Shown one piece after another: positions 1-64,000 of a stretch of DNA of 64,000 nt. Location of the stretch: contig NZ_JACHHN010000001.1 of NCBI RefSeq assembly GCF_014202765.1, positions 809,735 to 873,734 on the forward strand, written 5' to 3'. The notes beneath the pieces are model-generated. The model was not told where the DNA came from, searched no databases, and saw nothing but the letters and a program-made list of their open reading frames with translations. This stretch comes from Silvimonas terrae. GTDB lineage: Bacteria > Pseudomonadota > Gammaproteobacteria > Burkholderiales > Chitinibacteraceae. Positions within the stretch are counted from its first letter, which is position 1, and every line of letters begins with the position of its first letter. Made by a program: the position numbers and the translations under genes.

Positions 1-542
1 GTGGTCTGTTGCCCGGCGCAAGCGCGCGGGCGTGGCGTATCAATACCCAGAATGTTGCACCGGTTTGCTATGTCGATCGTATTCAGGGTGAGCAGTGCCA
101 GCACCTGTCTGCAGAGGTGGGTGATTTTGTATTGAAGCGCGCCGACGGCTTGTTCGCCTATCAATTGGCGGTGGTGATGGATGATGCCTTGCAGGGAATA
201 ACGCATATCGTTCGCGGCGCTGATCTGCTTGATTCGACCCCCCGTCAGCGATATTTGCAGACTTTACTTAATTACCCGTCTCCTGAATATGCGCATATTC
301 CGGTGCTGGTCAATTCGGCGGGTGAAAAGTTGAGCAAGCAGACGCATGCACCCGCAGTTGCCGTACAAAAAAATCCGGTTCCGGTATTGTGGCGCGCCCT
401 CGGGTTGCTGGGTCAGCAACCGGACAAGATGCTGCTTGATGCATCCAGGGATGAATTCTGGAGCTGGGCAGTGGCCAATTGGAAATTACTTGCAGTGCCG
501 GTTGGACGGGGCATTCAGACCGATGATCGGCAGTACGGGTAA
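1..542 (+). CDS. gluQ: Glutamyl-Q tRNA(Asp) synthetase, C-terminal part
   Basis: This is the 3' part of a gene that enters from the left edge of the window; the reading frame is open from base 3. The visible protein carries GDFVLKRADGLFAYQLAVV, then GITHIVRGADLLDSTPRQ and a GEKLSKQT stretch. The last is the KMSKS-type ATP-binding loop of the truncated glutamyl-tRNA synthetase paralogs, which lack the anticodon-binding domain. GluQ-RS attaches glutamate to queuosine at the wobble position of tRNA(Asp). The stop is TAA at 540-542. The N-terminal HIGH-type motif and zinc site lie outside the window, so completeness cannot be judged. Confidence 0.88.
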   Translation, partial: GLLPGASARAWRINTQNVAPVCYVDRIQGEQCQHLSAEVGDFVLKRADGLFAYQLAVVMDDALQGITHIVRGADLLDSTPRQRYLQTLLNYPSPEYAHIPVLVNSAGEKLSKQTHAPAVAVQKNPVPVLWRALGLLGQQPDKMLLDASRDEFWSWAVANWKLLAVPVGRGIQTDDRQYG

Positions 543-628
543 ATCATCTGTTGTCTGAAAAATAACAATCCGCTTTTTAAATTTGACAATTCGGATTGAA
601 TTGGCGATTTTTCGCATAATCCACAACA

Positions 629-634
629 TATAAT
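629..634 (+). promoter_or_regulatory. Candidate -10 box of the fimV promoter
   Basis: A perfect TATAAT lies at 629-634 in the AT-rich gap between gluQ and fimV, about 120 bases before the fimV start. No good -35 hexamer sits at 17 bp; the TTGACA at 583-588 is too far away to pair with it. Only the hexamer match supports this call. Confidence 0.35.
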
Positions 635-756
635 TGCTGTAACCGTTGGGTCGCCTTGCGTCATTTTGGGCGTAAGTGTTATGTTCGCGACCCGGAATTC
701 GTGAAATTGCTGGCACATTTCTGTGCCGGTTTACGTGAAAGAAATTGGGGGAAGCT

Positions 757-3522
757 GTGCCTATCAAACCTGGAGTCAAAGCCTGCGTGCTGGCAATGAT
801 GCTTGCAGCGCCGTGGAGTGTTCATGCGGCGGGGCTGGGACGTTTGAATGTCTTGTCCGGTCTGGGACAGCCGTTCCGCGGGGAAATCGATCTGGTTTCC
901 GTACAACCGGAAGAGGCTGATTCACTGGTGGTGAGCCTGGCGCCGCCAGACGCCTATGGTGCAGCCCAGGTGCCGTACCCATCTTCCTCGCTGGGTCTGC
1001 ACTTCAATATCGACAAGCGCCCCAATGGTCAGTACTACGTGACTGTGAGTTCCAGCCAGTCCATCAGCGAGCCTGTGCTCGAGCTGCTGATTGACCTGAA
1101 CTGGGCTTCTGGCCGTATCCAGCGTGAATACACCGCGCTGATCGACCCGGTTGGCTACGGTAGCAACAATAACAACGTCAATGCCGCTGGCAGCACTGCG
1201 CCGCGTGCATTGCCGGGTGCCATTACCCCGGCGCGTCCGGTTGCCGCCGGTTCGGGCCGCAAGGCTCGCAAGGGTGGTCATGCCGCTGCGCCGGCACCGC
1301 AAGCCAGTGCAGAAAAGAGCGCTCCGGCGCCAGCTGCCACGGCGGGCGCCCAGGCGGGTGCTGACAGCTACACGGTGAAAACAGGCGATACGCTTTCCAG
1401 CATTGCGCATCAGGTGCAACCGGATGGCGTGAGCCTGGAACAGGTACTGGTTAGTCTGTATCGCAATAATGCCGATGCGTTCAACGGCAACATGAATCGC
1501 CTCAAGCGGGGCAAGATTCTGCAGATTCCGTCGGCCGATCAGATGAATCAGGTTTCCCGTGCCGATGCGGCCAAGGAAATTCATCTGCAATCGCAAGACT
1601 GGCATTCCTATCGCCAGAAAGTGGCAGAGAACACCGCGGCTACGCCGGCTGAGAACACCACCCAGAACCAGGGCACCAGTGGCAAGATTGGCGCCAAGGT
1701 TGAAGACAAGGGCGCGGCTTCTGGTCAACCCAACAAAGATGTGCTGAAGCTCTCCAATGGCGCCAAAGCAGGCGGCAATGGCACGGGCGGCAGCAGCGAA
1801 GAAGACAAGATCGCCCACGAAAAGGCAATCAAGGAAGCGCAAGGTCGCGTTGATTCGCTGCAAAAGAACGTCAAGGACATGAAGGGTCTTCTGGCGCTGC
1901 AAGGCAAGACTGCCTCGCAAGCCGCAACCCCGACGCCAGCACCCACACCCGCGCCGACCAGCGCACCGGCTGTTGCGGCTTCGGCCGCTGCTGCTGCGCC
2001 GGTGGCTTCTGAAGCCAGTGCTGCGGCGAGCGAGCCTGCCGCCGCCGTGGCTTCGCCGGTCGCTGCCAGCAAGCCACGCCATCACGTAGTGCCGGTGGCG
2101 CCTGCGCCGACCGCAGAACCGTCGTTCTTTGATTCGCTGATGGATAACCCGCTGATTCCGGGCGCAGGCCTGCTGGTGCTGCTGCTGGGTGCCGGTGCGT
2201 TTGTCTACAACCGCCGCCGCAAAAAGCCGGCTGCGTTTGACGACAGCATCATCACGGGTGGTGACCTTAAGCCGAATACTGTGCTGGGCCAGACGGGTGG
2301 CGCGGTCATCAGTACGCAGCCGACAGAAAACTCTTTCCTGACCGACTTTAGTCGCCAGGGTCTGGGCACCATTGATACGGATGAGGTTGATCCGATCGCG
2401 GAAGCTGAGGTGTACATGGCTTATGGCCGTGACGCCCAGGCTGAGGAAATCCTGAAAGACGCGTTGATGCGCGATCCGTCACGCAACGAAATCCGGCTCA
2501 AATTGCTGGAAATCCATGCCGCGCGCAAGGACAAAACCTCGTTCGAAGAAATTGCGTCCGAACTCTATGCCACGCAGAACGGCCGTGGCCCGGTGTGGGA
2601 GCAGGCGGCATACATTGGCCACAACCTGGATCCGGAAAATCCGCTGTACCTGCGTACTGAAGCGGCTGCCCGCGCGGCAGAAACCCACACGCCGAGCGCA
2701 AGTGGTGGTCTGGTCGCCGGTGTGGCTGCCGCAGGTGTTGCAGCGGCTGGTCTGGCGGCAGCAGAAGCCGTACACCATCACGAACAAGCGAAGGATGATC
2801 TGGATTTTGATCTGGGTCTGGACGCGCCGGCTCATGTTGCCGAGCCTGTGGCTGCCCCGGCACCAGTCGTTGAAGCTGCGCCGATGATCGACCCGCTGGC
2901 TGACCTGGATCTGGGTCTGGGTGCTCCGGCGCCTGCGGTAGAGGCGTCGCCAGCTCATGAAGAAGATCTGGCATCCTCGCTGGATTTTGATCTGGACGAG
3001 TTTGACGCAGCTACACCGGCCGCCTCAGGCCACGCTGGGCCGGTTGAATCCGCATTGGCTGACTTTGGCGTTGCCCACAACGAGCTGGATGATCTGAGCT
3101 TTGGCGAAGAAACGCCGGCAGAGCACACTGGTGCGGCGTTGTCGGCCATGTCTGAAGCCGATCTGGATCTGGATCTGCCTGCGCTGGAAGCCGAAGCGCC
3201 GGTGGCCACGCCCGTTGCCGCCCCGGCAGATGATCTGGGTCTGGATTTCAGTTTTGACCTCAATGACGGCGCGGCTGAACCGGTGGTTGCCGGCGCTGCG
3301 GCAACGCATGAGCTGGATACCTCGTTCGGTGAGTTGTCCGGTGGTACTGATACGGGTGCCGATTTTGGCGCGGATGATCCGGTGCAGACCAAGATTGATC
3401 TGGCACGCGCTTATATCGACATGGGCGATATCGAAGGTGCGCGCGAGATTCTCAATGAGGCCGACGCTGAGGGTAATGCCCAGCAGAAACAGGAAATCCG
3501 TGGTCTGTTGAATGGGTTGTAA
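757..3522 (+). CDS. fimV: FimV-like peptidoglycan-binding pilus/polar hub protein
   Basis: A 921-residue protein with a signal peptide (VPIKPGVKACVLAMMLAAPWSV, then HAAG) and an N-terminal FimV domain. A LysM domain follows at about residues 202-260 (SYTVKTGDTLSSIAHQV). After an Ala/Pro linker and coiled coil comes one membrane span near 468-488 followed by RRRKK. The very acidic cytoplasmic region ends in the FimV C-terminal TPR-like domain (DDPVQTKIDLARAYIDMGD, about 874-921). In Pseudomonas and Neisseria relatives FimV organises type IV pilus secretion and polarity. I chose the GTG at 757 because GGGGGAAG lies just upstream; a TTG at 745 is in frame but would place the ribosome site inside the gene. 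It precedes truA, as in other betaproteobacteria. Confidence 0.9.
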   Translation: MPIKPGVKACVLAMMLAAPWSVHAAGLGRLNVLSGLGQPFRGEIDLVSVQPEEADSLVVSLAPPDAYGAAQVPYPSSSLGLHFNIDKRPNGQYYVTVSSSQSISEPVLELLIDLNWASGRIQREYTALIDPVGYGSNNNNVNAAGSTAPRALPGAITPARPVAAGSGRKARKGGHAAAPAPQASAEKSAPAPAATAGAQAGADSYTVKTGDTLSSIAHQVQPDGVSLEQVLVSLYRNNADAFNGNMNRLKRGKILQIPSADQMNQVSRADAAKEIHLQSQDWHSYRQKVAENTAATPAENTTQNQGTSGKIGAKVEDKGAASGQPNKDVLKLSNGAKAGGNGTGGSSEEDKIAHEKAIKEAQGRVDSLQKNVKDMKGLLALQGKTASQAATPTPAPTPAPTSAPAVAASAAAAAPVASEASAAASEPAAAVASPVAASKPRHHVVPVAPAPTAEPSFFDSLMDNPLIPGAGLLVLLLGAGAFVYNRRRKKPAAFDDSIITGGDLKPNTVLGQTGGAVISTQPTENSFLTDFSRQGLGTIDTDEVDPIAEAEVYMAYGRDAQAEEILKDALMRDPSRNEIRLKLLEIHAARKDKTSFEEIASELYATQNGRGPVWEQAAYIGHNLDPENPLYLRTEAAARAAETHTPSASGGLVAGVAAAGVAAAGLAAAEAVHHHEQAKDDLDFDLGLDAPAHVAEPVAAPAPVVEAAPMIDPLADLDLGLGAPAPAVEASPAHEEDLASSLDFDLDEFDAATPAASGHAGPVESALADFGVAHNELDDLSFGEETPAEHTGAALSAMSEADLDLDLPALEAEAPVATPVAAPADDLGLDFSFDLNDGAAEPVVAGAAATHELDTSFGELSGGTDTGADFGADDPVQTKIDLARAYIDMGDIEGAREILNEADAEGNAQQKQEIRGLLNGL

Positions 3523-3568
3523 TTGCGGTCTTCATCAAGACAGTAATGAGTGTGGGCGGGGTGTTTGA

Positions 3569-4198
3569 TTGCATCCCGCCAACGCAATACTGTGCTGGAT
3601 CTGGGTGGCGTGCTGGTTGCAAATCTTGCAGCCCACGCCACTTGTCATTGTGACCGCCGCCCTGGTGGTCATTACCTTTGTGGTTGAATCCGCGCGCATG
3701 TTGCGCATGCTGCGGCGAATGCGTGTGCTGCTGCTGGCCATTTTGCTGGTCTATGGCTGGTCTACGCCCGGGCTGTATGTGTGGTCTGGCTGGCTGGCGC
3801 CCACGCAGGAAGGTTTGTGGCAGGGTTTTTTACAGGCCGCGCGCCTCGTCGCGGTATTGACCTCATTGCAGTGGCTGCTGCGCTCGCTCGGCCGGGAGGC
3901 CTTGTTTGGCGGCATTTATCTGCTGGCTGCGCCGCTGACGCTGCTGGGGGTAAATCGGCAGCGCTGGGCGCTGCGTTTGACCCTGACGATGGACTTTGCT
4001 GATCGCCTGCTGGCGGAGCGTCAGGATTGGCGGGCGTTGTGGCAACAAATCTCGCAACCGGTGACCGGGCAATGGCTGCAGCCGGTGAACGTCACGCTAC
4101 AGTTGCGTTCCTTGTCGGGCGCGCAACGTGCACTCTTGCTGCTATTGCTGGTCCTCATCGTGCTAACCTTGCTGTTTTTCCGCCAGATATTCCCGTGA
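3569..4198 (+). CDS. EcfT/CbiQ-like transmembrane protein
   Basis: A 209-residue very hydrophobic protein with five or six membrane spans. The order of features (N-terminal HPxN, several spans, an EGLxxGxxxAxR stretch, then a span ending in a conserved cytoplasmic segment) resembles the T component of energy-coupling-factor transporters. Those components couple ATPases to a vitamin- or metal-binding S component. No ATPase or S component is nearby, and the paired Ala-Arg motifs that touch the ATPases are not clear, so it may be an orphan or repurposed member. The start is a TTG preceded by GGGCGGGG. Its stop TGA overlaps the GTG of truA (GTGA), so the two are translationally coupled. Confidence 0.6.
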   Translation: MHPANAILCWIWVACWLQILQPTPLVIVTAALVVITFVVESARMLRMLRRMRVLLLAILLVYGWSTPGLYVWSGWLAPTQEGLWQGFLQAARLVAVLTSLQWLLRSLGREALFGGIYLLAAPLTLLGVNRQRWALRLTLTMDFADRLLAERQDWRALWQQISQPVTGQWLQPVNVTLQLRSLSGAQRALLLLLLVLIVLTLLFFRQIFP

Positions 4199-4977
4199 AA
4201 TACGCTCTTGCCATTGAGTATGACGGCCGTGCTTTTGCCGGCTGGCAAATCCAGCCCGACCAGCGCACCGTGCAAGGCGAGGTTCAAGCTGCGGTGTCGC
4301 GCATGGCGGGGCATGAGGTAAAGGTTCAGGCGGCAGGACGTACTGACGCTGGTGTGCATGCCAGTGGCCAGATCGCCCATTTTGAAACCGATGCTGCGCG
4401 GCCGTTGACGGCCTGGGTGCGTGGAGTAAACAGTTTTTTACCGGATGGCGTGGCCGTGCGCTGGGCACGGGAAGTGCCAGAAGCGTTTCATTCCCGTTTT
4501 TCCGCTACGGCACGCCATTATCGCTATTTGCTGCTTAATCACCCGGTGCGTCCCGCTTTGTGGGCGGGCCGGGTAGGGTGGATGCACTCTGCGCTGGATC
4601 TGGATGCATTTCGGCAAGCCGGTTCGCTCTTGTTGGGGACGCACGATTTTTCCAGCTTCCGCGCGGCGGAATGTCAGGCTAAAACGCCGGTCAAAACCCT
4701 GCGCAAGGTAGAATTGACCCAATTTGGCACCATGCTGGCGATTGATTTTTCGGCCGATGCCTTTTTGCATCATATGGTCCGCAATCTGATGGGGGCGCTC
4801 TTGCATGTTGCCAAAGGCAATGAGCGGCCGGAGTGGATTCTGGAGGCGCTGGGCTGGCGAGACCGCAAACTTGCGCCACCTACTTTCATGCCCGATGGGC
4901 TTTACCTGGCCGGAGTCAGTTATCCTGAAGAATTCGGTCTTGCCAGTGAGCCCGATCCCCGTTTTGGTCTGATCTGA
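4195..4977 (+). CDS. truA: tRNA pseudouridine(38-40) synthase TruA
   Basis: A 260-residue protein starting MKYALAIEYDGRAFAGWQ. It contains GRTDAGVHASGQ, the TruA motif holding the catalytic aspartate, and the C-terminal HHMVRNLMGALL helix. TruA isomerises uridines 38-40 in the anticodon stem-loop of many tRNAs. An upstream in-frame ATG would extend the protein through the 3' end of the preceding gene with no homology, so the GTG at 4195, overlapping that gene's stop, is the likely start. The fimV-x-truA-trpF order is typical of this lineage. Confidence 0.95.
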   Translation: MKYALAIEYDGRAFAGWQIQPDQRTVQGEVQAAVSRMAGHEVKVQAAGRTDAGVHASGQIAHFETDAARPLTAWVRGVNSFLPDGVAVRWAREVPEAFHSRFSATARHYRYLLLNHPVRPALWAGRVGWMHSALDLDAFRQAGSLLLGTHDFSSFRAAECQAKTPVKTLRKVELTQFGTMLAIDFSADAFLHHMVRNLMGALLHVAKGNERPEWILEALGWRDRKLAPPTFMPDGLYLAGVSYPEEFGLASEPDPRFGLI

Positions 4978-5046
4978 CAAAGTTGTTCAGGCAATAAATC
5001 GCCAGGTCGGCGACAATCTACCCCTTGATGAGCAGGAACCCGCTGG

Positions 5047-5670
5047 ATGAGCCACCAGGTAAGAGTGAAGATTTGCGGTTTGCGTGACCCGGCCACGGCC
5101 CGGGCTGCGGCGCAAATGGGCGCAGATGCCATTGGCCTGGTGTTTTACGGACCGAGCCCGCGCAACGTGTCTGTGGCCGAGGCTCAGGCCGTGCTGGCTG
5201 CCTTGCCGCCCTTTGTGACCAGTGTGGGTTTGTTCGTGAATGCCGATGCAGACTGGCTGCGCGACTTGCTGAAGGTGTTGCCGCTGGACCTCTTGCAGTT
5301 TCACGGTGACGAGTCGCCAGAGTACTGCCGCAGTTTCGGCAAACCGTGGATCAAGGCAGTTCGCGTAAAACCGGACACAAATTTGATAGAATATGCCGCG
5401 CTATTTCACGATGCGCGCGGTTTGCTGGTTGATGCCTTTGTTGAAGGCACCCCAGGGGGGACTGGCGAAGCGTTTGACTGGTCATTGATTCCAAAGGATT
5501 TGCCTTTACCGCTGATACTCTCGGGCGGGCTGGATCCGGTCAATGTGAGTGAGGCGGTGGCGCGGATTGCGCCATGGGCCGTCGATGTGTCCAGCGGGGT
5601 AGAAAGCGCCCGTGGCGTTAAAGACCTGAACAAGGTTGCACAATTCATCAAGGCAGCGAGACACGCATGA
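5047..5670 (+). CDS. trpF: Phosphoribosylanthranilate isomerase
   Basis: A 207-residue TIM-barrel enzyme that rearranges phosphoribosylanthranilate to CdRP in tryptophan synthesis. It opens with [10 protein letters not shown], in which Cys10 is the catalytic base. The acid Asp lies in GLLVDAF (about residue 129). The phosphate-binding motifs GGLDPVNV and [14 protein letters not shown] are present. The stop overlaps the trpB start (ATGA), so it heads a tightly packed trpFBA group. trpE, trpG, trpD and trpC are not in this window, the usual split arrangement in betaproteobacteria. Confidence 0.96.
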
Positions 5671-6878
5671 ACGATTTTCTCCGTTATCAACAGCCCGACC
5701 TGAAAGGTCACTTCGGCCAGTTTGGCGGCTTGTATGTGGCCGAAACGCTGATGCCCGCGCTCGAAGAGTTGCGTGTCGAATATGAGAAGGCCAAAGCCGA
5801 TCCGGCTTTCCAGGCAGAGTTCAATTACGAGCTGGCCCATTACGTCGGCCGTCCGTCTCCGATTTACCACGCCCGTCGCTGGTCCGAAGCGCTGGGTGGT
5901 GCCCAGATTTATCTCAAGCGGGAAGACCTGAATCACACCGGTGCGCACAAGGTCAACAACACCATCGGCCAGGCCTTGCTGGCCCGCCGCATGGGTAAAA
6001 AGCGCGTGATTGCGGAAACCGGGGCCGGTCAGCACGGCGTTGCCACGGCGACCGTCGCGGCGCGTTACGGCCTGGAGTGCGTGGTCTACATGGGCGCAGA
6101 AGACGTCAAGCGTCAGTCGCCCAATGTGTTCCGCATGAAACTACTGGGCGCGACCGTCGTGCCGGTAGAGTCTGGTTCCAAAACCCTGAAAGACGCCATG
6201 AACGAAGCCATGCGCGACTGGGTGACCAATGTGGACTCCACCTATTACATTATCGGCACCTGCGCCGGTCCGCATCCGTATCCGATGCTGGTGCGTGATT
6301 TCCAGTGCGTGATTGGCGAAGAAGCCAAGGTGCAAATGGATGAGATGCTGGGTCGCCAGCCCGATTTCGTCGTGGCCTGCGTCGGTGGCGGCTCTAACGC
6401 CATTGGTATCTTCCATCCGTATATTCCGGTGCCGGACGTCCGTTTGATCGGTGTTGAAGCCGGTGGTGACGGTGTGGAAACCGGCCGTCATGCTGCACCG
6501 CTGACCGCCAATGTCGGTACTGGCGTGCTGCACGGCAACCGTATGTACCTGATGCAGGATGAAAACGGTCAGGTTGCTGACACGCATTCTATTTCCGCCG
6601 GACTTGATTACCCTGGCGTTGGCCCGGAGCACTGCTACCTCAAGGACATCCATCGCGCCGAGTACGTCGCCGCCACGGACCAGCAAGCCATCGAAGCTTT
6701 CCACGAACTCAGCCGTTTTGAAGGTATCATCCCGGCGCTGGAATCCAGTCATGCTTTGGCGCACGCCAAAAAGCTGGCGCCGACGCTGCCCAAAGACAAG
6801 GTCATTCTGGTGAACCTGTCTGGTCGTGGGGACAAGGATATCCCGACGATGGCTCGCCTCGCAGGTATCGAACTGTAA
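5667..6878 (+). CDS. trpB: Tryptophan synthase beta chain
   Basis: A 403-residue PLP enzyme joining indole and serine to make tryptophan. The Schiff-base lysine is K95 in [29 protein letters not shown] and the phosphate-binding [10 protein letters not shown] loop are intact. Length matches the TrpB1 family (about 400). It starts 4 bases inside trpF and is followed 94 bases later by trpA, whose product channels indole to it in the alpha2-beta2 complex. Confidence 0.97.
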
Positions 6879-6972
6879 GGGTCGCACGCGGTTTTCCCGC
6901 CGCGACGACATGCGGCATTGGCTTTAAATGGCCGATGCCGCACAATCCCCCCAACTCATACATTACAAGATC

Positions 6973-7776
6973 ATGTCCCGAATCCAGACCACGCTTGGCG
7001 CACTTCAACAGCAAAACCGGCAGGCTTTGATTCCTTTCATCACGGCCGGTGACCCACGCCCGGGCATCACCGTTGAACTGATGCACGCGCTGGTCAAGGG
7101 CGGGGCGGATGTGATCGAGCTGGGGGTGCCGTTCTCTGACCCCATGGCCGATGGCCCGGTCATCCAGCGCGCCAGTGAGCGCGCCCTCAAGCACAATGTA
7201 AGCTTGAAAAATGTGCTGGAAATGGTTGCTGAATTTCGCCAGACCGACGACAAAACGCCGGTGGTCCTGATGGGTTACGCCAACCCGGTGGAGCGCTGGG
7301 GTTATGAGTCCTTTGCCGCCGCCGCGCACAGCGCGGGTGTGGATGGTGTGCTGACGGTAGACATGCCGCCAGAAGAAGCCGAAGACTTGGCCCGCATTTT
7401 CAAGGCCAACCAGATTGATCCGATTTTCCTGCTGGCCCCGACCACGCCGGTTTCCCGCATTCAGGCGGTGAACAAGCTGGCGGCAGGCTATGCCTATTAT
7501 GTTTCCCTCAAGGGCGTGACCGGCGCGTCACACCTTGATGTTTCCAACGTGGCCGAACGGATTGCTGTGATCAAACAGCATCTGACCGTGCCGGTTGGCG
7601 TGGGCTTTGGTATTCGCGATGCCGAAACGGCCCGCAGCGTGGCGCAAATTGCCGATGCTGTGGTCATTGGTTCGCGTCTGGTGCAAGAAGTGGAAGCGGG
7701 TGAAGAGGGTCTTGCCGACCGCCTGACCGCTTTCCTTTCCGGCGTTCGCGCCGCCATTGATACCGCCCGCGCCTGA
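6973..7776 (+). CDS. trpA: Tryptophan synthase alpha chain
   Basis: A 267-residue TIM barrel that cleaves indole-3-glycerol phosphate to indole. The catalytic residues fall at the canonical positions: Glu49 in [11 protein letters not shown] and Asp60 in MADGP. I start at the ATG at 6973 ([11 protein letters not shown]). The frame is open further up to 6928, but the extra residues have no family match. The trpB-trpA gap contains no clear terminator, so co-transcription is likely. accD follows after 17 bases. Confidence 0.96.
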
Positions 7777-7793
7777 GCAAGGAGTAATACCCC

Positions 7794-8669
7794 ATGAGCT
7801 GGCTGCAAAAACTGCTTCCGCCCAAGATCAACAAACCGCGTGAGCCGGGCAAGTCTGCTGTGCCGGAAGGTCTGTGGCACAAGTGTTCCGCCTGTGGCGC
7901 GGTGCTGTATCGCACTGACCTGGAAAAGAATCTGGATGTTTGCCCCAAGTGCAACTTCCACAATCCGGTCTCGGCGCGCCGTCGTCTTGATCTGTTGCTG
8001 GACCCGGAAGGCCGTTTCGAGATCGGTGCAGAAGTGCAACCGGTCGACCCGCTCAAGTTCAAGGCCATCAAACGCTATAGCGACCAGTTGGTGGCCGCAC
8101 ACGACAGTACCGGTGAAGATGATGCGCTGGTCGTCATGCAGGGTTCCATTCTGAATGTGCCGATCGTTGTAGCGGCCTTTGAATACAAGTTCATTGGTGG
8201 TTCGATGGGCTCGGTCGTGGGCGAGCGCTTTGTACGTGGTGCACGTACGGCCATTGAGAACAAGCTGCCGTTTGTGTGCGTATCGGCCTCGGGTGGCGCA
8301 CGCATGCAGGAAGGTTTGAATTCCCTGATGCAAATGGCCAAGACCAGCGCCATCCTCACGCGTCTGGCCGATGAAGGGCTGCCGTTTATCTCGCTGTTGA
8401 CCGACCCGACCATGGGCGGCGTATCCGCCTCGTTTGCCTTCCTGGGCGATGCCGTACTGGCGGAGCCGGGTGCCCTGATTGGCTTTGCCGGTCCGCGCGT
8501 GATTGAGCAAACCGTGCGCGAAACACTGCCGGAAGGCTTCCAGCGTTCCGAATTCCTGTTGCAAAAGGGCGCCATCGACATGATCGTTGACCGCCGCGAA
8601 CTGCGTCAGAAAATTGCCTCGCTGGTGACTTTGTTCTCCCGTCAGCCTGCCGTTACCCAAGCTGGTTAG
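7794..8669 (+). CDS. accD: Acetyl-CoA carboxylase carboxyltransferase subunit beta
   Basis: A 291-residue subunit that, with AccA, moves the carboxyl group from biotin to acetyl-CoA in the first step of fatty-acid synthesis. The N-terminal four-cysteine zinc ribbon (CSACG ... CPKC, residues about 28-50) and the carboxyltransferase core ([24 protein letters not shown]) are complete. It starts after GCAAGGAG. Placement between trpA and folC is the conserved order of many beta- and gammaproteobacteria. Confidence 0.96.
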
Positions 8670-8675
8670 TCGTTA

Positions 8676-9965
8676 ATGCCGCTTTTTGATGCCGACACAC
8701 TGGCCGGATGGCTGCAGCACCTTGAGGCGCTGCACCCTTCGGCCATCGATATGGGTCTGGCGCGCGTTGCCACTGTGCGCGACGCGCTGGGCCTGACCCC
8801 ATCCTTCCCCGTTTTGACGGTTGCCGGCACCAACGGCAAGGGCTCGGTGTGCGCCATGCTCTCCAGCATGTTCCGCGCTGCCGGCTACAAGGTGGGTACG
8901 TATACCTCACCCCATCTGCTCGATTACAACGAGCGGGTGCGCATCAATATGCAGCCAGCCAGCGATGCCGATCTGGTGGCTAGTTTCCGTGCCATTGAAG
9001 CCGCACGGGGTGAAACCACGCTGACCTACTTCGAATTTGGCACGCTGGCGGCGATGCGTCAGTTTATCGACGCAGAGGTTGATGTTGCCATCATGGAAGT
9101 CGGCCTTGGCGGTCGGCTGGATGCGGTGAATGTGTTTGATCCGGATGTCGCTGGCGTGGTCAGCATTGATCTGGATCATCAGTCTTATCTGGGCGATACC
9201 CGTGAACTGATCGGCGCCGAGAAGGCCGGTATTTTCCGCACGGGCAAGCCGGCCTTGTGCGCGGACCCTAACCCGCCGCAATCCGTGATGGACGTCGCCG
9301 CCCAGGTTGGTGCGCCCTTGCAGTTGATTGGCCGTGACTTCGGCTTCATGAAAGAAGGCGAAGGCAATCAGTGGATGTTCTGGGGCGGCACAGGCAAGCG
9401 CCACGCGTTACCCATCCCGGCGCTACGCGGTTCTTATCAGATGGGGAACGCAACGCTGGCCATTGCCATGCTGGATGAAGTCCGTTCGCAACTGCCCGTG
9501 GGTATTGGCGATATCAAACGCGGCCTTATCGAGGTGGAATGGCCGGCGCGTTGCCAGGTCTTGCCGGGCCGCCCGCAAACCGTGCTGGATGTTGCGCACA
9601 ACCCGCACGCCGCCCGGGCGTTACGCCTGGCGCTGGATCAGATGGGTTACGCCGCCAAAACCCATGCGGTATTTGGCGCAATGAGCGACAAGGACATTGC
9701 GGGTGTGGTGAGCGCCCTTGCTGATCGCATTGATCACTGGTATCTCGCGACGCCGCAGTTGCCACGCGCCGCCAGCGTCGAGCAGTTGCAAGCCGCTGTT
9801 TTGCAAGCCGCACCCCAGGCACGCACTAGCGCATATGGCAGTGTGGAACAAGCCTGGAAAGCAGCCTGTGAGCAGGCGGCCGAAACTGATAGAATCCTCG
9901 TCTTTGGTTCCTTCTACACTGTCGCGGAAGTGATGACTGCACAGCATGGCAATGGCTCGAGATAA
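8676..9965 (+). CDS. folC: Bifunctional dihydrofolate/folylpolyglutamate synthase
   Basis: A 429-residue Mur-ligase-type enzyme that makes dihydrofolate from dihydropteroate and glutamate and then adds gamma-linked glutamates. Visible motifs are the P-loop GTNGKGSVCA, the TSPHLLDYNERVRIN segment, MEVGLGGRLDAVN, and the C-terminal DVAHNPHA. It lies 6 bases after accD, and its 3' end overlaps the start of the SPOR gene by 20 bases. Confidence 0.95.
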   Translation: MPLFDADTLAGWLQHLEALHPSAIDMGLARVATVRDALGLTPSFPVLTVAGTNGKGSVCAMLSSMFRAAGYKVGTYTSPHLLDYNERVRINMQPASDADLVASFRAIEAARGETTLTYFEFGTLAAMRQFIDAEVDVAIMEVGLGGRLDAVNVFDPDVAGVVSIDLDHQSYLGDTRELIGAEKAGIFRTGKPALCADPNPPQSVMDVAAQVGAPLQLIGRDFGFMKEGEGNQWMFWGGTGKRHALPIPALRGSYQMGNATLAIAMLDEVRSQLPVGIGDIKRGLIEVEWPARCQVLPGRPQTVLDVAHNPHAARALRLALDQMGYAAKTHAVFGAMSDKDIAGVVSALADRIDHWYLATPQLPRAASVEQLQAAVLQAAPQARTSAYGSVEQAWKAACEQAAETDRILVFGSFYTVAEVMTAQHGNGSR

Positions 9966-10779
9966 TATCCCGGACGAACTCCAACACCTGCGCAAGCGCG
10001 CCCGCCGTCGTCTTGTCGGTGCGGTTGCCCTGGTCCTGTTCTCACTCACTGTCTTGTGGACAGTGCTCGATTCGCAGCCGCCGGCCAATCTGGCGGCCCA
10101 GCATCCGGTGGAAATCATCGCCAGCGCGCCCAGCGCCGGCAATGCTTCCGCCGTGGCGATGTCTTCCACCGTCACCCCGGATGGCACCGTGGCATCTGCC
10201 GCTCAGCCTGATGGGCTGACGCCGGCCACGGTAACGGCGACGCCCGCCCCGGTGGTGGCTGCCAACACGGCGCCCGCGCCGGTTGCCGCCGTCAAACCGG
10301 TGGATGGCACCACGCATGCGCCGCAATCCTTGCCTGGCAAGTTGCAGCGAGTGCAAGGTGATGAGGCGCCAGCGCCCAAGCCGCGCGCCACGCCGACGCC
10401 CGCGCCAGAAAAGCCGGCCGCGCCCAAACCCAAACTGGCCGAAGCCAAACCGACCCCCAAACCCAAGGCGACGCCAGATCCTGAAGCCATCCTGAACGGC
10501 ACCGCTGATAGTGGTGGTACACCGGCGGCTGCGGATAAATCTGCAGACAATACGCCGCGCCACTACGTGCAACTGGGTGCGTTTGGTAACGCAGACAAGG
10601 CGCATGAGGTGGTGGGCAAGCTCAAGGCCGCTGGTCTGCCGGCCTACTCGGAAAAGGTCACCACCTCTACCGGCACGCTGACCCGCGTGCGCGTTGGGCC
10701 GGTGGTCTCCTCGGAAGCCTATAACGTGGCCAAAAAGCTCAGCTCCATGGGCTATCAAGGTCAGGTGGTGAGCAAATAA
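9946..10779 (+). CDS. SPOR-domain inner-membrane protein (DedD-like)
   Basis: A 277-residue protein with a short basic cytoplasmic head (LRKRARRR) and one membrane span at about 24-44. A long Ala/Pro/Lys-rich periplasmic linker leads to a C-terminal SPOR domain (about 203-277, HYVQLGAFGNADKAHEVVGKL). SPOR domains bind denuded glycan at the septum, so a role in cell division like DedD is likely. Two ATG codons (9946, 9952) are possible starts, both inside folC. The position between folC and cvpA matches dedD in gammaproteobacteria. Confidence 0.88.
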   Translation: MAMARDNIPDELQHLRKRARRRLVGAVALVLFSLTVLWTVLDSQPPANLAAQHPVEIIASAPSAGNASAVAMSSTVTPDGTVASAAQPDGLTPATVTATPAPVVAANTAPAPVAAVKPVDGTTHAPQSLPGKLQRVQGDEAPAPKPRATPTPAPEKPAAPKPKLAEAKPTPKPKATPDPEAILNGTADSGGTPAAADKSADNTPRHYVQLGAFGNADKAHEVVGKLKAAGLPAYSEKVTTSTGTLTRVRVGPVVSSEAYNVAKKLSSMGYQGQVVSK

Positions 10780-10839
10780 ACCAGACATGAGAACCATGAA
10801 ACCCATGCGCGCCGAAGTCATGACGAGCGGGAGCAGACC

Positions 10840-11331
10840 GTGACCGGGTTCGATTACATCGTACTCGGCATTCTGGGCTTATCCATTCTGCTTTCCGTCA
10901 TGCGCGGGCTAGTGCAAGAGGTCATGGCACTGGCCGGCTGGGCCATCTCGGCCTGGGTGGCCTTTCATTATTCAACATTGACCACACCTTATATGCCACA
11001 AGCCATTCCCTCGCCCCAGTTGCGTTATCTGGCGGCGGTGGTTTTGCTGTTTTTTGCATCCTGGATTGTGTGTTCCTTGCTGCGCCTGACGCTAGCCCAG
11101 TTCCTCAAAGTCACTGGTTTGCGTCCGCTGGACCGGTTACTGGGGGCGGTATTCGGTGTGGCGCGTGGTTTTCTGTTTACATTGATGATCGTGTTGATTG
11201 CCGGTCTGACCGATGTACCCAGAAGCCCGCTCTGGCGCAATGCCATGTTCAGCCCGTTATTTGAGCAAGCAGCCGTCATGGCGTTGCCCTGGTTACCCCA
11301 GGACCTCGCCCGGCACATTCATTACGACTGA
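10840..11331 (+). CDS. cvpA: CvpA family membrane protein
   Basis: A 163-residue protein with four predicted membrane spans, beginning MTGFDYIVLGILGLSILLSVMRGLVQEVMAL, typical of the colicin-V-production protein family. It has a GTG start with GCGGGAG upstream. In many proteobacteria cvpA is co-transcribed with purF, as here (69-base gap). The molecular function is still poorly defined; envelope or bile-stress roles have been reported for relatives. Confidence 0.9.
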   Translation: MTGFDYIVLGILGLSILLSVMRGLVQEVMALAGWAISAWVAFHYSTLTTPYMPQAIPSPQLRYLAAVVLLFFASWIVCSLLRLTLAQFLKVTGLRPLDRLLGAVFGVARGFLFTLMIVLIAGLTDVPRSPLWRNAMFSPLFEQAAVMALPWLPQDLARHIHYD

Positions 11332-11400
11332 AGTCCGGTTACAAGGACAGGTCGGTTTAAACCCTGGTCGTGGTTTTGCACGTTTCGAGAGGCATTCAGC

Positions 11401-12933
11401 ATGTGTGGCATTCTGGGCATAGTCGCCAAAACTCCAGTCAACCAGTTGTTGTACGACGGCTTGCTGGTTCTACAGCACCGTGGTCAGGACGCGGCCGGGA
11501 TCGTCACCGCTGAAGAACAGCGACTGCATATGCACAAAGGCCAGGGCCTTGTGCGTGACGTGTTTCGCACTCGCAACATGCGCTCGCTCTGGGGCAATAC
11601 CGGCATTGGTCACGTGCGGTATCCGACTGCCGGTTCGGCTTCCAGCCTTGCGGAGTCGCAACCGTTTTACGTCAACAGCCCGTTTGGTATCGTGCTGGCC
11701 CACAACGGCAACCTGACCAATGACGCCAAGCTCAAGGACGAGATGTACCGCACCGATCTGCGGCATATCAACACCAATTCTGATTCCGAAGCCTTGCTGA
11801 ACGTATTTGCGCATGAACTGCAAAACCGTGCCCAGGGTTTCAAGCTTGACGCCGACATCATTTTTGAAGCGGTCGCCGCCGTGCACAAGCGCGTCAAAGG
11901 CGCTTATGCCGTGGTTGCCATCATTGCCGGTTACGGCCTGGTCGCTTTCCGTGATCCGCACGGTATCCGTCCGCTGACCCTGGGCTCGCACGAGACCGAG
12001 GCGGGCACGGAATACCTGGTTGCTTCTGAATCTGTTGCGCTTGATACCCTTGGCTTCAAACGCGTGCGTGATATTGATCCGGGCGAAGCGGTCTACATTT
12101 CGTTTGCGGGCGAATTGTCTAACCGCCAGTGCCACCCGACACCCAATCTGGTGCCGTGTATTTTCGAGCATGTGTACTTTGCCCGTCCGGATAGCGTCAT
12201 TGACGGTATTTCGGTCTATGAAGCACGCCTGAAAATGGGTGACTACCTGGCTGAGCGTGTACAAAAGATCATTCCGGATCTGGATATCGATGTGGTCATC
12301 CCTATCCCGGATACCAGCCGTGCCTCGGCACTGCAACTGGCCATCAAGCTGAACCTGCCGTACCGCGAAGGTTTTATCAAAAACCGCTACATCGGCCGCA
12401 CCTTCATCATGCCAGGGCAGGCCTCACGCAAAAAATCGGTGCGGCAGAAGCTCAACCCGATTGGCGTTGAATTTGCCGGTCGCAGTGTGCTGCTGGTGGA
12501 TGACTCCATTGTGCGCGGTACTACCTCCAAAGAAATTGTGCAAATGGCCCGCGAAGCCGGTGCCCGCAAGGTGTACCTGGCGTCCGCTGCGCCCCCGGTC
12601 AAGTTCCCGCATGTGTATGGCATTGATATGCCGACCCGCGCAGAACTGATCGCTACCGGTCGCACCGACCAGCAAATTGCCGAGGAAGTGGGCGCTGACG
12701 CGGTGATCTACCAGGAACTGACCGACTTGATCTCTGCCTGTCGCGAAGCGAGCGGCGGCCGCATCCAGGAGTTTGAAACCTCTTGTTTTGATGGCAAGTA
12801 CATCACCGGCGACATTACCGATGATTACCTGGATCAACTGGAAGCCAAGCGACTGTCACCGCTGTCGACCAAGAGCAGCGATAGCGCCCTGCATGATCTG
12901 AATATCGGCATTGCCGAGCAGAACCTCGTCTGA
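11401..12933 (+). CDS. purF: Amidophosphoribosyltransferase
   Basis: A 510-residue enzyme catalysing the first committed step of purine synthesis (PRPP plus glutamine to phosphoribosylamine). The N-terminal nucleophile is Cys2 in MCGILGIV. The glutaminase motifs ([16 protein letters not shown]) and the PRPP-binding loop ([18 protein letters not shown]) are intact. It ends the trpF-to-purF run and is followed by a terminator hairpin. Confidence 0.97.
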
Positions 12934-12959
12934 CGGCGCACTGCCGGATCAACGGGAGT

Positions 12960-12990
12960 ACAAAAGGGGAGCTTTTTGCGCCCCTTTTGT
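12960..12990 (+). terminator. Terminator after purF
   Basis: Perfect 10-bp stem (ACAAAAGGGG / CCCCTTTTGT) with an 11-base loop, 27 bases after the purF stop and before metZ. The T-run is inside the stem and only a short TTCTG follows. Confidence 0.7.
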
Positions 12991-13055
12991 TTCTGTGCCA
13001 CCTGGGCATCATCAGGCACAATCAACAAGACACTAGAATTTGATAAGGGCATTTC

Positions 13056-14240
13056 ATGGCTGATCTTGATTACAGCAAGCTGCATCCTGATACGCTGGCA
13101 GTGCGCGCTGGCACTGAGCGCACGCACTTTGGCGAACACTCGGACGCCATGTTCCTGACCTCCAGTTTTGTGGTGGGCAGCGCCGAAGAAGCCATGCTGA
13201 AGTTCACGGGCCAGGTGCCGGGCTTTATTTATTCGCGCTTCACCAACCCGACCGTCAGCGCCTTTGAAGAGCGCCTTGCTGCCATGGAAGGCGCAGAGCG
13301 CGCCGTGGCGACGGCATCTGGCATGAGCGCCATTATGTCGCTGTGTCTGGCGCACCTGCGTGCCGGGGATCATATCGTCGCCTCCAGTGTCCTGTTTGGT
13401 TCCACCATGCAGTTCTTCAACAACTACATGGCCAAGTTCGGCGTGGAAGTCACCTATGCCTCGCCGGTTGATCTGGCCGAGTGGCACGCTGCCATCAAGC
13501 CGAACACCAAACTGTTTTTCCTGGAAACGCCGTCCAATCCGCTGATTGATGTGGCAGATATCCGCGCCATTGCCGATATTGCCCACGGCGCGGGCGCCAT
13601 TCTGGCGGTCGATAACTGCTTCTGCTCGCCCGCATTGCAACAGCCGCTCAAGCATGGCGCGGATATCGTCGTGCATTCGGCCACCAAATATATCGACGGC
13701 CAGGGCCGCGTGCTGGGTGGCGCGGTGGTCGGCAGCAATGCGTTGATTGAACCGGTTTACCTGTTCCTGCGTACCGCCGGCCCGACGCTGTCGCCATTCA
13801 ATGCCTGGGTGCTGCTCAAGGGTCTGGAAACGCTCGGCATCCGCATGAAGGCGCATTCGGAAAACGCCATGCAACTGGCGACCTGGCTGGAGGCCCACCC
13901 CAAGGTGGCCAAGGTGTATTACTCCGGTCTTCAATCCCACCCGCAGCATGCACTGGCCGAACGCCAGCAAAGCGGCCACGGCGGCGTGGTGTCGTTTGAC
14001 GTCAAGGGCGGCAAGGATGTTGCCTGGCGCGTGATTGATCGGGTGCAACTGATGTCGCGCACCGCCAACCTGGGCGATGTACGCACCACCATTAGCCACC
14101 CGGCTACCACGTCGCATGGGCGCTTGACGCAAGAGGCCCGCAACCGTGCTGGCATTGGCGATGGCTTGATCCGTATTTCCGTGGGTCTGGAACATGTCGG
14201 TGATCTGATTGCCGATCTGGAACGCGGTTTCGCTGACTAA
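13056..14240 (+). CDS. metZ: O-succinylhomoserine sulfhydrylase
   Basis: A 394-residue PLP enzyme of the Cys/Met-metabolism family making homocysteine directly from O-succinylhomoserine and sulfide. The Schiff-base lysine is K211 in SATKYIDGQGRVLGG. YSRFTNPTV and the C-terminal RISVGLEHVGDLIADL are typical of MetZ. It has its own gap after the purF terminator. The purF-metZ order is characteristic of betaproteobacteria and pseudomonads and separates it from MetB/MetC paralogs. Confidence 0.92.
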   Translation: MADLDYSKLHPDTLAVRAGTERTHFGEHSDAMFLTSSFVVGSAEEAMLKFTGQVPGFIYSRFTNPTVSAFEERLAAMEGAERAVATASGMSAIMSLCLAHLRAGDHIVASSVLFGSTMQFFNNYMAKFGVEVTYASPVDLAEWHAAIKPNTKLFFLETPSNPLIDVADIRAIADIAHGAGAILAVDNCFCSPALQQPLKHGADIVVHSATKYIDGQGRVLGGAVVGSNALIEPVYLFLRTAGPTLSPFNAWVLLKGLETLGIRMKAHSENAMQLATWLEAHPKVAKVYYSGLQSHPQHALAERQQSGHGGVVSFDVKGGKDVAWRVIDRVQLMSRTANLGDVRTTISHPATTSHGRLTQEARNRAGIGDGLIRISVGLEHVGDLIADLERGFAD

Positions 14241-14280
14241 AGCGCAAGTCCGGCATTATTTGCGCTGACGCCAGCGTGCC

Positions 14281-14306
14281 CGCCAGGCAAACTGGCGTTT
14301 CTATTT
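14281..14306 (+). terminator. Terminator after metZ
   Basis: Stem CGCCAG / CTGGCG with loop GCAAA followed by TTTCTATTT. A second ACGCCAG at 14268-14274 could pair with the same right arm, giving an alternative larger hairpin. Confidence 0.6.
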
Positions 14307-14339
14307 GTCTGGCATAAACGGGCGTGACAGCGCCTGCCC

Positions 14340-14406
14340 CTGTGGGGACGACCCCACAGCGTATTGATCACCGAGGACGGCCTCATTCACACGGAGGCCG
14401 TTTTTC
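14340..14406 (+). promoter_or_regulatory. Guanidine-II (mini-ykkC) riboswitch upstream of sugE
   Basis: Two hairpins with the class-defining ACGR loops are visible. P1 has arms CTGTGGGG and CCCCACAG (14340-14347, 14352-14359) around loop ACGA. P2 has arms GAGG and CCTC (14373-14376, 14381-14384) around loop ACGG. The 13-base linker fits the family. The P2 right arm can instead pair, as ACGGCCTC (14377-14384) with GAGGCCGT (14394-14401). That sequesters the Shine-Dalgarno GGAGG (14393-14397) nine bases before the sugE ATG and leaves five T's behind the hairpin. Guanidine holding P1 and P2 together would free the ribosome site or prevent termination. The next gene is a guanidinium-exporter homolog, as expected for this class. 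Confidence 0.9.
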
Positions 14407-14739
14407 ATGTCTGCAAATGTTATCTCCTGGCTTGCCCTGATCGTCGCCGGCTTACTGGAAGTAGGTTGGGCGGTGGCCCTCAAATCTTCCGCCGGGTTCA
14501 GCCGGTTGTGGCCCTCTCTGGCTTTTGTGATCCTGTTGCTGGGCAGCATGGGTTTGCTGGCGTACGCCATCCGCACCTTGCCGCTGGGCACCGCCTATGC
14601 CTTGTGGACGGGCATCGGCGTGCTGGGCTCCGTGTTGTGTGGCGTACTGTTCTGGGGAGAGCCGCTCTCGCTGCTGCGGGCGGTGTCGGTCATGCTGTTG
14701 CTGGCGGGAATGGTGGGGCTCAAGCTCACTGCGGCCTGA
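14407..14739 (+). CDS. sugE: Guanidinium exporter, SMR family (SugE/Gdx)
   Basis: A 110-residue, four-span small-multidrug-resistance protein. The central glutamate in GLLEVGWAVALK (about residue 19) and YALWTGIGVLGSVL are the SugE/Gdx signature, distinguishing it from EmrE-type drug exporters. Gdx proteins form dual-topology dimers that exchange guanidinium for protons. The preceding two-hairpin riboswitch independently points to guanidine as substrate. The gene stands alone and converges on ppk2 with a 19-base gap. Confidence 0.92.
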   Translation: MSANVISWLALIVAGLLEVGWAVALKSSAGFSRLWPSLAFVILLLGSMGLLAYAIRTLPLGTAYALWTGIGVLGSVLCGVLFWGEPLSLLRAVSVMLLLAGMVGLKLTAA

Positions 14740-14758
14740 AGACCCCAGCCGTGCGTGC

Positions 14759-15583
14759 TCAATAGCGCAATTCAACCAACGGGCAGGTAATCGGCGCTTC
14801 TTTATAGCCCGTGGGTTTCTGGCGCTTGGGCAGCACAATCTTCTGCTTTGGCATTTTCTTGTACGGAATCTGCGCCAGGATATGGCTGATGATATTGAGG
14901 CGGGTGCGCTTCTTGTCATCTGAATGGATGACGTACCAGGGTGCCCATTCCGAACTGGTTTTTTCGAACATCTCATCGCGTGCGCGGGAGTAGTCGTACC
15001 AGCGGCTGTAAGAGGCGATATCCATTGGCGAGAGCTTCCAGGTCTTGCGGCCGTCATCAATCCGGTCTTCCAGGCGGCGTGTTTGTTCATCCATGCCCAC
15101 TTCCAGCCAGTATTTGAGCAAGATAATGCCCTCGTGCACCATGGCTTTTTCCACGATGGGTGCGCCGCGCAAAAACGTTTCTGTCTGCTCCGGGGTGCAG
15201 AAGCCCATCACGCGTTCCACCCCGGCACGGTTGTACCAGCTCCGGTCAAAAATGACGACTTCGCCGGCTGCAGGCAGGTGCGGGACATAGCGCTGCATAT
15301 ATAACTGGCTTTTCTCCCGGTCTGTGGGGGCGGGCAGGGCGACGACCCGAAATACCCGTGGGCTGACCCGTTCGGTCAATGCCTTGATCACCCCGCCTTT
15401 ACCCGCGCCATCCCGCCCTTCAAACAAAATGCAGACCTTCAGACCCTTCTGCTTGACCCATTCCTGCAAATGCACCAGTTCTACGTGTAAATCCCGCAGG
15501 GCGCGCTCGTAGTCCTTGTTGGCGATTTTCTCAGGCGAGGCAGCCGGTTCAGCGCCAGCGCTTTTGCGCTTTTGTGCAGACAT
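14759..15583 (-). CDS. ppk2: Polyphosphate kinase 2
   Basis: A 274-residue P-loop kinase of the PPK2 family, which transfers phosphate between polyphosphate and nucleoside diphosphates. Visible are Walker A (FEGRDGAGKGG), the lid region (PTDREKSQLYMQRY), Walker B (EVVIFDRSWYNRAGVERVMGF) and the C-terminal PWYVIHSDDKKRTRLN. Single-domain length fits the class that phosphorylates NDP. It lies 11 bases downstream of the SulP transporter on the same strand and is probably co-transcribed with it. Confidence 0.92.
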   Translation of the reverse strand: MSAQKRKSAGAEPAASPEKIANKDYERALRDLHVELVHLQEWVKQKGLKVCILFEGRDGAGKGGVIKALTERVSPRVFRVVALPAPTDREKSQLYMQRYVPHLPAAGEVVIFDRSWYNRAGVERVMGFCTPEQTETFLRGAPIVEKAMVHEGIILLKYWLEVGMDEQTRRLEDRIDDGRKTWKLSPMDIASYSRWYDYSRARDEMFEKTSSEWAPWYVIHSDDKKRTRLNIISHILAQIPYKKMPKQKIVLPKRQKPTGYKEAPITCPLVELRY

Positions 15584-15594
15584 GTCGATCCTCT

Positions 15595-17349
15595 CTATTC
15601 ATGGGCCGGCGCAGGGGCCGGTGGGGTGGAAACCGTCGCCGGATGCAACTGGCGCCAGGCGGCCAGTGCGGTGCGACGGGTATTGAAAAGCTTCAATTCA
15701 CGCGGGCCTTTCAGTTCGATGTGATGGGCTTCCAGCCACTGTTCAATCAGATAGCGGTGGCCGCAGAACGCCAGATTGATGCCGCGAGCATGCAGATTGC
15801 TATCGAGTTCCATAATGGTGAGCGCTCCGGTCAGATCCACCATACTGATGACGTGGCTATCGATCAGCACCCATTGCACCGGCTCGGTCGCTGCTTCAAT
15901 CAGTTGTTCGATGCGCTGCCTGAAATAGCCGGCATTAAAGAAGATCAGCGGGGCTTCAAAGCGGTAGACAATCAACCCTGGCACGGATTGCGCCGTCGGG
16001 TAAAACATCAGGCCATGAAAGTCGCCGTCTTCGGCCAGGCCCAGCACATAGTTGCTCGGTCGCGCCACTTGCCCCAAAAAGCGCAGCAGGGCAATGGCGA
16101 TGGCAAACAGGATGCCTGGCATCACCCCGACAATCAGCACCGCCAGGAAGGTACCCAGCGCAATGGCAAATTCGGCGCGGCTCATGCGGTACAGGCTGAT
16201 GTAGGCTCGCCAGTCGGTCAGCCCCCAGGAACTGAAAATCAGGATGACCGCCAGCGCGGCCGTTGGCAGGGCGGCCATGGGCGTGGCAAACAGCAGGAGC
16301 GCCAGCAGAATGGCCAGCGCAGCAAACACCTGGGCCATGCGCGTGCGTCCGCCTGCGGCATCATTGACCGCTGTGCGCGAATCCGCACCGGTGACCGCAA
16401 ACCCTTGCGAGAGCGCAGAGACAATGTCCACCACGCCAAAAGCAATGAATTCCTGGTTGCCGTCGACCTGATAGCCGTTTTTGGCGGCAAAACTGCGTGC
16501 GGTCAGCATGCCGCTGCTGAAACTGATAAAGGCCAGCAGCGCCGCAGACGGAATAATATCGCCCCAGTCTTCATGCGGCAGCGCCGGCCAGTGCAGCCGT
16601 GGTACGGATGAGGGGATATCTCCGATGGTGATGACCTGGCGGCTTTCCAGATGAAACACCATGCTGACCAGCACGGCTGCCACCGCCACCACCAGCGCGA
16701 CCGGCCCATTGCGCCAGACCTTGCGCAGCACGACATACAACACTATCAATCCCGTAGCGACCAGTACCGTCGGTACATGGGCGTCGGGCAATTGCCGCAC
16801 AAAAGAAATCGCCTGGCCGACGACATCGCGGCCCACCAGCGTCACCCCCGTAAGCTTGCCCAGTTGCCCGACGATGATCGTAATGGCCACCCCGTTCAAC
16901 AGCCCGGTCAGGATGGGGCGCGAGAGCAAGTCGGCCAGAAAGCCCAGCCGTAGCTTGCCCGCCAGCAAGCAAAACAGTCCGGTAAACAAGGTCAGAGAGA
17001 TGGCGAGGGCGTGATAACGCTCCGGGTCACCCTGGGCCAGCGGGGCCAGGGTGGCGGCGATCATGGCGCAGGTGGCGGCATCCGGGCCCACGATCAACTG
17101 CCGGGAAGAGCCAAACAGCGCGTAGGCCATCATGGGCAAGATGGCGCTATATAGCCCTACCACCGGGCTGAATCCGGCCAATTGGGCATAGGCGATGCAG
17201 ACCGGTAAAGCCACGGTGGCCACCGAGACCCCTGCAATCAGGTCGGCGCGGACATTGATGCGGGAATAACGCAGTAATTCCGGCAGGCCCGGGGCCCAGG
17301 ACGCCAGTAAGACTGCCACTCGCAACGAGCGGTGCGTAAAGCGGGGCAT
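15595..17349 (-). CDS. SulP family anion transporter with STAS domain
   Basis: A 584-residue protein with about ten to twelve membrane spans and a C-terminal cytoplasmic STAS domain (about 450-570). The motif AYAQLAGFSPVVGLYSAILPMMAYALFGSSRQLIVGPDA is the SulP signature. Members carry sulfate, bicarbonate or other anions; the substrate cannot be read from sequence. I start at ATG 17349 because AAGGA lies five bases upstream on the minus strand; a longer frame to 17472 has no family match. It is divergent from cstA and followed by ppk2. Confidence 0.88.
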   Translation of the reverse strand: MPRFTHRSLRVAVLLASWAPGLPELLRYSRINVRADLIAGVSVATVALPVCIAYAQLAGFSPVVGLYSAILPMMAYALFGSSRQLIVGPDAATCAMIAATLAPLAQGDPERYHALAISLTLFTGLFCLLAGKLRLGFLADLLSRPILTGLLNGVAITIIVGQLGKLTGVTLVGRDVVGQAISFVRQLPDAHVPTVLVATGLIVLYVVLRKVWRNGPVALVVAVAAVLVSMVFHLESRQVITIGDIPSSVPRLHWPALPHEDWGDIIPSAALLAFISFSSGMLTARSFAAKNGYQVDGNQEFIAFGVVDIVSALSQGFAVTGADSRTAVNDAAGGRTRMAQVFAALAILLALLLFATPMAALPTAALAVILIFSSWGLTDWRAYISLYRMSRAEFAIALGTFLAVLIVGVMPGILFAIAIALLRFLGQVARPSNYVLGLAEDGDFHGLMFYPTAQSVPGLIVYRFEAPLIFFNAGYFRQRIEQLIEAATEPVQWVLIDSHVISMVDLTGALTIMELDSNLHARGINLAFCGHRYLIEQWLEAHHIELKGPRELKLFNTRRTALAAWRQLHPATVSTPPAPAPAHE

Positions 17350-17422
17350 GAAATCCTTGGTCTTGTTGATGACGGTGTTGCGGGCTGACCATGGTGCCGG
17401 CAAACGGCATCCAGTCATTATT

Positions 17423-17452
17423 GCAGCCCCTGACGGAATTGAAAGGGGCTGC
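17423..17452. other. Inverted repeat in the sulP-cstA divergent region
   Basis: Perfect 9-bp arms GCAGCCCCT and AGGGGCTGC separated by 12 bases lie between the divergent sulP and cstA genes (gap 17350-17597). It could be an operator or a leader hairpin. There is no T-run to suggest a terminator. Confidence 0.35.
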
Positions 17453-17597
17453 CATGCAAGCAATGGCAGCATTGATCCACAGATCAGGGTTGTCGAGGAT
17501 GAAGAATGTAGTGGCAGTTGTTAAACTACATTACGCACTCTGCAATGAAGGCGTCCGCCGACAGCACTCGCCGGCAAAATATAACAAGGGGACTTAT

Positions 17598-19661
17598 ATG
17601 CGTCGTGAATGGTTGATCTGGATTGCGGTGGCAATCCTGGGTGCCATCGGCTTTGGCATGCTGGCCTTGAGCCGGGGTGAGCATGTCAACGCTGTGTGGA
17701 TGGTCACGGCTGCCGTGGCGTGTTACGCCATTGCCTACCGTTTCTACAGTCGCTTTATCGCCAACAAGGTGTTTGAACTGGATGACCGCCGCCTGACCCC
17801 CGCGGAACGGCGCAACGATGGCCTTGATTATGTACCCACCAACAAATGGGTCCTGTTTGGTCACCACTTTGCTGCCATTGCTGGCGCGGGCCCGCTGGTG
17901 GGCCCCATTCTGGCTGCACAAATGGGCTATCTGCCGGGCACTTTATGGATTCTGATCGGTGTGATGCTGGCGGGTGCGGTGCAGGACTTTCTGGTGCTGT
18001 TTATCTCTACCCGCCGTGACGGTCGTTCACTGGGCGAAATGGCCAAACAGGAACTCGGGCCCTTTGCCGGCGTGGTAGTCATGCTGGGTGCGCTGGGCGT
18101 GATGATCATCATCCTGTCTGCGCTTGCGCTGGTGGTGGTCAAGGCGCTGGCCGATAGCCCGTGGGGTGCATTCACCATTGCGGCCACGATTCCCATTGCG
18201 CTGTTTATGGGTGTCTACATGCGCTATATCCGCCCGGGGCGGATTGCGGAGATCTCGGTCATTGGTTTTGTGCTGATGATGCTGGCTATTGTGTACGGCG
18301 GTGACATTGCCAAAGACCCAACCTGGGGCCCGATCTTTACCCTCAACGGCCCGCAAATGACCTGGGCGCTGGTGATCTACGGTTTCATCGCTTCGGTCTT
18401 GCCGGTGTGGTTGTTGCTGGCGCCACGAGACTACCTCTCTACCTTTCTCAAAATTGGCGTGATTGTCGGGCTGGCCATTGGCATTGTGTTTGCCGCTCCT
18501 GACCTGAAAATGCCCGCAGTGTCCCGCTTTATTGATGGCTCAGGCCCGGTATTTGCCGGCAGCTTGTTCCCGTTTTTGTTCATTACCATTGCCTGCGGTT
18601 CTATCTCCGGCTTTCATGCGTTGGTGGCCTCGGGCACGACGCCCAAGCTGATCGAGCGCGAAAGCCATATGCGCATGATTGGCTATGGTGCCATGCTGAT
18701 GGAATCGTTCGTCGCGATCATGGCGCTGATTTGCGCCAGCGTGATCGATCCGGGCGTGTACTTCGCCATGAACTCACCGGCTGCGCTGATTGGCAAAACG
18801 GTGGTCGAGGCGTCAACCGTCATCAACGGCTGGGGCTTTACCATCACGCCGGATACGCTTTCCACCATTGCGCAGGAAGTGGGCGAGAAATCCATTCTCT
18901 CGCGCGCGGGCGGCGCGCCGACCTTTGCGGTAGGCATGGCGCATATCATTTCGGAGATCTTTGGCAGCCGCGCCATGATGGCGTTCTGGTATCACTTCGC
19001 CATTTTGTTTGAAGCGCTGTTCATCCTGACCGCAGTTGATGCCGGCACGCGCGCCTGCCGCTTCATGGTGCAGGATCTGGCCGGTGTGGTGATCCCCGGT
19101 CTGGGCAAGAGCCGCTCCTGGATCGGCAACCTGATCGGCACCACCATTGCCGTGGCAGGGTGGGGTTACTTTGTTTATCAGGGCGTCATCGACCCGCTGG
19201 GGGGCATCAACACCCTGTGGCCGCTGTTTGGCATTGGTAACCAGATGCTGGCCTCCATGGCGCTGATTCTGGGCACCGTGGTCTTGTTCAAGATGAAAAA
19301 AGAGCGTTACGCCTGGGTCACCATTCTGCCCACCGCGTGGTTGTTCATTACCTCGATGGCGGCAGGCTGGGAGAAAATTTTCAGCGCCAATCCCAAAATC
19401 GGGTTCCTGGCCGTGGCCAACAAGTTCAACGCCGCTGCCGCCCAGGGGACCATCATTGCCCCGGCCAAAACGGTTGAAGATATGCAGCGCATTGCCTTCA
19501 ATAACCAGATCAACGCCGCGTTGTGCGGGTTCTTCATGCTGGTGGCCGTGGTGATGCTGATTTCGGCGTTCCTTAACATTCGCAAAGCACTGGCATCGCG
19601 GCAACCCACCGCGCGTGAGGCCGATGCCAAGTGGCGCGGGGAGGCGACCAGCCATGCTTGA
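17598..19661 (+). CDS. cstA: Carbon starvation protein CstA (pyruvate/peptide transporter)
   Basis: A 687-residue membrane protein with about 16-18 spans, starting MRREWLIWIAVAILGAIGFG after a good AAGGGG ribosome site. The family motifs YVPTNKWVLFGHHFAAIAGAGPLVGP and GSISGFHALVASGTTPKL are intact. The related E. coli CstA and BtsT take up pyruvate, and CstA has also been linked to peptide uptake. A longer frame up to 17391 covers only the promoter region. Its stop lies inside the start of the ybdD-like gene, the usual CstA-YbdD pairing. Confidence 0.95.
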   Translation: MRREWLIWIAVAILGAIGFGMLALSRGEHVNAVWMVTAAVACYAIAYRFYSRFIANKVFELDDRRLTPAERRNDGLDYVPTNKWVLFGHHFAAIAGAGPLVGPILAAQMGYLPGTLWILIGVMLAGAVQDFLVLFISTRRDGRSLGEMAKQELGPFAGVVVMLGALGVMIIILSALALVVVKALADSPWGAFTIAATIPIALFMGVYMRYIRPGRIAEISVIGFVLMMLAIVYGGDIAKDPTWGPIFTLNGPQMTWALVIYGFIASVLPVWLLLAPRDYLSTFLKIGVIVGLAIGIVFAAPDLKMPAVSRFIDGSGPVFAGSLFPFLFITIACGSISGFHALVASGTTPKLIERESHMRMIGYGAMLMESFVAIMALICASVIDPGVYFAMNSPAALIGKTVVEASTVINGWGFTITPDTLSTIAQEVGEKSILSRAGGAPTFAVGMAHIISEIFGSRAMMAFWYHFAILFEALFILTAVDAGTRACRFMVQDLAGVVIPGLGKSRSWIGNLIGTTIAVAGWGYFVYQGVIDPLGGINTLWPLFGIGNQMLASMALILGTVVLFKMKKERYAWVTILPTAWLFITSMAAGWEKIFSANPKIGFLAVANKFNAAAAQGTIIAPAKTVEDMQRIAFNNQINAALCGFFMLVAVVMLISAFLNIRKALASRQPTAREADAKWRGEATSHA

Positions 19662-20016
19662 TCTGTCCAGTTTTACCGGCCGCCATACGCCGCCGCCACA
19701 AGCCGATGATGCCTATGCGCGTTATAGGGAAGAGCACGCCACGCACCATGCCGATGGCCTGCCCATGAGCCAGAGCATGTTTGAGCGCTACAGCCTGGGT
19801 TCAGACTGGCTCTCCGGGTTGAAAGATGCCGCCAAAAAAGTGGTGCAGACCTGCCGTCTCATGGTGGGCGTGCACGATTATGAGTACTACCTGCAGCACA
19901 TGCGCGAGCGTCATCCAGAGGCGCAGCCCATGAGCCGCGAGGCGTTCTACCGCTACTGCCTGGAAGCGCGTTACCCCAGCGCGGATCGTCCCGGCGGGGG
20001 GAAGTGCCCCTGCTAG
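19654..20016 (+). CDS. YbdD/YjiX family (DUF466) protein with N-terminal repeat
   Basis: A 120-residue protein whose last 70 residues match the small YbdD/YjiX family that partners CstA-type transporters (VVQTCRLMVGVHDYEYYLQHMRERHPEAQPMS, ending in KCPC). Family members are usually about 65 residues. The extra N-terminal half (residues 21-52) looks like a diverged copy of residues 76-107: both share Y-x2-Y, H, PMS-x3-F-x-RY-x-L. The ATG at 19654 overlaps the cstA stop by 8 bases, so it is translationally coupled. GGGGAGG lies just upstream. Confidence 0.85.
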   Translation: MLDLSSFTGRHTPPPQADDAYARYREEHATHHADGLPMSQSMFERYSLGSDWLSGLKDAAKKVVQTCRLMVGVHDYEYYLQHMRERHPEAQPMSREAFYRYCLEARYPSADRPGGGKCPC

Positions 20017-20042
20017 GCATGGGCATTTCTCATCATGAAAAC

Positions 20043-20072
20043 AAAAGGCCAGCAATGATTGCTGGCCTTTTT
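20043..20072 (+). terminator. Terminator after cstA-ybdD
   Basis: Strong 13-bp stem AAAAGGCCAGCAA / TTGCTGGCCTTTT with a TGA loop, ending in five T's. The A-rich left side could make it work in both directions. Confidence 0.92.
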
Positions 20073-20241
20073 CATGACTTTTGCCGGAATTGGGGGACGT
20101 AAATTTTGCTGATTTAGCGGTTTTGGTCCGCGATGGTCGGCTTAAGCGCCAATGGATCAATAGTTCATCAGCATTAATTTGTCGCCCCTGGCGCGGCACT
20201 TTTGCCAATTTATACAAACTGCATATTTCGCTGGTTTCGTT

Positions 20242-20255
20242 TTGATTTAAATCAA
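20242..20255 (+). promoter_or_regulatory. FNR/ANR box upstream of nirB
   Basis: TTGATTTAAATCAA, a perfect match to the FNR/CRP-family anaerobic box TTGAT-N4-ATCAA, lies about 105 bases before nirB. A weak -10 (TAATCA, 20271-20276) follows. It suggests activation under low oxygen, as known for E. coli nirB. Confidence 0.8.
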
Positions 20256-20358
20256 TTTATCCCATTGGCCTAATCACCTGTTCTGATGGCCCAGGATTGT
20301 CGAACATTGCGCCTGATCAAATAAAAACCGCCGGTTCAGGCCGGCCTGGAGTGACCTC

Positions 20359-22776
20359 ATGCGCAAGCAACGACTGGTATTGATTGGCAACGGGGTGGCT
20401 GGCGTACGTACGCTGGAAGAAATCCTGCGCCATGACGCGCAACGCTACGACATGACCGTGATCGGCGATGAACCCTGCGGCAACTACAACCGCATCCAGC
20501 TCTCGCCCGTGCTGGCCGGCGAGCAGACGCTCTCTGACATCATCCTCAACCCGGAATCCTGGTATGAAAAGAACGGCATCCGCCTGATCAAGGGTGTGGC
20601 CGCCACCGGCATTGACCGGGTGCAGCGCGTGGTCACCCTTGCCAACGGTGAAGCCGTGGGATACGACAAGCTGATTGTCGCGACCGGTTCACGCCCGTTC
20701 ATGCTGCCGATTCCAGGAGCCCAATTGCCGGGCGTGCTGGGTTTTCGGGATATCAAAGACACCACGGCCATGATTGAGGCCGCAGCGCAATACAAGCACG
20801 CCGTCGTGATCGGCGGTGGTTTGCTGGGGCTGGAAGCCGCACACGGCCTCAAACTGCGTGGCATGGAAGTCAGCGTGGTGCATCTGGGCGAGTGGCTGTT
20901 GAACCGCCAACTGGATCAACAAGCTGGCCGCATGCTGGAACACGCCATGCGTGATCACGGTCTGCAGTTGTACCTTGGGCAGACCGCCAGTCGTTTGCTG
21001 GGCGACCAGCGCGTCACCGGGGTAGAACTGGGCGATGGTACGGTGCTCAAGGCCGACCTGGTGGTCATGGCTGCCGGTATTGTTCCGAATGACGCGCTGG
21101 CGCGGGCCGCCGGGCTGAAAGCCACTCAGGGCATCGTGGTGGACGACACCCTGAAAACCAGCGACCCGTTTATTTATGCGCTGGGTGAATGCGTGAATCA
21201 CCGCGGCACCAGCTATGGTCTGGTCGCCCCGCTGTTTGAAATGGGCAAAGTGCTGGCCAACCAGTTGGCCGGTTGTGGCAAGCAACGTTATACCGGCACT
21301 ACCACCTCGACCAAACTTAAAGTGACCGGGATTGATCTGTTCTCGGCGGGCGACTTTATGGGCGGCGAGAGCTACGACGAAATCGTTGTCTCGGACCCCA
21401 AAGGGGGCATCTACAAAAAGCTGGTACTTAAGGATGATGTACTGGTCGGCGCCTGTCTGTACGGCGATACGGGTGAGGGCGCCTGGTACTACCAATTGCT
21501 GCGCGAAGGCCGCAACGTGGCCGATATGCGCCGGGATCTCTTGTCCGGCCCGCGTGAACTGGGGGACGTCGGCACCGCAGGGGCCAGCCGCGCCGCCGCG
21601 CTGCCGATGGACGCCGAGGTCTGCGGTTGTAACGGCGTGAGCAAGGGCACCATCGTCAAGGCCATTACCGAACACGGCCTGTTTACCGTGGAAGAAGTCA
21701 AGAAACACACCCGCGCCGGCGCATCGTGCGGTTCGTGTACCGGTCTCGTGGAGCAAATCCTGATGAGCACCGTGGGTAGCTCGTTCCAGGCCGCGCCCAA
21801 GCAAAAACCGCTATGCGATTGCACCACCCATACGCATGAAGATGTGCGCGAAGCCATCCGCAACCGGCATCTGACCTCATTGCCCGCCGTGATGAAGGCC
21901 TTGCAATGGCGCACACCGGATGGCTGCCCGACTTGCCGTCCTGCGCTGAATTACTACCTGATTTCATCCTGGCCAGGCGAGGCCAAAGACGACGCGCAAG
22001 CCCGTCTGGTGAACGAGCGCATGCATGCCAATATCCAGAAAGACTCTACCTTCAGCGTCATCCCGCGCATGTGGGGTGGGGTGACCAGCCCGGCAGAACT
22101 GCGCCGTATTGCCGATGTGGCAGAGAAATACGAAGTGCGCATGGTCAAGGTGACTGGCGGCCAGCGGCTGGACTTGCTGGGGGTGAAGGGCAGCGATCTG
22201 CCGGCCATCTGGAAAGACCTCGATATGCCCAGCGGCATGGGGTATTCCAAGGGCCTGCGCACCGTCAAAACCTGCGTGGGCAAGCAGTTCTGCCGCTTTG
22301 GTACGCAAGACTCCACCGGCATGGGCATTGAGCTGGAAAAAGCGCTGGACCGCATGTGGGCGCCCCACAAGGTGAAACTGGCCGTGTCCGGTTGCCCGCG
22401 TAACTGCGCCGAAGCCGGGATCAAGGACGTTGGCATTATCGCCGTGGATAGTGGCTGGGAGCTTTACATTGGCGGCAACGGCGGCATCAAGACCGAAGTG
22501 GCCGAGTTTCTCGTCAAAGTGAAGACCGCGACTGAGGTCATGGAGTACAGCGGGGCCTTCCTGCAGTTGTACCGTGAACAAGCCCATTATCTGGAACGCA
22601 CCGTGCATTTCATGCAGCGGGTGGGTCTGGATTACATCAAACAACGCGTGCTGGAAGACGAAGCCGGCCGCAAAGCCCTGTGGGCCCGCCTGCAGCAATC
22701 TTTGGCGCTGGAACCTGATCCGTGGCGTGCCCGCGATGGGGTGGATGCGAACCAGTTTGCAGCGTTACCGGCCTGA
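20359..22776 (+). CDS. nirB: NADH-dependent nitrite reductase, large subunit
   Basis: An 805-residue flavo-sirohaem enzyme reducing nitrite to ammonium in the cytoplasm. The N-terminal FAD/NAD(P)-binding half starts with GNGVAGVRTLEEIL. A Bfd-like [2Fe-2S] segment follows (CGCNGVSKG ... CGSC, about 415-475). The C-terminal sulfite/nitrite reductase half carries the cysteines that hold [4Fe-4S]-sirohaem (TCVGKQFC ... SGCPRNC). Length fits NirB (about 800-850). The upstream FNR box favours a dissimilatory or detoxifying role; no nitrate reductase is nearby to settle this. Confidence 0.96.
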   Translation: MRKQRLVLIGNGVAGVRTLEEILRHDAQRYDMTVIGDEPCGNYNRIQLSPVLAGEQTLSDIILNPESWYEKNGIRLIKGVAATGIDRVQRVVTLANGEAVGYDKLIVATGSRPFMLPIPGAQLPGVLGFRDIKDTTAMIEAAAQYKHAVVIGGGLLGLEAAHGLKLRGMEVSVVHLGEWLLNRQLDQQAGRMLEHAMRDHGLQLYLGQTASRLLGDQRVTGVELGDGTVLKADLVVMAAGIVPNDALARAAGLKATQGIVVDDTLKTSDPFIYALGECVNHRGTSYGLVAPLFEMGKVLANQLAGCGKQRYTGTTTSTKLKVTGIDLFSAGDFMGGESYDEIVVSDPKGGIYKKLVLKDDVLVGACLYGDTGEGAWYYQLLREGRNVADMRRDLLSGPRELGDVGTAGASRAAALPMDAEVCGCNGVSKGTIVKAITEHGLFTVEEVKKHTRAGASCGSCTGLVEQILMSTVGSSFQAAPKQKPLCDCTTHTHEDVREAIRNRHLTSLPAVMKALQWRTPDGCPTCRPALNYYLISSWPGEAKDDAQARLVNERMHANIQKDSTFSVIPRMWGGVTSPAELRRIADVAEKYEVRMVKVTGGQRLDLLGVKGSDLPAIWKDLDMPSGMGYSKGLRTVKTCVGKQFCRFGTQDSTGMGIELEKALDRMWAPHKVKLAVSGCPRNCAEAGIKDVGIIAVDSGWELYIGGNGGIKTEVAEFLVKVKTATEVMEYSGAFLQLYREQAHYLERTVHFMQRVGLDYIKQRVLEDEAGRKALWARLQQSLALEPDPWRARDGVDANQFAALPA

Positions 22777-22793
22777 TTGAGGAGAACAGACCC

Positions 22794-23108
22794 ATGAAAC
22801 AATTCCAGAAAATCTGTGCGTTGGCAGAAATCCCGCAGCAGGGTGCGCGCGTCGTCAATCCGGGTGGTCGCAGCCAGGCCATCGCCTTGTTCCGCACGGC
22901 GGAAAACCAGGTATTCGCCCTGGACGACCATTGTCCGCACAAAGGTGGCGCGTTATCGCACGGTCTGGTGTTTGGCGGTGCGGTGGCTTGCCCGTTGCAT
23001 AACTTCAAGATTGACCTGGCCACCGGTAGCGCGCTGGCGCCAGAGCAGGGGCAAGTGCCCTGTCATGCGGTGGAAGTGCGGGATGGTGAGGTGTGGTTGG
23101 CGTTGTAA
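22794..23108 (+). CDS. nirD: Nitrite reductase small subunit, Rieske-type
   Basis: A 104-residue Rieske-fold protein partnering NirB. It keeps a possible full set of iron-sulfur ligands, C-P-H in DDHCPHKGG and C-P-L-H in ACPLHNFKID. E. coli NirD, by memory, has lost these. The start at 22794 follows GAGGAGA; an earlier in-frame codon at 22722 lies inside nirB. The gap to nirB is 17 bases, so the two form an operon. Confidence 0.92.
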   Translation: MKQFQKICALAEIPQQGARVVNPGGRSQAIALFRTAENQVFALDDHCPHKGGALSHGLVFGGAVACPLHNFKIDLATGSALAPEQGQVPCHAVEVRDGEVWLAL

Positions 23109-23147
23109 ACAGGGATGAGAAGGCGAATACGCGCATACCTCTTGACT

Positions 23148-23175
23148 CGTCATTCCGGCGTCCGCCGGAATGACG
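23148..23175. repeat. REP-like palindrome between nirD and the MFS-PlsC gene
   Basis: Perfect 13-bp inverted repeat CGTCATTCCGGCG / CGCCGGAATGACG with a 2-base loop, between two convergent genes. Related half-elements (CGTCATTCCGGC, GCCGGAATCCAG) recur near 54204-54355. It may double as a bidirectional transcription stop. Confidence 0.75.
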
Positions 23176-23197
23176 ATGGAGTGCTAACCCCATTACC

Positions 23198-25084
23198 TCA
23201 CTGCCAGTCCCCGCGCAGTTTGCGTACTTCATCTTCCAGCCGCTGCCGGGTAACTTCTTCCGGTGCAAGTGGTGTCCCCACCACAAAACCAATCTTCGAG
23301 AACGCACGACGTGGCATCTTCATCATGGCCGCACCATCCTTGCGGCTGAAGAAGCTGCCCCACAAGCCTTGCAGTGCCATCGGAATGACCGGCACCGGCG
23401 TACGGCGGATGATCTCGTCAATCCCCGGGCGGAAAGTCTGAATTTCACCGTTACGGGTAATTCCGCCTTCCGGGAAAATACACAGCACTTCGCCCTCTTG
23501 CAGATACTGCGCGGCACGGTCAAATGCTTTGGTTTTGAGTGTGGGGTCTTCTTTGGCCGGTGCAATGGGGATGGCGCCGGCGGTTTTAAAGATGAACTTG
23601 AGCAGCGGGATCTTGAAAATGCGGTGATCCATGATAAAGCGCACGGGGCGACGGACCGCACCAGCCAGGATCAGCGCATCCATAAAGCTGACATGATTAC
23701 ACACCAGCACCACCGGGCCTTCTTCCGGAATGTTCTGCAAACCCTGCGAGCGTACGCGGTACAACAGGTGGGTCATGATCCATACCAGAAAGCGCATCAG
23801 GAACTCGGGGATCAGCGAGTAAATGTACAGCGCTACCACCACGTTCAGCAGTGCCACAGTCAGCAACAACCCCGGCACCGACATACCCAGCTTGATCAGT
23901 ACGATGCCCATGACCGATGCCACCACCATGAACAGCGAATTGAGGATGTTGTTGGCCGCAATGGCGCGCGATACAAAGGTTTTATCCGCGCGGGTCTGGA
24001 TCAGCGCGTACAGTGGCACGGTGTAAAAACCACCAAACACGCCCAGCAAAGCCAGGTCAATCATCACCCGCCAGTGCGCGTGGTTGGCCAGGAAACCAGA
24101 CACATCAAACGGCCCGGTCGGCATGTTTTGCAGGGCAAAGTACAAATCAATGCCAAACAGCGACAGGCCAATTGAACCAAACGGCACCAGACCCAGCTCA
24201 ACGCGGTGACCAGAAAGCTTTTCACACAACACAGAACCCACACCAATCCCGACCGAAAACAGCGTGATCAGCAAGGTGTAAACGGTAGGATCGCCATGCA
24301 GGATTTCGCTGGCCATCACCGGCAGGTAAATCAGATAGATAGAGCCCAGGAACCAGAACCAGGACAGCCCCAGCAGACTGTTGAACACGGTTTTGTTAGC
24401 GCGCGCCTGGCCGATAATTTTGAAGGTCTCGGCCAGAATGTTCCATGAAATCTTGAGGTTAGCCGCAGGCGCCGGTGCGCTGGGCATTTTGCGGCTGGCC
24501 AGCCAGCCAATGATCGCCACGCCAAGGCAAGCCCAGACAATCAGGGTTTCGCCATGCGGTTGGTGCTGCACGATCAAAGTACCGGCAATCTGGCCCAGCA
24601 AGATCGCCACAAACGTGCCGCCTTCAATCAGACCGTTGCCCCCCATCAGCTCGTTGGGCTTCAGATACTGCGGCAAGACCGAGTACTTGAGTGGCCCGAA
24701 CAAGGCGGAATGCACGCCCATCATGAACAGGCAGCCCATCAGCACGGCGGCATTGTGCTGCCAGAAACCGTGGCCAGCGGCCAGCATGATGAGGATTTCC
24801 AGCTGCTTGACGCGTTGCGCCAGGATGGCTTTGTCAAAGCGTTCTGCCAGTTGGCCAGAAATGGCAGAGAACAGGAAAAACGGCAGGATAAACACACCGG
24901 CTGCTGCGCTGACCAGCGTTTTGGAATCAATGCCCGACAGCGAAAGCCCATGGAAAACCACCATCACCAGCATGGCGTTCTTGAACAGATTGTCGTTGAA
25001 TGCCCCAAAAAACTGGGTGACGAACAAAGGCAGAAATCGGCGGGTTCCAAACAGGGCAAACTGGCTGTGTTGTTGCTGCGACAT
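23198..25084 (-). CDS. MFS transporter fused to a PlsC acyltransferase
   Basis: A 628-residue fusion. Residues 1 to about 410 form a 12-span major-facilitator transporter (TQFFGAFNDNLFKNAML, as in lysophospholipid transporter LplT). Residues about 430-628 are a 1-acylglycerol-phosphate-type acyltransferase with NHVSFMD (the HX4D catalytic motif) and FPEGGITR. LplT-Aas systems flip lysophospholipids inward and re-acylate them. Here the acyl-ACP synthetase domain of Aas is missing. The role as a lysophospholipid flipping/repair protein is inferred. It converges on nirD across a palindrome. Confidence 0.87.
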   Translation of the reverse strand: MSQQQHSQFALFGTRRFLPLFVTQFFGAFNDNLFKNAMLVMVVFHGLSLSGIDSKTLVSAAAGVFILPFFLFSAISGQLAERFDKAILAQRVKQLEILIMLAAGHGFWQHNAAVLMGCLFMMGVHSALFGPLKYSVLPQYLKPNELMGGNGLIEGGTFVAILLGQIAGTLIVQHQPHGETLIVWACLGVAIIGWLASRKMPSAPAPAANLKISWNILAETFKIIGQARANKTVFNSLLGLSWFWFLGSIYLIYLPVMASEILHGDPTVYTLLITLFSVGIGVGSVLCEKLSGHRVELGLVPFGSIGLSLFGIDLYFALQNMPTGPFDVSGFLANHAHWRVMIDLALLGVFGGFYTVPLYALIQTRADKTFVSRAIAANNILNSLFMVVASVMGIVLIKLGMSVPGLLLTVALLNVVVALYIYSLIPEFLMRFLVWIMTHLLYRVRSQGLQNIPEEGPVVLVCNHVSFMDALILAGAVRRPVRFIMDHRIFKIPLLKFIFKTAGAIPIAPAKEDPTLKTKAFDRAAQYLQEGEVLCIFPEGGITRNGEIQTFRPGIDEIIRRTPVPVIPMALQGLWGSFFSRKDGAAMMKMPRRAFSKIGFVVGTPLAPEEVTRQRLEDEVRKLRGDWQ

Positions 25085-25190
25085 GGCGCTCTCCGGGCAA
25101 GTCCGGCGTAGTCTACCGGATTGCCCGCATTCTGAAAGAGGCCGACAGTTTGGTCGTGGTAAAAAAGTCCGGGTGCAATCTTGCGACGGG

Positions 25191-25250
25191 TTGCATCTGA
25201 AATTGCGCCAGCTTGCCGGTCATTGTCCGGCGCTGATCTTCAGGCTGACA
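25191..25250 (-). pseudogene. Remnant of a chemoreceptor gene 3' end
   Basis: Read on the minus strand this encodes QPEDQRRTMTGKLAQFQM followed by CAA. The intact receptor next door ends [18 protein letters not shown] and TAA. The last seven residues are identical, several earlier positions agree, and the stop has become a Gln codon by one change. Homology fades after about 20 codons. It is probably what is left of a second receptor or of a partial duplication. Confidence 0.5.
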
Positions 25251-25329
25251 TATCGCCACCGCAACCATGCCACTTGATGAACCGGATGTGCCGAGTGCAG
25301 TGGGGCAAGAAGGATTCGGGTGCGGCCAG

Positions 25330-25436
25330 GTAGCCCGGATGGAGCCGCAGGCGGGAATCCGGGGTGGCACTGGCGACAGGTTCTTGCAAGCATCGCCTCC
25401 CCGGATTCTCGGCCCGGCGGGCCTTCATCCGGGCAA
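25330..25436. repeat. Inverted pair of the GTAGCCCGGATGG element
   Basis: The forward copy at 25330-25367 carries GTAGCCCGGATGG then GGGAATCCGGGG. A rearranged copy in the opposite direction lies at about 25397-25436 (CCCCGGATTCTC ... TTCATCCGGGC). The forward motif also begins the large dispersed element at 29056 and 59087. Confidence 0.7.
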
Positions 25437-25479
25437 CGTGTGGCCTGCGCTTTCGTCATTCGGCGGAAATCCAGTACGT

Positions 25480-25547
25480 TAGGGTGGATTCGGAGCAACG
25501 CGACAATCCACCATGGCGACGGTGGATTGCTCCCCAAATCCGCCCTG
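25480..25547. repeat. Imperfect palindrome with the TAGGGTGGATTCGGAGC motif
   Basis: The left half starts TAGGGTGGATTCGGAGC and continues CGACAATCCACC; the right half is an imperfect inverse. The same motif pair recurs once at 58968-59002, without the right half. Confidence 0.65.
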
Positions 25548-25593
25548 CGTAGACGTCTCTTTCTGCGCGCCAGCGCAGCCCGGACGGTACCGG

Positions 25594-27633
25594 TTACATC
25601 TGAAACTGCGCCAGCTTGCTGCGTAGTGTCTGGGCTTGTTCCCTGAGTTGCCGCGCCGCAGCGCGATTGCTCTCGACCAGCGTGGCATTGCTTTGCGCCG
25701 TCTGCGCGACGGATTCCACGTTGTGTGCCAGCGCCGCACTGGCGGAGGATTGTTCCCGCGTGGCGTGGGCAATGTCATTAACGATGCCGGCGGTGCGCTC
25801 GGTATGTTCAGAAATGGTGGTCAGGGCCGAGCCGGTTTCGCCGGCCAGTTCCACGCCGTTTTTCATCTGGACGGAGACCGCGACAATTTCACTGGCGACC
25901 GCCTGGGTGTCACTGACCATGGCACCAATCAACGTGCTGATTTCCTGAGTGGCACTGCCCGTGCGTTCGGCCAGTTTGCGCACTTCATCGGCCACCACCG
26001 CAAAACCCCGGCCGGCGTCCCCGGCGCGGGCAGCTTCAATGGCGGCGTTCAGTGCCAGCAGGTTGGTCTGGTCGGCAATTTCGCGGATCACCCGCACAAT
26101 GCCGGAAATCTCACTGGAACGCTCACCTAGCCCGGCAATCCGGTCGGCGGCCTGGCGGGAGGCATCAGACAGCGTGTGCATTTGCTGTTCCATGCGCCCA
26201 ACCACGTTGGTGCCAGCGTGAGATGATCCTTGCGCATCGCGCGCCGTACTGGCGGCGTCATTGGCGTGGTCGGCAATATGGGTGATGCTGACGGTAATCT
26301 GTTCCACCGTTGCGGCCATGCTGGAGGCCGATTCGCTTTGCTGGCGGCTGTCTGTGGCAATGCGGCTGATGGCGTTATCAAACTCGCCTGTGGCCTGATC
26401 GACTTCGCCCGCAGTGAAGCGCACATCGTTCATCAGTTTTTGCAGTGATTCCGCCGCCTGGTTGAACTGCACGCCAATACGATCCATTTCATTCTCGCTT
26501 TGCCCGGTCTGCGTTTGGCCAATGCGCGCGGTCAGGTCGCCTTTACCGAACCGTTCAATGGCGTGAACCACTTTGGCCAGCGGGCCCAACTGCCGTTTGA
26601 GACCCAGATACAGCAGCCCCAGCGTGATCAAGGCCAGTACCAGACACACCACAATCAGGCGGTTGCGCAGTTGGGTGCTGTGACCGGTAAATTCTTCGGT
26701 AAAGCTGCCGCTGGCGACAATCCAGTTCCAGTCCGGAATCTGTGCAAAAGCCGCCATTTTGTCTTCCACAGCGCCACCGTGGGCCGGGTTGGCGAGGGTG
26801 TAGTGCACCAGGCCTTCTTTCTCGGTAATCATTTGCTGGTACATGTCATTGTGCTGGCCGCCGTTGGTTTCGGTGACCAGCTTGCCCTCATAACGCGGGT
26901 GAATGACAAAGCGTGCAATGCCGGCATCGCCTGTCGGCATGACGGCGTAGACATAACCGCTTTCACCCACTTTCAACCCACTCAGCATTTGTTTGAGGGT
27001 AGAGATTTCTGGCGTCAGATCCGTGCGCGTCTGCACCCAACCGGCAATCTGGCCCGCGCTGTTTTTGATGGGAACGGCGTTGGTCATGTAATAACGACCG
27101 TTGCGGATCACCATGCCCACAAAGGTACCGCCAGCGCTGATGGTCTGGGCAATCGGGTCATCGCTCTTGATGACGGTCCCCAGCATGGATTTACCAGCGG
27201 GATCTTTCAGCAGCGTGTTGATCCGCACATAAGCACCAGCCTCGTTTTTGGCGACAATGGCGGGTTCTGCGCCGGTATGTTCCTTGAACTGGTTCAAAAA
27301 GGCGATGTCGCCATCCAGGACTTTGTCACCCGCTTTGACCACCGGCAGACCGGCTTCGGTTTTCTCTCCGGTGACCACCATATCGGCGCCCATCTGCCGT
27401 TCAAACTGGTCGAGCAGGCCTTTGCTGCGGGTTTGCGCGTCGCGGTAGGCCAGCTGGAACATGTCTTTGACCAGCACGAGTTGGGTATTGAGGTTGCTCT
27501 CGGCGATCGATCGGGCGGTTTGTTGCACGCTGATGCTGGTAAACACCACCAGCGCACCAAAAACCACAATACACACCACGCTACCCAGCATCAGGAATTG
27601 TGTGACGAGGGGACGACGATGGATCGCGAACAT
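25594..27633 (-). CDS. Methyl-accepting chemotaxis protein with periplasmic Cache domain
   Basis: A 679-residue chemoreceptor. A membrane span sits at about 10-32. A large periplasmic Cache-type sensor occupies about 35-325 (contains [19 protein letters not shown] and [18 protein letters not shown]). A second span, HAMP and the methyl-accepting signalling domain follow, with the conserved hairpin tip [20 protein letters not shown]. The tail KLAQFQM lacks a CheR-binding pentapeptide. The start at 27633 is chosen because GGAGG lies eight bases upstream on the minus strand; the frame is open to 27672. The ligand is unknown. It is a lone gene with no che genes nearby. Confidence 0.92.
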
Positions 27634-27763
27634 GGGCAGAGCCTCCTCGGTGCGCCCGTTGCAGGCACACACTTTTTTGTCTGGTTCTGTTCACTATATA
27701 TCGGCGTAGCAAAAACCCAATCGGCATCAAGCGGCAATGGGCGGACACTGCTGAAAACCCCAC

Positions 27764-27790
27764 AAAAAAATGGCAGGTGAGGCACCTGCC
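27764..27790 (-). terminator. Terminator after anmK
   Basis: Stem GGCAGGTG / CACCTGCC with a 3-base loop. Read on the minus strand it is followed by seven T's (A-run 27764-27770), 26 bases after the anmK stop. On the plus strand a GTTTTGTGTTT follows, but no plus-strand gene ends here. Confidence 0.85.
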
Positions 27791-27815
27791 GTTTTGTGTT
27801 TCCCGCTGGACCAAC

Positions 27816-28919
27816 TCAAGCCGGCCAGATTGCTCCGAGGATACGTGCCCCATGTGCGCCGGTGACGCCAGGCAGGTTGGCGGGTTGGCGGTGATCACAA
27901 CGCCATGCCAGCCAGGCAAAGGCATACGCCTCCACCCAATCAGGATCAACCCCCAGTGCGGCGGTGGTCTTGATTTGCTGGGTCGGCAACCATTGCTGCA
28001 ACTGCGTTTGCAGATGTGCGTTATGCGCGCCACCGCCGCACAGATAAACGGCTTTGGCCTGTGGCGCATGCTGGCGGATGGCATCGGCCAGCGTGCGCGC
28101 CGTCAACGTGTTCAGGGTGGCCTGGACATCAACCGGTTCATGGCGCGCGCTGCTCAAATGCTTTTGCAGCCACTCACCATGAAACAGATCCCGGCCCGTT
28201 GATTTGGGGGGCAGCAGGGCAAAGTAGGGCTCAGAGAGCATGGCCTGCAGCAGGTCTGCTTGCAGATTGCCTTGCGCAGCCCAGGCGCCGCCGGCGTCAA
28301 AGTGTTCGCCCTTGTGTTGCAAGGTCCACAAATCCATCAGCACGTTACCCGGGCCGGTATCAAAGCCGGTGACCGTGCCGTCTGCCGCCAGAATGGTGAT
28401 GTTGGCAATGCCGCCAATATTGGCGACGACGCAGGGCTCCCCAGTGTGACCAAAAATGGCCTGATGAAATGCCGGAACCAGAGGCGCGCCTTGACCACCA
28501 GCAGCGACATCCCGGCTCCGGAAATCGCCAATCACGTTGATCCCGGTCAGTTCAGCAAGGCGGGCGTTGTTACCCAGTTGCACCGTGTAGCCCAGTTCTG
28601 GCCGGTGCCGCACGGTCTGACCATGATTGCCAATGGCGCAAATCTGCCCGGCGTTCAGGCCGGCGTCGACCAGCAAGCGCGCGACTGCTTCGGCATACAG
28701 ATCGGCCAGTGCATTGCCGGCCAGGTGAGACAGATGCAACTCGTCTGGCGACGGACTTTGCAGTTGCATCAATTGCGCGCGCAACGGGCCAGGCAGCGGC
28801 AGCGAGAACGAAGCCGCAAGATGCGGTTTATCCCCGGAGAAATCCACCAGCGCCGCGTCAACACCATCAAGGCTGGTGCCGGTCATCAGGCCGATGTAGT
28901 ACTTGGGAGGCTGGGTCAT
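27816..28919 (-). CDS. anmK: Anhydro-N-acetylmuramic acid kinase
   Basis: A 367-residue sugar kinase that phosphorylates and opens 1,6-anhydro-MurNAc during cell-wall recycling. The N-terminus YYIGLMTGTSLDGVDAALVDF carries the ATP-binding loop, and VVANIGGIANIT plus GFDTGPGNVLMDLW are family signatures. I use the ATG at 28919. The frame stays open to 29213, but that extension translates repeat DNA. The ribosome site is weak. Confidence 0.94.
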   Translation of the reverse strand: MTQPPKYYIGLMTGTSLDGVDAALVDFSGDKPHLAASFSLPLPGPLRAQLMQLQSPSPDELHLSHLAGNALADLYAEAVARLLVDAGLNAGQICAIGNHGQTVRHRPELGYTVQLGNNARLAELTGINVIGDFRSRDVAAGGQGAPLVPAFHQAIFGHTGEPCVVANIGGIANITILAADGTVTGFDTGPGNVLMDLWTLQHKGEHFDAGGAWAAQGNLQADLLQAMLSEPYFALLPPKSTGRDLFHGEWLQKHLSSARHEPVDVQATLNTLTARTLADAIRQHAPQAKAVYLCGGGAHNAHLQTQLQQWLPTQQIKTTAALGVDPDWVEAYAFAWLAWRCDHRQPANLPGVTGAHGARILGAIWPA

Positions 28920-29553
28920 GGGGTGGCTCTGGGTTTTGAATCTTTGGATATTGAGTTCGGTCGTGCAGCGTTGGCTACTATGACTATGTTTAGCTCGCCA
29001 TTCCCGCAGAGGCGGGAATCCAGTACATCTGGCCTTTGCTGGCAAAGAACCACATCGTAGCCCGGATGGAGCCGCAGGCGGGAATCCGGGGTGGCGGACC
29101 TGGTTCATATTGTTGCGGTTGTTAGCGCCTTGGGGCGGGTTTGAAAGGCGTTTTGATACCCGGGGTGCCGGGTCCACCTTACTTTCTTTGCTTCGCCACC
29201 TCGGCGGCCCCAAAGAAGGTAAGCAAAGAAAGGCGACCCCAGCCGGGCGGCCCTCCGGGCTTCCCTCAGTCAGTCGGGAGCCTTGGGTCTCCCTCCCTTC
29301 TTCGGCGCTGGGCTTTAATGGGGAGGAAAGTCAAAAACAACTACAACCCCAACACCAGTGGATCGCCGGACTTGCCCCAGCATTCATACCCGCTCAATCA
29401 GCCATCCGCTTTAGAGCAAGGCCCGTTTTGCGATAGAATCACACCTTTGCCGAATTCCTTGCCGGGCGCTGCAGCCAAAGCGTAGCAAAGCCGCCCGTCT
29501 GTGCCAATCAACCGGGCTGCGTTTATCGCAGCCGGACATCAGATCGAATCATC
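28920..29553. other. 634-bp gap between anmK and tyrS, filled with repeat DNA
   Basis: It holds a small palindrome (ATTCCCGC / GCGGGAAT, about 29000-29019), then the large dispersed element (29056-29340), then roughly 200 bases before tyrS that should hold its promoter. I see no credible gene here. Confidence 0.7.
29056..29340. repeat. Dispersed element, copy A (about 285 bp)
   Basis: Long stretches match 59087-59360 in the same order: CGTAGCCCGGATGG, GGGAATCCGGGGTGGC, GTTAGCGCCTT, GGTTTGAAAGGCGTTTTGAT, ACTTTCTTTGC, AAAGAAAGGCGACCCCAG, CCGGGCGGCCCTCCGGGCTT, GCTTTAATGGGGAGG. Both copies have short open frames, but the differences include frame-breaking gaps, so coding is unlikely. A stem (CTTTCTTTG / CAAAGAAGG) is conserved, though its loop is longer here than in copy B. 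Related AAAGAAAG-GGCGACCCC sequences are, from memory, common and often mis-annotated as tiny genes in Proteobacteria. Confidence 0.85.
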
Positions 29554-30792
29554 ATGACTGAACAAGAAAAAGCGCCATTGCATCCGGATACGCTGGCTGC
29601 CCTGCAGATCATCAAGCGCGGTGCGGATGAAATCCTGCCGGAAGATGAACTGATCAAGAAGCTGGAAAAAAGCCGCACCACCGGCGTGCCGCTGAAGATC
29701 AAGGCCGGGTTTGATCCCACCGCGCCCGATCTGCATCTGGGCCATACCGTGCTCATCAACAAGATGCGTCAGTTGCAAGATCTGGGCCATACGGCGCAGT
29801 TCCTGATTGGCGATTTCACTGGCCGGATTGGCGACCCGACGGGCAAGAACACCACGCGTCCGCCGCTGACGGAAGAAGACGTCAAGCGCAATGCCGAGAC
29901 CTATGAGCGGCAAGTGTTCAAGATTCTGGATCGCGAGAAGACCCAGGTCATGTTCAACTCGACCTGGCATAACGAACTGGGTGCGGCCGGTATGCTCAAG
30001 CTGGCGGCCTCCATCACGGTGGCGCGCATGCTGGAGCGGGATGATTTCTCCAAGCGTTTTGCCAATAACCAGCCGATCGCTGTGCACGAGTTCATGTACC
30101 CGCTGCTGCAAGGGTATGACTCGGTTGCCATGGAAGCGGACATGGAGTTGGGCGGCACGGATCAAAAGTTCAACTTGCTGATGGGTCGTATGCTGCAACA
30201 GCAACATGGCAAGGCTCAGCAAGTGGTGCTGATGATGCCGCTGCTGGAAGGTCTGGACGGCGTCAACAAGATGTCCAAGTCGTTGGGCAACTACATCGGG
30301 ATTGATGAACCGGCCAATGAAATCTTCGGCAAGGTGATGAGCGTGTCTGACACGCTGATGTGGCGCTACTTTGAGCTGTTGTCGTTCCGCCCGATGAGCG
30401 AAATTGATACCTTCAAAGCGGACATTGCCGACGGACGTAACCCACGCGACATCAAGGTGTTGCTGGCGCAAGAACTGGTCGCACGTTTTCATTCGCAAGC
30501 CGCTGCGGAGGCTGCGCTGGCAGACTTCGAGACGCGTTTTCAGAAGGGCGCGATCCCGGACGAAATGCCTGAATTCACCCTGGCGGCAGAAGGCGAGGGC
30601 ATGGCGATTGGCACCGTGCTGAAAGAAGCCCAACTGTGTCCATCGACCTCGCAAGCCTTTCGCGATATTCAGGCCGGCGCGGTCAAACTCAACGGTGAAA
30701 AGGTCGCGGACAAGAATCTGCTGCTGACGCGCGGAGAAACCGTGGTGCTGCAGGTTGGCAAGCGCAAGTTTGCTCGTGTCACCATTCAGTGA
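29554..30792 (+). CDS. tyrS: Tyrosyl-tRNA synthetase
   Basis: A 412-residue class I synthetase charging tRNA(Tyr). The HIGH motif appears as HLGHT (about residue 57), the KMSKS loop as [13 protein letters not shown], and an RNA-binding S4 domain sits at the C-terminus (about 350-412, [15 protein letters not shown]). The sequence is of the TyrZ-like bacterial subtype. It is a single-gene unit with a strong terminator after it. Confidence 0.96.
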
Positions 30793-30826
30793 TCATGGGC
30801 TAACCCCTTGGTCTGACAGAAAAAAG

Positions 30827-30852
30827 AGCGGAGGATTTCCTCCGCTTTTTTT
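30827..30852 (+). terminator. Terminator after tyrS
   Basis: Stem AGCGGAGG / CCTCCGCT with an ATTT loop and seven T's. Confidence 0.93.
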
Positions 30853-30905
30853 ACGGCTGACGTAGACGGTCATCTGGTTTTCGATATATGACAGTTGTGT
30901 ATTTT

Positions 30906-30952
30906 GTTACTTAACTACGAATGTTGAAGGAGTAAAATTGTAGTTATGTAAC
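30906..30952. promoter_or_regulatory. Inverted repeat, candidate operator of the 30973 gene
   Basis: Arms GTTACTTAACTAC (30906-30918) and GTAGTTATGTAAC (30940-30952) pair with two mismatches in 13. They lie 20 bases before the ATG of a small wHTH-like gene, in AT-rich DNA that should contain its promoter. This suggests a dimeric regulator site, possibly autoregulatory. Confidence 0.5.
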
Positions 30953-30972
30953 GAATATAGAGTGAGCAGGTC

Positions 30973-31278
30973 ATGAGTTCTCTTGCCATCCCCCGTCCCC
31001 GGCGCGCTTTGGGGGTCATGCGCCGCATGCGGGAAGGTTTCCCGATTCTTGAGGCCGGTCAGTCGTCCCTGACGACCTGGCAGGATGGTTGTGGCCAGGA
31101 AGCCGCCATGTGGTTGAGTTTTTTCAACCATTACGGTTGGGTTGAATCCAGCGAGTGGGCTAACGGCGTCAAGGCATGGGCCTTGTCGGACAAAGGCAAT
31201 CTGGTGCTGGAAGAAGGTGAGCGCTGGTGGGAACACCTCAGTTGGTCACAGCGGTTGTATGTGTGTTTCTTTGGCTAA
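30973..31278 (+). CDS. Small protein of unknown function, winged-helix-like
   Basis: A 101-residue soluble protein with no recognised family. Residues about 36-85 (EAAMWLSFFNHYGWVESSEWANGV, then KAWALSDKGNLVLEEGERWW) have the helix, helix, beta-wing rhythm of a winged-helix DNA-binding domain. An inverted repeat sits 20 bases upstream, as expected for an autoregulator. It has an ATG start with a GAGCAGG sequence ahead. Its stop overlaps the convergent stop of the deacetylase-like gene by 2 bases. Function is inferred only from shape and context. Confidence 0.6.
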   Translation: MSSLAIPRPRRALGVMRRMREGFPILEAGQSSLTTWQDGCGQEAAMWLSFFNHYGWVESSEWANGVKAWALSDKGNLVLEEGERWWEHLSWSQRLYVCFFG

Positions 31279-32177
31279 ATCGCCATCCGGTCGAATAGCA
31301 TCACGGCGGTGTTGACCGTGGCGGCGTGAATGGCCACGGTGCCACCAATATCCCGCCCATAACCGCCGCCCATAGTCACTGCCACCGGGATATCTGCCTG
31401 CTGGCAGAGTGACAACACAAGCTCATCACGCCTTTGCAAACCTGCGGGTGTAAGCGCCAGCCGCCCCAGACGATCACCCTCCCATGCGTCCGCCCCGGCC
31501 AGATAAATGACCAGATCCGGGCGTTGTGCCCGTAACAACGCGGGCAGGGTGGTTTCCAGTGCGTGCAGATAGCGTGCATCCGTTGTGCCATCAGGCAGTT
31601 CAATATCCAGATCACTGGCGACTTTGCTGAACGGAAAATTGTTGGCACCGTGAATGGATAGGGTAAACAGGTTTGGGTCATCGGCCAGCATCACGGCCGT
31701 CCCATTGCCCTGATGCACATCCAGATCAATCACCAGTGCCCGGCGGATGGCCCCCTCTGCCTGTAGAACCCGCAAAGCCACCGCGCTATCGTTGAACACA
31801 CAAAAACCGCTGCCATGATCGGCGCAGGCATGGTGCGTGCCACCGGCCAGATTGACCCCACACCCTTGCAATAACGCGGTTCGACACGCCGCCAGAGTGG
31901 CACCCGTTGACCGGCGCGAGCGCGCCAGCAAGGCGGCTGACCATGGCAGGCCGATGACGCGCTGTTCCGCCACAGACAAGGTGCCGTGGATCAGTTTGGT
32001 CAGATAGTCAGGGGTGTGCGCCAGCAGAAGTTCGTAATCGCTGGCGGCGGGAGCATCTTCGATCAGATGCGCGGCAAAGGGCTGTACGGCAGCGTGCAGC
32101 AAGGCGTATTTGCTGGCCGGAAACCGATGCCCGACAGGCAATGGCAGCGGGTATTGATCGGTGCGAAAGATCAGCAC
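31275..32177 (-). CDS. Histone deacetylase family (AcuC/acetylpolyamine amidohydrolase-like) protein
   Basis: A 300-residue zinc amidohydrolase of the arginase/deacetylase fold. It has the HHACADHGSGFCVFND active-site histidines and the zinc ligands in DLDVHQGNGTA. The third ligand region is AGADAWEGDRLG, and the sequence ends GGGYGRDIGGTVAIH. Bacterial members remove acetyl groups from proteins, polyamines or small molecules; the substrate here is unknown. It has a GTG start with AGGACGGA upstream and lies 15 bases downstream of lolD on the same strand, so it is probably co-transcribed with lolCD. Confidence 0.88.
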   Translation of the reverse strand: MLIFRTDQYPLPLPVGHRFPASKYALLHAAVQPFAAHLIEDAPAASDYELLLAHTPDYLTKLIHGTLSVAEQRVIGLPWSAALLARSRRSTGATLAACRTALLQGCGVNLAGGTHHACADHGSGFCVFNDSAVALRVLQAEGAIRRALVIDLDVHQGNGTAVMLADDPNLFTLSIHGANNFPFSKVASDLDIELPDGTTDARYLHALETTLPALLRAQRPDLVIYLAGADAWEGDRLGRLALTPAGLQRRDELVLSLCQQADIPVAVTMGGGYGRDIGGTVAIHAATVNTAVMLFDRMAI

Positions 32178-32192
32178 CCGCGTTCCGTCCTG

Positions 32193-32918
32193 TTAAAGGG
32201 TGGGGCTGTTGATCAGCTCGTGCAGATGGCCATCTGTGAGCTGCATCTGGCGCTGGCAGCGCTGCGCCAGCGTGACATCGTGCGTGACGATGATAAAACT
32301 GGTCAGCAACTGCCGATTGAGTTCCAGCATCAGGCCAAACACGGTTTCTGCCGTGCCGCGATCCAGGTTACCGGTGGGCTCATCGGCCAGTACGCAGGCC
32401 GGATTGGTCACCAGCGCGCGGGCGAGGGCTGCACGCTGACGCTCGCCGCCTGACATTTCGCCCGGCTTGTGATGACTGCGCTTGCCCAGGCCCACCTGAG
32501 CGAGCATGGCCTGCGCCTGCTGCAATGCCTCTTCCTTGGGCATGCGCCGGATCAGCAGGGGCATGGCGACGTTTTCTGCGGCCGTAAACTCAGGCAGCAG
32601 GTGGTGAAACTGGTAAACAAAGCCCAGGTGCTTGTTGCGCAGTTCGCCCCGTTTGGCGTCTGACATGGCAAATGGGTCGTTCCCCAGAATGCGCACGCTG
32701 CCGGTGGTAGGTTGATCCAGCGCACCCAGCAAATGCAGCAACGTGGACTTGCCTGACCCCGATGCGCCCACAATCGCCACCGTCTCGCCCTTGCCCAGGG
32801 TCAGGTCGATATCGTGAAGGACCGGGGTTTCCAGCTTGCCGGCAACATATCGTTTGCCAATACCATTGGCTTGCAGCACCGCGTCGCCCGCCGCGCTGAT
32901 GTTGTCAGACTTACTCAT
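32193..32918 (-). CDS. lolD: Lipoprotein-releasing ABC transporter ATPase LolD
   Basis: A 241-residue ABC ATPase powering release of lipoproteins from the inner membrane to LolA. Walker A is GASGSGKST, the signature MSGGERQR, Walker [13 protein letters not shown], and the switch histidine lies in IIVTHD. The ATG at 32918 overlaps the 3' end of the permease gene by 8 bases. An in-frame extension to 32954 lies inside that gene. Confidence 0.94.
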
Positions 32919-34146
32919 AGCGCAGCGCCTCAGCCGGATTGACGCGCGAAGCACGCCAGCTTGGATAAATGGTGGCCAGCAGGGCCAGCACGAGGGAAAT
33001 CAGGCCAATGCTGCTGACATCGCTCCACTCGACCTTGGAAGGGAGTTCCGCGATCAGGTATACATCCGGGGAGAGAATGTGCGTCCCCAGCACACGTTCG
33101 ATAAAGGGCACGATGGTGCCGACATTCAGCGCAATGATGACGCCGCCGACCACACCGGTAAACGTGCCAACAAAGCCGGAGACCGCGCCTTGCACCATGA
33201 AAATTTTCATGATGGACCCAGGTGATGCGCCCAGTGTGCGCAAGATGGCGATATCCGCCTGTTTGTCGGTCACGACCATGACCAGGGTGGAGACCAGATT
33301 GAACGCAGCCACCGCGACGATCAGCGTCAGGATCAGGAACATCATGCGCTTTTCGATTTCCACAGCACGGAAATACGTCGGGTTTTCCATACTCCAGTCG
33401 CTGACGTAGGCACTGGTCATCTGGTTACCCAAATCGATGGCGACGTTGCGTGCCAGCAGCGGATCATCCAGCCGTAGCCGCACACCGGAGACGGTATCAC
33501 CCATACGGAACAGCTTTTGGGCGTCCCCAATCTGGATCAGCGCTACGCCGGCGTCATAGGGGTAGTAATCGGCGCGGAACACGCCCATCACCGTAAACTG
33601 GCGAAACCGCGGGATCATGCCCGCCGGGGTAACCTGACCATCCGGCGTAATCAGTGTGACCTTGTCGCCCGTGCGCACGCCCAGGTCGTTTGCCAGTTGC
33701 CAGCCAAGTACTACGCCAAACTGGCCGGGCAACAGGTCCGTTAGCTTGCCGCCCGCAACATTGCCGACGGCCGGGCTGACGCCGGGCTCTTGTGCCGGGT
33801 CAATGCCGCGAATCAAAGCACCCTTGACCTGCCCACCTGCCGTAAGCAGACCTTGCCCCAGCACATAGGGGGCAGTGGCTTTGACGTGGGGATTTCTGGC
33901 CGCCTGTTCCGCCACCGCAGACCAGTTGGCCAGATGGTTATCCGCCCCGCTGATCTGGACGTGTGCGGCCATCCCCAGGATGCGGTCACGCACCTCACCC
34001 TGAAAGCCGTTCATGACGGACAGCACGATGATGAGCGCGGCGACACCAAGCGCAATGCCCAGAATGGAAATCAGCGAGATAAAAGAGATAAAGCCGTTAC
34101 GGCGCTTGGCGCGGGTGTAACGTAGTCCGATCAGGAATTCGTACAT
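32911..34146 (-). CDS. lolC: Lipoprotein-releasing ABC transporter permease LolC/LolE
   Basis: A 411-residue permease beginning [39 protein letters not shown], the LolC/E signature. One span is followed by a large periplasmic domain and three C-terminal spans ending [15 protein letters not shown]. Only one permease gene is present, so the transporter may use a LolC homodimer (LolF-type), as in other betaproteobacteria. The frame runs up to 34338 through heptamer repeat DNA, which is not coding. The minus strand shows no convincing Shine-Dalgarno before this ATG. Confidence 0.92.
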
Positions 34147-34230
34147 GAGGAGGGGGGCTTGTTCGAGGCTTGGCGAGTTTACCACGGCAAGTCCGTAAAT
34201 CCGCCAGAAATGCGCGTTTGGCCGGGATTG

Positions 34231-34272
34231 GGGTGCGGGGTGCGGGGTGTGGGGTGAGGAGTGAGGAGTGAC
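34231..34272. repeat. Degenerate heptamer array, six units
   Basis: Successive 7-base units read GGGTGCG, GGGTGCG, GGGTGTG, GGGTGAG, GAGTGAG, GAGTGAC, a graded series upstream of lolC. They belong to the same GAGGxGT family as the arrays at 34330 and 54104. Confidence 0.85.
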
Positions 34273-34329
34273 GATGTGGTGGTGTGAAAAAAAGAGACTG
34301 CAACCGGCATACCGGCACTGACACTCTGC

Positions 34330-34364
34330 ACACCTCACACCTCACACCTCACACCTCACACCTC
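34330..34364. repeat. Heptamer array ACACCTC x5 abutting the pflA stop codon
   Basis: Five perfect ACACCTC units end two bases before the pflA stop (34367-34369). Its complement GAGGTGT is one base away from the GAGGAGT frame seen in the facing array 58 bases to the left. Confidence 0.95.
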
Positions 34365-34366
34365 AC

Positions 34367-35158
34367 TCAATACGTCTCCAGCCCATGCCGGCGGAATTGC
34401 TCCCGTACCCGATGGACCAGCTCGGGCGAGGGTGGGCGCACATCGGTGAGTTCATAAGCCAGCCCCAGCTCCTGCCATTTGGACTCGCCCAGCTTGTGAA
34501 ACGGCAGCACTTCCACACGCTCCACATTGCCAAGACCAGCAACAAATTCTGCCAGTCCTTCAACATCCTCTTCGAAATCAGAGAAACCAGGCACCAGCAC
34601 ATACCGCAGCCATATCGGTTTTTTCATGGCGGCCAGGCGCTGGGCAAACAACAGGGAGGGCTCATTGGGCTTGCCGGTCAGGCGCATATGCCGTTCATTG
34701 TTGAATTCCTTGATATCCAGCAGTACCAGGTCGATAGGCTCAAACCATTCATCTGGCAGGTTGCCGGAAAGGAAACCCTGGGTGTCGATGGCCGTATGTA
34801 ACCCGAGTTCATGCTTGGCGCGGCGGAAAATCTCGCCCGTGAAATGTGCTTGCATCATCGGCTCGCCGCCGGAAATGGTCAGCCCACCGGCCACACGCAG
34901 GAAACTGGCGTATTTGCGAATCTCGGCAATGATCTCGTCTACGGTATAGAACTTGCCGTTATGCAGTTTCCAGGTGTCCGGGTTGTGGCAGTACAGACAC
35001 CTGAACTGACAGCCACTCACAAACAGCGCAAAGCGCATTCCGGGTCCATCAACGGCTGCACCGGTTTCGATCGAATGGACAAACCCCGCCGGTAGCCCAG
35101 CGTCATTAAAGAGAGGCGGTGCGATCTCGCCCACTTTTTTCAGCTCGATGGTTTCCAT
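34367..35158 (-). CDS. pflA: Pyruvate formate-lyase activating enzyme
   Basis: A 263-residue radical-SAM enzyme that installs the glycyl radical on PflB. The cluster motif CQFRCLYC (CX3CX2C) lies near residue 50, preceded by DGPGMRFALFVSGC. GGEPMMQ and VDTQGF-like motifs (AIDTQGFL) follow. It is downstream of pflB and the stand-alone glycyl-radical domain, the expected partner order. Its stop codon is directly joined to a heptamer repeat array. Confidence 0.95.
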   Translation of the reverse strand: METIELKKVGEIAPPLFNDAGLPAGFVHSIETGAAVDGPGMRFALFVSGCQFRCLYCHNPDTWKLHNGKFYTVDEIIAEIRKYASFLRVAGGLTISGGEPMMQAHFTGEIFRRAKHELGLHTAIDTQGFLSGNLPDEWFEPIDLVLLDIKEFNNERHMRLTGKPNEPSLLFAQRLAAMKKPIWLRYVLVPGFSDFEEDVEGLAEFVAGLGNVERVEVLPFHKLGESKWQELGLAYELTDVRPPSPELVHRVREQFRRHGLETY

Positions 35159-35187
35159 GTTTTATTTACCAGTGGTCATCAATGAAA

Positions 35188-35220
35188 ACGGACCGGCAAG
35201 CACGCGCTCCACCGGTCCGT
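35188..35220 (-). terminator. Hairpin between the glycyl-radical domain gene and pflA
   Basis: Stem ACGGACCGG / CCGGTCCGT with a 15-base loop; on the minus strand it leads into TTTCATT. It is a weak or partial terminator. Confidence 0.5.
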
Positions 35221-35267
35221 CATGGATATCTCTCATGCTGCCGGCATTGCCGGACATACATTGAGTA

Positions 35268-35453
35268 TCAGATCTTTTCGTGAAAAGTGCGACTAATGAC
35301 GTCCAGTTGCTGCTCACGCGTGAGTTTGACGAAATTCACCGCATAACCTGACACGCGTACGGTCAGCTGCGGGTATTTGTCCGGATGCTCCATCGCGTCT
35401 TCCAGCATTTCGCGATTGAGTACGTTCATATTCAGATGGAACAGTTGCGCCAT
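35268..35453 (-). CDS. Stand-alone glycyl-radical domain (mini-GrcA)
   Basis: A 61-residue protein that is essentially the last 60 residues of PflB, with 51 of 60 positions identical. It includes RVSGYAVNF, where the radical glycine lies. The known spare part YfiD/GrcA is about 127 residues with an extra N-terminal half; this one has none. The DNA differs from the pflB 3' end at many third-codon positions while the protein is conserved, which points to selection, not a recent duplication. It has its own ATG with AAGG upstream and sits between pflB and pflA. It likely rescues oxygen-cleaved PflB. Confidence 0.85.
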
Positions 35454-35488
35454 GATTTGATTGCCTTGTTACGTATTACCTGAAAACA

Positions 35489-35511
35489 GGGCGGTACAAA
35501 GCGTACCGCCC
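35489..35511 (-). terminator. Hairpin after pflB
   Basis: Perfect 9-bp stem GGGCGGTAC / GTACCGCCC. On the minus strand it is followed by TGTTTTC, so it may let part of the transcription through to the mini-GrcA and pflA genes. Confidence 0.55.
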
Positions 35512-35523
35512 GGGGTAGTTCGA

Positions 35524-37839
35524 TCAAACGCGGTCGTGGAAAGTACGGCTGATCACGTCCAGCTGCTGTTCGCGGGTCAGCTTCACAAAGTTCACGGCGT
35601 AGCCCGATACCCGCACGGTCAATTGCGGATAGTTTTCCGGGTGCTCCATGGCGTCTTTCAGCGTGTCGCGGTTCAGCACGTTCATGTTCAGATGGAACAA
35701 TTGATCCATGGCGCCTTCCACAGCTTCGGTTGCAGCGCAGGCAGAACCACCGCCTTCGCCGTGCGGGCCGAACAGACCATCAATCGAGGCAGCCAGCGTA
35801 CGCATGCGGTCTTTCTCGTTATGACCCAGAGAGTCCGGCGTCATCGAGGCGGTCCAGGAAATACCGTCCAGCGCGGCTTCGTACGGAATCTTGGAAACCG
35901 AGAAACCGGCAGCGATAAAGCCGTTTTCGTCACGCCCGTTCATGGGGTTGGCACCCGGCGAGAACGGCATGCCAGCGCGGCGACCGTCCGGTGTGTTACC
36001 GGTCTTCTTGCCATAAACCACGTTAGAGGTAATGGTCAGCACCGATTGGGTCGGCACAGAGTTGCGATAGAACGCAGGCTGGGCCTTGATCTTGTTCATC
36101 ATGGATTCGGTAATCCAGACGGCAATATCATCAACACTGTCATCGTTGTTACCGTAGGCCGGATAGGTGCCTTCGATCTTGTAATCCACGGCCAGACCGG
36201 CTTCATTGCGGATCACATGAACCTTGGCGTGTTTGATGGCAGACAGCGAATCGGCAGCCACCGACAGACCCGCAATACCACACGCCATGGTGCGCAGGAT
36301 GTCGCGGTCATGCAGCGCCATTTCAATCCTTTCGTAGGCGTACTTGTCGTGCATGTAGTGGATGCAGTTCAGCGCGGTCACGTAGGTCTTGGCCAGCCAG
36401 TCCAGCATCTTGTCGTACTTGCTCACGACTTCGTCGTAGTCGAGCACGTCGCCCTTGATCGGATCAAAACCCTTGGCAACCACCTTGCCACTCTTTTCAT
36501 CAATGCCGCCATTAATGGCGTACAGCATGGCCTTGGCCACGTTCACGCGGGCACCGAAGAACTGCATCTGCTTGCCGACTGCCATAGCCGAGACGCAGCA
36601 GGCGATCGCGTAATCGTCGCCCCACTTCGGACGCATCAGGTCGTCGTTTTCGTACTGGATGGCGGAGGTATCAATGGATACCTTGGCGCAGAATTCCTTG
36701 AAACCCTGCGGGAAGGCCGTCGACCACAGCACAGTCAGGTTAGGTTCCGGTGCCGGGCCCAGGTTGTACAGGGTGTGCAGCACACGGAAACTTGATCTGG
36801 TCACCAGCGGACGGCCGTCCAGGCCCACGCCACCAATCGATTCTGTTACCCAGGTCGGGTCGCCCGAGAACAACTCATCGTATTCCGGAGTACGCAGGAA
36901 CCGCACGATGCGCAGCTTCATGACCATATGGTCAATCATTTCTTGCGCTTCGGATTCGGTAATACGGTTTTCCTTGATATCTCGATCGATATACACATCA
37001 AGGAAAGTGGTGGTACGGCCAATCGACATGGCCGCGCCGTTTTGTTCTTTCACGGCGGCAAGATAACCCAGATACAGCCACTGGATGGCTTCTTGTGCAG
37101 TTGCCGCCGGGCGGGCCAGGTCAAACCCGTAGGACTGACCCATTTGCTTGAGTTCGCCCAGAGCCTTGATCTGTTCGGAAAGTTCTTCACGCAGACGGAT
37201 CACGTCTTCGGTAAAGGCGACATCGTCCAGTTCGGTCTTTTCGCGCTTTTTGTCGGCGATCAGGAAATCTACGCCATACAGGGCGACGCGACGATAGTCG
37301 CCAATGATACGGCCACGGCCATAAGCATCCGGCAGGCCGGTAATCACACCAGAGCGGCGGCAAGCCATGATTTCAGGGGTATAGGCGTCAAATACGCCCA
37401 TGTTGTGGTCTTTGCGGTACTTGGTGAAGATTTCCGCAATGAGCGGTGATTCTTCAAAGTGGTAGGCTGCCAGCGAGTTCTGCACCATGCGCAGGCCACC
37501 GTTTGGCATGATGGCGCGACGCAGCGGCGCATCCGTTTGCAGACCGACGATGGTTTCCAGATCTTTGTTGATGTAACCCGGTGCGTGCGAGGTAATCGAG
37601 GAACCCACTTGTGCAGAGACTTCCAGCACACCGCGCAGGCGTTCTTCTTTCAGAAGAACAGAGAGTTCATTCCACAGTTGTGTGGTGCGTTCAGTCGGTC
37701 CAGCCAGAAAGCTGTCATCACCTGCGTACGGGGTATAGTTTTCCTGGATGAAATCGCGTACGGCGACCTTTTTCTGCCACTCGCCGGCGGTGAAACCACG
37801 CCAGGCATCAAGTTGCAGGTTAACTTCAGGTGCGTTCAT
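35524..37839 (-). CDS. pflB: Pyruvate formate-lyase
   Basis: A 771-residue glycyl-radical enzyme converting pyruvate and CoA to acetyl-CoA and formate without oxygen. The adjacent catalytic cysteines are C414-C415 in [11 protein letters not shown], and the radical glycine is in RVSGYAV, 26 residues from the C-terminus. Length matches PflB (about 760). The ATG at 37839 has AAGGAG upstream; the frame's extra N-terminal residues are non-homologous. It is preceded by a perfect FNR box, fitting anaerobic induction. No focA formate channel is adjacent. Confidence 0.97.
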
Positions 37840-37994
37840 GGTGATGCTCCTTGGTGACTGTCTGTTTGACATAGACCTACAGATTGCCCTCTGGGTTCGC
37901 CACAGGGTTTTGGTGCAGTTAGAATAGCACTATGGCAGGCCTGTCTCCTGGCAAATATCTACACAGATCAATAGCTTAGGACTAGTGAAAATAT

Positions 37995-38008
37995 TTGATC
38001 CAGATCAA
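37995..38008 (-). promoter_or_regulatory. FNR/ANR box upstream of pflB
   Basis: TTGATCCAGATCAA is a perfect TTGAT-N4-ATCAA palindrome, 156 bases before the pflB start. A poorer site nearer the promoter (37958-37971) may be a second contact. Confidence 0.78.
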
Positions 38009-38139
38009 AAATTGGGCTTGGAATTTGATGCAGAATAGATAAATATGTAGTTTTGTTTCGTAGTTTTACTGCAAGAATCCGCCGACCTCGTTTGCGCCTC
38101 TTTAAGGCTTGATCAGATTGGATAAATTGCAAGCGCAAT

Positions 38140-38171
38140 AAAAAAAGCACCGGATAACCGGTGCTTTTTTT
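38140..38171 (-). terminator. Terminator after prfC
   Basis: Stem AAAAAAAGCACCGG / CCGGTGCTTTTTTT with an ATAA loop; symmetric A and T runs allow it to work in both directions. Confidence 0.92.
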
Positions 38172-38199
38172 ATGGGCCAGACAGAACTGGAAAACCGCG

Positions 38200-39789
38200 T
38201 CAGAGCGTGACCGCGTGTTCGCGGGTTTCATGGAACACAATCTCGGGCCAGCGCTCCTGGGTGAGCTCCAGGTTGACGCGGCTGGTGGCCAGATACGCCA
38301 GGCTGTCTGCCGCATCACGTGCCAGGTTGTTTTCCAGTGCGCGCTCAAATTCCGCCAGACGCTTGGCATCCGGACACGATGTCCAGCGCGCGGTGTAGAT
38401 GGTGATCGGTTCGAACATCGCATCCACACCATATTCATTGGCAAGGCGGCTGGCGACCACTTCAAACTGCAGCACGCCCACGGCGCCCAGAATCAGGTCC
38501 GAGCCATTGAGCGGCTTGAACACCTGCACGGCGCCTTCTTCACCCAACTGCTGCAACCCTTTTTGCAGTTGCTTGATTTTCAGCGGGTTGCGGATGCGCA
38601 CCACGCGGAACATTTCCGGAGCAAAGTACGGGATGCCGGTAAAGGCGAGTGCTTCGCCTTCAGAGAACGAATCCCCGATCTGGATATTGCCATGGTTAGG
38701 CAGGCCGATGATATCGCCGGCAAAGGCTTCTTCAACCTGCTCACGCCCCTGCGCCATAAACGTCACCACCGAGTTGGCCGCAATATCCCGACCAAGGCGC
38801 AAGTGTTTGAATTTCATGCCGCGTTCAAAATGACCGGAGCACACGCGCAGGAACGCAATACGGTCGCGGTGTTTCGGGTCCATATTGGCCTGGATCTTGA
38901 ACACAAAGGCCGAGAATTTGGCTTCGGACGGCGCAACCGGACGCAAGGTCGCGTCGCGCGCGCCAGGGGATGGTGCCCAGTCGACCAGCGCGTTCAGAAT
39001 TTCACGCACACCAAAGTTGTTGATGGCAGAGCCAAAGAACACCGGTGTCAGCGTGCCAGCCAGGAAATCTTCCAGATTGAACGGGTGGGACGCGCCACGC
39101 ACCAGTTCCAGCTCCATACGGGTCTGTTCGATTTCCAGCGGGAACAATTCGTCCAGACGCGGGTTGTCCAGACCTTCAATCACTTCGGTCACGTCGCTAT
39201 CACGCGCGCCAGCCGTGAACAGCAAAACCTGATCGTTGAGGATGTGATACACGCCGCGGAAAGTCTTGCCCATGCCAATCGGCCAGGTGACTGGCGCGCA
39301 GCGGATCTTGAGTACGGACTCCACTTCATCCAGCAGTTCCAGGCTATCACGTACTTCCCGGTCGTACTTGTTCATGAAGGTCACGATGGGCGTGTGACGC
39401 AAGCGGCAGACATTCAACAGCTTGATGGTCTGGTCTTCCACGCCCTTGGCGGCGTCGATCACCATCAAGGCCGAGTCGACCGCCGTCAGCACGCGATAGG
39501 TGTCTTCAGAGAAGTCCTGGTGGCCCGGGGTGTCAAGCAGGTTGACCACGTGGTCGCGGTAATCAAACTGCATGACCGAGGAGGCTACCGAAATGCCCCG
39601 TTGCTTTTCGATATCCATCCAGTCAGATGTGGCGAACTTGCCGCCTTTTTTACCCTTGACGGTACCGGCCATCTGAATGGCGCCCGAGAACAGCAGCAGC
39701 TTTTCAGTGAGCGTGGTTTTACCGGCGTCAGGGTGAGAAATGATGGCGAAAGTGCGGCGACGCGCTACTTCGCGGGCGATATCGGGCAT
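38200..39789 (-). CDS. prfC: Peptide chain release factor 3
   Basis: A 529-residue translational GTPase that removes RF1/RF2 from the ribosome after termination; the length equals E. coli RF3. The P-loop is [10 protein letters not shown], and the G-domain motifs [11 protein letters not shown] and FMNKYDRE are present. The RF3-specific C-terminal part is intact ([16 protein letters not shown]). An in-frame TTG three codons earlier is possible, but ATG 39789 fits the family better. It is a single-gene unit. Confidence 0.95.
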
Positions 39790-39845
39790 GGTCTGCAAGC
39801 TGGAGGAGCGAAACCGTGCATTCTACTGCAAACCCACCCTCAGGG

Positions 39846-42752
39846 CTAACCAGCCGCAGTGGTGGTGACTTGTGCCTCAACTTGCAGCAATACGGTAAAC
39901 ACGGCGCCACCATCGGGATGATTGGCCGCACTTACAGAACCGTTGTGGTCTTCCATGATCTGTTTACTGATGGCCAGGCCCAGCCCGGTGCCGCCAGCTT
40001 CGGCTCGTACCCGGGTACTCTGGATGAATTTGTCAAAGATGGATTCCAGTTCTCCATCCGGAATACCCGGGCCATGATCGCGCACGGTCAGACCCACGCC
40101 GGGTACGCCGTTGGCCATGGATGCTTCGCCCAGGAAGCGGATTTCAATCACGCCATCGGGCGGGCTGAATTTGATCGCGTTGGATAGCAGATTGACGACC
40201 ACCTGCATCAGTCTTGCCTGGTCGAACACTGCATACAAAGCCGGAGTGTCTTCCTCGATATCCAGTCGCAGGTTCTGGGCGCTCAAGAGCGGGGCAATTT
40301 CTGCCGCTGCACCTTGTACCGCGACCTGCAGGCAATGGCGGGATTTGTCGTAACGCATCTTGTTGGCTTCAAGGCGCGACATGTCCAGCAGGTCATTGAG
40401 CAACACCAGTAGTCGGTTACCACTGGAATGGATGCGTTCAAAATAGCGCGCCAGCGCACCAGGCTCGCCCCGCTGGGCCTTGGAAATCCCCATTTCAGAG
40501 AAACTGAGAATGGCGTGCATGGGCGTGCGCAACTCATGCGACATATTGGCGAGGAAGGCCGACTTGGAAATATTGGCTTCTTCCGCAGCATCCCGCGCTT
40601 CCATCAGGCGGCGCTCAATGTCTTTGAGGTGGGAGATATTGGTCAGGAAGGCAAATGCATATTCCAGCCGGTGCTGGTCATCCAGAATGGCGGCAGAACT
40701 GACCAGGAACGGTAGAGGCTCGCCGTTGGCATCAATCAGCGTCACCTCAGACAATCGATTTTCGCTGGGGCTCTCATTGGAGAGCGACGCGGGGAAGATG
40801 CGGTCTGCCGGCTCTCCCCAGATTACGGCGGGTTGCTCGCCAATCAAGTCTTCACGGCGCAGGCCCAGCACCTGGCAGAAAGCATGGTTCACGTCGACGA
40901 TGTGGTGGTGCGTGTCGATCAGGATAAAACCATCGGCGGTGGTATCAATAATGGTCCGTTTCAGGCGTTCAGACTGGCGCAGCGCCTGTGCGGCAATCCG
41001 CTGGGCCGTGACATCTTCAATCACCAGAATCATGCCTTTGGATGGGTCTCCTGGCACCAGGGCCTTGGCGTATAGCATGGCCCAGAAGCCGGAATGGTCC
41101 CGGCGGAACAATTCGATTTCGCCGCGGAACACGCCGCCGGTGTTGATGCGCGCCCAGATGGTGGTAGCCAGTTCGTTGTAGCGGGCTTCCGAGGCGTGAA
41201 TGACGCGGGTAGGCAGGCCGATAATGTCGCTGGCGGCGTAACCAAAGAGAATTTCAAATGCCGGGTTCACCAGGCGGATGGTATTGCGCACCGACAACAT
41301 GATGGCCAGCGGGCTGGCATCCAGCACGGTACGGATTTCTGCCGTGCGCTCCAGCACCAGGTCTTGCAGGTGGTCGCGGTGGCGGCGCAATTCCCGCTCG
41401 GAATTTTGCTGTTCCGTAATGTCGCGCACCGTGCTGCAGATATACGCTTCCTGAAAGAACTCTACGTAATTGAAGGTGATTTCCACCGGCTGCAAGGCAC
41501 CTTCCTGGTTGCGCTGGTGGGTGATGTGCACCATGCGTTTTTCCAGGCGGAGTCGTTGCCAGAACTCCTGCCATTGCGGGTCGGTAATGTGCGGATACAG
41601 GTCCAGGAAACGCATCCGCAGCAGTTCTTCATGGTGATAACCGGTGATGGCAGACGCCGCGCGGTTGGCATAGCGCACAAACGCCTGGCGGTCCGCCCAC
41701 AAAATCACGTCGGGTGCTTCATCCACGGTAAATTGCGTCAGATAGAGGCGGGACTCAATCTGCTCCACCCGGCGGATTTGCCGCAATAGCAAGAACAACA
41801 GGGCGCTCACCACCAGAATCAGCAAGAGCGCAGACACCGTGCGGCCCAGCAGATCGCTGTGGAATTTCTCCAGCACCACATCCAGATCGGAAGTCACCAT
41901 CACAATCATGGGTAACTCGCCTTCCGAGACGAGGAAGGTCACCAGTTTTTCATTGCCCGGTTGCGTGTTATCGGTATAAAACGCGCCGTGATTTTGCCGG
42001 CTTTGATCAAAACGGGTGGCGTCGCTGGCGCGCATATTGCGGCCCAGTTCGCGCGGGTCAAGCGGGTAGTTCAGCAGCAAGATGCCGTCACTGCGCAGCA
42101 GTTTGATGTGGGTGCCAGCAGGCAGCTTGAGCGAGCGGTAAAAACGGTTGAAGTATTCCGGCTGAATCCCGGCCGCCACCACGCCCCCGAAGCTGCCATC
42201 CGGCTTGTCTACCCGGTGCGAGACGGGAATCATCCAGGTGTCGGAAACCTTGCCCAGTACAGGGGAGGAAACCAGAAAACGCGGATCGGTGCTGTCACGA
42301 TGGTATTGCAGCCAGGCGCGGTCCGAGTAATCAATATCGTGAATACCTGGATGTGCTCCGCTACTGTGCACCATGCCGTGTTCATCGACCGTGACGATGT
42401 CGCTGACCTGCGGGGTGAGGCGTAACCGGCTGCGCAACTCGCGCGAAATATCCTGGGGGTCTGCATTGGTGACGCCACCAGCCACCTCCAGACGGTCTAC
42501 CGCGCCCTGGATGGCCTGTTCAGCCGAGATAAACGTGCGGGTGGTTTGTTCGTCCAGCGAGCGCGCCAGCAGGAGGTTCTGGCGGCGGGCTTCATCCAGG
42601 CTCGCGTCATAGTCACGCAGTGTGAGCCACGCCAGAACCAGCCCGCAGCCTGCCAGCAGAATGACGTAAAACGACACCAGCCCGACACGCATCGGGCGCA
42701 GCGACGATTGGCGCGGCACAGACTGCCCGCGCGAGCTGAACGGCCATTCCAT
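39846..42752 (-). CDS. Membrane sensor histidine kinase with dCache and three PAS domains
   Basis: A 968-residue kinase. A span at about 25-46 is followed by a periplasmic double-Cache sensor (about 50-300) and a second span at about 305-325. Three PAS domains occupy about 345-710, then HisKA with the phospho-accepting His in ANMSHELRTPMHAIL. HATPase_c follows with VVNLLSNAIKFS, DHGPGIP and GTGLGLAIS. It has no receiver domain, and no response regulator lies nearby, so it is an orphan whose partner and signal are unknown. It starts 7 bases after the uup stop and is probably read with uup. Confidence 0.9.
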   Translation of the reverse strand: MEWPFSSRGQSVPRQSSLRPMRVGLVSFYVILLAGCGLVLAWLTLRDYDASLDEARRQNLLLARSLDEQTTRTFISAEQAIQGAVDRLEVAGGVTNADPQDISRELRSRLRLTPQVSDIVTVDEHGMVHSSGAHPGIHDIDYSDRAWLQYHRDSTDPRFLVSSPVLGKVSDTWMIPVSHRVDKPDGSFGGVVAAGIQPEYFNRFYRSLKLPAGTHIKLLRSDGILLLNYPLDPRELGRNMRASDATRFDQSRQNHGAFYTDNTQPGNEKLVTFLVSEGELPMIVMVTSDLDVVLEKFHSDLLGRTVSALLLILVVSALLFLLLRQIRRVEQIESRLYLTQFTVDEAPDVILWADRQAFVRYANRAASAITGYHHEELLRMRFLDLYPHITDPQWQEFWQRLRLEKRMVHITHQRNQEGALQPVEITFNYVEFFQEAYICSTVRDITEQQNSERELRRHRDHLQDLVLERTAEIRTVLDASPLAIMLSVRNTIRLVNPAFEILFGYAASDIIGLPTRVIHASEARYNELATTIWARINTGGVFRGEIELFRRDHSGFWAMLYAKALVPGDPSKGMILVIEDVTAQRIAAQALRQSERLKRTIIDTTADGFILIDTHHHIVDVNHAFCQVLGLRREDLIGEQPAVIWGEPADRIFPASLSNESPSENRLSEVTLIDANGEPLPFLVSSAAILDDQHRLEYAFAFLTNISHLKDIERRLMEARDAAEEANISKSAFLANMSHELRTPMHAILSFSEMGISKAQRGEPGALARYFERIHSSGNRLLVLLNDLLDMSRLEANKMRYDKSRHCLQVAVQGAAAEIAPLLSAQNLRLDIEEDTPALYAVFDQARLMQVVVNLLSNAIKFSPPDGVIEIRFLGEASMANGVPGVGLTVRDHGPGIPDGELESIFDKFIQSTRVRAEAGGTGLGLAISKQIMEDHNGSVSAANHPDGGAVFTVLLQVEAQVTTTAAG

Positions 42753-42759
42753 GTAAGGG

Positions 42760-44661
42760 TTAGCGCCGCGCTTCCAGTTGTTCCCAGCGTTCCAGTTTTT
42801 CGAGCAAGCTGGCCTCGATCACTTCTACCCGTGTTTGCATCTCGCGTGCCTTGAGTGGGTCTGTCCGGTAAATATCCGGGTTGAGCAGTGCTTCATTCAA
42901 CTGGGTCTGTTCTTGTTCCAGCGCTGCAATATCATCCGGCAAGCGTTCCAGTTCCCGTTGTTCGTTAAAGCTTAGTCGGGCAGGGCGCTGTCGTTGGCGT
43001 TCTTGCGTTTTTTCGGCAACCGGTTCTTTGCGGGCCATGTTTTGCTGGCTGGCCGCACGTGCTTTGAGCATGCGCTCGCGTGCTTGCTGCCAGTCACTAT
43101 AGCCGCCCGCGTTTTCCAGCAGAACTCCCTCACCCTCAAAAGCAACAACTTGTGTGACGACGTTATCAAGAAACGCCCGGTCATGCGACACCAGAAACAC
43201 GGTGCCAGGGTAGTCGATCAACAGTTGTTCCAGCAGTTCCAGCGTGTCGATATCCAGATCGTTGGTGGGTTCGTCCAGCACCAGCACGTTGGCCGGGCGA
43301 GTGAACAAACGCGCCAGCAACAAGCGGTTACGCTCGCCGCCAGACAAAGAGCGGACCGGGCTGCGTGCGCGTTCGGCCGGGAACAGAAACTCTTCCAGGT
43401 AGCCCATGATGTGCTTGCGCGAATTGCCGATTTCGACGTATTCGTTACCCTGGCTGACCACATCCGCAACTGTGGCGTTTTCGTCCAGTTGTTCGCGGAA
43501 CTGGTCAAAATACGCAACTTCAATCTTGGTGCCGCGCTGTACGGTGCCGCTATCTGGTTCCAGTTCGCCCAGCACCAGTTTCAGGAACGTGGTTTTGCCC
43601 ACGCCATTGGGGCCAATCAAGCCAATCTTGTCACCGCGAATCAGGCGGGAGCTGAAGTCATTCAGAATGACCTTGTTGCCAAACGAGAGGCTGGCGTTTT
43701 CAAACTCGGCAATCAATTTGCCCGAGCGGTCGCCAGCATCGAGCTGGAACGAGACATTGCCAATACGCTCGCGACGGCTGGCGCGATCACGCCGCAGTTG
43801 TTCCAGCCGGCGCACGCGCCCTTCGTTGCGGGTACGGCGGGCTTCGACGCCCTTGCGAATCCATACCTCTTCCTGCGCCAGAAATTTGTCAAACTTGCGG
43901 TTGACGGTTTCTTCCTGCACCAGCAGTTCGGCCTTGCGCGTTTCATAGGTCGAGAAATTGCCTGGGAAACTGGTGATCTGGCCGCGATCCAGTTCAATGA
44001 TGCGGTTGGCTACGTTATCCAGAAAACGCCGGTCGTGGGTAATGAACAGCACGCTGCCGGTGAAGTTGTTCAACAGACCTTCCAGCCATTCAATGGCACT
44101 CACATCCAGATGGTTGGTCGGTTCATCCAGCAGCAACACCTGGGGTTCGCTGACCAGGGCCCGTGCCAGCGCAACCCGTTTTTTCCAGCCGCCGGACAAA
44201 TCAGCGACTGGCGTGTGTGGCGGCAAACCCAGGTGACTGAGCGTGCCGGAAATCAGTACGTCAAAGCGCCAGCCGTCCCGCGCTTCCAGTTCATGCTGCA
44301 ACTGCATCAGTTGCGCCAGTTTTTCTTCGCTGCCGTCTTGCGCATCCGCGACAGCGTGGTAGTTGATCAGCACTTGCCGCAGATCACCCAGGCCTTCGGC
44401 CACGGCTTCAAACACGGTCTGCCCCGGCTGGAACTCGGGCTCCTGGGCAACAAAAGCCAGCCGGGCATCCTGCGCAATGCGAATCTCGCCATCATCAAGC
44501 ACCGCAAGCCCGGCAATCGCCTTGAGCAGGGTAGATTTGCCCTGACCATTACGGCCAATCAGCCCCACGCGCTCGCCTTCTTCGACAACAAAGGTGGCGT
44601 GATCAAGCAAGGGCCAGTGACCGTAAGCAAGGCTGGCGTTTTCTACGTAAAGCAAAGGCAT
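42760..44661 (-). CDS. uup: ABC-F ATPase Uup
   Basis: A 633-residue soluble protein with two ABC domains. The first has Walker A GRNGQGKST and signature LSGGWKKR; the second has GPNGVGKTT and LSGGERNRLL. They are joined by a charged linker and followed by a C-terminal coiled coil (about 560-633), the layout of Uup. ABC-F proteins act on ribosomes or branched DNA, not in transport; Uup loss alters transposon excision and replication restart in E. coli. Confidence 0.92.
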   Translation of the reverse strand: MPLLYVENASLAYGHWPLLDHATFVVEEGERVGLIGRNGQGKSTLLKAIAGLAVLDDGEIRIAQDARLAFVAQEPEFQPGQTVFEAVAEGLGDLRQVLINYHAVADAQDGSEEKLAQLMQLQHELEARDGWRFDVLISGTLSHLGLPPHTPVADLSGGWKKRVALARALVSEPQVLLLDEPTNHLDVSAIEWLEGLLNNFTGSVLFITHDRRFLDNVANRIIELDRGQITSFPGNFSTYETRKAELLVQEETVNRKFDKFLAQEEVWIRKGVEARRTRNEGRVRRLEQLRRDRASRRERIGNVSFQLDAGDRSGKLIAEFENASLSFGNKVILNDFSSRLIRGDKIGLIGPNGVGKTTFLKLVLGELEPDSGTVQRGTKIEVAYFDQFREQLDENATVADVVSQGNEYVEIGNSRKHIMGYLEEFLFPAERARSPVRSLSGGERNRLLLARLFTRPANVLVLDEPTNDLDIDTLELLEQLLIDYPGTVFLVSHDRAFLDNVVTQVVAFEGEGVLLENAGGYSDWQQARERMLKARAASQQNMARKEPVAEKTQERQRQRPARLSFNEQRELERLPDDIAALEQEQTQLNEALLNPDIYRTDPLKAREMQTRVEVIEASLLEKLERWEQLEARR

Positions 44662-44951
44662 GGGTGATTCCTGGACTGCGGGTGACGCCGGATGGCGGTG
44701 GATTCCGGTTGTCGGCTGGCCGTGCCAGACGACGGGCGGTTGGCAGGCAGGCGGACGTAGCGCGCTATTTTACCTGTTCGGGGCCCCGGATGAAGCGTTT
44801 GCACATTTAAAACCGTATGCAGCGCGAGGGTTACACGCAGGTCGGGGTCTATCTGACGATATAGCCGTTGATATTCTCACAAGAAGTTGTACGCCGGACC
44901 AGGATCGATGTGGTCTATGCTGGTCACGATGGCCCACCAGGAGGACGTACC

Positions 44952-45212
44952 ATGCCCCAAAAACTGTTTTATCAGTTCGACCCCACCGAACAGGATGAAT
45001 TTATCAGTGCTTGCGAGCGTCATGGTTATATACATGAGGACTTTGACGTCGTGGCGAATGATGCGTGGCTGAACGGTGCGGGCGCGCAGCAGCGGGAAAT
45101 CAGCGTGGCCAGGTTTGACCGCATCCGCATGTATCTGGGCGATCAGAGCCCGACGACCTGGTTACGCGAGTTTGAGTCTGACCTGGCCCAGGGCAGTTTC
45201 TCGCAACTCTGA
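44952..45212 (+). CDS. Hypothetical 86-residue protein
   Basis: A small soluble protein (MPQKLFYQFDPTEQDEFISACERHGYIHEDFDV...) with no family I recognise. The ATG at 44952 has AGGAGG upstream at good spacing, better than the earlier in-frame codon at 44868. The acidic N-terminal half is predicted helical. It is divergent from uup across a 290-base gap that should hold both promoters. Confidence 0.6.
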   Translation: MPQKLFYQFDPTEQDEFISACERHGYIHEDFDVVANDAWLNGAGAQQREISVARFDRIRMYLGDQSPTTWLREFESDLAQGSFSQL

Positions 45213-45266
45213 CCAGCCCGTTGAACAAGCGATCAGTCGATCAATCCTGTTGGCACGTTGTACACT

Positions 45267-45299
45267 CATCACCGGCGCACCGTCTGGGCGCCGGTGATG
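45267..45299. other. 12-bp hairpin between two small genes
   Basis: Perfect arms CATCACCGGCGC and GCGCCGGTGATG with a 9-base loop, 55 bases after the 86-residue gene and 35 before the next start. No T-run follows; TATAAA directly after it could be a -10 box. It could be a terminator without a U-tract or a regulatory structure. Confidence 0.5.
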
Positions 45300-45333
45300 T
45301 CATATAAAGCCGCTCAAAACGAAGGAGTGACGG

Positions 45334-45585
45334 ATGTCTGTCGATGTGGTTGCCGCTTTGCCCTGGGATCAACGTGTTGCGCTGGACATGGCCTTGCAGA
45401 CCCTTGAACGGGGACCGGAAGATTTTGATTTTCATCTGGACGGCCCGTCCTGGCTGAGCGGCGCGATGGGGCAAATGGCGCGGCTGACGGTGAAACGACT
45501 GGCAGATGGCAAGGTTGGCCGTTATACCTTTGACGACGGCGACACCGGCTGGGCCCATCGTTTTGCCACGGATTTTGCAATCTGA
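45334..45585 (+). CDS. Hypothetical 83-residue protein
   Basis: A small soluble protein (MSVDVVAALPWDQRVALDMALQTLERGPEDFDF...). The start follows AAGGAGTGACGG, a strong ribosome site. No domain is recognised. It sits on the same strand as the 86-residue gene and the lytic transglycosylase, but hairpins and gaps of over 120 bases separate them. Confidence 0.6.
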   Translation: MSVDVVAALPWDQRVALDMALQTLERGPEDFDFHLDGPSWLSGAMGQMARLTVKRLADGKVGRYTFDDGDTGWAHRFATDFAI

Positions 45586-45719
45586 CCGGGGTATGGCAAC
45601 GCCTGATCTTCCGGGGGGACGTGCAGATTGGCACGCCAGGGCCAAAAATATGCGGCAATCCCGCAAAAACAGCCTTTTGTGACTCTGCCACTGGCACAAG
45701 GTTTGCGTTGCCGCCTAGA

Positions 45720-47183
45720 ATGCGGCGCATGAACCAGGCCAAATCCCTGATTTACCTTCTGTTGTTCGTTCTTTTTCTTGGTAATGGCAGTGCTTTTGCC
45801 GCCAATCACAGCCCCAAGCGGGCCCGTGCCGTGGCCAGCCAGAAAAGCGAACACCCGGCACTCAGCAGCCAGACCGAACTGGGCGACCAGGATTATGATC
45901 CTGCCAATCCTCCCCGACAGTTGCGGGTGCTGGTTGCGCTGGGGCCCTCTACCTTTTTCTTTCAGAACGGCCGGCCGCACGGGGTGGAATACGCCATGCT
46001 GCTGGAGCTGGAAAAATTCCTCAATCGCAGCAAGGCCAAAAATGCGCCCTCGCTCAAATTGATGTTTGTCCCGGTGGATAGTGGCGAGATCATCCCGTCG
46101 CTGCGGGCGGGCAAGGGCGATATTGCCGCCGGTTTGATGCCCGTGAACGAGGGGGCAAAGCAGTTGGTTGCGTTTACCCAGCCCTACCTGCGCGACCAGT
46201 GGTGTGTAGTCCAGAATCCGGATGCCGAGGCCATCAGCAATATCTCCGCTGCGGAGGGCAAAACCCTCTCCATTGCCAATGGCAGTTATGCCCGCCGTTT
46301 GCTCCTTGATTACCCGAAAATCGTCTCACGCGATGCAGCGGCCGGCACCACCGCAGAAGCCTTGCTGGGTACGATCCAGGGCGATGACAGCGTGGCAACG
46401 CTATCCAGTCGGTATGTCACCGACCTCTGGAGCAAGAAGTACCCTCGACTGCATAGTAACGCCTGTCTTGAACCCTCGGTGGATGTGGCCTGGGCCGTTG
46501 ACCAGAGCAAGCCGCAACTGCTGGCCGAACTCAACCGCTTTATCAGCGGGCCAGGGGCGGGTATGGCGCAGCGTGCGCTCAAACTCACGCAACGGTTTTT
46601 GTCCAGCGATGCCCGGATCAGCAATCCCAATCAACTGAGCGCAGTCGACAAACTGGGCTTTTTTGCGCCGATGTTCCAGCTGGTTGCATCTGCCAACAAT
46701 ATGGACTGGATGCTGCTGGCGGCGATTGGCCAGCGCGAAAGTACGCTGCACCCGGTCATCCGCAAGAATGGTCCGACCGGCATCATGCAGATCAACCCGT
46801 CCACAGCGCGCAAGATGGGCGTGACCAACCCGCATGATAATGAACAGAACGTGACGGCGGCCGCACGTTATCTGGCGTATCTGCGCGACATGTTCAAATC
46901 CCCTGGTATTGAGCCGGATGACCAGTTGGCATTCATGATTGCGGCGTACAACGCGGGTGAAGGGCGTATCCAGCAATTGCGCAGGAAGGCACAAGCGCAG
47001 GGGCTGGACCCAAATCGCTGGGAAGGTAACGTGGAAAAAGTGGCGAAACAGACCGTGGGCAACCGCTTGCTGGATTACGTCACCACAGTGAACCGCTATT
47101 ACTTGGCGTATCAGGGCGCTTCACGCGTGGCTTCCATGCCGGCAGCGGACACCGCTTCTACCGCTGCAGTGGCGGATAAATAA
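45720..47183 (+). CDS. MltF-like membrane-bound lytic transglycosylase
   Basis: A 487-residue exported protein. A signal peptide (MRRMNQAKSLIYLLLFVLFL, then GNGSAFA) leads to an SBP-type domain like amino-acid-binding proteins (about 65-300). A C-terminal SLT goose-lysozyme-like domain follows (about 325-470), with the catalytic glutamate in IGQRESTLHP and GIMQINPSTARKMG. This is the MltF layout, cleaving peptidoglycan glycan strands to 1,6-anhydro products that AnmK (elsewhere in this window) recycles. The N-terminal end is not lipidated: no lipobox cysteine. Starts at 45720 and 45729 are both plausible. Confidence 0.87.
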   Translation: MRRMNQAKSLIYLLLFVLFLGNGSAFAANHSPKRARAVASQKSEHPALSSQTELGDQDYDPANPPRQLRVLVALGPSTFFFQNGRPHGVEYAMLLELEKFLNRSKAKNAPSLKLMFVPVDSGEIIPSLRAGKGDIAAGLMPVNEGAKQLVAFTQPYLRDQWCVVQNPDAEAISNISAAEGKTLSIANGSYARRLLLDYPKIVSRDAAAGTTAEALLGTIQGDDSVATLSSRYVTDLWSKKYPRLHSNACLEPSVDVAWAVDQSKPQLLAELNRFISGPGAGMAQRALKLTQRFLSSDARISNPNQLSAVDKLGFFAPMFQLVASANNMDWMLLAAIGQRESTLHPVIRKNGPTGIMQINPSTARKMGVTNPHDNEQNVTAAARYLAYLRDMFKSPGIEPDDQLAFMIAAYNAGEGRIQQLRRKAQAQGLDPNRWEGNVEKVAKQTVGNRLLDYVTTVNRYYLAYQGASRVASMPAADTASTAAVADK

Positions 47184-47199
47184 GGCTGAAACGCCAGCC

Positions 47200-47225
47200 G
47201 GGGCGCAGTCTTGGAGCCGCGCCCC
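47200..47225 (+). other. GC-rich hairpin after the transglycosylase gene
   Basis: Arms GGGGCGC and GCGCCCC with a 12-base loop, 16 bases after the stop. There is no T-run, so at best it is a weak terminator. Confidence 0.3.
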
Positions 47226-47359
47226 GCAAGTCGTTTGTGTGTTGTTTGCGCCTGGACAATTCGGGACTGCAAATCAGATATGTCCCGTCGCCGCAAGCAC
47301 TCGATAGGCAGTATTTTGCTGGGCCAATAGGCTCATCGCCTGTCTAACGAGGAAATATC

Positions 47360-48580
47360 ATGAACTTGCTGGAAAGCCTGAATGCGCTCATCGGCTCTGA
47401 CGAGCAATCGCGTCTGAGCCAGTTGTTTGGCATGGAACCGGCCAGAGCCCGCTCTACCATGAGCCGTATTTTTGCCACCTTGCTGCAATGTGCCGGCCGC
47501 CGCGCGGATCAGCCACAATGGCGCAATCAGTTGCAGGAAGTCCTGCAAGTTTTTGCCGCAGAAGGCAGTCTGCCCGCCGCCATGACTGGGGCTGCGCTGG
47601 ATGACCAACAGGGCCACGCCCCGCTGGCCTCGGTGACCGATCGTTTCCTGAAGCTGGTCTTTGGCGAGCAATATGCGGTGATCACCAACGCCCTGGATCA
47701 GGTCAACGGCACCAGCAGCCATGTCGGCCAGCAAATGCTGCGTTACGGCGGTTCCTTGTTGGCGGGCTTGTTGGTCAGCAAAACCCAGACCGACCACCTG
47801 GATATCCATAAGCTGCTGGCACTGATTACGGATCACATGCCTGTCTGGTCCGCCGCGTTGACGCCTTCACTGAATACGCTGATTACCCCGGTTCCTGTTC
47901 CCCAGCGCAAGCGCCGTGGCGGCTGGCTCGGGTGGTTGCTGATGGTGCTGGTGTTTATCTTGCTGGTGCTGTGGTTGCTGCGTGCCTGTGACTCCCGCCA
48001 GGAGAGTACCCAACCGGCATCAGCACCGGTCGCAGTGGCTTCTGCGGCGGCAGTGGCCAACCCGCTGGCTGAGGCTGCATCTGGCGTGACCAGCGCGCTG
48101 AATAGCGTGACTGCCCGCCTGGGTGAGTTCTTCAAGTTGATGTTGCCGGATGGCACGGCACTGAATGTGCCTGAGCATGGCATTGAGTCGAAGCTGGTCG
48201 AGTTCATCAAGGACAGCAGCAAGCCTGTCGACAAGGACACCTGGTTCAGCTTTGACCGTCTGACCTTTGAAACTGGCGCTGCCAAACTGATGCCAGAGTC
48301 GGAAGAGCAACTGAACAATATCGCGCTGATCATGAAGGCCTTTCCGGCGGTGCAACTGAAGCTGGGCGGCTATACCGATAATACTGGCACGGCTGCGACC
48401 AACCTGAAGTTGTCGGGTGAGCGTGCCAACAGTGTGATGGCTGAACTGGTCAAGCTGGGCGTTGCGCCTGCGCGTCTCAGTGCCGAAGGCTATGGCGATG
48501 CACATCCGGTCGCCAGCAATGACACCGAAGAAGGCCGTGCCCAGAACCGTCGAATTGATATCCGCGTGACAGCCAAGTAA
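47360..48580 (+). CDS. DUF937-like/OmpA-domain cell-envelope protein
   Basis: A 406-residue protein. The N-terminal 150 residues are helical with GxxMLRYGGSLLAGLLVSKT, reminiscent of DUF937 proteins. A single span lies at about 187-208 after RKRRGG. A periplasmic linker leads to a C-terminal OmpA/MotB peptidoglycan-binding domain (about 295-406: FDRLTFETGAAKL, GYTDNTGTAATN, NRRIDIRV). It likely tethers an inner-membrane or cytoplasmic module to the cell wall. Function is not known. Confidence 0.78.
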   Translation: MNLLESLNALIGSDEQSRLSQLFGMEPARARSTMSRIFATLLQCAGRRADQPQWRNQLQEVLQVFAAEGSLPAAMTGAALDDQQGHAPLASVTDRFLKLVFGEQYAVITNALDQVNGTSSHVGQQMLRYGGSLLAGLLVSKTQTDHLDIHKLLALITDHMPVWSAALTPSLNTLITPVPVPQRKRRGGWLGWLLMVLVFILLVLWLLRACDSRQESTQPASAPVAVASAAAVANPLAEAASGVTSALNSVTARLGEFFKLMLPDGTALNVPEHGIESKLVEFIKDSSKPVDKDTWFSFDRLTFETGAAKLMPESEEQLNNIALIMKAFPAVQLKLGGYTDNTGTAATNLKLSGERANSVMAELVKLGVAPARLSAEGYGDAHPVASNDTEEGRAQNRRIDIRVTAK

Positions 48581-48606
48581 GGCACGTGATTGCTGGATCG
48601 CCTCAA

Positions 48607-48638
48607 ACAAAACACCACGCCGCGGCGTGGTGTTTTGT
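48607..48638. terminator. Bidirectional terminator between the OmpA-type gene and glnD
   Basis: Perfect 15-bp inverted repeat ACAAAACACCACGCC / GGCGTGGTGTTTTGT with a 2-base centre, between convergent genes. Confidence 0.88.
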
Positions 48639-48654
48639 TGTGGTCAGCACCGGT

Positions 48655-51222
48655 TTACAGTTGCAGCGCGGCCAGCAGGTCGCCTTCCAGGTGCCGCACT
48701 GCACGCTCATCGCTGAGAATCTGCCCGGAAATCAGGAAGTTATCTTCTGCGCGTTCACCCAGGGTCATGATCTTGGCGGACTGGATTTCAATGCGGTTCA
48801 GGGCCAGGATGCCGGCGATGGTTGACAACAGACCGGTACGGTCCCCCGCCGTGATCGACAACACCTGATACTTGCCACCTCGCTCATCTGCGCTGATTTC
48901 CACACGCGGCTGAATGGGGAAGTGTTTGAGTTGTCGGGACAGCCGCGCTTTGCCCGGCGCGGTCAGCGGGGCCTGACGGGCGATCTGGTTGGCCAGTTCA
49001 TACTCCACGTAGCCGATCAGATCGCGGTAGCCGTCTTTCTGGTGGTCCGGGATATAGACATAGAAACTGTCCAGCGCGTAGCCATGGCGGGTGGTGTGGA
49101 TATGCGCGTCGAAAATCGAATACCCGGCCTTCTCAAAGAAAGCGCAGATGCGGGCAAACAGATCGGCCACATCCTTGGTGTACACCATGACTTGCAAGCC
49201 TTCGCCCGATTCGGACAACTTGGCGCGGACCACGGGGACATCGGTGTCGATGCGGGCGAATAGCTGGCGGGTATGCCAGGCAATCTCGCGCGCGTCGTGC
49301 CGCAAAAAGTAAATGGTGTCGAGTTGGTCCCAGAAGGCCTGGTGGGCATCGTCACGCAAGCCGTACAGTCGTAACAGGCGCAGCGCCTCTGCTTGCCTGT
49401 CCTCCAGCCAGGATTGCACCGGCATACTGCGGGCACTCAGAAAGCGCTGCGTGGCCTTGTACAGGTCTTCCAGCAACTTGGCCTTCCAGGCATTCCAGAC
49501 TTTGGGGCTGGTACCGCGTATATCGGCCACGGTCAGCAGGTACAGGCCAGCCAGGTGACGCTGATCACCGACCAGATTGGCAAACTCTTCAATCACCTCA
49601 GGATCGTACACGTCGCGTTTTTGCGCGAAAGAGGACATGACCAGGTGGTGTTTGACCAGCCACGGGATCAGCTTGCGATCTTCCGGATCCAGCGGGTGTT
49701 CGTTGCAGAAGTCTGCGGCAATGTGTTCGCCCAGTTCCGAGTGATCGCCACCGCGCCCCTTGCCGATATCGTGGAACAGGGCGGCGATATAGAGCGCTTC
49801 CGGCCGGGCAAACTCGGCCAGCAGCCGGGAGCAGAACGGGTATTCATGCGTGAATGCGGCAATGGCAAAGCGGCGCACATTGCGTAGCACCATCAAGGTG
49901 TGCTCATCGACCGTATAGACATGAAAAAGGTCGTGCTGCATCCGCCCGACGATCTTGCCGAACTCCGGAATATAACGGCCCAGCACGCCATACTGGTTCA
50001 TGCGGCGCATGATGCGTGTCAACCCGGCCGGTTGGCGGAACAGGTCGATAAACAATTGCCTGTTACGCGGGTTGGCGCGAAATTCGTCATCAATGCGCGC
50101 GCGGGCATGCCACAGTGCCCGCAGGGTTTCCGGGGCAATATCAGCGGCGTAGTTTTCCTGTTCAAACACCAGGAACAACTCCAGGATGGCGGACGGGTCT
50201 TGCTGGAACACGTCCGGCCGGGAGATCTCCAGCACCGGCCCGCGTAACTGGAAACGCTCGTTCAACGGGGTGACTTCGACGCCGATTTGCGAAAAAATCC
50301 GTGTACGCAGTGCGCGCACCAGCAAGGGCGTGAGCTGACTGACAATGCGCGCAGCCAGATAGTACTGCGCCATCAACTGCTCGCTGGCGCGCTGCTTCTG
50401 GTTGTCCACATACCCAAAATCAGCCGCCATCGGGTTCTGATAATCAAACAGGATGCGGTCTTCGTGGCGCTTGGCAGTCCAGTGCAACTGGATGCGGATA
50501 CACCGCAGCACGCGCTCGGCCCGGCGCAGTTTCTGGCTTTCTTCATGGGTGAGCATGCCCATGGCCGCCAGCTTGCGCCAGTTATTGCCCAGCCCCAGCG
50601 CAGAGGCAATCCAGCCAATCAGGTGCAGGTCTCTGAGGCCGCCCGGTGCTTCTTTGACGTTGGGTTCAAGCTTGTAAGTGGCGTTCTGGAAACGCGCATA
50701 CCGCGCCTGTTGTTCCAGCAGCTTGGCATCAAAAAATTCTTTGGGGTCGATATGGCGGTAAACCGTATCGCGGAAATCGGCAAAACGCTGCCGGTCGCCA
50801 CACAGGCAGCGGGACTCCAGCAGCGCCGTTTGCACGGTGATGTCTTTTTCCGCTTCGGCCAGGCAATCGGATAGCGTGCGCACGCTATGGCCCACTTCCA
50901 GGCCGATATCCCACAACTCCCCAATAAAGACCTCCAGCTTTTCCAGCAGGGCCGGATCAGGTTGATCCGGCAACAAGATCAGGAGGTCGATATCGGAAAA
51001 CGGGTACAACTCGCCGCGTCCGTAGCCGCCGACGGCCACCAGCAGTACGTCGCCGGCAAACCCGTGTCTATCCCATAACTCGCCCAGGGTGCGATCCGTC
51101 AGGTGGGCCAGTGCCTGTAACAGCGGCGCGGCTTTGGCCGGGTCGCTGAACTTGCGATGCAACTCGGCTTTCTGGGCCGCATGGTGTTCGCGCAGGGCGA
51201 TAACGGAACGCAGGGCGGTCAT
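48655..51222 (-). CDS. glnD: PII uridylyltransferase/uridylyl-removing enzyme
   Basis: An 855-residue nitrogen sensor that adds UMP to PII proteins under nitrogen limitation and removes it when glutamine is high. The N-terminal nucleotidyltransferase motif is GGYGRGELYPFSDIDLLIL. The HD hydrolase site is in LFHDIGKGRGGDHSELG. Two C-terminal ACT domains (about 665-855) bind glutamine. It lies 12 bases downstream of map on the same strand, the usual map-glnD order. Confidence 0.95.
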   Translation of the reverse strand: MTALRSVIALREHHAAQKAELHRKFSDPAKAAPLLQALAHLTDRTLGELWDRHGFAGDVLLVAVGGYGRGELYPFSDIDLLILLPDQPDPALLEKLEVFIGELWDIGLEVGHSVRTLSDCLAEAEKDITVQTALLESRCLCGDRQRFADFRDTVYRHIDPKEFFDAKLLEQQARYARFQNATYKLEPNVKEAPGGLRDLHLIGWIASALGLGNNWRKLAAMGMLTHEESQKLRRAERVLRCIRIQLHWTAKRHEDRILFDYQNPMAADFGYVDNQKQRASEQLMAQYYLAARIVSQLTPLLVRALRTRIFSQIGVEVTPLNERFQLRGPVLEISRPDVFQQDPSAILELFLVFEQENYAADIAPETLRALWHARARIDDEFRANPRNRQLFIDLFRQPAGLTRIMRRMNQYGVLGRYIPEFGKIVGRMQHDLFHVYTVDEHTLMVLRNVRRFAIAAFTHEYPFCSRLLAEFARPEALYIAALFHDIGKGRGGDHSELGEHIAADFCNEHPLDPEDRKLIPWLVKHHLVMSSFAQKRDVYDPEVIEEFANLVGDQRHLAGLYLLTVADIRGTSPKVWNAWKAKLLEDLYKATQRFLSARSMPVQSWLEDRQAEALRLLRLYGLRDDAHQAFWDQLDTIYFLRHDAREIAWHTRQLFARIDTDVPVVRAKLSESGEGLQVMVYTKDVADLFARICAFFEKAGYSIFDAHIHTTRHGYALDSFYVYIPDHQKDGYRDLIGYVEYELANQIARQAPLTAPGKARLSRQLKHFPIQPRVEISADERGGKYQVLSITAGDRTGLLSTIAGILALNRIEIQSAKIMTLGERAEDNFLISGQILSDERAVRHLEGDLLAALQL

Positions 51223-51234
51223 GGGTTTTACCGG

Positions 51235-52044
51235 TTAAGCCAGCAGATATTTTTCAGGTTTGGGTTGTACACCGGCAGACATGGTCAGGATCTCATAGCC
51301 CGTGTCGGTGACCAGCACCGTGTGTTCATACTGTGCCGATAGCGAGCGGTCTTTGGTCACAATGGTCCAGCCATCCGGCATGGCGCGAATTTCACGCTTG
51401 CCCAGATTGATCATCGGTTCCACGGTAAAGATCATGCCCGGTTCCAGCTCAATCCCCGTTCCGGCTTTACCGTAGTGCAACACCTGCGGGTCTTCATGAA
51501 AATGATCACCAATGCCGTGCCCGCAGAACTCGCGCACCACCGAGTAACCGGCTTTTTCCGCATAACGCTGGATGGCCTCACCAATATCGCCCAGATGTGC
51601 GCCTGGCTTGATCTGTTCGATGCCAATCCACATGCAGTCAAACGTCACCTGCGCCAGCCGTTTTGCGTGGGCAGGCACTTTGTCGCCCACCATGAACATG
51701 CGGCTGTTATCGCCGTGATAGCCGTCCTTGATGACGGTGACGTCAATGTTGACGGTGTCGCCATTCTTCAACGGTTTGTCGTTGGGAATGCCGTGACAGA
51801 TCACGTTGTTGATGGATGTACAGATGGATTTGGGGTAGGGCGTGTAACCCGGGGGTTGATAGCCCAGCGGTGCCGGCACAGTGTGCTGGACGTTAACCAT
51901 ATAGTCATGGCACAGCCGGTCCAGCTCTTCTGTGGTCACGCCCGGTTTGACGTGCGGGGTAATGAAGTCGAGCAGTTCTGCGCCCAGCCGGCCGGCCACG
52001 CGCATTTTTTCGATTTCTTCCGGGGTTCTGATGGCGACAGACAT
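51235..52044 (-). CDS. map: Methionine aminopeptidase
   Basis: A 269-residue type I enzyme removing the initiator methionine. The metal-ligand regions are present: NIDVTVIKDGYHGDNSRMF with the two aspartates, and FCGHGIGDHFHEDP with the histidine. Further ligands lie in GMIFTVEPM and the C-terminal YEHTVLVT. It has an ATG start at 52044 and is followed directly by glnD. Confidence 0.96.
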   Translation of the reverse strand: MSVAIRTPEEIEKMRVAGRLGAELLDFITPHVKPGVTTEELDRLCHDYMVNVQHTVPAPLGYQPPGYTPYPKSICTSINNVICHGIPNDKPLKNGDTVNIDVTVIKDGYHGDNSRMFMVGDKVPAHAKRLAQVTFDCMWIGIEQIKPGAHLGDIGEAIQRYAEKAGYSVVREFCGHGIGDHFHEDPQVLHYGKAGTGIELEPGMIFTVEPMINLGKREIRAMPDGWTIVTKDRSLSAQYEHTVLVTDTGYEILTMSAGVQPKPEKYLLA

Positions 52045-52148
52045 AGTGTGTATTCCCAGATCGGCGCAACGGGTTTACCGACTGCGCAAAAGACAAGAGA
52101 GGCGATCGCCTCTCTGCCGGTCACATTGATATGTGTATTTTAGGCCGA

Positions 52149-52409
52149 TTAACGCCGGGCAGGCTCGGGCAGAACGATATTCACTTCAAGCACTTCGAAA
52201 TCGTCTTTCTTTTCCAGCTGGACCTTGATGTCATCCGGATTAATGGCGACATATTTGGAAATGACGGCGATCAGTTCTTTTTGCAACTGGGGCAGATAGT
52301 CCGGCGTATCACGGCCAGCACGCTCATGCGCCAGAATGATTTGCAAACGCTCGCGCGCTACGGTGGCGGTTTTTTTCTTCTCGCCAAAGAAATAACTCAG
52401 AATCGACAT
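52149..52409 (-). CDS. minE: Cell division topological specificity factor MinE
   Basis: An 86-residue protein. An N-terminal membrane-targeting and anti-MinCD helix ([20 protein letters not shown]) is followed by the C-terminal dimer domain. It displaces MinD from the membrane and drives pole-to-pole oscillation. It begins 3 bases after the minD stop. Confidence 0.95.
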
Positions 52410-52412
52410 GGC

Positions 52413-53222
52413 TTAACCTCCGAACAGTCGTTTCCAGAACGGCTGCTTCGGTACTTCAACAAAACGCAGCGGCTTGTCTTCGCCCAGGAAGCGGGCAACG
52501 ACGTCCTTGTAGGCTTCCGACACATCGGAACCTTCGTTATGGATGGCTGGCGTACCCGAGTTTGAAGCCTGCAGCACGGTTTCGGATTCCGGGATCACGC
52601 CAATCAGCGAAATGCGCAGCAAATGTTGCACATCGTCGAGCGACAGCATCTCGCCGCTGTCCACCCGCTTGGGCGAGTAACGGGTAATCAGCAGGTGCGT
52701 CTTGACCGTGCCGCCTTCTTCCGCTTTTTTGGACTTGGCATCCAGAATGCCAATGATGCGGTCAGAGTCACGGACCGAAGAGACTTCCGGGTTGGTCGTG
52801 ACAATGGCTTCATCCGCAAAGTACAACGCCAGGAAAGCACCGGTTTCAATGCCGGCCGGGCTGTCGCAAATGATGTAGTCAAAACCGTCGTGGGTCAGCT
52901 CCTTGAGCACTTTTTCCACGCCTTCTTTGGACAAGGCTTCCTTGTCGCGCGTTTGTGACGCGGGCAGGATAAACAGATTGTCGCAGTTCTTGTCCTTGAT
53001 CAGCGCCTGACGCAGGGAGGCTTCCCCCTGAATGACGTTGACGAAGTCGTACACCACGCGGCGCTCGCACCCCATGATCAGGTCAAGATTACGCAGGCCC
53101 ACGTCAAAATCGATAACGGCGGTCTTGAAGCCGCGTAACGCAAGCCCGGAAGCAAAACTGGCGCTGGTGGTGGTTTTACCCACGCCGCCCTTGCCGGAGG
53201 TGACAACAATGATTTTGGCCAC
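52413..53222 (-). CDS. minD: Septum site-determining ATPase MinD
   Basis: A 269-residue ParA-type ATPase with the deviant Walker A KGGVGKTT and the C-terminal amphipathic membrane helix (PFWKRLFGG). It recruits MinC to the membrane to block FtsZ rings near the poles. The start codon is GTG (53222) after CAGGGG. It follows minC by 77 bases. Confidence 0.96.
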   Translation of the reverse strand: MAKIIVVTSGKGGVGKTTTSASFASGLALRGFKTAVIDFDVGLRNLDLIMGCERRVVYDFVNVIQGEASLRQALIKDKNCDNLFILPASQTRDKEALSKEGVEKVLKELTHDGFDYIICDSPAGIETGAFLALYFADEAIVTTNPEVSSVRDSDRIIGILDAKSKKAEEGGTVKTHLLITRYSPKRVDSGEMLSLDDVQHLLRISLIGVIPESETVLQASNSGTPAIHNEGSDVSEAYKDVVARFLGEDKPLRFVEVPKQPFWKRLFGG

Positions 53223-53299
53223 AAAAAACCCCTGTAGGTCTGGATTCGGTCAAGTCAGTGTTCAGTCTGACTGTACATGTATAAAGCAGCCGGCGCCGT

Positions 53300-54016
53300 C
53301 TACGACAGCGTCAGCGTTTCAATCACGAGTTTGTCTTCGTTTAGCAACACTTGCGCCGGCTTTGATTTGAGCGAGGCAGGCAGTGATTCATCGAGTGTGC
53401 GGTAGACACCGGCAATAGAGACCAGCTCGGCTTCCATGCAGGTGGTGAAAATGCGGGCATTGGCATCGCCCCGTGCGCCAGCCAGCGCCCGGCCGCGCAG
53501 CGGCGCGTAAACGTGGATATTGCCATCGGCAATCACTTCTGCGCCATTGGAAACCAGCGCCATCACCACCAGGTCGGCATCCTTGGCGTAGACCTGCTGG
53601 CCGGTCCGCACCGGACGGGTAATCACCATGGTGGGCGTGCGCTCAACCTGCACCGGTGCAGCGGCAGGCGCCGCGACGGGCAGGCTGATTGCATCATCCG
53701 ACAACACCACCAGTCCGGCCTCGCGCGCGGCAGTTTGCTGCGCTTCATTGCCGCCATAAGCGCCTACGGGTTGCAGGCCGAACTGGCGCAACAACGTGAT
53801 CATGGCGGAGATATCCAGTGCTGTGGGCGTTTGTGGCAACTGATTGAAATCAATCGCCAGTTGATCACCGGTCAGCATGTGATCCCGGCCACCCAGTTTG
53901 GCCTGCAAACCGGTTTCCAGCTCGGTGATATCTGTCGTGGCTGGCACAAAGGTCAGCAGCTTGAGCCCGATATTCTTGAATTCAAAAGCAGACGCTTCAG
54001 TACGGGAGCGGGACAT
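53300..54016 (-). CDS. minC: Septum site-determining protein MinC
   Basis: A 238-residue FtsZ inhibitor. The N-terminal domain (about 1-105) is joined by a short linker to the C-terminal right-handed beta-helix (GQQVYAKDADLVVMALVSNG, then DGNIHVYAPLRGRALAGARG, the MinC signature). ATG 54016 is preferred to a TTG three codons earlier; neither has a strong ribosome site. It is the first gene of minCDE and abuts the repeat region. Confidence 0.94.
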   Translation of the reverse strand: MSRSRTEASAFEFKNIGLKLLTFVPATTDITELETGLQAKLGGRDHMLTGDQLAIDFNQLPQTPTALDISAMITLLRQFGLQPVGAYGGNEAQQTAAREAGLVVLSDDAISLPVAAPAAAPVQVERTPTMVITRPVRTGQQVYAKDADLVVMALVSNGAEVIADGNIHVYAPLRGRALAGARGDANARIFTTCMEAELVSIAGVYRTLDESLPASLKSKPAQVLLNEDKLVIETLTLS

Positions 54017-54103
54017 AGAGGGCAACGGGCTGGACGTTCAAAGGCGAGAGTGTACCGTCTCCAGACCTGGTGCGGAAGTTGGGGATGTCATTTGCTGAAA
54101 GGT

Positions 54104-54180
54104 TGAGGAGTGAGGAGTGAGGAGTGAGGAGTGAGGAGTGAGGAGTGAGGAGTGAGGAGTGAGGAGTGAGGAGTGAGGAG
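54104..54180. repeat. Heptamer array TGAGGAG x11
   Basis: Eleven perfect 7-base units without a single variant, 87 bases upstream of minC. Together with the facing array at 54400 it bounds a large imperfect palindrome. Confidence 0.98.
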
Positions 54181-54203
54181 GGGGAAGGATGCATACCCCG
54201 GAC

Positions 54204-54355
54204 TCGTCATTCCGGCCTTGAGCCGGAATCCAGTCCGCCCACCAAAGGTGGGCAGACACTGGCAAACCATTTGATAAACCATTGTCAGTGCCTGCGGCAC
54301 ACCTGTTTACACCTGGATTCCGGCGCAAGGGGGCCGCCGAGGACCGGAATGACGA
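54204..54355. repeat. REP-like inverted pair inside the heptamer arrays
   Basis: The left element at 54204-54233 has TCGTCATTCCGG, then CCGGAATCCAG. The right element at 54313-54355 has CTGGATTCCGG, then CCGGAATGACGA with a longer centre. They are inverse to each other, about 80 bases apart. The outer sequence matches the palindrome at 23148. Confidence 0.85.
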
Positions 54356-54399
54356 AGTATTGGTTTGCGAGGCATGATGAAGTGGACACACAATCTGGC

Positions 54400-54476
54400 A
54401 CACCTCACACCTCACACCTCACACCTCACACCTCACACCTCACACCTCACACCTCACACCTCACACCTCACACCTC
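54400..54476. repeat. Heptamer array ACACCTC x11 abutting a PSRP stop codon
   Basis: Eleven perfect units, the same number as the facing array; four bases (ACAC) separate the last unit from the stop codon at 54481-54483. Its complement (GAGGTGT) differs from GAGGAGT at one base in seven. Confidence 0.98.
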
Positions 54477-54480
54477 ACAC

Positions 54481-55299
54481 TCAATAACACCGCCGCTTCA
54501 ACCCTGCCTTGAGCATGATGGTGGTCGACAACTCTTCAATCGACAGTCGCGTGGTATTCAAAAACGGAATGCGCTCATGCTGCATCAGGCTTTCCGCCAG
54601 TTTGACTTCCTGCTCGCAGGTGGACAGTTGCGCGTATTGACTGTCTGGTTTGCGTGACTGCCTGATCTGCGACAAGCGCTGCGGTTCAATCGTGATACCG
54701 ATCAACTTGTTGCGAAACGGGTGCAAGGGCTTGGGCAGGCGGTGATCGGCAAAGTCTTCCGGTGTAAATGGGTAGTTGGCGGCCTTGATGCCATATTGCA
54801 GCGCCAGATAAAGACACGTCGGGGTTTTGCCGGAGCGGGAGACGCCCACCAGGATCACGTCTGCATCTTGCAGGTTTTTCGCCATACCGCCGTCATCATG
54901 CGTGGTGGCGAAGTTCACCGCATCGATCCGGTGTTTGTATTCCTCAAAATTACTGATGGCGTGTACCTTGCCAGCGGTGTGGCTGGACTGGCGTTCCAGT
55001 TCTTTTTCCAGCGGGCCGATAAAGGTCTCAAAGAAATCCAGCGTTAACGCCTCGTCCATCACAAAGAGTTTGCGCAGGTTCTCGCTGATAAAGGTAGAGA
55101 ACACCACTGGCCGGCACTGGTCTGCCTCGGCCTGGGCCTTGATCTGGGCGACGGCTTGCAAGGCTTTTTCTTCCGTATCAATAAACGGCAGCACAATCCG
55201 GCGGAAATTCACATCATCAAACTGCGTGATCAGGCTGTGCCCCAGAATCTCTGCGGTAATCGCGGTGCGGCCAGATACAAAAAAAGCGGTGCGTATCAT
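54481..55299 (-). CDS. PEP synthase regulatory protein (PSRP), paralog 2
   Basis: A 272-residue DUF299 protein. Such enzymes switch PEP synthase off by ADP-dependent phosphorylation of a threonine beside its catalytic histidine, and on again by phosphorolysis. The P-loop is intact (GVSRSGKTPT). The N-terminal motif usually written SDxT reads SGRT here, so a conserved aspartate is replaced. It is about two-thirds identical by eye to the neighbour 43 bases upstream, so a tandem duplication. Its 3' end is joined to a heptamer array. Confidence 0.88.
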   Translation of the reverse strand: MIRTAFFVSGRTAITAEILGHSLITQFDDVNFRRIVLPFIDTEEKALQAVAQIKAQAEADQCRPVVFSTFISENLRKLFVMDEALTLDFFETFIGPLEKELERQSSHTAGKVHAISNFEEYKHRIDAVNFATTHDDGGMAKNLQDADVILVGVSRSGKTPTCLYLALQYGIKAANYPFTPEDFADHRLPKPLHPFRNKLIGITIEPQRLSQIRQSRKPDSQYAQLSTCEQEVKLAESLMQHERIPFLNTTRLSIEELSTTIMLKAGLKRRCY

Positions 55300-55342
55300 G
55301 AAACAACTCCAGGCGCGGGGCCGGATGCAATGGCAAATCGGG

Positions 55343-56161
55343 TTAGAAGGTACGCCGGGTCAGGCCGGTGCGGTGCATGATGGTGGTGGCCAGTTCTTCA
55401 ATCGACCGGGTCGTTGAACTCAGATAGGGCACGCCCACGTGGCGCATCAAGGCTTCGGCTTCCGAGACTTCAAACTGGCAGTTATCCAGCGCGGCGTAGC
55501 GGCTGCCTGGTTTGCGTTCTTCCCGTATCTGGGACAAACGGTCCGGGTCAATGGTCAGGCCAAACAGCTTGGTGCGATAGGGCAACAACAGGCGCGGTAG
55601 CGTGTGCGCGCCGAAGTCTTCCGGCGTCAGCGGGTAATTGGCGGCTTTGATGCCATATTGCAGCGCCAGATACAAACACGTTGGCGTTTTGGCCGAGCGG
55701 GAAACACCAATCAGGATAATGTCGGCTTCATTCAAATCACGCGGCATGACGCCATCGTCATGGCTAATGGCGAAATTAACTGCGTCAATCCGGGTTTTGT
55801 ATTCTTCAAAATTGGAAATGCCGTGTGAACGCCCCACAGTATGGGAGGATTCACGCCCTAATTCCTGCTCCAGCGGACTGATAAAGATTTCAAAAAAATC
55901 CAGCGTCAGCGCTTCGGCCACGTGCGTAATCTTGCGCAGTGATTCGTCCACCATGGTGGTAAACACAATCGGCCGGCATTGATCGGCGGCGGCTTGTTCG
56001 CGGATACGTGCAGCGGCTTCTTGCGCCTTTTCTGGCGTATCGATAAACGGCAGGGCAATGCGGCGGAAATTGACGTCGTCAAATTGCGTCAATAAAGAAT
56101 GCCCCAGCATTTCTGCGGTAATCCCGGTGCGGTCTGAGACGAAAAATGCAGTGCGCGGCAT
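55343..56161 (-). CDS. ppsR: PEP synthase regulatory protein (PSRP), paralog 1
   Basis: A 272-residue DUF299 bifunctional kinase/pyrophosphorylase for PEP synthase. It keeps the SDRT N-terminal motif. Its P-loop reads [10 protein letters not shown], with alanine where most PEP-synthase regulators have glycine; some family members also lack that glycine. It is the promoter-proximal copy, divergent from ppsA, its expected target, and is followed at 43 bases by the second copy. Confidence 0.9.
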
Positions 56162-56488
56162 GGTTCAGCTGCTCCGTTCGGCCGTCATGTCAAAAGATAA
56201 ACTTATCCAGCATAAATGAGTTCGTCTACCCGCATATTGCTGAAACCCCGTAAGGCTTTGTTTGGGAGACAGTCGCATGTGAGTTATTGCAATTGACATG
56301 CATAATTGTGATCAAAGATGGCGGGTGCGCGTAACATAAAGTCGATAAAAATCAGACTATTGGTGCGTATTGGGGCTTTCCCGATGCGGGATTTTCCCGT
56401 AATGGTTATCGCCACTATGCGATCGTTTACCCCAGCCTAGAATGAGAGCAATCCATTCTGCAACGCAACATTCTGACGAGGTCCGCTG
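56162..56488. other. 327-bp divergent promoter region, psrp/ppsA
   Basis: AT-rich centre with TTGACA (56293-56298) inside an imperfect CAATT-N9-AATTG palindrome and two TGTGA half-sites (56278, 56307). These are consistent with a CRP-like or pyruvate/PEP regulator but not decisive. No gene is seen. GAGG before 56489 is the ppsA ribosome site. Confidence 0.5.
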
Positions 56489-58900
56489 ATGAATACCACT
56501 CCGAGCCACGGCGTCGCCGCAACCGGCCAGGCACAAGTCATCGACTTTGTGCATCTGCGCATGCATCAGGTTGAACAGGTCGGCGGCAAGAACGCATCTT
56601 TGGGGGAAATGATCTCCCAACTTGCCGAAAAAGGCGTGCGTGTACCGGGTGGTTTTGCCACAACGGCCGACGCCTATCGCCAGTTTCTGGCCCATGAAGG
56701 CCTGGCGGACCGGATCGACGCCGCCCTGGAAGGGCTGGATGTAGACGACGTGAAGTCGCTGGCTGCGGTGGGCAAGCAGATTCGCGAGTGGATTGTCGCC
56801 ACGCCATTTCCCAAGTCGCTGGAAGACGAAATCGCCGCGCATTACGCGCTACTGGGCGATGACGTAACGGTGGCCGTGCGCTCATCCGCCACGGCAGAAG
56901 ACTTGCCGGATGCATCCTTCGCTGGCCAGCAAGAAACCTTTCTCAACATTCAGGGTTTCCAGAACATCCTGCATGCCATCAAGGAAGTGTTCGCCTCCCT
57001 TTACAACGATCGGGCGATCTCTTACCGCGTTCACAAGGGGTTTGACCACAAGCTGGTGGCGCTTTCGGCCGGCATCCAGCGCATGGTGCGTTCGGACAAG
57101 GGCGCCGCCGGGGTGATGTTTTCTATCGATACCGAGACCGGTTTCGATCAGGTGGTGTTCGTCACCGCCTCATATGGCTTGGGCGAGACTGTCGTGCAAG
57201 GCGCGGTGAACCCGGACGAATTCTACGTGCACAAGCCCACCCTGCAAGCCGGGCGGCCGGCCATTGTGCGCAAGCACCTGGGCGGCAAGGCGCTCAAGAT
57301 GGAATTCAATGCCGAAGCGGTAGCCGGCAAATCCGTGCGCACAGTCGAGGTTGACCCGGCGGACCGCCGCGCGTTCTCGATCTCTGACGCCGAGGTAGAA
57401 GAACTGGCGCGTTACGCCCTGATCATTGAACAGCATTACGAACGCCCGATGGATATCGAATGGGGCCGTGATGGCATCGATGGCAAGTTGTACATCCTGC
57501 AGGCCCGCCCGGAAACCGTGAAATCCCAGGAACAGGCTGCTGACAAGCTGACCAAGTTCCGCATGCAGGAACGCAGCACGGTGTTGACGGAAGGCCGGGC
57601 GATTGGCCAGAAGATTGGCGCCGGCAAAGTCCGCATTATCCGCGATGTGACCGAAATGGACCGTGTGCAACCGGGCGATATTCTGGTGTCCGACATGACC
57701 GATCCGGACTGGGAGCCGGTGATGAAGCGCGCCGCAGCCATTGTGACCAACCGGGGCGGCCGCACCTGCCACGCGGCCATTATTGCGCGCGAACTGGGTA
57801 TTCCGGCGGTGGTCGGGTGTGGTGATGCCACACAACTGCTGCACGAGGGGGATGAGGTGACCGTCTCGTGTGCCGAGGGCGATGCCGGATATGTTTACCA
57901 GGGTCTACTGAAGTTTGAGCGCGTGGACGTGTCGCTGGCGCAAATGCCCAAGTCCCCGGTCAAGCTGATGATGAACGTCGGCAATCCGGAGCTGGCGTTC
58001 GAATTCTGCCAGTTACCGAACGAGGGCGTGGGTCTGGCGCGGCTGGAATTCATCATCAACCGCATGATCGGTGTTCACCCCAAGGCGCTGCTGGCTTACC
58101 CGAACCTGGAACCGGGTCTGAAAGCCAAGGTGGAAGAGCGCATTGCCGGTTACCGTTCCGCAGTGGATTTCTACGTCGACAAGATTGCAGAAGGCATTGC
58201 CACGCTGGCGGCCGCTTTCTGGCCACGCAAGGTGATCGTGCGGCTGTCGGACTTCAAGTCCAACGAATACGCCAATCTGTTGGGCGGCCCGCAGTACGAA
58301 CCGCATGAAGAAAACCCGATGCTGGGTTTCCGGGGGGCCTCGCGTTATATCGACCCTTCATTCCGCGATTGTTTTGAGCTGGAATGTCGTGCCGCCAAGA
58401 AAGTGCGCGACGTGATGGGTCTGACCAACGTGGAGCTGATGATCCCGTTTGTGCGCACCTTGACCGAGGCCGCCAAAGTGATCGATCTGCTGGCAGAAAA
58501 CGGCCTCAAGCGCGGCGACAATGGGCTGCGGGTGATCATGATGTGCGAAATCCCGTCCAACGCGGTGTTGGCGGACCGCTTCCTGGATTACTTCGATGGT
58601 TTCTCCATTGGCTCCAACGACATGACCCAACTGACGCTGGGGATTGATCGTGATTCCGGCGGCCCGGTTTCGGCCTCGTTTGACGAACGCAATGAGGCAG
58701 TCAAAGCCATGCTGTCGATGGCGATCAAGGCCTGCCGCGCGCGGGGCAAGTATGTCGGGATCTGCGGCCAGGGGCCGTCAGACCACCCGGACCTGGCGCA
58801 GTGGCTGGTGGAGCAGGAGATTGAAACCATCTCGCTGAATCCGGATACGGTGATTGAGACCTGGTTGCTGTTGGCGGGGGAGACTGCTGTCGCAGGGTGA
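56489..58900 (+). CDS. ppsA: Phosphoenolpyruvate synthase
   Basis: An 803-residue enzyme making PEP from pyruvate and ATP (gluconeogenesis). An N-terminal ATP-binding domain ([31 protein letters not shown]) comes first. The swivelling phosphohistidine domain has His428 in [15 protein letters not shown], next to the Thr (RTCH) that regulators modify. The C-terminal PEP/pyruvate barrel has [12 protein letters not shown]. It is divergent from two genes for its own regulator. Confidence 0.96.
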
Positions 58901-58918
58901 GTTTTGTGGGGATGCGGG

Positions 58919-58953
58919 AAAAAAACGGCGCAGCGGAATGGCGCCGTTTTTTT
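58919..58953 (+). terminator. Terminator after ppsA
   Basis: Stem AAAAAAACGGCGC / GCGCCGTTTTTTT with a 9-base loop. Confidence 0.93.
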
Positions 58954-59086
58954 GCGTGCGGGGTGGGTAGGGTGGATTCGGAGCCTTGGCGACAATCCAC
59001 CTTGGCTGACTTTGAAACCTTGAACCGCTGTTAGCGCCTGACGGCGCGGTTGGTTTACATGTCGGGGGTTGCCCGACAGCAAGTAC

Positions 59087-59360
59087 CGTAGCCCGGATGG
59101 AGCGGTAGCGGGAATCCGGGGTGGCCGGCCTGGACAAGGTCGCTGGGGGTGTTAGCGCCTTGCGGCGCGGGTTTGAAAGGCGTTTTGATACCGGCGGTGG
59201 CCGGAGCACGTCACTTTCTTTGCCTCGCCAAAGAAAGTAACCAAAGAAAGGCGACCCCAGCCGGGCGGCCCTCCGGGCTTCCCTCAGTCGGTCGGGAGCC
59301 TAAGGTCTCCCTCCACTCCTTCGGCGCTTGGCTTTAATGGGGAGGGAAAGTCAAAAGCAA
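59087..59360. repeat. Dispersed element, copy B (about 274 bp)
   Basis: Matches 29056-29340 in the same order and orientation. The internal stem CTTTCTTTG (59214-59222) / CAAAGAAAG (59229-59237) is perfect here with a 6-base loop. The copies differ by substitutions and small gaps, so they are not a recent duplicate. Confidence 0.85.
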
Positions 59361-59363
59361 CCC

Positions 59364-59425
<62 letters not shown>

Positions 59426-59608
59426 TTCCAACCCCGCAAACCGCCTGCCTGCAAGAATGGGGCATTCTCGCCACCACCTCGTCATTCCCGACCTCGGCGG
59501 CTCCCTTGGCGGGAATCCAGCAACCCCTTTACGCCGGACCGGCCCCGACTGGCATAACTCATATCTATTGCTTACGCGGCCACCAGATCCCGGCGGTACC
59601 ATCTGTGC

Positions 59609-59636
59609 GCCTCACGCCTCACGCCTCACGCCTCAC
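59609..59636. repeat. Heptamer array GCCTCAC x4
   Basis: Four perfect units, equivalent to ACGCCTC, one base different from the ACACCTC unit of the other arrays. It lies 104 bases before the aminotransferase start. No facing GAGGxGT array is seen. Confidence 0.95.
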
Positions 59637-59679
59637 AAAAATTAGTAGTTTTTGCTTTGCGTCATGGCAGTTAGAATGA

Positions 59680-60942
<1,263 letters not shown>

Positions 60943-60975
60943 GGGCGCTAACCCCGGTTTGAGGTCTCAAATAAG

Positions 60976-61001
60976 AAACCGCCCTTGAGGCGGTTTTTTT
61001 A
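60976..61001 (+). terminator. Terminator after the argD-like gene
   Basis: Stem AAACCGCC / GGCGGTTT with a 5-base loop, followed by further T's. It could also serve mgtC, whose stop lies at 61017 on the other strand. Confidence 0.9.
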
Positions 61002-61016
61002 TTGTCTGTGAGTAGC

Positions 61017-61733
61017 TTACTCCATGGTGCTGGAGTTCCAGAACGCCTGCTTGATGTAGTTCTGCGTAGAGAGTTTTCTGGCAATCCGCTCCAGTTCGGC
61101 GGAATTGGCGGAGGTCGCCAGCAGCGTGGCGGTGATCTCGACGTCATCATCGCCAAACGGCTCGATATCCATGTCGCCCAGCGGGTACTGGGCTTGATCA
61201 AGCAGGGCGTCGATCAGCGCCAGCGCGTGCTTTTGTTGCTCGCCATCGACCACCACATGCAGCTCCCAGGTCACTTCGCTGCTGCGATCGCTGATCGGTT
61301 GGCGGTTGATGGCGTTGACCAGCGGGCGCAGCAAGGTGTTGGCGGCCAATACTAAAATGGCGCAAAGCAGGGCGGCATCCAGTTGCCGCACGCCGGCGGC
61401 CGCACCCACCGCCGCAGAGCCCCAGAGCGTCGCTGCGGTGTTGAGGCCGCGCACATTGATGCCTTCTTTCATGATGGCACCGGCCCCCAGAAAACCCACG
61501 CCGGAAACCACGTAGGACGCCACGCGGATTGCGCCGCCCGCGCCATCCAGCCGGAACGCCATATCGACAAAGGCGGCTGCGGCGACGGCCACCAGCGTAT
61601 TGGTGCGCAAACCCGCCGTGCGTTGGCGGAACTGGCGCTCGTACCCAATCACGGTGCCCAGTACAAAGGCAACAACCAGTGCGACGAGGGACTGAACAAA
61701 ATGGGCCAGATCAAAGGTAAAAACGTTGAACAT
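61017..61733 (-). CDS. MgtC/SapB family membrane protein
   Basis: A 238-residue protein. The N-terminal four- or five-span MgtC domain contains VLGTVIGYERQFRQRTAGLRTNTLV and VSGVGFLGAGAIMKEG. An ACT-like cytoplasmic domain follows (about 145-238). MgtC proteins help growth at low magnesium and, in Salmonella, restrain the F-type ATPase and phosphate uptake. Here the gene lies next to the phosphate transporter pit on the same strand, which fits a phosphate or magnesium theme, but a terminator separates them. Confidence 0.9.
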   Translation of the reverse strand: MFNVFTFDLAHFVQSLVALVVAFVLGTVIGYERQFRQRTAGLRTNTLVAVAAAAFVDMAFRLDGAGGAIRVASYVVSGVGFLGAGAIMKEGINVRGLNTAATLWGSAAVGAAAGVRQLDAALLCAILVLAANTLLRPLVNAINRQPISDRSSEVTWELHVVVDGEQQKHALALIDALLDQAQYPLGDMDIEPFGDDDVEITATLLATSANSAELERIARKLSTQNYIKQAFWNSSTME

Positions 61734-62105
61734 GCAATCTCCTTGTCATGACCGGCATTACAGCAACGTGTCATGACGCTGTTGCGACAGCACAGGCCGT
61801 CGCGGCGGTTTGCGCCGCCAAAACAGAAATCATCACAATGCAAGGAGAGGGTGAGGCAAATCTTTAAAGACGCGCACCATCCCGCCGTTCAGGCAGGACA
61901 ATGGCCAAGAGCCTGTTGACGATCTGGCGAGCGGGCGCAGTAGATCGTAGACAGTTCTAAAAAGCAGAGTCCAGCCGGATCAGCAAACAAGCAAGGCGAA
62001 ACCGGGTTGTATCTGGATTTCCAAGGGAAGAACCCCGAAAAAGAAAACGGCGCGATGTTAGTTCGCGCCGTTTGATCTGTCAATTTTCGTAATCAGTGCA
62101 ACCAA
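61734..62105. other. 372-bp gap between mgtC and pit
   Basis: It holds the mgtC leader (minus strand), including a GGCGGC/GCCGCC-type hairpin near 61812-61829, and a small inverted repeat ACGATCT / AGATCGT (61919-61925, 61942-61948). The pit terminator is at 62036-62073. A short minus-strand frame (61649-61843) could be a leader peptide but is unsupported. Confidence 0.5.
62036..62073 (-). terminator. Terminator after pit
   Basis: Perfect 11-bp stem AAACGGCGCGA / TCGCGCCGTTT; on the minus strand followed by TCTTTTTC. Confidence 0.88.
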
Positions 62106-63599
62106 TTACTGAATGAAGCGGCTGGCCAGCCAGAACATGCCGGCGGCCAGGGCCATGGCGGCAGGCAGGGTCAACACCCAGGCCAGCAGAATATTGCGGA
62201 TGGTCGCGCCTTGCAGGCCGCTGCGGTTGGCCAGCATGGTGCCCGCCACGCCGGAAGACAGGACGTGCGTCGTCGATACGGGCAGACCAAAGATATTGGC
62301 AATGCCGATAGAAACGGCGGCGGTAATCTGGGCCGACAGGCCTTGCGCATAGGTCATGCCTTGCTTGCCGATCTTTTCACCCACGGTTTGTACCACGCGG
62401 CGCCAGCCAATCATGGTGCCGACACCCAAGGCCAGTGCCACCGCCAGAATCACCCAGTAAGGCGAGTATTCGGTGGTCGCGGTCAGGTCTTTGCGCAGGC
62501 GGGAGAGATCCGCTTTTTCGCCCGAACTGATGGATTTCATGCTGCCCACTTTCTTGGCGGTATCGTCCAGGCACAAGAGCGAGCGGCGCACGCGGTTGCG
62601 TGCATCCGGCGTGATGTCGCGGTAAGACTGCACGCCATCGAGCGTGGACAACAGGTCGGCAATCATTGGCTCGGTCAGTGCCGGATCGCATTTGTAACGG
62701 GCGGGCAGGTCACTGGTGGGCGCTTTGCCCAGCGCCAGATAATCACTGAGTTTGACCTGTTGCTCGTTCGCGGCGGCCGCATTGCGCTGATAGAACTGCC
62801 GCAGGTGGATGGTGGCGTCCCGCGTGCGTTCGATCTGATACGCCGTGGCATCCAGGTCCACCACAAATTTGGCCGGCACAATGCCGATCAACACCAGCAT
62901 GATCAGGCCAATGCCTTTCTGACCGTCGTTGGAACCGTGGGCGAAGCTCACGCCCAGCGCCGACAGAATCAACACAAGGCGGGTCCAGAACGGCGGATGT
63001 TTTTTGCCGTCAACGCCTTTGCGCTGTTCCGGCGTCTTGTGCATGCCCGAATCCGGGCGCAGTTTTTTCAGCACCAGCAGCAAGGTGCCGGCCAATACCA
63101 CACCGACAATGGGCGAGATGATCAGCGACATGCCGATTTCAACGGCCTTGCCCCAGTTGATCCCATCCTTGACCGAGGTGTGCGTCAGCCAGGCGTTGGT
63201 CAGGCCGACACCCAGAATGGAACCGATCAGCGTGTGGGAGCTGGAAGCCGGCAGGCCCAGGTACCAGGTGCCGAAGTTCCACAAGATGGCGGAAGCCAGC
63301 AGCGCAAACACCATGATCAGGCCGTGGCTGGTGCTGACGTTGATCAAGAGGTCTACCGGCAGCAGATGGACGATGGCATACGCCACGCCCAGCCCGCCCA
63401 GCAACACACCCGCAAAATTGAAAATACCCGAGAGCACCACCGCCAGATGCGGCGGCATGGATTTGGTGTAAATCACGGTAGCGACTGCATTGGCCGTATC
63501 GTGAAAACCATTGATAAATTCGAAAAAGAGGACAAACAACAGCGCCAGCGTCAGGCTGACAGCAACGTGCAACGGGATTCCGCTGAAAAGATCGGGCAT
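62106..63599 (-). CDS. pit: Inorganic phosphate transporter PiT
   Basis: A 497-residue low-affinity metal-phosphate/proton symporter. Both inverted PiT signatures are present: GFHDTANAVATVIY near the N-terminus and FAHGSNDGQKGIGLIML in the middle. GLPASSSHTLIGS and the matching GLPVSTTHVLSSG near the C-terminus also appear. A long cytoplasmic insert (about 240-380) matches E. coli PitA. It is a monocistronic gene; the promoter should lie in the 105 bases before it. Confidence 0.94.
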   Translation of the reverse strand: MPDLFSGIPLHVAVSLTLALLFVLFFEFINGFHDTANAVATVIYTKSMPPHLAVVLSGIFNFAGVLLGGLGVAYAIVHLLPVDLLINVSTSHGLIMVFALLASAILWNFGTWYLGLPASSSHTLIGSILGVGLTNAWLTHTSVKDGINWGKAVEIGMSLIISPIVGVVLAGTLLLVLKKLRPDSGMHKTPEQRKGVDGKKHPPFWTRLVLILSALGVSFAHGSNDGQKGIGLIMLVLIGIVPAKFVVDLDATAYQIERTRDATIHLRQFYQRNAAAANEQQVKLSDYLALGKAPTSDLPARYKCDPALTEPMIADLLSTLDGVQSYRDITPDARNRVRRSLLCLDDTAKKVGSMKSISSGEKADLSRLRKDLTATTEYSPYWVILAVALALGVGTMIGWRRVVQTVGEKIGKQGMTYAQGLSAQITAAVSIGIANIFGLPVSTTHVLSSGVAGTMLANRSGLQGATIRNILLAWVLTLPAAMALAAGMFWLASRFIQ

Positions 63600-63704
63600 T
63601 AGGTAGGGATTACAGAGGCAGGATGGCCGCGATTATCCCAGCCCGCGTCTGTCGCGTAAATCACATTCGGCATGTTTTTTTGACAGGCGTATTACAACGG
63701 AATA

Positions 63705-64000
63705 TCAGGACGAACAAGACACAGAAAGATCTGTGGCCCAGTCGGGCGCTGGTGCAGCATAAGCGGCAAATTCCGGGTTTTCGGTAAACGGTTGTGAAAG
63801 GCAGGCATGCAGTCGGCTGACTTCGCTGTAATCCCCTTGCTGGGCGAGGCGGATTGCCGTCTCCGCCATGTGATTTCGCAGCACATACAACGGGTTGGCG
63901 GCGCGCATGCGGCGGGCAATTTCATCCGGGCTCTGGCCAGTTTGCAGGCTGCGCGCCAGATAGAGCGCCAGCCAGGCGTCAAACGCCTCCCGATCCACAA
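63705..64000 (-). CDS. selO: Protein adenylyltransferase SelO, C-terminal fragment
   Basis: The last 98 or so codons of a gene running off the right edge. RRMRAANPLYVLRNHMAETAIRLAQQGDYSEV followed by a C-terminal SCSS is the end of SelO (YdiU/UPF0061), a pseudokinase that AMPylates proteins under redox stress. The C-terminal CxS position is selenocysteine in some animals and cysteine here. The GTG at 63998 is probably internal. Confidence 0.85.
   Translation of the reverse strand, partial: VDREAFDAWLALYLARSLQTGQSPDEIARRMRAANPLYVLRNHMAETAIRLAQQGDYSEVSRLHACLSQPFTENPEFAAYAAPAPDWATDLSVSCSS

Follow-up and report, generated by a model that had tools for sequence, protein, structure and literature searches.

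The stretch of Silvimonas terrae DNA considered here, called the window, is 64,000 nucleotides long (NZ_JACHHN010000001.1, positions 809,735 to 873,734), and on its minus strand it carries a kinase/pyrophosphorylase gene, PSRP (54481..55299; PF03618), with minC downstream (53300..54025; PF05209 and PF03775). The TGA stop codon of the PSRP gene is the complement of 54481-54483, and the likely start of minC, from a reading of its sequence beside relatives, is the ATG at 54016, the open reading frame list having begun the gene at a TTG at 54025. The gap between the two genes holds a block of repeats, located where a preliminary description had placed it, which extends from the PSRP stop codon to about 88 nt before the likely minC ATG. 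The PSRP gene has a neighbor of the same family (55343-56161), the two being 68% identical, and a second adjacent PSRP match also occurs in genomes G001, G002, G003, G005, G006, G008 and G010 of our set, in which G000 is S. terrae itself and G001-G003 are Silvimonas congeners.

Both outer parts of the block are perfect heptamer arrays with their G-rich strands facing inward. The array on the minC side, (TGAGGAG)x11.0, lies at 54104..54180 on the plus strand, and its counterpart, (CACACCT)x11.7, which reads GAGGTGT on the minus strand, lies at 54399..54480 and adjoins the PSRP stop codon; arms of GAGGAGT units are referred to below as A arms and those of GAGGTGT as T arms. The preliminary description had recognized these two facing arrays, and its count of eleven and eleven units, 77 bp each, holds for the left arm (11.0 units, 77 nt) and falls short for the right (11.7 units, 82 nt). 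Inward of the A arm are a linker (54181..54203, plus strand), kept by our reading between the copies at fetched loci L031, L059, L060, L070, L077 and L083, and a REP/dRS3-like palindrome, TCGTCATTCCGG..CCGGAATCCAG (54204..54233, plus strand). A module with no strand assigned (54234..54312) separates this palindrome from a second one on the minus strand, CTGGATTCCGG..CCGGAATGACGA (54313..54355), longer than the same palindrome in L059, and a T linker (54356..54398, minus strand), read as identical in L059, completes the block. The inner arms of the palindrome pair (54216-54233/54313-54330) match at 94% and the outer arms (54204-54215/54344-54355) at 100%, which bears out both the second inverted pair inside the arrays and the two-level symmetry, heptamer arms around an inverted REP-like pair, that had been described. 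Also as described, the heptamer arms can pair in steps of 6 bp interrupted by a single-base mismatch at each seventh base, and the minus strand of 54100-54483 has a predicted RNA fold of -229.1 kcal/mol against -138.9 (sd 5.9) in 100 shuffles (z -15.2), in keeping with the earlier suggestion of a structured RNA. Searching 53900-54700 against Rfam gave two hits, both far below the gathering score.

A protein scan found records of Silvimonas amylolytica (96% in PSRP) and Amantichitinum ursilacus (80%), and the PSRP-minC gap proved to be free of arrays in three Silvimonas congeners (G001, G002 and G003) and in Amantichitinum. The native sequence on the minC side of the gap (AACCTTTCAGCAAA in G002) is retained in the window and the remaining native spacer is gone. 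Since the arrays are absent from the congeners and only the minC-side spacer is retained, the block is most simply viewed as an addition in the S. terrae lineage that would have replaced most of the native spacer.

The core of the block, i.e., the part between the arrays, has 70 BLAST matches in its own genome, 51 in G002, 17 in G001 and 6 in G003; these matches are pieces, several per locus and many to one REP palindrome, and the best candidates alone were scored. The copy at L059 has arms of the same types and a core 93% identical to that of the window block. Among the stretches fetched from G000 and G002, every array within 85 nt of a REP end faces inward (42/42), and none of the 11 two-armed copies with a REP pair has an identical unit on both arms. 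GAGGAGT arms were found 24-27 nt from the REP end in all 15 scored, and GAGGTGT arms at 42-78 nt, with the one exception of L032 at 24 nt, and these unlike distances indicate that the two ends of the element differ. In L060 and L077 a module related to that between the REPs runs the opposite way, both orientations thus being represented. The preliminary description had proposed searching related genomes for such arrays beside REP pairs, and the family was indeed recovered in G002. Together these comparisons show the block to be one copy of an interspersed intergenic element, in which inward heptamer arms surround a mosaic of REP/dRS3-like palindromes.

Two further loci in the window, neither assigned a strand, are related to the block. 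One (34229..34366) lacks the REP pair and consists of an arm ending in GAGGAGT units, a short linker and a GAGGTGT arm of 5.4 units beside a TGA stop codon; the other (59482..59636) has one REP-like palindrome alone and, after it, a GAGGCGT array of 4.1 units that faces inward (59608-59636). Just ahead of the latter, at 59352-59425, is an array of the hexamer CAACAG (12.3 copies, 92% matches).

The core, as an inverted doublet of short interspersed palindromes, has the arrangement by which REPINs are recognized, and the inward arms (42/42), imperfect by one base in seven, are terminal inverted repeats of the kind that marks MITEs. As to what might move it, RAYT (PF01797) had no match in G000, G001 or G002 and two above the cut-off in G003, with 5 of 14 control genomes positive. 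The idea that a RAYT mobilized the REP-like core was dropped for lack of a match in G000-G002, and the term REP used in the preliminary description finds no support in S. terrae in its strict, RAYT-moved sense.

The equal counts of the two arms had suggested that they are copied or constrained together, by hairpin replication or gene conversion. The window arms (11.0 and 11.7 units) are indeed close in length, and near-equality is not rare, four of 12 copies (the window, L070, L128 and L066) having arms within one unit of each other. However, A and T arm lengths were uncorrelated among 11 two-armed REP-pair copies (Spearman 0.20, p=0.56), and again in a corrected set of 12 (Spearman -0.27, p 0.40), in which the T arm of L129, split by an N, was counted whole, L126 and L066 were added and L083, at a contig end, was left out. 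There are also copies with strongly unequal arms (13.0/3.3 and 12.1/3.4 units). Three pairs of orthologous copies in G000 and G002, set by alignment of their flanks, each tell a different story: A/T lengths of 9.9/10.9 in L070 and 18.4/4.9 in L126 are changes in opposite directions, those of 8.0/9.9 in L059 and two mixed units/10.3 in L125 are a change on one arm, and those of 8.4/8.0 in L066 and 13.6/13.4 in L128 are a difference of about five units in each arm. If one arm were converted by the other, moreover, their units should be identical, which is the case in none of the 11 copies. The proposed comparison of copy numbers across relatives therefore gave no general co-variation, the joint movement of L066 and L128 being the part that agreed with it, and we regard joint copying or correction of the arms as very improbable, if slightly less so on account of that pair. 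Nothing special need be invoked for the matching counts of the window block, even if both arms moved together in one of the three orthologous pairs.

Nor do we give more than slight credence to the arrays being artefacts of collapsed or mis-joined repeats. Five G000 contigs (C3, C5, C11, C12 and C13) do have heptamer arrays at their ends or no more than about 15 nt away, from which it appears that long arrays probably break assembly, and array lengths at contig ends are minima; against an artefact, the window block is inside a 1.0-Mb contig and the identical architecture recurs in the genome of another species.

The position of the T arm beside a stop codon is a feature of the family. Seventeen of 19 T arms had a TGA no more than 5 nt from the array edge that closed a frame of 100 or more codons on the same strand, and of the remaining two one had a TAG at -15 and the other no stop. 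The 19 exclude L060, which was too short, and L032, L056, L059, L066, L072, L077, L083 and both window loci; among these, TGA was found at offsets of -12 to +8 in L032, L059, L072, L077 and both window arms, L056 had a TAG at -13, the stop of L066 was further off, and L083 had no flank. When 16 of the 17 stop-anchored genes and PSRP were searched against Pfam, 15 of the 17 had a match, and the two negative genes (L045 and L120) look like orthologues of each other. In a test with wider tolerance 12 of 13 T arms of two-armed copies were stop-anchored (the other lies at a contig end and has no flank), as against 281 of 4000 random positions, mostly coding, in the same loci; this test was not used for the short brackets described below, many of whose arms score alike for stop and start. 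We do not claim such anchoring for A arms, as some of their "stop" calls, including that of the window, are frames antisense to real genes.

The same heptad occurs in a simpler form, which we call a bracket: (GTGAGGN) repeated in mostly three to four imperfect units, often followed by GTAAAACC or similar, then a locus-specific middle of 14 to 158 nt and the mirror image of the first arm. Brackets occupy spacers within operons, e.g., sucB-lpd, sucC-sucD and iscS-iscU, where they start close to the stop codon and reach the ribosome-binding site (the names sucB, lpd, sucC, iscS and iscU are from our reading of the encoded termini, and the sucD protein search behaved as one family). The bracket pattern, which can match several times per element, had 86 matches in G000, 52 in G002, 9 in G001 and 7 in G003, and the reversed pattern had none in these four genomes. 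At nine of ten sucC-sucD loci (all but L178), the gap is 22-30 nt in the seven relatives that lack brackets; G000 and G002, in which it is bracketed, have gaps of 139 and 141 nt, respectively. Two other brackets are common to all four Silvimonas genomes, and the bracket form of the heptad is partly older than the long arrays. The bracket at L069, L200, L206 and L209 is one present in all four genomes, and its first two free bases (C, T) are unchanged.

Beyond the genus, arrays of four units were found in 8 of 274 genomes of the class and brackets in 13 of 369, the S. terrae genome counted in both, and in the class-wide scan G348 exceeded the window's genome in bracket matches (101 vs. 73). In several of these foreign arrays a long frame ends at the first TGA, and among some 16 distinct brackets of other lineages roughly a fifth of the aligned N bases match across the arms, by eye. 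At L151 and L167, in other genomes, the heptamers TGAACAC and GGGTTAA, both containing a stop codon, lie next to GTGAGGN.

In 43 parsed brackets with 304 units, six positions of the heptad were 89-99% conserved and the seventh, N, was T in 91, G in 85, C in 66 and A in 62, the conservation within units being partly built in, since brackets were located through their heptads and the parser demands most of the fixed positions. Of 21 G000 brackets, 12 had a G002 orthologue in the fetched stretches. Over these 12 pairs the seventh base differed at 39 of 90 positions (43%), the six fixed bases at 44 of 539 (8%), the middles at 135 of 589 (23%) and the flanks at 71 of 681 (Fisher tests: seventh vs. 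six, 3e-15; seventh vs. middle, 8e-5; six vs. middle, 6e-12). Because the G002 elements had been found by a pattern with one perfect unit per arm, the comparison was repeated after removing the best unit from each arm, and the seventh base still stood out (32/66 vs. 44/395, or 11%, for the six, 2e-11; vs. middle, 2e-6). In these orthologues six positions of the heptad are held and the seventh is free. The divergence of N is even above that of four-fold sites (26%, an estimate that may take in antisense frames), which plain freedom does not explain, and some of the N differences may be misalignments by one unit.

The N bases also tend to avoid one another. Adjacent units within an arm shared N in 30 of 218 cases against 55.5 expected (0 of 5000 shuffles), or 45.0 when shuffled within arms (1/5000), and across arms N matched in 24 of 142 cases against 38.7, fewer than by chance (4/3000 shuffles), these pooled figures being non-independent in that they contain orthologues. 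Taken alone, G000 had 11 matches across arms in 73 (18.6 expected) and 15 adjacent identities in 114 (29.8 expected, 3/5000), and G002 had 11 in 58 (14.6 expected) and 12 in 87 (22.1 expected, 44/5000). The A and T arms of the window follow the same rule of mismatch across arms. Such findings weigh against the view that the arrays are ordinary, functionless microsatellites, purine-rich heptamers arisen by slippage near stop codons. Several points are in accord with it: heptamers are the most frequent long simple repeats in most of the genomes of a survey, as cited in the introduction of PMC4679880, arm lengths vary, and growth of a TGA-holding heptamer after a stop codon is harmless because it closes all frames. 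It leaves unpredicted, however, the inward facing of the pairs, the conservation of six positions next to a free one and the rarity of identical neighbors relative to chance, and we consider it improbable.

Pairing of the arms, for its part, is stable in all 11 of the 43 brackets that were folded (z -4.3 to -7.3). Nevertheless, when 594 paired fixed positions were compared across 30 oriented brackets, none of the changes was compensatory: 50 pairs had changed on one side and two on both, with 1.2 doubles expected. G-to-A changes were unbiased between arms (15 vs. 13), where RNA pairing would favor a bias. Selection for paired structure as the sole cause of conservation was accordingly rejected. 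Pairing by itself leaves the conserved bases unaccounted for, and the sequence of the heptad seems to matter in its own right, from which we infer a reader of the heptad.

In a rival account the heptads are recognition sites of a DNA-binding protein, e.g., a transposase or recombinase that inserts the elements at stop codons; brackets would then be the termini of small non-autonomous mobile elements, with the REP core as their cargo. Letters conserved without compensatory pairing, the uniform inward orientation, the empty sites, a near-identical core at two loci and the scattered distribution in the class would all suit such elements. The locus-specific middles of brackets and an N pattern that varies by locus are, however, unlike the copies of one master, two brackets are present in all four species, heptads remain conserved, no transposase was identified, and no target duplication was visible at the empty sites compared by eye, where the native spacer had been replaced. 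We think it rather unlikely that the heptads are recognition sites of a mobile element.

The account that we favor, by a small margin over its being wrong, is of a gene-gap element with GTGAGGN arms in the role of an intercistronic boundary, the function being the part of it of which we are less confident. The short imperfect arms would be the maintained form, kept because something recognizes GTGAGGN on either side of a gene boundary. Once transcribed, the arms would form a ladder hairpin beyond the stop codon and ahead of the next gene's start; this structure would be expected to label or protect the upstream mRNA at its 3' end, keeping the expression of the two genes apart. Variation at one base, between arms and among neighboring units, would guard against a perfect palindrome and against slippage; should one unit type take over an arm, as in the window, that arm could then grow or shrink by replication slippage, each independently of the other, and A on one side with T on the other would still block perfect pairing of the long arms. 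The REP-like core would spread through the family of elements. In a more tentative extension, which we rate as possible and short of probable, GTGAGGN (with a variant GTAAGGN) would be a heptad code read by a putative factor, facing brackets of mostly three to four units marking boundaries from stop codon to ribosome-binding site in scattered lineages of the class, with six positions selected, the seventh selected to differ between neighbors and arms, and long homogeneous arms as a runaway form. The window block belongs to a poorly understood class of heptamer brackets, apparently preserved in evolution.

No report of GTGAGGN arrays was found in the literature searched on heptamer and simple sequence repeats, REP, dRS3 and Silvimonas, as far as the sources seen in part go, and a text search for the array letters had no bacterial paper among its matches, judged by title and the start of the abstract. 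The NIME/dRS3 sequences of Neisseria, a related bacterium, likewise form intergenic mosaics in which short modules accompany inverted ATTCC..GGAAT palindromes, in the portions of the accounts consulted (PMC3898611, PMC3046118), and like NIME the Silvimonas elements hold modules in either orientation between inverted dRS3-like palindromes (the window as against L060/L077). Those portions mention no heptamer arms for Neisseria, unlike the Silvimonas elements, and the dRS3 pattern ATTCCC(N8)GGGAAT, as given in the part of PMC3898611 used, has no match in the window block or in 58501-60500 of the window, with two in L072 and one in L078. REPINs, from what the partly seen account says (PMC3116915), are similarly interspersed intergenic inverted doublets able to fold as hairpins, and the Silvimonas element differs in its extra heptamer arms and a genome without a RAYT match. 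Given the lack of a dRS3 pattern match in the window copies and of a RAYT match, we assign the core to neither NIME/dRS3 nor REPIN.

The TAACTGA direct repeats of Beggiatoaceae, Cyanobacteria and Bacteroidetes, which in the main genome are mostly of 2-6 copies just upstream of start codons, likewise consist of intergenic heptamer arrays in which all three frames are closed, and they too are scattered across lineages; to judge from the portion of the source consulted, those are direct arrays of another unit, where Silvimonas has facing pairs (PMC4679880). The closest published kind known to us from a partial view of its source is the GGGAATC/(GGGANTN)n heptamer arrays of Xanthomonas, mostly of four units, with fixed and free positions and with 70 or 75 convergent pairs per genome, mostly intergenic, nearer one neighboring gene and differing in length between species (PMC4692102). 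The Silvimonas arrays, also with fixed and free positions, often convergent and intergenic, are the same kind with another unit, GTGAGGN, without GGGAATC and in another lineage. They differ from the Xanthomonas arrays, as that portion presents them, in having arms joined by a REP/dRS3-like core and a T arm at a TGA stop codon (PMC4692102). In the part of that account used, facing heptamer arrays are described without a settled explanation, and tests of free-position divergence and arm mismatch, made here for Silvimonas, were not met with (PMC4692102). To such arrays the present case gives an anatomy (stop codon at one end, ribosome-binding site at the other), an age based on shared and empty orthologous sites, and a signature of constraint, six fixed bases and one free with a tendency against matching arms, and it suggests how a stable short bracket may become a slippage-prone, assembly-breaking array.
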